Part shown: positions 1-36,069 of the stretch, one piece after another
Position numbering within the stretch: position 1 is the first letter of the stretch
Layout: each line of letters opens with the position of its first letter
Source of the DNA: Rikenella microfusus
GTDB lineage: Bacteria > Bacteroidota > Bacteroidia > Bacteroidales > DYQK01
Length of the DNA stretch: 36,069 nt
Assembly (NCBI GenBank): GCA_020719385.1
Contig: DYQK01000024.1
Span: forward strand, 1 to 36,069
Direction of reading: 5' to 3'
The notes under the pieces: generated by a model
Database searches by the model: none
The model's input: only the letters and a program-made list of their open reading frames with translations
Told to the model about the DNA's origin: nothing
Position numbers and translations under genes: made by a program

Positions 1-20
1 TTAAATTTAGAGAGAAAAAT

Positions 21-48
21 TTTGTCAAATTTTGAAAAATCTGACAAA
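21..48 (-). terminator. Hairpin terminator after mqnC
   Basis: The 7-bp arms TTTGTCA and TGACAAA are separated by an AT-rich loop and lie just past the mqnC stop. On the minus strand the hairpin is followed by ATTTTTCTC, a short U-run. It probably ends the transcript that runs through murA and mqnC. Confidence 0.55.
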
Positions 49-53
49 GTTTT

Positions 54-1142
54 TTAGATAAACTCATATTTTTGATTTCTCTGCTGCGGCAAAAAACCTG
101 CCTCGCAAATTGCTTTCTGAATTTCTGACGCATCAAAAGAGTAATTTGCCCCTGCCGATTTTACAACATTTTCCTCAATCATTATTGACCCAAAATCGTT
201 CGCACCTGCGTAAAGCGAAAGTTGTGCAATTTCTTTGCCCACCGTGAGCCAAGAAGTTTGAATATTCTCAATATTATTGAGTAAAACTCTCGAAATACTC
301 ACCATTCGCAAATATTCGCTTGCAGAAACTTTCTGCAACGAATCAGAAAATTGCTGCTGCAAAACCGTATTTTCCCCTTGAAAAGTCCACAGAACAAACG
401 TAATAAAACCTTTTGAGTACTTGGGTTTTTTCTCCTGCAAATCTCGAAGTAAAATTAAATGTTCGATTCTTTCTGCAAAAGTTTCGATATGTCCGAACAT
501 CATTGTTGCTGAAGTCGGCAAATTTAAACGATGTGCCTCGTGCATTACTGCACTCCACTCGGCTGCTGTGCATTTTGCGGGAGAAATAATTTTGCGAACT
601 CTGTCGTTTAAAATCTCGGCTCCCGCACCTGGAAGCGAATCTAAACCTGACTCAATTAAGAATTCTAAAACTTTGCAAATGGATAAATTTTCGATTTTCG
701 TTAAATGTATAATCTCAGCGGGACCAAGTGCGTGCAATTTTAAATTTGGAAATAAATTTTTTAAATTTTCGAACAAATTGCAATAAAATTTTAAGTTTAA
801 ATTCGGGTGAAGTCCGCCTTGAAGTAAAATTTGATTGCCGCCTAAGAAAAATAATTCGTTTATCTTCTCTTTGTATTCAGAAATTGAAGTGATAAAAACT
901 TCAGAATCGTTGATTTTTCGATGAAAATTGCAAAATTTACACTGAACAAAACAGCCGTTTGTGATATTGATATTTCGGTCAATAATCCAACCGACTTTTC
1001 TTTCAGGTTTAAATTTTTTTCTTAATTCGTTGGCAAGAAACATTAATTCCGACAAAGGTGCATTTTCATATAAAAATAAACCTTCTTCGAAAGATAATTT
1101 CTCTTTATTTAACGACTTGATATACAAAGATTTACATTCCAT
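54..1142 (-). CDS. mqnC: Cyclic dehypoxanthinyl futalosine synthase (radical SAM)
   Basis: A 362-aa radical SAM enzyme of the futalosine route to menaquinone. MqnC cyclises dehypoxanthinyl futalosine to the cyclic naphthoquinone precursor. The [4Fe-4S]/SAM motif CX3CX2C is visible as C64, C68 and C71 (GCFVQCKFCNF). Further family blocks are LLQGGLHP, LPGAGAEIL with DRVRKIISP, and TSATMMFGHIET followed by WTFQGENT. The LPGAGAEIL/ISPAK/TMMFGH combination favours MqnC over its relatives MqnE and CofH. The gene lies 19 bp after murA on the same strand, so it is probably the last gene of that transcript. Other mqn genes are not in the window. The length is normal for the family. Confidence 0.88.
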   Translation of the reverse strand: MECKSLYIKSLNKEKLSFEEGLFLYENAPLSELMFLANELRKKFKPERKVGWIIDRNINITNGCFVQCKFCNFHRKINDSEVFITSISEYKEKINELFFLGGNQILLQGGLHPNLNLKFYCNLFENLKNLFPNLKLHALGPAEIIHLTKIENLSICKVLEFLIESGLDSLPGAGAEILNDRVRKIISPAKCTAAEWSAVMHEAHRLNLPTSATMMFGHIETFAERIEHLILLRDLQEKKPKYSKGFITFVLWTFQGENTVLQQQFSDSLQKVSASEYLRMVSISRVLLNNIENIQTSWLTVGKEIAQLSLYAGANDFGSIMIEENVVKSAGANYSFDASEIQKAICEAGFLPQQRNQKYEFI

Positions 1143-1161
1143 TTCTGAAGAATTTAGAATT

Positions 1162-2466
1162 TTAAATTCGTTTTATTGATGCACCGATACGATTTAAACG
1201 TTCATCAATATTTTCATAACCTCTGTCAATTTGTTCAATATTGTGAATAATACTTTTTCCCTCAGCCGAGAGTGCGGCAATCAATAACGCTACTCCTGCG
1301 CGTATATCGGGAGAATGCATTACCGCAGAACGCAGGGGAAATTGCCGATTTAACCCAATAACCGTTGCCCGATGTGGGTCGCAAAGAATAATTTGAGCTC
1401 CCATATCAATTAATTTATCCACAAAAAATAATCGACTTTCGAACATTTTCTGATGAATCAAAACACTTCCGCGCGCCTGCGTTGCCACAACTAACAAAAC
1501 GCTCAATAAATCGGGTGTTAGTCCAGGCCACGGTGCATCGGCAAGAGTCAATATTGAACCGTCAATAAACGTATCAATTTCGTAAAATTTTTGTGCAGGA
1601 ATAAAAATATCGTCATTTTTTTTCTCAAGAAAAATTCCCAAACGACTAAAACATCGCGGAATTGGTCCTAAATCTTCGAAACTAACATTTTTAATTGTCA
1701 TTTCAGATTGCGTCATTGCTGCGAGTCCGATGAAACTGCCAATTTCTATCATATCGGGCAGGAGCGAATGTTCGCACCCCTCTAACGAATCGACTCCTTC
1801 AATAACTAAGAAATTTGAGGCAATACCTGAAATTTTTGCCCCCATTTTGTTCAACATTTTGCAGAGTTGCTGAATATAAGGTTCGCAAGCGGCGTTGTAA
1901 ATTTCGGTTTTCCCTTCGGCAAGCACCGCTGCCAAAATAATGTTGGCTGTTCCTGTCACGGATGCTTCGTCTAAAAGCATTTTTTTTCCTTTGAGTTTTT
2001 TACTTTCGATGAAAAAAGTTTTTTCAGTACTTGAATACTCAAATTTTGCACCGAGTTCTTGAAAACCTAAAATATGTGTGTCTAATCTGCGTCTGCCGAT
2101 TTTATCTCCGCCGGGTTTTGGTAAAAAAACTTTTCCACAACGACTTAATAATGCACCCATTAGCATTACGGAGCCGCGAAGTGAAGCCGCTTTTTTTTGA
2201 AATTCGACAGAATATAAAAAATTAATATTTATCTCCTCTGCCGCAAATTCGTAAGAATGTTCATCGAGTTTATTGACTTTTACTCCGAGATGTTTTACAA
2301 GGTCAATTAAATTTAAAACATCTAAAATATTGGGAATATTGCGAATTGTAACTTTTTGCGTGGTTAAAATTGTTGCCGCAATAACTTGTAACGCTTCATT
2401 TTTCGCACCTTGCGGCAGCAATTCGCCGCACAAAGATTTTCCTCCTTGAATTTCAAAACTACTCAT
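1162..2466 (-). CDS. murA: UDP-N-acetylglucosamine 1-carboxyvinyltransferase
   Basis: A 434-aa MurA of the EPSP-synthase fold, which transfers enolpyruvate from PEP to UDP-GlcNAc in the first committed step of peptidoglycan synthesis in the cytoplasm. The substrate-binding GAKNEAL motif contains K22. The active-site loop reads PKPGGDKIGRRRLDTH, so the residue at the usual catalytic Cys (Cys115 in E. coli) is Asp (about D121). In known families this Cys-to-Asp change keeps activity and gives fosfomycin resistance, and I recall it as usual in Bacteroidota. The gene follows a small membrane protein by 25 bp and precedes mqnC by 19 bp, which suggests one operon. Full length. Confidence 0.95.
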   Translation of the reverse strand: MSSFEIQGGKSLCGELLPQGAKNEALQVIAATILTTQKVTIRNIPNILDVLNLIDLVKHLGVKVNKLDEHSYEFAAEEININFLYSVEFQKKAASLRGSVMLMGALLSRCGKVFLPKPGGDKIGRRRLDTHILGFQELGAKFEYSSTEKTFFIESKKLKGKKMLLDEASVTGTANIILAAVLAEGKTEIYNAACEPYIQQLCKMLNKMGAKISGIASNFLVIEGVDSLEGCEHSLLPDMIEIGSFIGLAAMTQSEMTIKNVSFEDLGPIPRCFSRLGIFLEKKNDDIFIPAQKFYEIDTFIDGSILTLADAPWPGLTPDLLSVLLVVATQARGSVLIHQKMFESRLFFVDKLIDMGAQIILCDPHRATVIGLNRQFPLRSAVMHSPDIRAGVALLIAALSAEGKSIIHNIEQIDRGYENIDERLNRIGASIKRI

Positions 2467-2491
2467 AAAAAATTTTTTGTTAAATAAAAAT

Positions 2492-2953
2492 TTATTTTTT
2501 GCTACTTTCGACCAATAATTTCAAAATATAAGTTTGAAAACGCTTAATTGTCAATGCACAATTAAAAATATATATCACAAGAATTATTCCTGACAAAATT
2601 GCGGCGAAGAAATAATTTTTCCACAAAACCGCCACTGCAACGGCAAGATGCAGCATTATCGCAATGATAAATAATTCTGTGAAAAAAAGTTTATAAAAAA
2701 TGAGTGGTTTTCCGTTTTCTGTACGAAATTCGATTTCACCTTTGATAATATCGTTGAAAAAATCGAAACCATTCCACACAAATCGAAACGGCGAGCCTTG
2801 AAACCAACATTTCAGTTTATCTCGTTGATAATGAAAGATATACGCATTTTTCAAACGTTTCTCGAAGTCGTTGAAAAACGTATCTGCAAATTCTTCAGGG
2901 ACAGAATTTAGGTCAAGGAAAATTTTTTTGCGAAAAGAGATAATAAAATTCAT
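2492..2953 (-). CDS. Small membrane protein of unknown function
   Basis: A 153-aa protein I do not recognise. The N-terminal ~85 residues are soluble-looking, rich in Phe and charged residues, with a possible amphipathic N-terminus. Two hydrophobic segments follow at about 88-110 and 114-133, joined by a very short loop (helical hairpin), and then a basic tail. It is the first gene of the probable operon with murA and mqnC, with a 25-bp gap to murA. It faces the gene at 3082 across a short divergent promoter region. The position suggests an envelope role, but that is inference from context only. Confidence 0.7.
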   Translation of the reverse strand: MNFIISFRKKIFLDLNSVPEEFADTFFNDFEKRLKNAYIFHYQRDKLKCWFQGSPFRFVWNGFDFFNDIIKGEIEFRTENGKPLIFYKLFFTELFIIAIMLHLAVAVAVLWKNYFFAAILSGIILVIYIFNCALTIKRFQTYILKLLVESSKK

Positions 2954-2993
2954 TTTTTTCGAGTTAAATGTAATTTTTCAAAAATTTTTATAT

Positions 2994-3001
2994 TATTTTT
3001 G
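2994..3001 (+). promoter_or_regulatory. Bacteroidota -7 element TATTTTTG upstream of the envelope operon
   Basis: TATTTTTG fits the TAnnTTTG consensus. Transcription would start near 3007, giving a leader of about 75 nt before the ATG at 3082. No clear TTTG -33 box is visible upstream, so this is a moderate call. Confidence 0.45.
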
Positions 3002-3032
3002 TGCGTTAATTTTTTGTGCCAAAAGTAAGAAA

Positions 3033-3067
3033 ATTTTTCACAAAAAAGCAATATTTTTCACAAAAAA
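3033..3067 (+). repeat. 15-bp direct repeat in the leader, 20-bp period
   Basis: ATTTTTCACAAAAAA occurs at 3033-3047 and again at 3053-3067. Both copies lie between the predicted transcription start and the ATG at 3082. The 20-bp spacing is about two helical turns, compatible with either a protein-binding pair or simple AT-rich slippage. Confidence 0.6.
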
Positions 3068-3081
3068 AATTAATTTTCTCT

Positions 3082-4371
3082 ATGAAAAATCAAAATTCTA
3101 ATTCAGAAATTCATATTTCATTTTTTCAGAGATATAAGAAATTCGCTAAAATTGCTTTTATTTTTTTGTTTTTTGCAGTTTTATTTGTGCTTTTTTACCC
3201 ATTTTTAAACAAAAAAATCGAGATTCAGATTCTTGAGAAACGTTATGAATTGCGAAACGATTCTGTTTTCGAAGGAAAAGCAATTTCTCCTGTTGTCGGA
3301 GCAAAAGTAAAAATTATTGCTGAAAAAGAAGTTTTTGTCAGAGACACTATTAAAAATATTAATTTTTATGACTCTTTACAAAAAAAATATTCTAAAAAAG
3401 ACTCAATAATTGAAAAGCACGTTTATTTGGATTCTGTTTTTGAAACGCATAAAACTAATCAAGACGGAATTATTGAGAAAATTCTCAAAGAAAAAACAAA
3501 TTTGTTTTCAACTTTGTTGAATTGTTACAAAGTTCCTGCGGATTCGTTTAAAATTTCGGTTTTGCATCCCGATTATTTCTCTGAAGAAGCGTATAAAGTG
3601 AAGGTTTCTGAAAATAAAAATCAATATGGTTTTACTTTGCTGCGAAAAATTACGTTGGAACTTCGACTTTTCAAAAAAGAACCCAATGAATCTACAAAAA
3701 ATATTAAAAATGATTCTGTTGTGATTCCTATTAAAGATGTTGATATTTTTATTGATGGGAAAAATATCTCTGAAAAACGAAAAACCGACAAATATGGAAG
3801 TGTCTTTTTTCGAAATGTTCCTAAATTGAACCCAATTCCGTTGTTTATTACCACGCGCGGCGGTGAAATTATCAATGTCTCTTATAAAATGGATTCTTTG
3901 CTAGCAAAACGCAACGACTCAACTTACGTTTACGATTCTTTGTTTTTGAGCAAAGGGAAAAAAATTCCTGCCGAAATCGAGTTAAATTGGCGGTCAACTG
4001 ACGATTTAGACTTAATAATTTTGTTTTTTGGGAGTCAAAAAATTGATACACTTTATTATTTTCGCCAGAATATTCCAAATAAAGCACCTTTCGATATGAA
4101 ATTGTCGAAAGACGTGAATGTCAAGGGCGAGACGCAAAATCCTTTCGAGAGAGTTTTGTGTAACAAACTTCGAGTCGGCGAGTATAAAATTTACGTCAAT
4201 ATTCACAAAAGACGGACAAAAGAGAATTCTGAAGTTCCTTATGTTTTAAATTTGTATGAAAAATCAACGTTGAGGAAAAGTTTTTTGTCTTCTTTTGAAA
4301 ATTCTCAAACATCGCACAAGGTTTGTTCCTTCTCTTTTGATGGAAAAAAGATAACTGAAATTTATGAATAA
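3082..4371 (+). CDS. Membrane-anchored extracytoplasmic protein of unknown function
   Basis: The track ORF begins at a GTG at 3016, but that extension is low-complexity Lys/Phe encoded by the leader repeats. ATG 3082 is preferred, giving 429 aa. One transmembrane segment at about residues 22-42 anchors a large, probably beta-rich extracytoplasmic region. Two stretches look like transthyretin/carboxypeptidase-regulatory Ig-like folds (VVGAKVKI...TNQDGI and KDVDIFIDGK...TDKYGSVFF). A later LNWRSTDDLDLIILF segment resembles the W-x-x-xDDLDL core seen in DUF2135/YfaP-like proteins; this is a weak resemblance. The 3' end overlaps the sugar transferase by 8 bp, so the two are translationally coupled and probably both serve surface polysaccharide or envelope biogenesis. 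Confidence 0.75.
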   Translation: MKNQNSNSEIHISFFQRYKKFAKIAFIFLFFAVLFVLFYPFLNKKIEIQILEKRYELRNDSVFEGKAISPVVGAKVKIIAEKEVFVRDTIKNINFYDSLQKKYSKKDSIIEKHVYLDSVFETHKTNQDGIIEKILKEKTNLFSTLLNCYKVPADSFKISVLHPDYFSEEAYKVKVSENKNQYGFTLLRKITLELRLFKKEPNESTKNIKNDSVVIPIKDVDIFIDGKNISEKRKTDKYGSVFFRNVPKLNPIPLFITTRGGEIINVSYKMDSLLAKRNDSTYVYDSLFLSKGKKIPAEIELNWRSTDDLDLIILFFGSQKIDTLYYFRQNIPNKAPFDMKLSKDVNVKGETQNPFERVLCNKLRVGEYKIYVNIHKRRTKENSEVPYVLNLYEKSTLRKSFLSSFENSQTSHKVCSFSFDGKKITEIYE

Positions 4372-5785
4372 AAAAATTCACACTCTAAAATATATTCTTT
4401 TTGATGTTTTTGCCTCGCTGTTTGCGTGGTCAAGTTTTTTTATTTTTCGAAAAATGTACATTGAGCCGCAAAAATTTGGACACAAAATTCCGTTGACGCT
4501 TGAGATGAAATATTTTTTGGGTGTAATTTTTGTGCCGCTTTTTTGGTTCATCTTGCATTATGTTGACGGTTATTATCGAAATATTTACCGAAAATCGAGG
4601 CTGCAAGAATTATGGCAAACGTTTATTATCTCGCTGCTCGGAGTAATAATTTTATTTTTTGGACTCATTCTCGACGACCAAGTGCCGAATTATAAAACGT
4701 ATTATCTCTCGATTCTCGTTTATTTCTCGTTTCAATTTCTTTTCACTTATATTCCGCGAGTTTTATTGACGACCAACACAATTAAACGTTTGCGAGGCAG
4801 AAAGATTGGTTTTCGCACACTTTTAATCGGAAGCAACGGAAAAGCATTGAGAGTTTATCAAGATTTTGAGTCGCAAAAAAAATCTACGGGCAATATTTTC
4901 GTTGGTTTTATAAATATTCACAATAAAAAAAGCGATACTTTGTGTCAATATTTGCCACATTTGGGCAATTTTGACGATTTAACTGAAATTATTATAAACT
5001 TTTCCATTGAAGAAGTGATTCTTGCCATTGAACTTTCGGAACACGAGGAAATTTGGAAAATTATTAATAAATTACAATATAACAATGTCATTATCAAAGC
5101 ATTACCGAGTATGTACGATATTCTCACCGTTGGAACAAGTGTTAAAATGTCTACGCCGTTTAGTTCGCCGTTAGTCGTTATCTCTCGCGATTTAATGCCT
5201 GCTTGGCAGGAAAATATGAAAAGAGTTATTGATGTAATTTTTTCAATTATTGCGATGATTTTATTGCTTCCTGTTTATATTGCGTTGGCAATTGGAGTTA
5301 AACTTTCCTCTCGCGGCCCGATTTTTTACGCACAAGAGAGAATCGGGAGATATGGAAAAACATTTCTGATTTATAAATTTCGCTCAATGTTGACAGATGC
5401 CGAGCAAAATGGTCCTGCACTTTCCTCAAAAAACGACCAACGAATTACGCCGTTTGGCAAGTTTATGCGTCGCTCGCGTTTGGACGAAATACCGCAATTT
5501 TTCAACGTTTTAATCGGCGATATGTCTATTGTTGGTCCGCGTCCTGAGAGACAATTTTTTATTAATCAAATTGTCAAAGTTGCTCCGCATTATTATCATT
5601 TGCACAAAGTGCGTCCAGGAATAACCTCGTGGGGACAAGTGAAATTTGGGTACGCAGAAAATATTGACGAGATGGTCGAAAGACTCAAATACGATTTAAT
5701 TTACATCGAAAACATGTCGTTGTACGTTGATTTTAAAATTATGATTTACACTATAAAAATAATTTTTCAAGGTTTAGGAAAATGA
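4364..5785 (+). CDS. Exopolysaccharide polyprenyl glycosylphosphotransferase (poly-PGT)
   Basis: A 473-aa initiating sugar-phosphate transferase of the WcaJ/WbaP/PglC superfamily. It loads a sugar-1-phosphate onto undecaprenyl phosphate at the inner membrane to start a surface glycan. The order is four N-terminal membrane helices, a Rossmann-like central domain (LLIGSNGKALRVY), a membrane segment before RVIDVIFS, and the catalytic domain. The catalytic domain carries SSRGPIFYAQERIG, YKFRSM, RLDEIPQFFNVL with the Asp-Glu dyad near residue 373, and GDMSIVGPRPE. The start overlaps the previous gene by 8 bp and the stop overlaps the next start (ATGA). No glycosyltransferases, flippase or polymerase lie nearby, so the glycan cluster is elsewhere. 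The sugar substrate cannot be read from sequence. Confidence 0.9.
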   Translation: MNKKIHTLKYILFDVFASLFAWSSFFIFRKMYIEPQKFGHKIPLTLEMKYFLGVIFVPLFWFILHYVDGYYRNIYRKSRLQELWQTFIISLLGVIILFFGLILDDQVPNYKTYYLSILVYFSFQFLFTYIPRVLLTTNTIKRLRGRKIGFRTLLIGSNGKALRVYQDFESQKKSTGNIFVGFINIHNKKSDTLCQYLPHLGNFDDLTEIIINFSIEEVILAIELSEHEEIWKIINKLQYNNVIIKALPSMYDILTVGTSVKMSTPFSSPLVVISRDLMPAWQENMKRVIDVIFSIIAMILLLPVYIALAIGVKLSSRGPIFYAQERIGRYGKTFLIYKFRSMLTDAEQNGPALSSKNDQRITPFGKFMRRSRLDEIPQFFNVLIGDMSIVGPRPERQFFINQIVKVAPHYYHLHKVRPGITSWGQVKFGYAENIDEMVERLKYDLIYIENMSLYVDFKIMIYTIKIIFQGLGK

Positions 5786-6906
5786 TAGAAATAAAAAAAG
5801 TCGATACTTTGTCGGAATTGAAAAAATTTGTGAATTTTCAACAAAAATTATATAAAAATTCTGAATTTTTTGTTCCTCCGTTGATTTCTCGCGAGTTAGA
5901 AACGCTTCGTCGAGATAAAAATCCGTCTTTTGAAGTTTGTGAAGCCGAATATTGGCTCGCTTATCAAAACAAAGAGATTGTTGGTCGTATTGCAGGAATT
6001 GTGAATCATCGATATATTGAGGTGTGGCAAAATCGATATGCCCGTTTTGGGTGGTTTGATTTTATTGATGACCTCGAAGTTTCGAAAAAAATGCTCGAAA
6101 CGGTTGAAAATTGGGCAAAAAGTAAACAATTAACTGCCCTTCATGGACCGATGGGTTTTACAACATTAGACCGTCAGGGAATGTTAGTCGATGGTTTTAA
6201 CGAGGAAAGTGCGTTTTCAACAATTTATAATTTCGATTATTACCCCAAGCATCTCGAAAAATTGGGTTTTCAAAAAGACGTAGATTGGTTGCAATATGTT
6301 CTTGAGATTCCAAAAACACTTCCAGAACGTTTAAATCAACGTTTCGCAAACATTCAAGAGCGTTACGGTTTTAAAATTATCGAGGCAAAAAAACGTTCTG
6401 AGTTAAAAAAATACGCAAGAAGTATGTTTGACACTTATTCTCAAGCATATAAACATATTTTTTGTGCCGTTCCTTTGACAGAAAATCAAATTTCGAAGTA
6501 TATAAATCAATATTTCGGTTTTATTATTCCTGAATTTGTGTGTTTTGTTTCTGATTCGCAAGACAGAGTTATCGGTTTTGGGATAACAATGCCTTCTTTG
6601 ACAAAAGCGTTTCAAAAAGCAAAGGGACGATTATTTCCGTTTGGTTTTTTACACATTCTCAAAGCGATGAGAACTTTCGAAACAGGCGATATTATGCTTA
6701 TTGGAGTGTTACCTGAATATCAAGCGAAGGGAGTTACTGCGTTGATTTTCAACCGTTTAACGGAAATTTTTATTCAGAAAGGAATCACAAAAGCCGTTGC
6801 TTATCCGCAACTTGAGCATAACACAAAAGTTCATTTGTTGTGGAAAGATTTTCAACACACTCAAAATATTCGCCGCCGATGTTTTATCAAAAATATTTCT
6901 CAATAA
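5782..6906 (+). CDS. GNAT-like acyltransferase-fold protein
   Basis: A 374-aa cytoplasmic protein of a conserved Bacteroidota family that I recall as GNAT-superfamily-like but without assigned chemistry. The N-terminal half has the pattern AEYWLAYQNKEIVGRIAGI, like the GNAT beta-strand pair, followed by LHGPMGFTTLDRQGMLVDGF. The C-terminal part has MLIGVLPEYQAKGVTALIF, which resembles the acetyl-CoA-binding motif A (V-x-P-x-Q/R-x-x-G-x-x). It therefore looks like a tandem or circularly related GNAT fold. It overlaps the sugar transferase stop by 4 bp, so the two are co-translated. A role in acylating a surface sugar is possible but only inferred. Confidence 0.7.
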   Translation: MIEIKKVDTLSELKKFVNFQQKLYKNSEFFVPPLISRELETLRRDKNPSFEVCEAEYWLAYQNKEIVGRIAGIVNHRYIEVWQNRYARFGWFDFIDDLEVSKKMLETVENWAKSKQLTALHGPMGFTTLDRQGMLVDGFNEESAFSTIYNFDYYPKHLEKLGFQKDVDWLQYVLEIPKTLPERLNQRFANIQERYGFKIIEAKKRSELKKYARSMFDTYSQAYKHIFCAVPLTENQISKYINQYFGFIIPEFVCFVSDSQDRVIGFGITMPSLTKAFQKAKGRLFPFGFLHILKAMRTFETGDIMLIGVLPEYQAKGVTALIFNRLTEIFIQKGITKAVAYPQLEHNTKVHLLWKDFQHTQNIRRRCFIKNISQ

Positions 6907-6908
6907 AA

Positions 6909-6941
6909 TTTGCCTGATTTTAAATTTTTTTTTTACTTTTG
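6909..6941 (+). promoter_or_regulatory. Promoter for the tandem lipoprotein genes
   Basis: A TTTG -33 box at 6909-6912 is followed 21 nt later by TACTTTTG at 6934-6941, matching the Bacteroidota TTTG/TAnnTTTG pattern. The predicted start near 6947 leaves about 40 nt of leader before ATG 6987. Confidence 0.65.
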
Positions 6942-6986
6942 TAAAATATTTCTCGATGTTTTTTCGTTAAAATTGAAAAGAAGGTT

Positions 6987-7883
6987 ATGAAAAAGTTTTA
7001 TTTTTTAATTTTTGTTGTTGTTTTTTTGAGTTTAACCTGTCGGACTCAAAGAGGCGGCAATAATTCGGGTTCAGCGGATTGTTCCTTAGGAATTTTTCAA
7101 GAGAAAAAAAAGAAAGTTGCTCCGTTAAATTTTAAATTTACGTGTAATACCGTGAAAAACGAGATTTATCTTGCTGAAGGGACAAAATTATTTGTCTTGA
7201 CGGGCAGTGCAGTTTCGAATTGTTATTTTTGTAAATTATTTGTGCGTCAAGTTTTTCAGAATCAAACAACAACCTTGAAGTCGTATAGCAAAAAAAATTT
7301 TAATGACCTCACCGAATATACAATTTGGGAGGAAATAAATTTGCAAGGAAAACGAAAAGGAGACAAAATTGAAATATTAGTCGAGGTAACAGACCTTTGC
7401 AATACAACAGTTTCTGAAAAATACACCATATTTATCGGCGAGGGCGGCAGTGGCGGCGAGTGTAAAGAATTGAAGCGAGAAATTTCTAACGGACAAACGT
7501 ATAATTTTTATCGAAATCAAAATGCGTGGGATTTGAGAAATAATCAAGCACAAACTTTTTCGAAAAGTGTTTCGTCATCTTGCGATTTAATCAATGTTAA
7601 ATCACCTGATTTTTCGTTTCGAAAAGAATGGCAAAGCGAAAACGGAACGCAATTTGCATTGGCAAATTCGTTAAATTATCATTCTAAACTTTGCTTGGAA
7701 AATGTAAAAAAATGTTTTAGCACTTCTTCTCCTTCGTCGAAAGTTTCGTTTAGCAACGGAAGTATTATTATCGCAAAACTTCGCGGACAAGACGAATTTG
7801 TGGTGATAAAAATTACAGAAATCAAAGAAACTTCTCCCGAAGACAACAACGATTATATAAAATTTGTATACAAAAAACTCTAA
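6987..7883 (+). CDS. Lipoprotein, paralogue 1 of a tandem pair
   Basis: A 298-aa predicted lipoprotein with a signal peptide ending in the lipobox SLTC (Cys18). It is rich in cysteine (about ten after the lipobox), unlike its neighbour. The N-terminal half looks like an Ig/cadherin-type beta domain (TKLFVLTGSAV..., KIEILVEVTDLC). The C-terminal half shares with the next gene a module with AWDLRNN, DFSFRKEW, ENGTQFALANS, then IIIAKLRGQDEFVVIKITEI and a DYIKFVYKK end. I do not recognise the family. It is co-transcribed with paralogue 2 after a 12-bp gap. An exported role is inferred from the signal peptide; the ligand is unknown. Confidence 0.8.
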   Translation: MKKFYFLIFVVVFLSLTCRTQRGGNNSGSADCSLGIFQEKKKKVAPLNFKFTCNTVKNEIYLAEGTKLFVLTGSAVSNCYFCKLFVRQVFQNQTTTLKSYSKKNFNDLTEYTIWEEINLQGKRKGDKIEILVEVTDLCNTTVSEKYTIFIGEGGSGGECKELKREISNGQTYNFYRNQNAWDLRNNQAQTFSKSVSSSCDLINVKSPDFSFRKEWQSENGTQFALANSLNYHSKLCLENVKKCFSTSSPSSKVSFSNGSIIIAKLRGQDEFVVIKITEIKETSPEDNNDYIKFVYKKL

Positions 7884-7895
7884 AAACAATTTTCT

Positions 7896-8720
7896 ATGAG
7901 AAAAATAACTTTTTTACTCGGCATTTTTGCCATGTTGTTCGGAATTTTTACTTTAACATCTTGCGATGATGACCCAAAACCTGCTCCGACAGTTACTATT
8001 TTGCACAGCGGCGTTCCTGCGACTTCTGCGCAGTTAGCACCTAATACGGCTTCTTATATGCTCACAGGAAATGCGAGGGCAAGTGCAAATTTCAAATCGA
8101 TAAAAATCACTTTAACCTACAACGGAGCAACAAACACGGTTAAAGACATTCTCGATTTTGAAAAAAATGACACAGTTTATACTTTTATGGAAGAGATAAA
8201 CTTGGCAGGGAAAAATTCTGCAGGCAGTTCGGTAACTATCACGGTTTCTGTAACCGACCAACAAGACCAAGTCGGAACAGGAACATTGAACATTGGTTTT
8301 GGGTCAAGCGAAACTCCAATGAAAAGTTCTGGTAGCGGAATGATTTATAATTGGTACAGCAGCAACGCAAGTGCGTGGGATTTAGTCAATAATCGTTCTC
8401 GCAAAGCAGCAGATTCCGATTCGGACAAAGATATGGTTAATCCAAGTTCGACAGATTGGAGTTTCAAAAAAGAATGGTACTCGAAAAACGGTACACAATT
8501 TGTGAAAAACAATTCGTTCAACTACAACAACCCAACGGTTGAAGCAGCAGCGGCGGCGTTTAGCGGCGGTTCTACTTCAATAAGTGTCTCGCAAGGCGAC
8601 ATTATTATTGCAAAACTTCGTGGACAAGACGAATTTGTAGTGATAAAAATTACTGAAATTCGCGAAACTTCCATCGAAAACAACGATGATTACATCAAAT
8701 TTGAGTACAAAAAGAAATAA
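7896..8720 (+). CDS. Lipoprotein, paralogue 2 of a tandem pair
   Basis: A 274-aa lipoprotein with lipobox LTSC. The residues after the Cys are DDDPKP. An acidic stretch directly after the lipid-modified Cys resembles the lipoprotein export signal known from Bacteroidota, so surface exposure is plausible. The N-terminal half is an Ig-like beta domain (SYMLTGNARA, VTITVSVTDQQDQVG). The C-terminal half matches paralogue 1: NWYSSNASAWDLVNN, DWSFKKEWYSKNGTQF and IIIAKLRGQDEFVVIKITEI. The last ~40 residues are nearly identical between the two, while the N-terminal halves have drifted. There are almost no cysteines, in contrast to paralogue 1. Function unknown. Confidence 0.82.
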   Translation: MRKITFLLGIFAMLFGIFTLTSCDDDPKPAPTVTILHSGVPATSAQLAPNTASYMLTGNARASANFKSIKITLTYNGATNTVKDILDFEKNDTVYTFMEEINLAGKNSAGSSVTITVSVTDQQDQVGTGTLNIGFGSSETPMKSSGSGMIYNWYSSNASAWDLVNNRSRKAADSDSDKDMVNPSSTDWSFKKEWYSKNGTQFVKNNSFNYNNPTVEAAAAAFSGGSTSISVSQGDIIIAKLRGQDEFVVIKITEIRETSIENNDDYIKFEYKKK

Positions 8721-8741
8721 ATTTTTTCAAAAATTTATTTA

Positions 8742-8780
8742 CTTCTCAAGATTTTTAGAATCTTGAGAAGTTTTTTTTTT
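8742..8780 (+). terminator. Strong hairpin terminator after the lipoprotein genes
   Basis: A perfect 12-bp stem CTTCTCAAGATT/AATCTTGAGAAG with a 5-nt loop is followed by ten T residues. It lies between convergent genes. The sense of the T-run fits the plus-strand lipoprotein transcript. Confidence 0.85.
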
Positions 8781-9159
8781 ACTTCATTCGAACAGGTTTA
8801 TGATTTTCATTGACAGAAACCAATGTAAACAGACTTTCCACCGCTTTTTTGCGATTTTCCGTATACATTTCTTCGACAAAAATTTCGACCAACACTTCGA
8901 TTTTTAATTTTCCAACGTTCACAATTTTTCCAATTATTTCAACTATTGTTCCTGCTTTTATGGCAGCGAGAAATTGCGTTTTTTCGACAGAAAGTGTAAC
9001 CATTTTCATTTTTGTGAAGCGTGTTGCGGTAATATAAGCGACTTCGTCCATCCATTGCATTGCTGTTCCGCCGAATAATGAGTCATTTGCGTTCAAAGTA
9101 TTGGGGAAAATCGCCTTAAATTGGCGGGTTTCGGCATTTTTAATTTTTATTTCACACAT
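8779..9159 (-). CDS. Hotdog-fold acyl-CoA thioesterase
   Basis: The track ORF (217 aa) is over-extended through an AT-rich leader. ATG at 9159 gives a 126-aa protein starting MCEIKIKNAE, the normal size for a single hotdog domain. The family motif is NANDSLFGGTAMQWMDEVAYITA, with the N-x-x-G-x-(L/F)-F-G-G and Asp-Glu signature of YciA/BfiT-type acyl-CoA thioesterases. It should hydrolyse acyl-CoA in the cytoplasm; chain-length preference is not visible. It is a single gene, divergent from the TonB receptor and convergent with the lipoprotein operon. The upstream reading frame overlaps the TonB promoter and start codon, which argues against the long start. Confidence 0.82.
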   Translation of the reverse strand: MCEIKIKNAETRQFKAIFPNTLNANDSLFGGTAMQWMDEVAYITATRFTKMKMVTLSVEKTQFLAAIKAGTIVEIIGKIVNVGKLKIEVLVEIFVEEMYTENRKKAVESLFTLVSVNENHKPVRMK

Positions 9160-9193
9160 AAAAAAAAATTTTTTGCAAAAATAATAAAAATAT

Positions 9194-9224
9194 TTTGTTT
9201 TTGAACATAAGTTCATTATCTTTG
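9194..9224 (+). promoter_or_regulatory. Promoter for the TonB receptor-mrp operon
   Basis: TTTG at 9194-9197 and TATCTTTG at 9217-9224 are 19 nt apart, a textbook Bacteroidota sigma-ABfr-type promoter. The predicted start near 9230 leaves a very short leader before ATG 9248. Confidence 0.75.
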
Positions 9225-9247
9225 CCCCGAAATAAATTTTCAAAAAA

Positions 9248-11458
9248 ATGAAAAAATATATTATTTTATCTCTTTTTGTTTTGTTTTCTTTTTTGATAAA
9301 CGCACAAAATATTATCAAAGGGAAAATTTTTGACAGCAAAACGAATGAAAATTTAGTCGGCGTAAATATTTTTGCTCTCGAAATTAACAACGGTTGTATT
9401 TCAGACGAAAACGGCGAATTTATTTTGTCCAATTTGCCCGATGGAAAAATTAAATTACAATTTTCTTTTGTTGGTTATAATAACGAGGTAAAAACGTTTA
9501 TTTTAAACAATTCTACTGAAGAAATTAATATTTCGTTGCAACAATCTGTTGTCGAGACGCAAGAGATTGTCGTTTCGGGAGGTTATCATTCAACGCAGCA
9601 CGAAAACGCAGTGAAAATTGATGTTTTGAAATTAAAAAATAATTATCAACAGATTTCTCCGAATTTTACAGAGATATTAACTCAAATTGCAGGTGTTTCG
9701 ATGATTTCAAAAGGAAATTCAGTGTCGAAACCCGTGATTCGCGGACTCTCGATGAATGAAATATTAATTTTAAACAATGGTTTTCGAATCGAAAATTATC
9801 AATATTCGGAAAATCACCCGATGGGAATCGATGAATTTGGTGTTGAAAATGTTGAAGTAATTAAAGGTCCGGCTTCTCTGTTGTATGGTTCTGACGCAAT
9901 GGGCGGCGTAATTAATTTTATAAAAGAAAAACCCGCTAACGAGGGCGAAGTTCTTGGCAATTATGACGCACAATTTTTTTCGAATTCTCTTGGTATCTCG
10001 CATCATTTGGGCATCAAAGGTGCTGCGAAAAATATTTTTGGCAATTTACATTTGGCACAAAAAACTCATTCTGATTATTTGCAGGGCGGCGGGCAATTTG
10101 TCCCGAATTCTCGATTTAACGAATATTCGGTGAAAAGTAATGTTGGTTTTACATCGCATTCTGGCATTTTTAATTTATTTTATGATTTTAATCATCAGAA
10201 TCTCGGAATGACCGTGCCGCCCGCTATTTCTGTTATTCACACAAGAGATAGAAAAAACGAAATTTGGTATCAAAATCTGTCGAATCATTTAATTGCTTCG
10301 CAAAATAAACTCTTTTTGGGAAATTATAAGTGGGAAATAAACACTTCTTATCAACTTGCGTTGCGAAGATTAAACACAACTTCAGACATTCCGTTTGTCG
10401 AAATGAATTTACAAACTATTTCTTACGAAACAAAATTGCATTTGCCGTCTTCGAAAACTTCGGAATATATCATTGGTTATCAAGGGTTTACACAAACAAA
10501 TGAAAATTTGAACCAACGCTTGTCGCAATTTCTTCCTAACGCAAAAATATTTGCTCATTCAGTTTTTTCAATGTTTCAGTATACGTTTTTCGACAAGTTG
10601 ATGATACAAACAGGACTTCGAGGCGATTACAACAACATTTATACGTCAGATTTGGGAAAAATGGGAAATGCAGATTTTCATCCGTCTGTTTCGAAAAATT
10701 ATACGAATATAAGTGCTTCTTTGGGGGCAACATTTACGCCTGTTTCGAAAATTATTTTTCGCAGTAATTTTGCCACAGCCTTTCGAACTCCGAATTTAGC
10801 CGAATTAACTTCTAACGGAATGCATGGCAGCCGTTATGAACTCGGAAACGAAAATTTAAAACCCGAAAAAGCATACGAAACTGACGCAAGTATTCATTTT
10901 CACGGAGAAAATCTTACTTTCGACATAGCAGGTTTTTATAATTCTATCGAAAATTATATTCACATTGCTCCGCTTTCTGATTCATTAAACAGATTTCAAT
11001 TTCAACAAACAAACGCTTTTCTCCTCGGCGGCGAAGCAGGAATACATTTTCATCCGCAAAATTTTCACTGGTTGCATTGCAAAATAACTTTCTCCAATGT
11101 TATCGGAAAAAAAGAAAACAACGAATATTTACCGTTTATTCCTGCACAAAAATTAAATTTCGAAGTGCGAGTTAACAAAGAAAAATTGTTGTTTTTCAAA
11201 GATATTTTTGTTAAATTGCACTCAACAATGGTTTTTGAACAGTCAAAAGTGGCAGTTGGTGAGATAAAAACAGAAGGATATACCTTATTTGACGCAAATT
11301 GTGGGTTTAATATTTCTCGTTTTATTATCTCGCTTGGTGTGAATAATATTTTTGATAAAAAATATGTCGATCATTTATCCACATTAAAAATGATAAATTT
11401 TTATAATTCGGGCAGAAATTTCACTTTTTCAGTGAAAATTCCGTTTCAATTAAAATAA
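9248..11458 (+). CDS. TonB-dependent outer-membrane receptor
   Basis: A 736-aa receptor with a signal peptide (cleavage near INA-Q), a carboxypeptidase-regulatory-like domain at about 22-105 (IIKGKIFDSKTNENLVGVN, DENGEFILSNLPDG), a plug at about 115-230 (IRGLSMNEILILNNG, VIKGPASLLYGSDAMGGVI) and a 22-strand-type barrel ending in an aromatic-rich strand, SGRNFTFSVKIPF. The barrel keeps the family block FATAFRTPNLAELTSNG and GNENLKPEKA. It imports a small ligand using TonB energy; no SusD partner is present, so a glycan is less likely than a metal, siderophore or cofactor. It is directly followed, after 9 bp, by an Mrp-NifX fusion with a metal-binding tail, which supports a metal-related substrate (inference). 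Confidence 0.9.
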   Translation: MKKYIILSLFVLFSFLINAQNIIKGKIFDSKTNENLVGVNIFALEINNGCISDENGEFILSNLPDGKIKLQFSFVGYNNEVKTFILNNSTEEINISLQQSVVETQEIVVSGGYHSTQHENAVKIDVLKLKNNYQQISPNFTEILTQIAGVSMISKGNSVSKPVIRGLSMNEILILNNGFRIENYQYSENHPMGIDEFGVENVEVIKGPASLLYGSDAMGGVINFIKEKPANEGEVLGNYDAQFFSNSLGISHHLGIKGAAKNIFGNLHLAQKTHSDYLQGGGQFVPNSRFNEYSVKSNVGFTSHSGIFNLFYDFNHQNLGMTVPPAISVIHTRDRKNEIWYQNLSNHLIASQNKLFLGNYKWEINTSYQLALRRLNTTSDIPFVEMNLQTISYETKLHLPSSKTSEYIIGYQGFTQTNENLNQRLSQFLPNAKIFAHSVFSMFQYTFFDKLMIQTGLRGDYNNIYTSDLGKMGNADFHPSVSKNYTNISASLGATFTPVSKIIFRSNFATAFRTPNLAELTSNGMHGSRYELGNENLKPEKAYETDASIHFHGENLTFDIAGFYNSIENYIHIAPLSDSLNRFQFQQTNAFLLGGEAGIHFHPQNFHWLHCKITFSNVIGKKENNEYLPFIPAQKLNFEVRVNKEKLLFFKDIFVKLHSTMVFEQSKVAVGEIKTEGYTLFDANCGFNISRFIISLGVNNIFDKKYVDHLSTLKMINFYNSGRNFTFSVKIPFQLK

Positions 11459-11467
11459 AAAAGTGTT

Positions 11468-12664
11468 ATGCACAAAATCGAAAAAGTAACTTTGCCGAAT
11501 GTGAAGTATGTTGTTGCTGTTGCGGCGGGCAAAGGTGGTGTTGGGAAATCTACGGTTGCGGCGAATCTTGCCCTTTCGTTTGCCCAAAATGGTTATAAAA
11601 CCGCGTTAGTCGATGCCGATTTATTTGGTCCTTCGATTCCTATCTTGTTCGGGCTGGAAAAAGAACGCGGAATGATAGAAATTATTGACGAAAAACAAAT
11701 GTTTGTCCCTGTCGAAAAATTCGGCGTGAAATTGATGTCGATTGGTTTTCTTGTCGATTCCGAACAAGCGTTGATTTGGCGTGGTCCAATGGCGGCGAGT
11801 GCCTTGTTGCAATTATTCAGTGAAACAAATTGGGGCGAAATAGATTTTATGGTCGTAGACCTTCCGCCCGGAACAAGCGATATTCCGCTGACTTTATGCC
11901 AGCAGGTCGATGTTGATGGAGTAATTATCGTTACAACGCCCCAATTACTTTCCATATCTGACGTGATAAAAGCGATAACAATGTTTCGCAACCGCGATTT
12001 AAACATTCCTCTCTTGGGAATAGTCGAAAATATGTCGTGGTTTAGTCCTGTTGAGCATCCTGATGAGAAATATTTCTTATTCGGAAAAGATGGCGGCAAA
12101 ATTTTGGCAGAAAAATACTGTTTAGAATTGTTGTCGCAAATTCCGTTGGTGCAAGGAATGAGCGAAGCAGCAGACAAAGGCAGTTTTTACAATTATTCGC
12201 AAAGTAAAATCGTACAAGATATTTATCGCGAATTAGTAAGCAAATTATTAACGAAATTAAACAGCAGAGAAATGAAAATTGCAGTTCCTGTTACTTCAAA
12301 TTTTGAAATTGATGATCATTTTGGTCATTGTGAATTTTACAACATTTATACAATTTCTGACAAAAACGAGATTGTTGATGTTGAAAAATTAGAATCTCCG
12401 CAAGGTTGCGGCTGTAAATCTGACATTGCGAGTGTTTTATCTCAGAAAAATGTGTCAATAATGCTTGCAGGCGGCATCGGCGATGGAGCAATAAACGTTT
12501 TAAACAGAGTCGGAATCGAAGTGATTCGCGGCTGTTCGGGCAAATCAGAAGATGTTATAAAATTGTTCTTGTCGGGTTTAATCAAAGATAACGGAGAAAG
12601 TTGCCAACAACATACCGAACATCATGCTGACGGCAAAGAACACGTTTGCAGTCATAAAAACTGA
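11468..12664 (+). CDS. Mrp/NBP35-type P-loop ATPase fused to a NifX-like (FeMo-cofactor) domain
   Basis: A 398-aa fusion. Residues 1-265 are an Mrp/ApbC-type ATPase implicated in Fe-S cluster transfer: deviant Walker A GKGGVGKST (about 21-29), DADLFGPSIP, and DLPPGTSDIPLT. The usual C-terminal CPxCG cluster ligand is absent; after VENMS comes WFSPVEHPDEKYFLFG, the variant I recall from Bacteroidota. The usual N-terminal MIP18/DUF59 domain is also missing. Residues from 269 form a NifX/dinitrogenase iron-molybdenum cofactor-type domain (MKIAVPVTSNFEIDDHFGHC, ESPQGCGCKSD, MLAGGIGDGAI). The tail carries many His and Cys (CQQHTEHHADGKEHVCSHKN) and should bind metal. It is co-transcribed with the TonB receptor. 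Such pairs occur in anaerobes, but their cargo is not settled. Confidence 0.85.
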   Translation: MHKIEKVTLPNVKYVVAVAAGKGGVGKSTVAANLALSFAQNGYKTALVDADLFGPSIPILFGLEKERGMIEIIDEKQMFVPVEKFGVKLMSIGFLVDSEQALIWRGPMAASALLQLFSETNWGEIDFMVVDLPPGTSDIPLTLCQQVDVDGVIIVTTPQLLSISDVIKAITMFRNRDLNIPLLGIVENMSWFSPVEHPDEKYFLFGKDGGKILAEKYCLELLSQIPLVQGMSEAADKGSFYNYSQSKIVQDIYRELVSKLLTKLNSREMKIAVPVTSNFEIDDHFGHCEFYNIYTISDKNEIVDVEKLESPQGCGCKSDIASVLSQKNVSIMLAGGIGDGAINVLNRVGIEVIRGCSGKSEDVIKLFLSGLIKDNGESCQQHTEHHADGKEHVCSHKN

Positions 12665-12680
12665 CAATTTGTCAGGTTTT
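12661..12680 (+). terminator. Short hairpin overlapping the mrp stop codon
   Basis: CTGACA-att-TGTCAG followed by GTTTTTG. The TGA stop of the mrp-nifX gene lies inside the left arm. The stem is short (6 bp), so termination is probably partial and could let some transcript reach the OsmC gene. Confidence 0.5.
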
Positions 12681-12779
12681 TGTTCTTGGCAACATTCTTG
12701 ATAAAAGGTTTTAGAAAGTTTATTTTTATCAAAAAATGAAAAAACTTTTCAAAGTTTTAACAATTTATTTTCACTGAAA

Positions 12780-13184
12780 ATGAAATCAAATTCTCTTTGG
12801 ACGCAACAGTTTCAGTCTGTGGTTAATAATGGCAGAAATCACAGTTTAGTTTTAGATTTGCCTGCTGAAAAAGGCGGCAGTAATAATGGACCTTCGGCTC
12901 TCGAATTGTGTTTGATGAGTATGAGCGGCTGTGCGAATACAATTTTTGCAATGATTGCTCAAAAAATGCGTCTTCCTTTCGAAAAATTGGAAGTTGATGT
13001 CTTCGGCGAGCAAAAAGACAATTCCCCCACTTTTACCGATGTTAAACTGATTATTTCGATAAAAACATCGGAGGAAATGGAAAAAATCGAGAAATGTTTG
13101 CAAATAACTTTAAACACTTGCCCTGTTGGGATTTTGTTTAAACAAGCAGGCGTGAATATTTCCTACGAAATCAAAAAATTATAA
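12780..13184 (+). CDS. OsmC-family peroxidase-like protein
   Basis: A 134-aa OsmC/Ohr superfamily protein. The two reactive cysteines are visible: C51 in LMSMSGCANTIF and C114 in NTCPVG. The family reduces organic hydroperoxides with a thiol donor or acts on related sulfur chemistry, in the cytoplasm. The pattern MSGC is typical of the general OsmC/YhfA-like group rather than Ohr. It sits between the Mrp-NifX fusion and the DUF134/sulfur-lyase operon, so it belongs to a redox and sulfur neighbourhood. The 115-bp gap upstream holds no clear -7 element, so read-through from the mrp gene is possible. Confidence 0.82.
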   Translation: MKSNSLWTQQFQSVVNNGRNHSLVLDLPAEKGGSNNGPSALELCLMSMSGCANTIFAMIAQKMRLPFEKLEVDVFGEQKDNSPTFTDVKLIISIKTSEEMEKIEKCLQITLNTCPVGILFKQAGVNISYEIKKL

Positions 13185-13195
13185 ACAATTTTTTC

Positions 13196-13236
13196 ACTTC
13201 TCAAGATTTTTTTGAAAAATGTTGAGAAGTTTTTTA
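13196..13236 (+). terminator. Hairpin terminator after osmC-like gene
   Basis: ACTTCTCAA/TTGAGAAGT forms a 9-bp outer stem, then one G-G mismatch, an inner ATTTTT/AAAAAT stem, and a T-run. The outer arm is the same sequence as the terminator at 8742. Confidence 0.8.
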
Positions 13237-13432
13237 TTTTTTAAAAAGAATTTGAGAATCTTGCACATTGTTAAAGGAAAATAAAAAATTACATTCGCCA
13301 TTTAAACCAAGCGAAGCATCAATATCGAGATTCATTTTTGTATTATCGGCAAAATAATTCTTATTTTATCGGGAATATTTTTTCTAATCATTTTATTGCC
13401 CGATTTTCGAAAAATTTTTCAAAAACGTCCTA

Positions 13433-13837
13433 ATGACAAGACCTAAACGTCAGCGGAAGATGTGTGTTCCTCCCGAAATGCAAGGTTTTAAACCTTTTGG
13501 TATACCGAAATTTCACTTGGAAATGGTTACTTTGCTTTTCGAAGAATATGAAAGTATCAAACTTCTTGACTACAACGGTTTAACACAAGAGCAAGCCGCT
13601 GAGAAGATGAACGTTTCGCGTTCCACTTTGACAAGAATTTACGAAAATGCGCGTCGCACTATTGCAAAAGCCTTTGTCGAGGGGAAAATTATTGTCATCG
13701 GAGGTGGAAATGTAAAATTTGAAACCGAATGGTTTCGATGCAAAAAATGTTTTCGCTTAATTGCAGGAATCGAAAATCATATTCAATGTAAAAATTGTTT
13801 GACATACAACTCTAACGAGTTAATAAAAATTTCTTAA
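13433..13837 (+). CDS. DUF134-family HTH protein with C-terminal zinc-ribbon-like Cys pairs
   Basis: A 134-aa DUF134 protein, recognisable by the opening TRPKRQRKMCVPPEMQGFKPFG. A sigma-70 region-4-like helix-turn-helix follows at about 50-85 (LTQEQAAEKMNVSRSTLTRIYENAR), so DNA binding is likely. The C-terminus holds two CxxC pairs (CKKC and CKNC) about 15 residues apart, a probable zinc ribbon or metal sensor. In many anaerobes DUF134 genes sit beside NifX-like and Mrp genes, as here. The gene leads a probable operon with the PLP lyase (17-bp gap) and the peroxiredoxin, so it may regulate them or the upstream Mrp fusion (inference). Confidence 0.85.
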   Translation: MTRPKRQRKMCVPPEMQGFKPFGIPKFHLEMVTLLFEEYESIKLLDYNGLTQEQAAEKMNVSRSTLTRIYENARRTIAKAFVEGKIIVIGGGNVKFETEWFRCKKCFRLIAGIENHIQCKNCLTYNSNELIKIS

Positions 13838-13854
13838 CATAATTTTTCAAAAAA

Positions 13855-15036
13855 ATGGATATCGAAAAATCAGGTTTTAACACCAAATTAATTCACGGTG
13901 GCGATTACAAAGACCCTTTCGGTTCAGCGACCGTTCCCATTTATCAAACTTCGACTTTTGCTTTCGAAAATGCCGAACATGGAGCAAAGTGTTTTGCAGG
14001 CGAAAGTGACGGTTACATTTACACACGAATCGGAAATCCGACCATCTCGGCGTTGGAAAAACAAATTGCGATTCTCGAAAACGGCTACGGCGGAATTGCG
14101 GTCAGTTCAGGAATGGCTGCTGTAACAACGGTTTATCTCGCATTATTGAACAGCGGCGATCATGTGGTCAGCACTGACGCAATTTATGGTCCCGCACGCG
14201 GAATAATGGAAAAACAATTTTGCCGTTTCGGCGTTCAGTCAACATACATCAATACGACTAACATCGCCACTATCGAAAACGCATTGCGTCCTAACACAAA
14301 AATGTTGTACATCGAGACGCCTGCGAATCCGACAATGGAGATCACCGACCTTGTTGCGTGTGCTGAGTTAGCCCACAAACGCGGAATAGTTTTAGTTGTT
14401 GACAATACTTTTTGCAGTCCGTATTTGCAAAATCCCTTAGATTTGGGTGCCGATGTAGTATTTCACTCAATGACAAAATTTATCAACGGTCATGCTGATG
14501 TTGTTGCAGGAATCATTGTTGCGAAGGAAAAAACGTTGTACGATAAGTTGCGTTCAATGATGATTTATTCGGGCTGCAATATGGATCCTCATCAGGCATA
14601 TTTGGTTTTGCGCGGTTTAAAAACCTTGTCGTTGCGTATTGAACGCGCGCAAGAAAACGCAAAGCAAATTGCAGTATTTTTAGAGAATCATCCGAAGGTT
14701 GCTTGGGTGAAATATCCGGGTTTAAAATCTCATCCGCAATATGAATTGGGCAAGCGACAAATGCGCGGCAGTGGTTCAATGATAAGTTTTGGGTTAAAAT
14801 CGGGGTTCAAAGGTGCAGAGATTTTAATGAATAATGTTCATTTGGCACTTTTGGCTGTTTCTCTTGGTGGAGTTGAAACGTTGATTCAGCATCCTGCTTC
14901 AATGACACACGCAAAAGTTTCTGCTGCAGACAAGTTAAAAGCAGGAATTACTGACGATTTAGTTCGTTTTTCAGTCGGCATCGAAGATGTTGCTGACATT
15001 ATTGACGATTTAAAACAAGGTTTAGACAAAGTTTAA
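13855..15036 (+). CDS. megL: Cys/Met metabolism PLP enzyme, probable methionine gamma-lyase
   Basis: A 393-aa PLP fold-type I enzyme of the cystathionine gamma-lyase/synthase family. The PLP lysine lies in HSMTKFINGHADVV (about K208). Other cofactor-pocket blocks are SSGMAAVTTVYLAL, YTRIGNPTISALEK and DNTFCSPYLQNP. The ending AGITDDLVRFSVGIEDVADII is typical of methionine gamma-lyases, which split methionine to methanethiol, ammonia and 2-oxobutyrate; cystathionine gamma-lyase or O-acetylhomoserine sulfhydrylase activity cannot be excluded. The loop cysteine of the well-studied P. putida enzyme (YGCTF) is replaced here by YGPAR. It lies between DUF134 and a peroxiredoxin, consistent with sulfur/thiol redox control. 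Confidence 0.8.
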   Translation: MDIEKSGFNTKLIHGGDYKDPFGSATVPIYQTSTFAFENAEHGAKCFAGESDGYIYTRIGNPTISALEKQIAILENGYGGIAVSSGMAAVTTVYLALLNSGDHVVSTDAIYGPARGIMEKQFCRFGVQSTYINTTNIATIENALRPNTKMLYIETPANPTMEITDLVACAELAHKRGIVLVVDNTFCSPYLQNPLDLGADVVFHSMTKFINGHADVVAGIIVAKEKTLYDKLRSMMIYSGCNMDPHQAYLVLRGLKTLSLRIERAQENAKQIAVFLENHPKVAWVKYPGLKSHPQYELGKRQMRGSGSMISFGLKSGFKGAEILMNNVHLALLAVSLGGVETLIQHPASMTHAKVSAADKLKAGITDDLVRFSVGIEDVADIIDDLKQGLDKV

Positions 15037-15057
15037 CAATTTAATTTTACACAACAA

Positions 15058-15762
15058 ATGAGTAACGAGATGATTTCTCTTCCCCGCATCGGTGATGTTG
15101 CCCCTTCGTTTAAAGCGGTAACAACGCAAGGTCCAGTTAATTTTCCTGAAGATTATAAGGGTAATTGGGTGATATTATTTAGTCATCCTGCAGATTTTAC
15201 ACCTGTTTGCACTTCTGAGTTTATGACTTTTGCAAGTATGGAATCGCAATTTAATGCGGCAAATTGTAAATTGCTTGGTTTGTCTGTTGATGGTTTGTTT
15301 AGTCACATTGCGTAGCTTCGAACGATTAAGGAAAAAATTGAGTACAAAGGAATGAAAAATGTTGAGGTTAAATTTCCTTTAATCGAAGACATAACGATGG
15401 AAATAGCCCACAAATACGGTATGATTCAGCCCGGCGAGAGCAACACAAAAGCTGTTCGTGCAGTATTTTTTATTGACCCGAAAGGCATTATTCGTGCAAT
15501 GATTTATTATCCGCTGAGTTTAGGTCGCAATTTTGATGAACTTTATCGTGCTTTGATTGCTATGCAAACTGCCGATGCTTATCAAGTTGCAATGCCCGCT
15601 GACTGGCGTCCCGGTGATGACGTTATTGTTCCGCCTGCGGGTTCTTGCGGTGTGGCAAAAGAACGCATGGAATCACAAGGCGATATTAAGTGTTATGACT
15701 GGTTTTTTTGCACAAAACCTATTAAAAAAGAGGAGATAGAAAAAACAATTTTGAAGAAATAA
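15058..15762 (+). pseudogene. Peroxiredoxin (Prx6/archaeal-type) interrupted by an in-frame TAG
   Basis: The two track ORFs (15058-15315 and 15352-15762) are one reading frame broken only by TAG at 15313-15315. Read through, it is 234 aa: a peroxiredoxin reducing peroxides by a cysteine thiol. The peroxidatic Cys is C51 in ADFTPVCTSEF. The block after the stop (LRTIKEKIEYKGM...KFPLIED) continues the family without loss. The position is HIA-stop-LRTI, where relatives normally have Trp (HIAWLRTI), so TGG to TAG is the simplest change. The C-terminal part has KCYDWFFCTK, the extra-Cys end of the larger Prx6-like thioredoxin peroxidases. It is 21 bp after the PLP lyase. Either a true recent nonsense mutation or a base error. 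Confidence 0.85.
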
Positions 15763-15791
15763 CATTTTTCATTCAATTTCCGTTTCAAAAA

Positions 15792-15830
15792 AAACCGTTA
15801 CGCAATTTTGTGTAACGGTTTAGATTTTCT
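15792..15830 (+). terminator. Hairpin terminator after the peroxiredoxin
   Basis: AAACCGTTAC (15792-15801) pairs with GTAACGGTTT (15812-15821) around a 10-nt loop, followed by a modest T-rich run. It closes the DUF134-lyase-peroxiredoxin operon. Confidence 0.75.
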
Positions 15831-15849
15831 CAAAAATATCGAAGTTTTT

Positions 15850-15975
15850 TTCTCAAAAATTTTGAAAATTTATAAAAATTTTTTATTTTTAAACATTTGA
15901 AAATCAATGAGTTGTATTTTTTATTAAAATTTTTTTTATTAAAATTTTTAAATTATAAGTTTTTTTGTTAATATT
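15850..15975. other. Very AT-rich intergenic stretch with tandem TTTATTAAAATTTTT
   Basis: The space before the ATP-grasp gene is almost pure A/T and contains the segment TTTATTAAAATTTTT twice in direct succession (about 15919-15950). A weak -7-like TAATATTG lies at about 15969. It may act as an UP-like promoter-enhancing element for the ATP-grasp operon. No gene is visible. Confidence 0.4.
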
Positions 15976-16019
15976 GCACTCTTAAAATTAAAGTTTTAAT
16001 CAATTTAACATTGATGTTT

Positions 16020-16985
16020 ATGAAAAAAATTGGCATATTATTTGGTCAGGAAAATACTTTTCCTCCTGCACTTGTTGAGGAAATAAATAAAAGAAATGAG
16101 GACGGTATTGTTGCCGAATTCGTGAAAGTTGGGAATGTTTATCAAGATATTCCAACTGATTACTCTGTTATTATTGACCGTATTTCGCAAGATGTTCCAT
16201 TTTATCGTGCTTATTTAAAAATGGCTGCTGCAAATGGAACTGCCGTCATCAACAATCCTTTTTGGTGGAGTGCTGACGAGAAATTTTTCAATAACGTTCT
16301 TGCCACAAAAATCGGAGTTCCTGTTCCCAAAACGGTTTTAGTTCCTTCTTTCGAACATCCGACAGACACAACCCCGCGTTCTTACCGCAATTTGACTTTC
16401 CCAATGGACTGGGAATCGATATTTAACTATACAGGTTTTCCTGTTTATATGAAACCTCACGCAGGTGGCGGCTGGAAAAGCGTTTATAAACTTGATACTC
16501 CTGAATCGTTGTTCCGCGCACACAGCGAAACAAATCAACTCGTTATGATGGTACAAGAGGAGATTACGTTCCAAGAATATTTTCGTTGTTATTGTTTGGG
16601 TGGAAAATATGTGAGAATTATGCAATATGAGCCTCGAAATCCTCATCATTTGCGTTACATTCGCGAGGGTGCTTGTGAGAATAAAAAACTTTTGAAAACC
16701 ATCGAAAATTATGTTCTTGCCCTCAACGAATGGTTGGGTTATGATTTTAACACGGTGGAATTTGCGGTTCGCGATGGCATTCCTTACGCAATAGATTTTT
16801 GCAATCCAGCTCCTGACGCCGATGTTAACTCTGTTGGACAAGACAATTTCGAATGGGTTCTCGAAAATGCCGCTAATCTTGCTATTGAAAAAGCAAAAAA
16901 TTACAAAGAGGGACAAATGAACCTCACTTGGGGCAAATTTGTGAAGCAAAGTGCAAGTGGAAAAGGTTTTCCACAAGGACGTTAA
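16020..16985 (+). CDS. ATP-grasp carboxylate-amine/thiol ligase of unknown substrate
   Basis: A 321-aa protein from ATG 16020; the track start at TTG 16011 adds only three residues. The architecture fits an ATP-grasp ligase: an N-terminal pre-ATP-grasp domain (KIGILFGQENTFPPALV), a central lysine-bearing strand with the Gly-rich loop (VYMKPHAGGGWKSV), a QEEI hinge-like segment, and a C-terminal metal-binding block (EFAVRDGIPYAIDFCNPAPD). Such enzymes activate a carboxylate as an acyl phosphate and couple it to an amine. The gene stands 98 bp before a GCS2-type ligase with a hairpin between them. The two together look like a two-step peptide-like ligase pathway. Substrate not deducible. Confidence 0.78.
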   Translation: MKKIGILFGQENTFPPALVEEINKRNEDGIVAEFVKVGNVYQDIPTDYSVIIDRISQDVPFYRAYLKMAAANGTAVINNPFWWSADEKFFNNVLATKIGVPVPKTVLVPSFEHPTDTTPRSYRNLTFPMDWESIFNYTGFPVYMKPHAGGGWKSVYKLDTPESLFRAHSETNQLVMMVQEEITFQEYFRCYCLGGKYVRIMQYEPRNPHHLRYIREGACENKKLLKTIENYVLALNEWLGYDFNTVEFAVRDGIPYAIDFCNPAPDADVNSVGQDNFEWVLENAANLAIEKAKNYKEGQMNLTWGKFVKQSASGKGFPQGR

Positions 16986-17016
16986 TATTTTTTATCGCAA
17001 TAAACTCTATTTCTCG

Positions 17017-17055
17017 GTACTATCTTTTTGCAAAAAAAGAGATAGTACTTTTTTC
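17017..17055 (+). terminator. Hairpin between the ATP-grasp and carboxylate-amine ligase genes
   Basis: GTACTATCT (17017-17025) pairs with AGATAGTAC (17040-17048), with an imperfect inner TTTTTG/CAAAAA stem, followed by TTTTTT. It could terminate after the ATP-grasp gene or attenuate expression of the second gene. Confidence 0.75.
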
Positions 17056-17083
17056 AAATTTTTCATAAAAAAACTTTGCCACT

Positions 17084-18202
17084 ATGACGAATCTTAATGA
17101 ATTAACTCTCGGCGTCGAAGAGGAATATCAGATAATTGACCCCATAACACGAGATTTAACTCTCTCCGAACATACAATTATCGACGAGGGAAACGCAATT
17201 CTCCCCGGACAAGTAAAAGCAGAAATGCACCGCGCCGTTGTTGAAGTTTCGACAAAAATTTGTAAAAATATCAAAGATGTTCGCGAGGATGTTACGTTGC
17301 TTCGAAAAAACGTAATTCAAATTGCAGAAAGTCAGGGTTTACACGTTGCCTCTGCCGCAACGCATCCCTTCGCTCAATGGAAAGACCAAGCAATTACCGA
17401 CTTGCCCCGATATGAACAAGTTGTTGAGGAGTTGCAAGACGCAGCACGTTCAAATTTAATTTACGGACTTCACGTACACGTAGGAATCGGAACGCGTCAG
17501 TTAGGGGTTTATTTGATGAACGCCGCAAGATATTTTTTGCCACATATTTTTGTCCTGTCAACCAATTCTCCATTCTTCGACGGCAGAAATACAGGGTTTA
17601 AATCTTTCAGAACAAAAGTTTTTGATAAATTCCCCCGAACAGGAATCCCCGATTTTTTTCAAACAACAGGCGAATATGACGATTACGTTGATTTATTAGT
17701 CAGAACAAATTGCATTGACAACGCAAAGAAAATTTGGTGGGACATTCGCGTTCACCCGTTTTTCCCAACCGTCGAGTTTAGAATTTGCGATGTAACTTTG
17801 CGAATTGATGAAACCGTCGCTATTGTCGCATTGATTCAAGCACTTGCCGCAAAAATTTTGCGTCTCAGACAACGAAATTTAATGTTCAGACAATATAGCC
17901 GCGCTTTGATTAACGAAAATAAATGGAGAGCCGCTCGTTACGGACTTGATGGAAAAATGATTGACTTCGGCAGAGAACAGGAATACCCCGCTAAATCTTT
18001 GATTTATGAATTGTTATATTTCGTCGAAGAAGTTGTTGATGATTTAGGTGTTCGCAACGAGATAAGTTATATTCACAAAATTCTCGAAATGGGAACAGGG
18101 GCAGACAGACAATTGGCTGTTTATAATCAGACAAAAGACCTCAAAAAAGTTGTTGATTTCATTGTTTCGGAAACAAAATTGGGAATAGATTTTTCGAAAT
18201 AA
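17084..18202 (+). CDS. Carboxylate-amine ligase, GCS2/YbdK family
   Basis: A 372-aa member of the glutamate-cysteine ligase family 2 (YbdK type). The diagnostic N-terminus LTLGVEEEYQIIDP contains the acidic metal/ATP residues; GLHVHVGIGTR and TVEFRICDV are further active-site blocks. Family members form an amide bond to a carboxylate with ATP; E. coli YbdK shows weak gamma-glutamylcysteine ligase activity, but the natural product is not established. The length matches the family. It is the second gene beyond the ATP-grasp ligase and is closed by a terminator. The pairing recalls gshA/gshB logic with non-homologous or divergent enzymes, so a thiol or peptide metabolite is possible (inference). 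Confidence 0.88.
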   Translation: MTNLNELTLGVEEEYQIIDPITRDLTLSEHTIIDEGNAILPGQVKAEMHRAVVEVSTKICKNIKDVREDVTLLRKNVIQIAESQGLHVASAATHPFAQWKDQAITDLPRYEQVVEELQDAARSNLIYGLHVHVGIGTRQLGVYLMNAARYFLPHIFVLSTNSPFFDGRNTGFKSFRTKVFDKFPRTGIPDFFQTTGEYDDYVDLLVRTNCIDNAKKIWWDIRVHPFFPTVEFRICDVTLRIDETVAIVALIQALAAKILRLRQRNLMFRQYSRALINENKWRAARYGLDGKMIDFGREQEYPAKSLIYELLYFVEEVVDDLGVRNEISYIHKILEMGTGADRQLAVYNQTKDLKKVVDFIVSETKLGIDFSK

Positions 18203-18205
18203 AAC

Positions 18206-18246
18206 AAAAAAACAGTCAAATTTTTAAAATTTGACTGTTTTTTTGT
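18206..18246. terminator. Bidirectional terminator between convergent genes
   Basis: AACAGTCAAATTT (18211-18223) pairs with AAATTTGACTGTT (18227-18239) around a 3-nt loop. A-runs precede it and T-runs follow it, so it works for both the carboxylate-amine ligase transcript and the Uma2 transcript. Confidence 0.85.
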
Positions 18247-19017
18247 TTACTTTGCTTGCAATTTTTCCATTAATTCCCGAATCAATTTATCCTTCTCCAA
18301 CAATTCCTTGTCCTTCACAGATAAAATCTCATCCTTCTCCAACAATTCCTGCTTCAAAGCAGTAATTGTGCGTTCAGGTTTCAACAAAACTTCCATAAAT
18401 TTCGTTTTGTCAAAAAGCGTTTCAGCACTCAACACAAAACCTGGAACCGCAGGACTCAAGATTGCCCCATGCCCGCCTCTGAAAACCAAAGAATAACTGC
18501 CGTTTTCCAAAACATATTGTTCAACAATACGTTTTTTGGGGTCAATAATCCAGTATTCCTGAACACCGTGAGCAGCGTAATCGTTAAACTTAATATTTCG
18601 GTCGTTCTTCTCTGTCGAAGGAGAAAGAATTTCAACTACAAAAACAGGTGCAGGAAAAAACATACAATCTTCTGCCAATTTCTCCTCTTGCTCTGATGAG
18701 AAATAACAAATGTCAGGCTCGTAATCGTTGCGAGTCAGTTTAATTAACAATTTTTCATAGCCCACAAAACCAAGCATGTATGTCGAAACATAATCGTCCA
18801 ATTGTTTTAACAAACGTTTTCCCACTTCATTATGACTTCGTTTGACAGGCGAATGAATAATTACCTCGCCGTTGATGAATTCTGCTTTTTGCTCTTCAGT
18901 GATATTTTGATAAAATTCCTGTCTTTTGCGTTGTTCTTCTTGCCAAGCATCTTGCAGTTGCGTGAGATATGCGGGGAAATGTACCGATTTCACAATTTTT
19001 TTTAAAAAAGTTTTCAT
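18247..19017 (-). CDS. Uma2-family (PD-(D/E)XK-like) protein with C-terminal coiled coil
   Basis: A 256-aa Uma2/DUF820 family protein. The restriction-endonuclease-like core shows FINGEVIIHSPV, the acidic EPDICYF (about D102), FVVEILSPST (E129) and YAAHGVQEYWIIDPKKR. This is the standard Uma2 pattern; its biological role is not established, although a nuclease fold is well supported. About 45 C-terminal residues form a charged heptad coiled coil (LLEKDEILSVKDKELLEKD) that arose by a 42-bp tandem duplication. The gene is 37 bp after a membrane/coiled-coil protein on the same strand, so they may be co-transcribed. Confidence 0.82.
   Translation of the reverse strand: MKTFLKKIVKSVHFPAYLTQLQDAWQEEQRKRQEFYQNITEEQKAEFINGEVIIHSPVKRSHNEVGKRLLKQLDDYVSTYMLGFVGYEKLLIKLTRNDYEPDICYFSSEQEEKLAEDCMFFPAPVFVVEILSPSTEKNDRNIKFNDYAAHGVQEYWIIDPKKRIVEQYVLENGSYSLVFRGGHGAILSPAVPGFVLSAETLFDKTKFMEVLLKPERTITALKQELLEKDEILSVKDKELLEKDKLIRELMEKLQAK
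18289..18350 (-). repeat. 20-bp perfect direct repeat encoding coiled-coil heptads
   Basis: ATCCTTCTCCAACAATTCCT occurs at 18289-18308 and 18331-18350. The period of 42 bp equals 14 codons, or two heptads, and encodes the repeated ELLEKD in the Uma2-family C-terminus. Confidence 0.85.
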
Positions 19018-19054
19018 ATTTTCTCAAATTTTATTAATTTTTTGCGAAAAACTT

Positions 19055-19822
19055 TTAGGTATTTTTAAAAAACCTAATTATTTCGCGTACTTGATTCAAA
19101 AATTTTGTATCTTCAGATAATTGCGACAATTGCTCCTCCGATTTGTGCGACAATTTTTGATGTTCAGCAGCGTTTTCGGCTTTCAACTTTAATAATGCAG
19201 TATTGAACGCCAAATTTTCGTTTTTTAAACTTTCTAATAGACTTTTTATTTCAGAAATCAACGAATCTGATTTTTCAACATTTAACTGACTCTCAAGAAA
19301 TGTTAAATGTTCCTGAAGTTTATTAACTTTTTTTAACAATTCAACAACATCCTCGCGAGGAAACTTTAACTCGTTTCGTATGGCGGCTAATCGTTCTGAA
19401 ACAAACTCTCGCATACGCATCAGAGGACGCAAAAAAGTCAATAACAAAGCAAGCACCGAACCAACATATCCAATTCGCGTGATTCCTGTCAAAGACAGCA
19501 TCAATAAACCAACCGCAGAAATAACGTGCAACGAAATGGCGGCTATCAAATACTTTTTCGCAATTTTTTGGGCATAATTTACATTTTTCTCGTTTACAGG
19601 AATATTTTTTTCGCGAGATTGCTCCGCATTTTGCAAAACACTTTTCGCTTCGAAATATGTATTCCAAGGTAAAATAGTGATAATCAACAACCACCAAATT
19701 CCCAGCAAACCAATTATCCAGTCCCAATAAGAACCAGGATTTATGTGCAAAAATTCAAGAATACCAAAAACTACCAAAACAAGCAGCGAAATTAAAATGT
19801 AAGGAACTAAGTTAAATCTCAT
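19055..19822 (-). CDS. Membrane protein with long C-terminal coiled coil, unknown function
   Basis: A 255-aa protein I do not recognise. Hydrophobic segments lie at about 6-27 and 33-52, a charged loop follows, then segments at about 88-112 and 116-132. From about residue 145 to the end it is charged and helical with heptad-like leucines (LLKKVNKLQEHLTFLESQLN, ALLKLKAENAAEHQKL), so a cytoplasmic coiled coil of over 90 residues is likely. It is upstream of the Uma2 gene by 37 bp. The coiled coils in both products could allow interaction (inference). Confidence 0.72.
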   Translation of the reverse strand: MRFNLVPYILISLLVLVVFGILEFLHINPGSYWDWIIGLLGIWWLLIITILPWNTYFEAKSVLQNAEQSREKNIPVNEKNVNYAQKIAKKYLIAAISLHVISAVGLLMLSLTGITRIGYVGSVLALLLTFLRPLMRMREFVSERLAAIRNELKFPREDVVELLKKVNKLQEHLTFLESQLNVEKSDSLISEIKSLLESLKNENLAFNTALLKLKAENAAEHQKLSHKSEEQLSQLSEDTKFLNQVREIIRFFKNT

Positions 19823-19896
19823 TTTTCGATGATTCTTTTACAAAATTACAATTTTTTTTGCGAAAAGCAAATTTTTCCCAATGAAAATTTGAAAAA

Positions 19897-19925
19897 AAAA
19901 GTCTTCTTTTTAAAAGAAGACTTTT
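19897..19925 (-). terminator. Hairpin terminator after the NfeD-like gene
   Basis: GTCTTCTTTT (19901-19910) pairs with AAAAGAAGAC (19912-19921). On the minus strand it is followed by a run of eight or more T residues. It separates the NfeD-like gene from the coiled-coil/Uma2 pair. Confidence 0.8.
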
Positions 19926-19934
19926 TGATAAAAT

Positions 19935-20525
19935 TTATCTGTTTCGTTTTACAACTAAAATATTATCGTTAATTACTTCAAGCACTTCGACCATTGTTCC
20001 TGTTTTCAAATCTTCAATTTCTTCTGTTACGGCATCGAGATAACGAAATGCACCTTGAATTTTTATCTCAACTTTGCCTTTTCCGTTGCGTCTCGCAGGA
20101 ATTTTGAGATACACTTCTCCAATTTTCCCAATGGCATTGTTCATTTCTAAGGTTCCACTTTGATTCATTCTTGCGATGAAATAAAACAAACCCGCCATAA
20201 TAAACATCATTATTAGTCCGCAAAGTGTTGATATAAGAAGAGTTGGCAGTAGCAACATTCCGCCGTAGGAGCAGGCAAGTCCTGTCCAAGAAAAAATGGT
20301 GAAAAACCCAATTAAGTTTTTGATGGTGAAGAAGTGAAAACTTGCGTCTCCGAATTCGTGTACGCCGATTCCGTCGTGGTCGAGACCTGTGTGAATATCG
20401 CCGCCGATAAAAGTCATTATTAACTGCAAAACGAACAAAATCGAAAACGGAAAGGCAATGCACCAATAAATTTGTTGCAGCAAAGTTAAGGTTTGCCACC
20501 AAGATGAGATATCAAGAGTTATCAT
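19935..20525 (-). CDS. NfeD-like / OB-fold membrane protein
   Basis: A 196-aa protein with three hydrophobic segments (about 18-40, 67-90, 92-117) and a C-terminal soluble domain from about 128 to 196 with beta-rich OB-fold features: AIGKIGEVYLKIPARRNGKGKVEIKI, then TGTMVEVLEVINDNILVVKR. This is the NfeD/YqiJ arrangement, which normally acts with a flotillin/SPFH protein in membrane microdomains. No flotillin gene is adjacent here; the gene lies 37 bp downstream of the AIPR gene and ends with its own terminator. Confidence 0.75.
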   Translation of the reverse strand: MITLDISSWWQTLTLLQQIYWCIAFPFSILFVLQLIMTFIGGDIHTGLDHDGIGVHEFGDASFHFFTIKNLIGFFTIFSWTGLACSYGGMLLLPTLLISTLCGLIMMFIMAGLFYFIARMNQSGTLEMNNAIGKIGEVYLKIPARRNGKGKVEIKIQGAFRYLDAVTEEIEDLKTGTMVEVLEVINDNILVVKRNR

Positions 20526-20562
20526 AATTGTTAAAAATTTTTAGAATTGTTAAAATAATTTT

Positions 20563-22701
20563 TTAAACAGGCACAGGAGGCCATATACTTTTTTTATTTT
20601 CTTTAACCCATTTTTTTAGCATTTGCTGATGGGTTTTATCAGAAACTTTTTCAATTTTTAGATATTCACAAATATCTTTCCAAAGTAAATTATCACGTTT
20701 TCCGTTTGCAAGTTTTTGCAATTCAGGAATTTGAATCGCATAATCATAAATTTTACTTACTTTTTCCTGATTTTTCTGCTCGAAAATTTGTGCTTGCTGC
20801 AATTCTTTTTTATTTTTTTCTGCGTTTAATAAAATTTCTTTCAGCGCAGGATACTCCTCCTTTTGCATATTTTTACAATTTAAGTACACCAAAGAATACA
20901 AATTTTTGGAAAAATCGGTTTCTTGGTCATTAAATAAATTACCATTTTTAAGGTAAAAATTTTTGTTATTCTCTTTTTTCATATGTTCTTCTTTTGTAAA
21001 AGAGTATTCATCAGATTCTCTAAAATAATCCTTCATTACCCCAATAGCATTATTGCAGAGATAATCAAATTTCTCTTTGTTCAAAATTAATTGAATTAAG
21101 GAATTTGTAATTTTTTGATAATCTGAAGTTTCAATTCCTGCGTGTTTCATTATTGAAAGTAACAATTTTATCACTACTCGATAAAATAAAAATTTGCTTT
21201 CGAGAATTCCTCTGTTTTCTTTATTTTTCGAAAATTCTTTCGCAAAACAAAAAAGTTTATACGCTGCATAAAAATCATCGCAACCAAATTTATTGCTGTC
21301 ATATAATTTCATTACTTCTTTGAAGAAAATTCCATCGGGAGTAAATTCTTTGTTTCGTCCAAAAGCATCTCCGGGTTTGCCAAACCAACCTGCGACATAA
21401 ACTTTTATCAAATCAAAAGCATTCACACTTTCTGTAAACGGATTACTTTTTTCGTTTTCTGAACATCCCAATCATTTCGCTGCAATTCAAAGAAAATTTT
21501 ATACTTCTCCTCGAATTTTATTTTTAAATTTTTGAGATTATTTTCCAACGACAGAAAATCTTGCTCTCTTACGGCATTTTTGCGTGTTTGCAAAACGAAC
21601 AATATTATTCAACAAAATTTTATTGTCGGCAGCAGGAATAATTTTCACAACAACGACAGCAGAAGCATACAATTTATCTAATTCGCCCTTTTGATTTGCT
21701 TTTTCAAGAACATCAAAAATTACAGATGTTGTTTGACAGCCGTTTACAATATATGGGTCATAAAGTTCATAATTTTTGATTTTACCATTAGGAACAAATC
21801 TGTCAAAGACCTTTTTCGCTTTAGGAGTTTGACTGACAACAATAGTTACGCCGTTGTTATATAAACCAAATTCTTTAGGGTTTTTCTCTAATGATTCTCT
21901 GATTTTTTTGTTAATTTTCCCTCGGAATCCCAAAAATTTGCGAACATTTTTTTCGAAAATCATATTAAAATCACCCGTTCGCTTTTTATATTCACTTAAA
22001 AACTCGTAAAAATAAGGCAGTTGAACAACGCCGCACCAAATATCAGCATTGTTGTTTGCGGGATGACTCAAATGTGCTTTTAAACCAACTTTTATACTGA
22101 CAACCTTACCATAATCCTCGAATATATTTGCCAATGAAATTGGAATTAATTTAATTTCGGGATAAGAAGCATGCAAATGATTGTTAAATCGGGCAACTTC
22201 GTTCAAAGAATCTGAATCCAAAGGATTCACTGTGCCATAAATAATATAAATTTCTCCTTCTTTTTCATTTCGAAATTTGTTAACTTTATCAACTAATTCC
22301 TGTGCTTCTTTATGAAGTTTGTTTGAATTTTCTAAAGTTTTTAAAATTTTATCCACTTCAGTATACAGATTTGCAAATTTATTTGCCAAAATGTTAAATT
22401 TAGTCTGCACCAAATACCAAATATCTGATTCTTGCGTTTCATTTTCCGCATTAATTTCGCCTTTTCTAAAAAACGCTAAATCAATGCCGCCATCGTTAGA
22501 CCTGTCTAATTCATACAAATTTTCCTTCTCGTTGTCAAGTTCAAAATCGAGATAATTTTCCAATAATTTTAACCCCAATAATTGTCCTTTTTGCAAGGAA
22601 GTTAAATTGTCATCAGTTAGACCACGATTTTCTAACCAAGAATCTTTGAATTCTTCGAAGGTAATATTTTCTTGAAATTGAAAAGAGTTTTGGTTTTCCA
22701 T
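20563..22701 (-). pseudogene. AIPR-family abortive-infection protein with two compensating frameshifts
   Basis: The track splits this into 21538-22701 (387 aa) and 20563-21471 (302 aa), but it is one gene of about 710 codons. The AIPR signature is GLYNNGVTIVVSQ followed by YDPYIVNGCQTTSVIFDVLE, and frame 1 runs to FANTQ. At the run of five A (T5 at 21577-21581 on plus) the frame must shift to read NAVREQDFLSLENNLKNLK...FFELQRNDWDVQ. At the run of six A (T6 at 21447-21452) it must shift back to reach NPFTESVNAFDLIKVYVAGW, which continues to the end. AIPR proteins are implicated in abortive phage resistance. The frame of the two outer parts is the same, so the shifts cancel. Real decay or two homopolymer errors are both possible. 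Confidence 0.85.
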
Positions 22702-22915
22702 AAAAGAAAAACATTTTTAATTAATTTTTTGCAAAATAAATAAAATTTTTTGAGAAATACAAATATTTTTCGATTTTTATAAAAATAATTCTATTCGTAA
22801 CAAAAAACATTAATAATTACTCCACAAAGACGCAAATAATAAACACGCAGCAATATAAATATTTTTTTCAAAAATACAATTTTTTTTCGAAATAACAAAA
22901 AAATGAGAAAAATCT

Positions 22916-23317
22916 TTACTCCTTCGGAGTCGGGTAATGTTTCTCTATATTTTTCATTAACTGCTCCAAAGATTTTTTCATCGAAATTTCTATTGTCGCA
23001 TAAGGTAAAATTTCTTTCGCAATGTAATTTATCAAAAAAACAATTTTTAAATTTTTTTTCGTTAAATATTCGTACAAAATAGATTTGTTTTTGCGATATG
23101 TCTCTCGCATTCTACGGCGAATTAAATTTCGTTTAACTGCTCTTTTAAAATTTTTTTTCGAAACGCTAAACGCAATTTGTGCAGGAAAAGGCGAGACAAA
23201 GTCTGTCTTTACCCAAATAACGACCAAAGGATACTCTATAAAACTGTGATTTTCCCCAAATAAAGTGTTGAAAAGTTTTTTACTGCATAAACGTTCTGCT
23301 TTTCGAAAAGTAAGCAT
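22916..23317 (-). CDS. rnpA: Ribonuclease P protein component
   Basis: The track ORF starts at a GTG (23359); the ATG at 23317 gives MLTFRKAERLCSKKLF, the normal RnpA start, and 133 aa. RnpA helps the RNase P RNA cut 5' leaders from tRNA precursors. The RNR-type motif is AVKRNLIRRRMRETYRKNK, with the basic RNA-binding helix; FSVSKKNFKRAVKRN precedes it. It follows hemD by 60 bp in the Bacteroidota order DUF4271-hemD-rnpA. The expected small yidD gene is not visible downstream. Confidence 0.9.
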   Translation of the reverse strand: MLTFRKAERLCSKKLFNTLFGENHSFIEYPLVVIWVKTDFVSPFPAQIAFSVSKKNFKRAVKRNLIRRRMRETYRKNKSILYEYLTKKNLKIVFLINYIAKEILPYATIEISMKKSLEQLMKNIEKHYPTPKE

Positions 23318-23337
23318 AAAAATTGGTTTAAAAAACT

Positions 23338-23366
23338 CTCTTCTGCAAAATTTTTTCACAGAAGAG
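23338..23366. other. Hairpin between hemD and rnpA
   Basis: CTCTTCTG (23338-23345) pairs with CAGAAGAG (23359-23366) around a 13-nt loop. It sits in the hemD-rnpA intergenic space. The loop reads TTTTTT on plus and AAAAAA on minus, and no U-run follows on the minus strand, so it may be an mRNA-stability or processing element rather than a terminator. Confidence 0.45.
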
Positions 23367-23377
23367 AAATGAAAAAA

Positions 23378-24151
23378 TTAGGTAGTTACTGAATCATCAG
23401 TTTTTGAAGGTTTGTTCATTTTTTTGATATAATTTTCCAACGCCATCGTCATTGACGGCATTGTTGGTGTTGGTGCTTTTATGTCCAAACGCAAACCTGC
23501 ACTTTTGACTGCTTTTGCCGTTTCGAGTCCGAAGGAAGCAATTTTTAACTCATTTTGTTTAAATTCGGGGAAATTTTGCATCAACGCCTTCACGCCTGTC
23601 GGAGTGTAAAAAACGACAACGTCATAATCCATATCTTTTAAATCCGACAAATCGCAGCTGACGGTTTTATAAAAAACAACTTCGGTGTGTTTAATTTTAC
23701 TTTTCTCAAGCAACGAGCCAAATTCTTGCTTCGAAACATCCGAGACAGGAATGAGATAATTCTCGTTTTTGTGTTTCAAAATGATGGGCAAAAGGTCTTC
23801 GAACTTGCCGTCTGCAATAAAAATTTTGCGTTTGCGATAAATGGTATATTTTTGCAAATAAAGAGCAATGGTTTCAGAGATACAAAAATACTTCATATCC
23901 TCCGAAATAGCAACTCGCATTTCCTGTGCGATACGAAAAAAATGGTCAATGGCGGTGCGGCTTGTAAAAATCACAGCCGAGAAATCAGGAATGTTGATGT
24001 GAAAACGTCTAAATTCCTTCAACGAAACGCCTTCGACCTGCACAAAAGCCCGAAAATCTACCTTTACATTTACATTTTTTGCCAAATCAAAATACGGCGA
24101 TTTCTCATTCTCAGGCTTCGGTTGTGTAACTAAAATCTTTTTTATTTTCAA
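23378..24151 (-). CDS. hemD: Uroporphyrinogen-III synthase
   Basis: A 257-aa HemD. It closes and inverts ring D of hydroxymethylbilane to make uroporphyrinogen III for heme and related tetrapyrroles, in the cytoplasm. Two alpha/beta domains are visible: the N-terminal KKILVTQPKPENE start, the SAVIFTSRTAIDHFF segment, and the C-terminal YDVVVFYTPTGVKALMQNFP with IASFGLETAKAVKSAG. The family has low sequence identity but this order is diagnostic. It lies 31 bp after the DUF4271 gene and upstream of rnpA, as usual in Bacteroidota. Confidence 0.88.
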   Translation of the reverse strand: MKIKKILVTQPKPENEKSPYFDLAKNVNVKVDFRAFVQVEGVSLKEFRRFHINIPDFSAVIFTSRTAIDHFFRIAQEMRVAISEDMKYFCISETIALYLQKYTIYRKRKIFIADGKFEDLLPIILKHKNENYLIPVSDVSKQEFGSLLEKSKIKHTEVVFYKTVSCDLSDLKDMDYDVVVFYTPTGVKALMQNFPEFKQNELKIASFGLETAKAVKSAGLRLDIKAPTPTMPSMTMALENYIKKMNKPSKTDDSVTT

Positions 24152-24182
24152 TTTTTTATGTTTTAAGGTGAAACGAAAATTT

Positions 24183-25427
24183 TTAGATGTTCAAAAAACG
24201 ATAAATTATTCCTAACGGCAACATTTCAACCGTACAAAAATATAAAAACATATAAAACGGAGAAATATGTTTTTGCAAAATTATCTGAACACTGCGATAA
24301 AAATATAAACCATATAAAAATAAAAATAAATAAAATGAAAATACAACTAATTGATTTTCAACATTATAAGAGATATAAGGAATAAATAAAACAACAGGGA
24401 AAAAACTTAAACCTATCATTTTGTTAAAAATTCCGATGTTAAAACGACATTCATTAATAAAATTTTCTGCATCAAAAATTAAACCTAACATTTTTAGAAT
24501 CATATCTTTGAGAATCGAGATACCAAAAATTATTCCTAAATAAATTGTAAAACGCAAAAACGAGAAATATTCCTTCGTATAAAACGCATTTATCTCGCAC
24601 AAAAACAACGCAATATTGATGTAAAAAACGCCGTTCATAATCAACGAGGCTCGCTGTGCGAGAATATTATTTTCGTTAAAAAATTTCTGCGACTTGCGAA
24701 AACTCGAAAGCGAAATAAACAGTTGAGATAAATATTTTTTATAAAACAATTTTACTGCCAAAACTAAGAGAAACGAAAAAAGAATCACAAAAAAAGGAAC
24801 ATCCGACCAAAATTGTCTGTTAAAGTCAGTTTTTAACGACTGATTTTTTTCAGAAAAGTATGTTTTTATCGGAATATTTGAAGTAAAAGAATTGTAAACC
24901 GTCAGAAAATAAACGGAATCATTTTTTTCATAATATTCTGTGAACGAACTTTTTTGTAAAAATTTTATCTCCAAAACAGAATTTTCCTTGAGATTTTTGA
25001 AAAATTTATTCTGATGAAACGCAATTAAATCTGTCGAGAGATGGGAATAAAAAGTTGTGTCACTGACATAATGAAAACTTGTAACGTCAACTCCGTTGTA
25101 AAAATTCACAAAAAATTCCTGTTTTTCAATGATTTTGCCGTATTTTTGCAAATAAGGAATATCTTTTTTGATGTCAAAAATATTTGTGGGAAATAGATTT
25201 TGGGAAAATTTTTGCGAAAAAATATACGAAGTTGCGTCAGTTTGATTTTCAATTTGGTTAAAAATAAAATGTTTGAGATAAGTATGCTGAAAAAACTCTA
25301 AAAAACTTTTTTGCGGCAAGACAGAATAATTCGAAAAAAAATACACTCGACTCGTTGCATCGACTCCGTGGTCAAGAATGGCGGTAGGTTTAATAATTTC
25401 TTTGTCAGGAGGATAGTTGCGAATCAT
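24183..25427 (-). CDS. DUF4271 membrane protein
   Basis: 414 aa from ATG 25427. The track start at 25544 is rejected because a good promoter (TACCTTTG, minus) lies at 25460-25467, downstream of it. The N-terminal half (to about 210) is soluble and unfamiliar. The C-terminal half has about six membrane helices and the closing PLGIIYRFLNI, as in DUF4271 proteins that precede hemD in Bacteroidota. Function is not known. Three D-x-T-S motifs (GVDATS, TDATS, GVDVTS) occur in the N-terminal part; their meaning is unclear. Confidence 0.8.
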   Translation of the reverse strand: MIRNYPPDKEIIKPTAILDHGVDATSRVYFFSNYSVLPQKSFLEFFQHTYLKHFIFNQIENQTDATSYIFSQKFSQNLFPTNIFDIKKDIPYLQKYGKIIEKQEFFVNFYNGVDVTSFHYVSDTTFYSHLSTDLIAFHQNKFFKNLKENSVLEIKFLQKSSFTEYYEKNDSVYFLTVYNSFTSNIPIKTYFSEKNQSLKTDFNRQFWSDVPFFVILFSFLLVLAVKLFYKKYLSQLFISLSSFRKSQKFFNENNILAQRASLIMNGVFYINIALFLCEINAFYTKEYFSFLRFTIYLGIIFGISILKDMILKMLGLIFDAENFINECRFNIGIFNKMIGLSFFPVVLFIPYISYNVENQLVVFSFYLFLFLYGLYFYRSVQIILQKHISPFYMFLYFCTVEMLPLGIIYRFLNI

Positions 25428-25459
25428 AATTTGTAAATTTTTTGTCTCAAAAAACGGGA

Positions 25460-25490
25460 CAAAGGTAATTATTTTTTCCAAAATAAACAA
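25460..25490 (-). promoter_or_regulatory. Promoter of the DUF4271-hemD-rnpA operon
   Basis: Minus strand: TTG at 25488-25490 and TACCTTTG at 25460-25467, 20 nt apart. The predicted start lies near 25453, 26 nt before ATG 25427. This decides the start codon of the first gene. Confidence 0.7.
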
Positions 25491-25563
25491 CTTTGAGAAA
25501 AAATTTGAGGTAAAATTTTTTTTATGATAAAAAATTCTTATCATTGCGTTTTAAAATTCTTTT

Positions 25564-26958
25564 ATGAAAAGCAAAAATATTCTGTTGATTCTTTTGGGAA
25601 CGTTTATTTTGACAATTATTTCGTTTTATAATGGTTATCCTTTGGTTTACTCCGACACGGGAACGTATTTGTACAGCGGTTTTGACAAATTTATTCCTTT
25701 TGACCGACCAATAACGTATGGTTTGTTTGTTTTTGCCGCTTCTCTAAAAACTTCGCTTTGGTTTGTCGTTTTGATTCAAAATTTTTTCACTTCTTTTGTG
25801 ATTTTTCAAGTGTGTAAACTTTTTTTCAAAACAGAAATATTGCCCATTTCTTTTTTGGGAATTATTACGTTTTTAACATTTTTTACGGGAATTGCGTGGT
25901 ATTCAAATCAAATTATGCCCGATTTTTTTGCTCCGATAACAGCACTTTTAACATTTCTGATACTTTATTCTCCCAAGATAAACATTTTTAAACTTATATT
26001 TTTTTCAATTTTATTTATTTTCTCTTCAATAGTTCATCTTTCTCACTTGATAATTATTTTTATTTTAATATTTTTTAACATTTTTTTAGAAAAATTACTC
26101 ACAAAAAAGCAAATTTTTGTAATAGAAAAGTTAAAATTTCAAAGAATTTTTCTCATTTTTGCGTTAATAATCGTTTCGTGGTTCACTTTGCCGACAATAA
26201 ATTATTTGACAGAGAAAAAATTTATTGTTTCGAAAGGTTCATATGCGTTTTTTATCGCACATTTAGCCGACACAGGAATTTTAGAAAAATTTTTACGAGA
26301 AAATTGCGAAAAAATCGAGTACAAAAATTGCAAATTATGTCAATACAAAGATAGTTTGCCTCAAGATTTAGCCGCATTTTTATGGACTCCAAACGGCGTT
26401 TTCGCAAAAACGGGCGGTTGGGAAGGCGAGGAAGAATATAAAAAAATTGTTTTTGCAACTCTCAAAGAACCGAAATATTTAGTTTTAAATATCTATAAAT
26501 CAATGACTTACGGATTTTCTTTATTATTCCGCAACGAAATCGGACAAGGATTATCTGCATACAACGAGGGCAGCGCTCCTTACGGACAAATTCATTGGAG
26601 ATTTCATTACGAATTAAACAATTACCTCTCGGCGAAACAAAACATTTGGAACGGAAGCACTTTAAATTTAAAAACGTTAAACATTTTTAACTTCTTTTTA
26701 AATATTTTTTCATTTTTTTGTGTTTTATTAATATTTTTTACCTCTTTTTATAAACGAATAGATAATTTTTCGTTGAAATTTTTAATATTTTCTCTCTCTG
26801 CGATTTTTGTCAATGCCTTTATTACTGCAGGATTAAACTCGTCTTGCGAGAGATTTCAAGCAAGAATTGTGTGGTTGTTGCCTCTTGCGTTATTAATTAT
26901 TTTTATCAAAAATTTTGAGATTCTCAAAGAGAAGTTAAATTTTTCGAAAGAAAGTTAA
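25564..26958 (+). CDS. Polytopic membrane protein, GT-C-like
   Basis: A 464-aa membrane protein with about ten hydrophobic helices. The first extracytoplasmic loop has NGYPLVYSDTGTYLYSGF, conserved acidic residues right after TM1, as in GT-C glycosyltransferases that use lipid-linked sugars. A large soluble loop between TM segments (about 215-330) contains charged and aromatic residues. I do not recognise a named family; a glycan-lipid transferase role is a guess from topology. It is transcribed divergently from DUF4271 with only ~137 bp between starts. A TATCATTG -7-like box at 25539 could drive it. Confidence 0.65.
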   Translation: MKSKNILLILLGTFILTIISFYNGYPLVYSDTGTYLYSGFDKFIPFDRPITYGLFVFAASLKTSLWFVVLIQNFFTSFVIFQVCKLFFKTEILPISFLGIITFLTFFTGIAWYSNQIMPDFFAPITALLTFLILYSPKINIFKLIFFSILFIFSSIVHLSHLIIIFILIFFNIFLEKLLTKKQIFVIEKLKFQRIFLIFALIIVSWFTLPTINYLTEKKFIVSKGSYAFFIAHLADTGILEKFLRENCEKIEYKNCKLCQYKDSLPQDLAAFLWTPNGVFAKTGGWEGEEEYKKIVFATLKEPKYLVLNIYKSMTYGFSLLFRNEIGQGLSAYNEGSAPYGQIHWRFHYELNNYLSAKQNIWNGSTLNLKTLNIFNFFLNIFSFFCVLLIFFTSFYKRIDNFSLKFLIFSLSAIFVNAFITAGLNSSCERFQARIVWLLPLALLIIFIKNFEILKEKLNFSKES

Positions 26959-26964
26959 AAAAAC

Positions 26965-27007
26965 ATTGCTAAAAAATGTTTCAAAAAAACAAACACAATT
27001 TAGCAAT
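26965..27007. terminator. Possible bidirectional terminator after the membrane protein and DUF4295
   Basis: ATTGCTAAA (26965-26973) pairs with TTTAGCAAT (26999-27007); a smaller AAACATT/AATGTTT hairpin is nested at its left side. It lies between two convergent genes. The loop is long (25 nt), so the call is weak. Confidence 0.4.
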
Positions 27008-27026
27008 ATTCAAAAAAGATAAAATT

Positions 27027-27185
27027 TTACTCTTTTTTGTCGAAAAATTCTTTAATTTGCTCATTGGGAAGAATTTCTTCTTTGAAAATATAAGCACCAG
27101 TTTTGGGAGAACGCACCATTTTGATGGCTTTTGTGTAATCCTTACTGCCGCTTTTCTGCAATGTTGCCACAACTTTCTTTGCCAT
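27027..27185 (-). CDS. DUF4295 small ribosome-associated protein
   Basis: A 52-aa protein not listed in the ORF track (only antisense and out-of-frame shadows are). Minus-strand ATG at 27185 gives MAKKVVATLQKSGSKDYTKA followed by IKMVRSPKTGAYIFKEEILP and ends at TAA 27027. The basic small protein next to rpmG and rpmB is the Bacteroidota DUF4295 family. I recall a report of a Bacteroidota ribosome structure in which such a protein is a large-subunit component (called bL38), but I could not check that. Gap to rpmG is 21 bp; all three are one operon. Confidence 0.9.
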   Translation of the reverse strand: MAKKVVATLQKSGSKDYTKAIKMVRSPKTGAYIFKEEILPNEQIKEFFDKKE

Positions 27186-27206
27186 TGATTAAAATGTTTT
27201 AACGGT

Positions 27207-27389
27207 TTATTTTATTTCGCGATGAACGGTAACTTTTTTCAAGTACGGATTATACTTTCGCAATTCTAAGCGTTGCGAGGTATTTTTCTTGTTCTTGGTC
27301 GTAACGTATCGGGAAATTCCAGGAATTCCTGATTGTTTTTGTTCGGTGCATTCCAAGATGACTTGAATGCGATTTCCTTTTTTTGCCAT
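27207..27389 (-). CDS. rpmG: 50S ribosomal protein bL33
   Basis: A 60-aa ribosomal protein with the bL33 pattern [18 protein letters not shown] and [22 protein letters not shown]. The usual zinc-binding CxxC pairs of the C+ type are missing, so this is a zinc-free form. It sits between rpmB (25 bp) and DUF4295. Confidence 0.95.
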
Positions 27390-27414
27390 GGCTGTAACTC
27401 TTTGAGATTAAAAA

Positions 27415-27651
27415 TTAGTCAACAAAACCTTTTGTGCGTGCTTTTTTGAGAGCCTCGCTGATTCCAATTTTGTTGATGGTTCGCATTCCCGAGGTGGAAA
27501 TTTTTAACGTCACCCAACAATTCTCTTCGGGAACAAAATAACGTTTCTTTTTTAAATTGGGGTAGAACTTGCGTAAGGTGCGGCGTTTCGAGTGCGAAAC
27601 ATTATTGCCCACAAGAACGCGTTTCCCTGTAATTTGACAAACTCTTGACAT
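27415..27651 (-). CDS. rpmB: 50S ribosomal protein bL28
   Basis: A 78-aa bL28 with the typical start MSRVCQITGKRVLVGNNVSHS and KRRTLRKFYPNLKKKRYFVPEE. It is the first gene of the rpmB-rpmG-DUF4295 operon. Upstream is a promoter with a stem-loop at its 5' mRNA end. Confidence 0.96.
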   Translation of the reverse strand: MSRVCQITGKRVLVGNNVSHSKRRTLRKFYPNLKKKRYFVPEENCWVTLKISTSGMRTINKIGISEALKKARTKGFVD

Positions 27652-27685
27652 GATTTTTGTTTATTTTTCTAAAAATAACATTGAA

Positions 27686-27715
27686 ATTACTTCACAGTAA
27701 TGCAGCGGCAAAGTA
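27686..27715 (-). promoter_or_regulatory. rpmB operon promoter with 5'-end stem-loop
   Basis: The minus strand reads TACTTTG (27709-27715), a one-base-shorter variant of the -7 element, followed immediately by ATTACT-gtga-AGTAAT (27686-27701). If transcription starts near 27703, the mRNA begins with this 6-bp hairpin. A ribosomal-protein operon leader of this kind may be regulatory or may protect the 5' end. Confidence 0.5.
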
Positions 27716-27784
27716 CGTAATTTTTTTTCTATTTTCCAAATTTTTGCGAAAAAATTTCTCTAAAATATTTTAAATTGTTGATTA

Positions 27785-29143
27785 TTAAGCATTTACACTT
27801 CTAATTTTCTTTTCTATTTCTAAAATATTGCCTCGAAAATTCTTATCTGTCTCTAATAAATTTCCGACAATTCGACAAGCATAAAGCACCGTTGCATGAT
27901 TCTTCCCCCCAAAATGTTCACCAATCTCGGCACACGAAAGACCTGTAAGATTTTTACTAAAATACATTGTTATCTGTCTTGCCTGCACAATTTCTTTTTT
28001 TCGAGAATTTGAAATTAAAACCTCAGGCGAAATATTCAAATGAGAACAAACTATATTCCGTATAGAGTGAAAATTATATTCCTTCTGATTTTGATTTATT
28101 AACTTGTTTATCAACAACTTACATAATTGTAAATTAATCTCTTTGTGATTCAAACTTGCCTGAGCGAACAATGAAATCAACACTCCTTCCAACTCGCGAA
28201 CACTCATTTGCTGCGAGGCAATAAAATCTATCACCTCTTTTGACAATTCTATCTCATCGTTTTCGATTTTTTGTTTCAAAATCGAAAGTCGAGTCTCATA
28301 AGTGGGAGTCAACAACTCTGCGGAAAGTCCCCATTTAAACCGAGAAAGCAAACGTTTATTGAGTCCGTTCATATCGGCAGGCAAAGTATCTGTCGTCAAT
28401 ATTAACTGCCGCCCCGATTGATGCAAATGGTTAAAAATGTGAAAAAAAGTTTCCTGCGTTTTTTCTTTTCCTGCAAAATCCTGCACATCATCAATAATCA
28501 AAACATCGATAGTTTGATAAAAATGCATAAAATCATTTCTCGAATTGTTGCGTGTTGCTTCAGAAAATTGCGTCTGAAATTTGTCTGCCGTAACATACAA
28601 AACATTTTTTTCAGGAAAACGTTCAATAGTTTCGAGTCCAATGGCATGCGCGAGATGCGTTTTGCCGAGTCCCGAATCGCCGTAAATCAAAAGCGGATTA
28701 AACGCAGTTTTTCCAGGATTTAACGCAACCGTTGCTCCCGCGGTGCGTGCCAAACGATTACACTCGCCTTCCACAAAATTTGTAAACGTATATTCAGGAT
28801 TCAGTTGTGCGTCAAAATGAATTTTTTGCGAAGCAACAGATGAACGAATTTTAACATTTTTTTCACTATTTTTAGGTTTCGCAACAGAAACCTCTGACGC
28901 AATACGATATTCTAACTTCGCATTATTGCCCAATTCTTTGCGAATTACCTGACGCAACAAATCGATATAATGTTCCTCAAGATATTCGTAAAAAAAATTA
29001 CTCGGCACTTGAATGGTTAGCATGTTTTGCTCTAACCTCAGCGGCACAATCGGGCGAAACCAAGTATTAAAACTCGAAGGTGAAATATTGTTTTCTATTA
29101 ATTGTAAACAATTCTTCCAAACCTCTTCATAACGGTTATTCAT
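27785..29143 (-). CDS. dnaA: Chromosomal replication initiator DnaA
   Basis: A 452-aa DnaA with the four usual domains: N-terminal KH-like domain I (VWKNCLQLIENNISPSSFNTW), a short linker, the AAA+ domain III with Walker A GDSGLGKTH and Walker B VLIIDDVQ, and the HTH domain IV with SCAEIGEHFGGKNHATVLYA. It initiates replication at oriC. The gene is transcribed away from a methyltransferase-nuclease gene. I found no cluster of TTATCCACA boxes near it; only isolated copies elsewhere (in murA and the TonB receptor gene), so oriC is probably not in the window. Confidence 0.97.
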   Translation of the reverse strand: MNNRYEEVWKNCLQLIENNISPSSFNTWFRPIVPLRLEQNMLTIQVPSNFFYEYLEEHYIDLLRQVIRKELGNNAKLEYRIASEVSVAKPKNSEKNVKIRSSVASQKIHFDAQLNPEYTFTNFVEGECNRLARTAGATVALNPGKTAFNPLLIYGDSGLGKTHLAHAIGLETIERFPEKNVLYVTADKFQTQFSEATRNNSRNDFMHFYQTIDVLIIDDVQDFAGKEKTQETFFHIFNHLHQSGRQLILTTDTLPADMNGLNKRLLSRFKWGLSAELLTPTYETRLSILKQKIENDEIELSKEVIDFIASQQMSVRELEGVLISLFAQASLNHKEINLQLCKLLINKLINQNQKEYNFHSIRNIVCSHLNISPEVLISNSRKKEIVQARQITMYFSKNLTGLSCAEIGEHFGGKNHATVLYACRIVGNLLETDKNFRGNILEIEKKIRSVNA

Positions 29144-29211
29144 AAGATTTTCAATGAGTTAGACAGAAAAACGACTATGTTTTTGGGGAGGTAAAAATTC
29201 ACAAAAAATAC

Positions 29212-29233
29212 GAGAAAAAAAATTTTTTTTCTC
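29212..29233. promoter_or_regulatory. 22-bp perfect palindrome in the dnaA upstream region
   Basis: GAG-A8-T8-CTC is a perfect palindrome at 29212-29233. A dnaA -7-like element (TATTTTTTG on minus, 29202-29210) lies right next to it, so the palindrome spans the -33 region. A8T8 is strongly bent, so it may be an operator or a nucleoid-protein site. Confidence 0.6.
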
Positions 29234-29327
29234 TTGTTTTTCTCAAAAACTTATTAATATGTTTCATTATCAACGAGATAAAAAATAAAAAAATTTTAAA
29301 TTATTTTTAATTTTATAAAATAAACAT

Positions 29328-29335
29328 TATTTTTG
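29328..29335 (+). promoter_or_regulatory. -7 element for the methyltransferase gene
   Basis: TATTTTTG at 29328-29335 fits TAnnTTTG. The predicted start near 29340 leaves about 12 nt of leader before ATG 29353. Confidence 0.6.
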
Positions 29336-29352
29336 CCCTAAATTTTTGAAAA

Positions 29353-31068
29353 ATGACAAAAAACCAACTTTTTTACGGCGACAATCTCGAAGTTTTGAAA
29401 AATTATATTCCCGATGAATCCGTAGATTTAATTTATATTGACCCGCCGTTCAACTCGAAACGAAATTATAATCAAATTTACAACAACATCGGTGAGGAAG
29501 ATGTTGCTCAGGCACAAGCGTTTGTTGATACTTGGACGTGGAATTTTGCTGCAAACGAAGGTTTAGACAACATTATCGCAAATAAAAACCAACTTTTCTC
29601 AAAACAAAGTATTAATTTGATTATTGGTTTGGAGAAAGTGTTGGGAAAAGGCAGTATGCTTGCGTATTTGATAAGTTTAACGCAACGAATTTCAGAAATG
29701 TATCGCGTTTTGAAACCAACAGGAAGTTTTTATTTGCACTGCGACCCAACAGCGAGTCATTATCTCAAGTTGGTTCTCGATGGAATTTTTTGTGCGAGAG
29801 GAGGAAGTTTTCAAAATGAAATTAAGTGGAATCGTGCAAACCAACATAATTTAGCAACGAGACGATTCGACAATGTTCTCGATTCCATATTTTTTTATAC
29901 AAAAAGTTCTGCGAATTATTTGTTTAATCCGTTGTTTAATACTTCGTTGAGCGAAAAAGAATTGGAAAAGAAATTTCCGCATATTGAAAAAGAAACAAAA
30001 CGACATTTTGGACATTTTTCTTTGGAAAATAGTGCTAATTTTCGAAAAAATGATGAAACTCGAATCATTCAGGGAAAAACTGTAAAAACAAAATTAGGTT
30101 GGAAATGGTCGCAAGCGACTTTTGATTCTCGTTTGGCAGAAAATCCGAATTTAATTTATTGGACAAAAAATGACAAACCGAGATATAAAATTTACGAAGA
30201 CGAATATTCGGGACGTTCAATTTCGAATGATTGGAATGACATAAAAGGTTTAACTTCTCAAGCAAAAGAACGTCTCGGTTATCCGACTCAAAAACCTGAA
30301 TCTCTTTTAGAACGAATCATTCTTGCTTCTTCAAATGAACATAATACAATTCTCGATGCGTATTGTGGTTGTGGAACAACAATTGCTGTTGCTGAACGTT
30401 TAAAACGAAATTGGATAGGAATCGATATTACGTATCAGTCTATCTCGTTGATTTTGAAACGTTTAGAAGATACTTTCGGCAAAGATTTCTCAAAAGATTA
30501 TGCAGACAAAGAAACGCAAGAAATTATTCCTGCAAAATTAATATTAAACGGCGTTCCGCGAGATTTCGAAAGTGCAGTTGCCTTGGCTCACAAAGTTGAT
30601 GACAGACTTCGCAAAGAATTTGAGAAATGGGCAGTTTTAACTTTTTCGAATAACCGTGCTGTGATTAATGAAAAAAAGGGAAAAGACGAAGGAATCGATG
30701 GAATTGCGTACATTCTCGATTTAGATGAAACCAATAAGCAAATTTATAAGCAAGTTTTATTTTCTGTTAAATCGAATAAAAGTCTTTCGCCAAACGTGAT
30801 TCGCGATTTGAACGGAACATTGGAAAGAGAAAAAGCTGTTATTGGTTATTTCATAACACTTTACCCGATGGAAAATCTGGAGAAAGAAGCGCGAAAATAT
30901 GGAAATTATCAAAATAAAATGTTGAACAATGTTTATCAAAAAATCGAAGTGATTACAATTCAAGAAATGTTGGATGGAAAACGTATGAATTTGCCGATTG
31001 TTGTTGATGTGCTGAAAAGTGCAGAACGAAAAACGAAACATCAGACAAAAAATATTTTTGAGAAATAA
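29353..31068 (+). CDS. DNA methyltransferase fused to a Mrr-like nuclease domain
   Basis: A 571-aa protein. Residues 1-375 are a beta-class (type III Mod-like) amino-methyltransferase: the catalytic DPPF at 30-33 (DLIYIDPPFNSKRNYNQIY) precedes the SAM-binding DAYCGCGTT at about 335-343, and YPTQKP occurs in between. It should methylate adenine N6 or cytosine N4. Residues about 400-545 resemble an Mrr/PD-(D/E)XK nuclease: KGKDEGIDGIAYI (D449) and KQVLFSVKSNK (K473), with a later VIGYFITLY. The missing part is a separate specificity subunit or helicase, so this could be a stand-alone modification-restriction enzyme or a nuclease-containing orphan. It is divergent from dnaA and has its own promoter and shared terminator. 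Confidence 0.85.
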   Translation: MTKNQLFYGDNLEVLKNYIPDESVDLIYIDPPFNSKRNYNQIYNNIGEEDVAQAQAFVDTWTWNFAANEGLDNIIANKNQLFSKQSINLIIGLEKVLGKGSMLAYLISLTQRISEMYRVLKPTGSFYLHCDPTASHYLKLVLDGIFCARGGSFQNEIKWNRANQHNLATRRFDNVLDSIFFYTKSSANYLFNPLFNTSLSEKELEKKFPHIEKETKRHFGHFSLENSANFRKNDETRIIQGKTVKTKLGWKWSQATFDSRLAENPNLIYWTKNDKPRYKIYEDEYSGRSISNDWNDIKGLTSQAKERLGYPTQKPESLLERIILASSNEHNTILDAYCGCGTTIAVAERLKRNWIGIDITYQSISLILKRLEDTFGKDFSKDYADKETQEIIPAKLILNGVPRDFESAVALAHKVDDRLRKEFEKWAVLTFSNNRAVINEKKGKDEGIDGIAYILDLDETNKQIYKQVLFSVKSNKSLSPNVIRDLNGTLEREKAVIGYFITLYPMENLEKEARKYGNYQNKMLNNVYQKIEVITIQEMLDGKRMNLPIVVDVLKSAERKTKHQTKNIFEK

Positions 31069-31105
31069 AAAAAAACGAGTATCTATTTCTCAAGATACTC
31101 GTTCA
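31069..31105 (-). terminator. Terminator of the rnf operon
   Basis: AACGAGTATCT (31074-31084) pairs with AGATACTCGTT (31093-31103) around an 8-nt loop. On the minus strand a run of eight or more T residues follows, so it ends the rnfDGEA transcript; it lies directly after the stop of the convergent methyltransferase gene. Confidence 0.8.
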
Positions 31106-31132
31106 AAACCAACTAAACTATGAAAAACAAAA

Positions 31133-31705
31133 TTACACCATACCTGAAAATCCCATAAAAGCGAGAGATAATAATCCGGCTGTAACCAACGAGATAGGAA
31201 AACCTTTCATCCCTTTTGGGATATTTGACAGCTCCATTTGTTCTCTTATACCTGCTATCAAAATTAGTGCCAAAGTGAAACCAACAGCCGTTGAACTGGA
31301 ATAAATTACGCTATAAATTAAATTGTAATCTTTTTGAATTGCTAAGATGGCAATCCCTAAAACCGCACAGTTAGTCGTTATCAACGGAAGATAAATTCCG
31401 AGTGCTTGATACAACGCAGGTGCAGATTTTTTTAAAATAATTTCAACAATTTGCACCAAAAACGCAATGATAAAAATAAACGTAATGGTCTGCATAAATT
31501 CGATGTGCAACGGAACAAGCAAAAAATTATATAACAGATAAGTTACTAAATTTGCCAACGCCATTACAAAGATTACCGCACCGCCCATTCCAATAGACGT
31601 TGAAACTTTGTTCGAAACACCCAAAAACGGACAAATACCGAGAAATTGTGCTAAAACTACATTATTGACAATTAATGCCAAAATAATTATTTTCAAAAGT
31701 TCCAT
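31133..31705 (-). CDS. rnfA: Rnf complex subunit RnfA
   Basis: A 190-aa integral membrane subunit of the Rnf electron-transport complex (ferredoxin:NAD oxidoreductase coupled to Na+ or H+ export). Six helices are expected. The half-site cysteines for the membrane Fe-S centre shared with RnfE appear in AQFLGICPFLGVSN (C25) and PLITTNCAVLG. Very similar to NqrE, but the operon composition (RnfD and RnfG sizes) favours Rnf. Last gene of the operon, 12 bp after rnfE. Confidence 0.93.
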   Translation of the reverse strand: MELLKIIILALIVNNVVLAQFLGICPFLGVSNKVSTSIGMGGAVIFVMALANLVTYLLYNFLLVPLHIEFMQTITFIFIIAFLVQIVEIILKKSAPALYQALGIYLPLITTNCAVLGIAILAIQKDYNLIYSVIYSSSTAVGFTLALILIAGIREQMELSNIPKGMKGFPISLVTAGLLSLAFMGFSGMV

Positions 31706-31717
31706 TTTTCACAAAAA

Positions 31718-32314
31718 TTAAATGTTTGACTTTGATTTTATTGCGTTGAAGATGGCAATTAAATAGCCGTAAGTTAAAAATGCACCAGGAGGAAGGATGA
31801 ACAATAAAATTGTACTTGCGTTTTCGCTGACTAATTTTATATCAAATATTGAACCGTTGCCCAAGATTTCTCGTATTGAACCAAGTGTTGTTATTGCTAA
31901 GGTAAAACCAATTCCCATCCCTATTCCATCTAACAGAGAAGGAATAACAGAACTTTTCTGTGCAAATGCCTCAGCACGACCTAAAATAATACAATTGACA
32001 ACTATCAACGGAATAAAAATCCCCAAAGACGCATAAACGCCCGGCGTATAGGCTTTCATTACCAAATCGACAATAGTAACAAAAGACGCAATTATCACAA
32101 TAAACGCAGCAATTCGTACTTTGTCGGGAATCAAATTTTTTAACAGAGAAATAAACAAATTTGAAAACATTAAAACGAATGTTGTTGCAGCACCCATTCC
32201 GATGCCGTTTATCGCAGATGTTGTTACCGCAAGAGTCGGGCAAGCACCCAAAACCAACACGAAAGTTGGGTTTTGTCGTAAAAGTCCGTCAGTGAAATAT
32301 CGAAAATTTCCCAT
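31718..32314 (-). CDS. rnfE: Rnf complex subunit RnfE
   Basis: A 198-aa homologue of RnfA with inverted topology. Conserved cysteine blocks are VLGACPTLAVTT (C25) and IVVNCIILGRAEAFA. It pairs with RnfA in the membrane to pass electrons across the bilayer. The gene follows rnfG by 5 bp, so the two are tightly coupled. Confidence 0.93.
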   Translation of the reverse strand: MGNFRYFTDGLLRQNPTFVLVLGACPTLAVTTSAINGIGMGAATTFVLMFSNLFISLLKNLIPDKVRIAAFIVIIASFVTIVDLVMKAYTPGVYASLGIFIPLIVVNCIILGRAEAFAQKSSVIPSLLDGIGMGIGFTLAITTLGSIREILGNGSIFDIKLVSENASTILLFILPPGAFLTYGYLIAIFNAIKSKSNI

Positions 32315-32319
32315 AATGA

Positions 32320-32880
32320 TTAAGGTTTTTGAATTTTCATATAAGCGTCATAAGCACGTTGAACGGCATCGCAAAAAGCGCGCGAAGTAATTGTTGAAGC
32401 GGTTATTGCGTCAACCTCGCCGCCGTCTTTTTTCACTTTCATTTTAAATTGCGAAGGATTCTTCTCGTTAAATTGATTTTTCCATTGAGTTTTCATCTTG
32501 TCGCCAAGTCCTGGAGTTTCTTTTTGTTCCAAAACCATAATGTTGTGAATTGAACCATCGGGTTTAAAACCAACCATCAACCAAAATGTGCCGCTGAAAC
32601 CTTTGCTTGTATAGGTTTTTACTGCACAACCAACATTTTCGCTTCCTTTTTTTGCGAAGTAAAATGTAAGATTCTCCTCTGTCTTAGAATCTTTTGTTGG
32701 GTCATTGTCAAAAGACGGCAAAACTTGTTTAATTGCGTCTATCTCGGCTTTTTTGGCGGTTGCTTCGATAGGTTCTTTTGTCAAAATATAAACGTAAGCC
32801 AGTGCCGCAGACATTCCGACTCCGATGAATAACAACGAAAGAATCATATTGCGAAGGGTAGATTCTAATTTTTTAGCCAT
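32320..32880 (-). CDS. rnfG: Rnf complex subunit RnfG (FMN-binding)
   Basis: 186 aa from ATG 32880 (MAKKLESTLRN); the track start at 32916 is over-extended into rnfD. One membrane helix at about 11-32 anchors a periplasmic FMN-binding domain. The covalent FMN site is the VDAITASTITSRAF block, corresponding to the S/D-GATxT motif with an esterified Thr. The start overlaps the rnfD stop by 8 bp. Confidence 0.92.
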   Translation of the reverse strand: MAKKLESTLRNMILSLLFIGVGMSAALAYVYILTKEPIEATAKKAEIDAIKQVLPSFDNDPTKDSKTEENLTFYFAKKGSENVGCAVKTYTSKGFSGTFWLMVGFKPDGSIHNIMVLEQKETPGLGDKMKTQWKNQFNEKNPSQFKMKVKKDGGEVDAITASTITSRAFCDAVQRAYDAYMKIQKP

Positions 32881-33877
32881 TTTTCTTTTCCTCCCCAAAA
32901 CGTTTAGGTTTAACATATTTATTTATCAAAGGGACAACTGCGTTCATAATTAGAATCGCAAACGAAACACCCTCGGGATATGCTCCGAAGACTCGAATCA
33001 AAATTGTGATTATTCCGCACCCAAAACCGAAGATTAACATTCCTTTCTGTGTCATCGGCGAGGTAACATAGTCCGTTGCCATGAAAAATGCTCCAAGTAT
33101 TGCTCCTCCTGTGAGAATGTGGAATATTGGGTCGGCATTTTTGTCGGGACAATATAACCACAAAATTCCTGAAAAAATTATCATTGCACCTAACATCGAA
33201 AGCGGAATGTGCCAAGAGATAACTCTACGAATCAAGAGATAAATTCCACCTAATATCAACGCAGCAGCAGATATTTCTCCCAACGAACCCCCAATATTTC
33301 CGACAAACATATCGAGATAAGAATGTCCCATTTTTTGCATTATCGCCGAGACCGATTCGCCGTTCTTGAGTGCTTCTTTCATAACTCCAAGCGGTGTGGC
33401 ACCTGTTACCGCATCGACAACTCGCAAGAGATTTTCGCCGGGTTTGGGCCACGAGGTCATTTGTACGGGAAACGCAATTAACATAAACACACGACCAACT
33501 AAGGCAGGATTAAACGGATTATTACCGAGTCCGCCGAAGGTCATTTTTGCGACTCCAATAGCAACCAACGAACCAACAATTAACATCCAAATCGGAAGAT
33601 TACTTGGCACATTAAACGCAAGCAAAATTCCTGTCAAAGCGGCAGAGCCGTCCTTGATAGTTGATGATTTTTTGAAGAGATATTTGTTGATTAAAAACTC
33701 AAAAATAATGCACGACAGCACTGCGGTGAGAGTAATTATCAATGCACCGATTCCGTAGAAAAACAACGAAACTAAAAATGCGGGCATCAAAGCAATGATA
33801 ACATCGTACATTAACCGTTTTATTGTCGCCTGGTCATATTGATGCGGCGACATCGAGACAATTAAAGAGTTACTCAT
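32873..33877 (-). CDS. rnfD: Rnf complex subunit RnfD
   Basis: A 334-aa polytopic membrane subunit (about nine to ten helices) carrying covalent FMN on the Thr of VDAVTGATPLG (about T161). STIKDGSAALTGILLAFNVP and GGLGNNPFNPALVGR are family blocks. At 334 aa it matches RnfD rather than NqrB, which has an N-terminal extension. It is the first gene of this operon: rnfB and rnfC, which carry the Fe-S and NADH-side subunits and normally lie upstream, are not adjacent; upstream is an intergenic region and a divergent unrelated gene. Confidence 0.93.
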   Translation of the reverse strand: MSNSLIVSMSPHQYDQATIKRLMYDVIIALMPAFLVSLFFYGIGALIITLTAVLSCIIFEFLINKYLFKKSSTIKDGSAALTGILLAFNVPSNLPIWMLIVGSLVAIGVAKMTFGGLGNNPFNPALVGRVFMLIAFPVQMTSWPKPGENLLRVVDAVTGATPLGVMKEALKNGESVSAIMQKMGHSYLDMFVGNIGGSLGEISAAALILGGIYLLIRRVISWHIPLSMLGAMIIFSGILWLYCPDKNADPIFHILTGGAILGAFFMATDYVTSPMTQKGMLIFGFGCGIITILIRVFGAYPEGVSFAILIMNAVVPLINKYVKPKRFGEEKKNG

Positions 33878-34233
33878 TTTACATAAAAAATAATTAATTA
33901 ACTTTCAAAAAAAGAATAAAATTTTATATCAATTTGCGATAACATCATTTTTTTCAACGAAATTTAATTCGCAAAATTAAAAAATTTCTGTAAATTAAAA
34001 AATATTAACGGAATATTTTTTGAAAAATAAAAATTTGATTGCAAAACATTTGTAAAAAAAAATATTTTTTGTAAATTTGTAAAAATTTTTGAAAAACGAG
34101 GTTTGAAAAGTTAAGTTATTGATAATAAGACATTTAGAAAAAATTCTCTAAAAATAAATTGTTTAGATTTTTAGATGTAATTTATTTTTATTCTTCATAA
34201 ATTCTTGAAAATACATACGTTATAAAATTTTTT
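33878..34233. other. AT-rich divergent intergenic region with TTTGTAAA repeats and promoter
   Basis: This 356-bp gene-free stretch separates rnfD from the PD-(D/E)XK-like gene. It contains three TTTGTAAA octamers at 34049, 34068 and 34076. TTTG at 34049-34052 and TAAATTTG at 34072-34079 form a promoter with 19-nt spacing towards the plus strand, predicting a leader of roughly 150 nt. I found no convincing minus-strand -7 element for rnfD, and no RNA gene. Confidence 0.6.
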
Positions 34234-34875
34234 ATGAAAAAGAAAATTTATTGGACAGAAGGAATGGTTTGTGCAGAATTTGGTTTACAAAACATTTCTG
34301 AGGGGGAATCTCTGAATCTTTTGAGTTGGTTAGATGCAGAAACTGAATTTTCTGAATACGAAACTTCAAATTTGAACGAAATGCTCAGTTTAGCTTCGAG
34401 AAATATTAATTTTTGGAACGAAGAGGAATTAAAAATGTGGTTTATTTCAGATATTGTAAAAATGGCTCATTACAATTCTGACGCAAATTTTCGTCCTTAT
34501 TTTGACAGAGAAATTGCGGCAAAAGTTCAAAATTTTGACTTAAAAGTGAAAGTTGATTTTTTAATTGCAAAAGGAGTCGGCGATTATGTGCAAAAACCGT
34601 ATTTTTGTTTTCACGAGTATAAACGGGAAAACAAATATCACGATGATCCTGTGGCACAAGTGCTTTTGGCAATGTTGGTCGCAAAAACGATTAACGAATC
34701 TGAAAAACCATTTTATGGTGCATACGTTATTGGTCGAAACTGGTTTTTTTTGGTTTTAGAAAACGAAAAATACGCTATTAGTCCTGCTTTCGATTCTACG
34801 CAAAAAGAAAAAATTAAACAAATTATCGCTATTTTGCGAAAATTTAAAGAAATTTTGAGAAAAATATTATTGTAA
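34234..34875 (+). CDS. PD-(D/E)XK nuclease-like protein of unknown function
   Basis: A 213-aa protein. The core KVKVDFLIAKG (D108) and CFHEYKRENKYHDDP (E128-Y-K130) matches the D...(D/E)XK pattern of restriction-endonuclease-like folds, followed by the helix with Q142 in PVAQVLLAMLVA. I recall similar unnamed proteins in Bacteroidota genomes near defence or as orphans. No methyltransferase or helicase is adjacent; trpS follows after 7 bp and is probably co-transcribed. Function is not established. Confidence 0.7.
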   Translation: MKKKIYWTEGMVCAEFGLQNISEGESLNLLSWLDAETEFSEYETSNLNEMLSLASRNINFWNEEELKMWFISDIVKMAHYNSDANFRPYFDREIAAKVQNFDLKVKVDFLIAKGVGDYVQKPYFCFHEYKRENKYHDDPVAQVLLAMLVAKTINESEKPFYGAYVIGRNWFFLVLENEKYAISPAFDSTQKEKIKQIIAILRKFKEILRKILL

Positions 34876-34882
34876 AATTTTT

Positions 34883-35872
34883 ATGGAAACAGTTTTAAGT
34901 GGAATTCGTTCTACGGGCAATTTACATTTGGGCAATTATTTCGGTGCGGTGAGGAATTTTGTGAAAATGCAAAATACGCATCAATGTTATTTTTTTATTG
35001 CCGATTTTCATTCTCTCACCACGCATCCGAATCCTGCGAGTCTGCACGAGAATGTGAAAAAAGTTTTGTCGGAATATCTTGCCGCAGGTCTTGACCCTGA
35101 AAAAGCAACATTATATATTCAGAGTGATGTTCCTGAAATTCCTGAATTGTATTTGCTTTTAAATATGATTTCGTATCTCGGCGAACTTGAGAAAACAGCG
35201 AATTTCAAGGAGAAAGTGCGGCAAAATCCTGAAAATGTAAACGCAGGTTTGCTTACTTATCCCGTTTTGATGGCTGCAGATATTTTGATTCACAGGGCGA
35301 AAAAAGTTCCTGTCGGCAAAGACCAAGAGCAACATTTGGAAATGACTCGCAATTTTGCGAAGCGTTTTAATTTTTTGTACAAAGTGGAATATTTTCCCGA
35401 ACCAGAGGCGTTTAATTTTGGAGAAGAGTTAATAAAAGTTCCTGGACTTGACGGCACAGGCAAAATGGGAAAATCTGAGGGAAATGGCATTTATCTCATC
35501 GATTCGTCAGATGAAATTCGCAAAAAAGTGATGAAAGCAGTTACAGATGCGGGACCAACAACGCAAAATCAAGAGATGCCAGACGCAATAAAAAATTTAT
35601 TTTCGATTTTGCGTTTAGTTTCGCAAGCCGAGACGGTGAAATTTTTTGAAGAAAAGTACGCAAATTGTGAAATTCGTTACGGCGATTTGAAAAAACAACT
35701 TGCCGAGGACATCATTCGATTCACTTCGCCGATACGCGAGAGAATTTTGCAAATTTATTCAGATTCGGAGTATTTGAAAAAAGTTGTTGCCTTGGGAAGG
35801 GAAAAAGCACGGGCAAGTGCCTCAAAAACATTAAAAGAAGTGAGAGAAATCATTGGTTTTCGAGGGTTTTAG
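34883..35872 (+). CDS. trpS: Tryptophanyl-tRNA synthetase
   Basis: A 329-aa class I synthetase charging tRNA-Trp. The HIGH-like motif is STGNLHLGNYFGAV (about 10-23) and the KMSKS-like motif is GTGKMGKSEGNG (about 194-198). The middle block KKVPVGKDQEQHLEMTR is typical of bacterial TrpRS. The length is normal. It ends in TAG, the only TAG stop I verified among the intact genes; the in-frame continuation runs into the terminator. It is 7 bp after the PD-(D/E)XK-like gene. Confidence 0.96.
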   Translation: METVLSGIRSTGNLHLGNYFGAVRNFVKMQNTHQCYFFIADFHSLTTHPNPASLHENVKKVLSEYLAAGLDPEKATLYIQSDVPEIPELYLLLNMISYLGELEKTANFKEKVRQNPENVNAGLLTYPVLMAADILIHRAKKVPVGKDQEQHLEMTRNFAKRFNFLYKVEYFPEPEAFNFGEELIKVPGLDGTGKMGKSEGNGIYLIDSSDEIRKKVMKAVTDAGPTTQNQEMPDAIKNLFSILRLVSQAETVKFFEEKYANCEIRYGDLKKQLAEDIIRFTSPIRERILQIYSDSEYLKKVVALGREKARASASKTLKEVREIIGFRGF

Positions 35873-35879
35873 TGTAAAA

Positions 35880-35917
35880 AATCAGACTAAATTTTTGTTT
35901 AGTCTGATTTTTTTATT
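35880..35917 (+). terminator. Hairpin terminator after trpS
   Basis: AATCAGACTAAA (35880-35891) pairs with TTTAGTCTGATT (35898-35909) around a 6-nt loop and is followed by TTTTTTA. Strong rho-independent type. Confidence 0.88.
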
Positions 35918-36013
35918 TTTTTATAATCCCCCAAAATTACTTAATAACCGCTTTTTGTTTCGAGAAATAATCAATTTTTGTGAAAAATTTACTAAAAATA
36001 AGTTTAAAATTTT

Positions 36014-36042
36014 TTTGTTTAGAGAAAATTTTTGTATCTTTG
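36014..36042 (+). promoter_or_regulatory. Promoter at the right edge
   Basis: TTTG at 36014-36017 and TATCTTTG at 36035-36042, 17 nt apart. The predicted start lies near 36048. ATG codons at 36056 and 36060 may begin a gene that continues outside the window; too little is present to identify it. Confidence 0.65.
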
Positions 36043-36069
36043 CAAAAAATTAAAAATGTATGGCATACA

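Follow-up and report, generated by a model that had tools for sequence, protein, structure and literature searches.

The window (the whole 36,069-nucleotide stretch analysed here) carries a gene for a TonB-dependent receptor directly followed by a gene fusing an Mrp-type ATPase to a NifX-type domain. The most plausible reading, which we hold with moderate confidence, is that the two genes are an operon of a regulon marked by a DUF134-associated box, and that this operon couples the import of a metal (or metal chelate) to an ORP-like metallocluster carrier. The source genome is 3.66 Mb long and 98% complete, and its relatives are Bacteroidales. The receptor (ORF 9248-11458) and the fusion (ORF 11468-12664) are both on the plus strand, with a spacer of 9 bp. 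The initial annotation had placed them behind one promoter, and the positions of the ORFs and of a single Bacteroidetes-type promoter bear this out. The features of the region are the following.

8779..9159, minus strand: acyl-CoA thioesterase, divergent from the operon
9194..9224, plus strand: Bacteroidetes-type promoter 5' of the receptor, with -33 TTTG at 9194-9197 and -7 TATCTTTG at 9217-9224
9202..9215, palindromic: putative operator TGAACATAAGTTCA (TGAAC-N4-GTTCA box), filling the -33/-7 spacer
9248..11458, plus strand: TonB-dependent outer-membrane receptor, 736 aa (Pfam/NCBIfam, PDB sequence matches, AlphaFold model)
11468..12259, plus strand: Mrp/NBP35-type P-loop ATPase domain of the fusion, of the 'short' type without MIP18 and CxxC
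12026..12058, plus strand: ENMSWFSPVEH, at the site of CxxC in canonical Mrp
12272..12661, plus strand: NifX/Di-Nase (PF02579) domain of the fusion, with HFGHCE and GCGCKS motifs
12602..12661, plus strand: His/Cys tail CQQHTEHHADGKEHVCSHKN of the fusion (residues 379-398)
12661..12675, plus strand: weak hairpin resembling a terminator, across the stop codon of the fusion (consensus match only)
12780..13184, plus strand: OsmC-family protein (domain match; OsmC also adjoins Mrp in L082)
13433..13837, plus strand: DUF134 protein with a sigma-region-4-like helix-turn-helix and C-terminal Cys pairs, candidate regulator of the box
13855..15036, plus strand: methionine gamma-lyase-like enzyme, a recurrent neighbour of cluster and receptor

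The order of genes 3' of the fusion is OsmC, DUF134, the methionine gamma-lyase-like enzyme and then peroxiredoxin. The number of terminator-like sites of this kind is close to the mean of shuffled sequences.

The box is a perfect palindrome, and TGAACATAAGTTCA is its only exact copy in the window and in the about 438 kb of the source genome that were scanned (some 12%). The motif was first seen in the window and only afterwards tried on relatives, so that its enrichment 5' of DUF134 genes checks it independently. There we found 16 exact copies of TGAAC-N4-GTTCA upstream of 15 of the 32 DUF134 genes, a density of 2000 per Mb; the 2336 other upstream regions gave 33 per Mb. The position of the box is also constrained. 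Across the 2.77 Mb of loci that were fetched, 19 exact boxes are followed by TAnnTTTG at a distance of exactly 1 bp, when about 0.04 are expected (64 boxes times a density of 0.00064), and the box of the window operon also lies 1 bp before its -7 element. The consensus of 21 such composites is ATTATGAACrTAnGTTCATTATCTTTG. Boxes are also found upstream of NifX, small NifX and DUF5320-like operons; one genome (G017) has two before a related fusion gene and two before a DUF134-NifX operon. No box precedes the window's own DUF134 gene, the fusions of two rumen genomes (L096, L097) have neither box nor receptor, and another genome (G103) has near-perfect boxes yet no DUF134 match.

DUF134 is the best candidate to bind the box, because in relatives the box precedes its own gene and its region-4-like helix-turn-helix fits the GAAC half-site, which resembles the -35 core read by region 4 of ECF sigma factors. 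The protein encoded at 13433..13837 is the only DUF134 of the source genome. Its conserved C-terminal cysteines (C103, C106, C122) could sense a metal or a cluster. Since the box fills the -33/-7 spacer, the usual place of a repressor, we propose that control occurs by repression. We give even chances to the broader proposal that DUF134 regulates a metallocofactor regulon of Bacteroidales, in which the operator TGAACN4GTTCA-N-TAnnTTTG would control receptor and ORP-like carriers, coupling metal import to cluster assembly.

The main rival to DUF134 as binder of the box is a regulator of the Crp/FNR family, responding to oxygen, NO or redox, in which case receptor and fusion would take part in an anaerobic or stress response rather than in metal sensing by DUF134. 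The 5-4-5 geometry of the palindrome matches FNR or HcpR sites, and Crp-type genes are found near some receptors (L072, L073, L081, L200, L211). Yet the boxes cluster 5' of DUF134 itself, and a hand count of NifX-anchored loci found them in 15 of the 21 with DUF134 but in none of the seven without it. The half-site further resembles a core read by region 4, and DUF134 has a region-4-like helix-turn-helix. The published sites of HcpR regulons, TTGACnnnnGTCAA and GTAACnnnnGTTAC (PMC1274295), share the palindromic 5-4-5 operator geometry but differ in sequence from the box TGAACnnnnGTTCA, and HcpR was rejected as owner of the box on these grounds. We regard control by a Crp/FNR-type regulator as unlikely, and retain DUF134 as the candidate.

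The receptor is recurrently associated with genes of the same kind in other genomes. Orthologues (E <= 1e-140) were found in 65 of the 393 genomes of the order, and in nine of these 65, from nine families, the receptor is at most 5 kb away from a PF02579 (NifX-type) or DUF134 gene. Given all DUF134 and the listed PF02579 genes of the same genomes, random placement predicts 0.38 such cases under a flat 4-Mb genome with genomes treated as independent; the excess is about 24 times (P about 3e-10). The layouts differ between families, which favours independent origins. For example, L220 has a same-strand operon DUF134-small NifX-NifX-c4-TBDR, also headed by a box, whereas the receptor overlaps, on the same strand, a NifX gene with an internal His run in L235. 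Same-strand arrangements are also found in L241 (receptor-DUF5320-like-two MinD-ferredoxin genes-NifX) and L086 (ORP-like cluster-Mrp-TBDR). A gene for a Fer4 protein precedes that of the receptor by 27 bp in L072, and in L245 a methionine gamma-lyase gene follows it after 11 bp. The small His/Cys-rich membrane protein c4 (HHHEH...HFH...C, ending LLRAPP) precedes the receptor in at least 27 of the 64 fetched loci; it was not found in the source genome. The box follows the linkage: with at most one mismatch, it precedes four of the nine cluster-linked receptors and none of the 49 unlinked ones (Fisher P 0.0003).

These results bear on a neighbourhood produced by chance or read-through, in which a receptor inserted between the thioesterase and ORP-like genes would have no functional tie to them. 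The exact receptor-fusion order is unique to the window, about 85% of the orthologous receptors are located away from the cluster, and the acyl-CoA thioesterase directly flanks DUF134 in three relatives (L057, L079, L095; with NifX in two). The linkage across nine families and a box placed within the receptor's own promoter are hard to reconcile with this explanation, to which we give a very low probability. A conserved receptor-Mrp-NifX order was nevertheless rejected: the receptor is upstream of only one of the four fusions found, that of the window. The upstream neighbour is a FecCD-type ABC transporter in G017, while those of the rumen-genome fusions are a Cys/Met-metabolism enzyme and a nucleoside kinase-like gene, and these differences imply that the order is not conserved. 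The link between metal import and cofactor handling suggested by the initial annotation is partly supported, on other and stronger grounds than it had: the receptor lies beside PF02579, DUF134, MinD-ferredoxin or Mrp genes in nine families and shares an operator box with them, but the gene order does not recur and the metal itself stays presumptive.

The 'short' Mrp of relatives is usually the last gene of a colinear cluster of DUF134, small NifX, small NifX-2, two MinD-type ATPases with ferredoxin inserts and Mrp, an order read from the named genomes that carry a short Mrp with enough flank. This cluster resembles the ORP system of Desulfovibrio. In 21 of the genomes with a receptor orthologue, read by hand, canonical Mrp never occurred on the same contig as a PF02579 or DUF134 marker. 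The source genome has a reduced set, with one PF02579 protein, one DUF134, no clear match to a MinD-ferredoxin protein and no canonical Mrp in its 98% complete assembly. We therefore rejected the idea that the fusion is part of a full ORP set in this genome, since a clear MinD-ferredoxin match is missing.

The receptor (736 aa) has CarbopepD_reg_2, Plug and TonB barrel domains by Pfam, i.e. the plug and beta-barrel of a TonB-dependent receptor. Its PDB sequence matches are OprC, heme receptors and ZnuD, and the best fold matches of its AlphaFold model are ZnuD, ChuA (a heme importer) and OprC, with a TMq of about 0.7. ZnuD, ChuA and OprC are metal or heme importers. The window receptor shares their fold, but only 17-20% of identity, and has an additional N-terminal carboxypeptidase-regulatory-like domain. 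Its scores are under every NCBIfam cut-off shown, for the Zn, Cu and heme subfamilies alike, and its top score, for the hemin/hemoglobin family, is far under that cut-off. A substrate call by homology was thus rejected, as heme, Cu and Zn families are all sub-threshold. The folds suggest that the substrate may be a metal or a metal chelate.

Another scenario would have a plain heme or iron receptor, with the fusion in general Fe-S delivery, in an iron-limitation operon without a dedicated cofactor. The top-scoring family, the presence of ChuA among the best folds and the lack of a second clear Mrp in the genome are in line with it. On the other hand, the CxxC for a bridging 4Fe-4S cluster is absent from the fusion, and the recurring partners are PF02579, DUF134 and MinD-ferredoxin genes, not a general Fe-S system. 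We find this scenario rather improbable, and keep to import coupled to an ORP-like carrier.

The fusion (398 aa) comprises a NUBPL/Mrp ATPase domain (residues 11-260) and a PF02579 domain (residues 280-368) by Pfam. It has the deviant Walker A GKGGVGKST of Mrp/NBP35 (ApbC) and is the only clear Mrp/NBP35 protein of the source genome. The Pfam scan found no MIP18 domain in it, and the CxxC position reads ENMSWFSPVEHPDEKYFLFG. Compared with E. coli-type Mrp, the loss of CPxCG and MIP18 noted in the initial annotation is real, yet it is not a novelty of the fusion. None of the 31 Bacteroidales Mrps checked, whether fused or not, has the CxxC, and ENM[SAT][WY]F.P... replaces it in 31/31, with or without an N-terminal MIP18-type extension, for which reason we rejected this loss as a special trait of the fusion. 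The 'short' Mrps and all four fusions found are in one MIP18-less clade (bootstrap/SH-aLRT 99/97) that is, judging from the tree, older than the fusion. The four fusions form two groups, and each has an unfused sister nested within it, which indicates that the fusion probably arose at least twice; a single old event was rejected accordingly. Fusions are rare: two in the 393 genomes of the order, plus those of two rumen genomes.

The NifX half starts at MKIAVP, which is the start of stand-alone NifX proteins, after a linker of a few residues. One genome (G047) carries an unfused Mrp (70% identical) on a short contig where a NifX gene begins directly 3' of it. The His/Cys tail, described earlier as a gain of the fusion, is indeed at its C-terminus, but the pattern C..H..HH...H.C.H is common to most NifX homologues that stand alone (up to 69% identity), so the tail was discarded as an invention of the fusion. 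The structure model has both domains confident and the tail disordered.

Together, these elements suggest the following mechanism. When the sensed metal or metallocluster is scarce, repression at the -33/-7 palindrome would be lifted. The receptor would then be made and would bring a metal in short supply, a metal chelate or a heme-like ligand into the periplasm, while the co-transcribed Mrp-NifX protein would handle the metal or a metal-sulfide cluster in the cytosol. The NifX half (HFGHCE, GCGCKS, His/Cys tail) would bind the cargo and the ATPase half would drive its release or transfer. The fusion may thereby replace the fuller ORP-like set of relatives (small NifX proteins, two MinD-ferredoxin ATPases and Mrp). 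Since CxxC is absent and only the NifX-side ligands are left, the simplest reading is that the metal or cluster is on the NifX domain and the ATPase is a motor; cluster transfer by an Mrp devoid of CxxC is predicted. Some observations count against this model. In the Mrps studied, the ATPase domain needs the CxxC to bind Fe-S, and the fusion lacks this motif. Most receptors are unlinked, G103 has boxes without DUF134, the window's DUF134 is boxless, and the source genome is without c4 and a clear MinD-ferredoxin.

In the open-access literature, we found no description of a DUF134 regulon, of the TGAAC box or of a link between ORP/NifX genes and TonB receptors. As far as these searches show, the recurrent receptor/ORP-like linkage and the DUF134-associated operator, including the window operon, are new. 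With an operator defined, a regulator predicted and a receptor probably under the same control, the roles of DUF134 and of the NifX/ORP-like clusters, widespread in anaerobes, become approachable. If the model is true, it would show an Mrp that lacks CxxC acting together with a NifX domain, when the forms studied so far all have this motif.

The Mrp-NifX fusion is of a kind already described, MrpORP (PMC6345978). MrpORP (Orp9/DVU2109, Dde3202; NCBIfam NF041136) and the window fusion both have an Mrp P-loop domain followed by a PF02579 Di-Nase domain in one chain. They have in common the HFGHCE and the terminal Cys-His motif of the Di-Nase domain (PMC6345978); the window fusion reads IDDHFGHCE and CSH, with the first Cys of CXHFGHCE replaced. 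Its score against the MrpORP model is 313.8 bits, for a cut-off of 450, over a match of 360 residues. The MrpORP of Desulfovibrio has Fe-S in both domains and requires the CxxC for the ATPase-bound cluster (PMC6345978), whereas the window fusion is without the CxxC for a 4Fe-4S cluster in this domain. It also differs in adjoining a TonB receptor, under a TGAAC box, and in having arisen within the short-Mrp clade of Bacteroidales. In the source genome, with one PF02579 and no clear MinD-ferredoxin match, the fusion is not associated with ORP complex genes. Its unfused short-Mrp relatives are associated with ORP-like genes, and its lineage, like MrpORP, is found in ORP-like clusters that include MinD ATPases bearing ferredoxin (PMC6345978). 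The stand-alone NifX-type proteins of Bacteroidales (PF02579) show up to 69% identity and have the same GCGCKS core and tail, but are unfused to Mrp.

Small genes adjoin several of the orthologous receptors, the relatives of the window's TonB-dependent receptor in Bacteroidales genomes. One encodes c4, a His/Cys-rich membrane protein with the C-terminal end LLRAPP and no match in Pfam, which is possibly a periplasmic metal partner of these receptors. In another locus, the receptor gene overlaps by 4 bp the gene of a PF02579 (NifX-type) protein. The Mrp-NifX fusion of genome G017 follows ABC transporter genes (FecCD permease, ATPase and a 386-aa protein).

L089 7759-8100, L092 7345-7686 and 25 other loci: c4, ahead of the receptor
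L235 2355-2690: PF02579 protein with internal His run HTHNHDHSHNHSQEEHKH
L076 112-3313: three ABC transporter genes, then the fusion

One gene and one gene pair of the window lie farther downstream than the fusion.

15058-15762: peroxiredoxin gene with a single in-frame TAG (15313-15315)
16011-18202: on the downstream side of the cluster, ATP-grasp (RimK-like) gene adjoining one for a GCS2 carboxylate-amine ligase

The peroxiredoxin reading frame is unbroken on either side of the TAG, which may reflect a recent pseudogene, an assembly error or read-through.

Genome G103 (99% complete) has no match to PF02001 (DUF134, the candidate regulator), although it carries two TGAAC-N4-GTTCA boxes.

L241 6522 and 4265, minus strand: boxes with one mismatch each, both with -7 elements

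A divergent regulator possibly acts on them.
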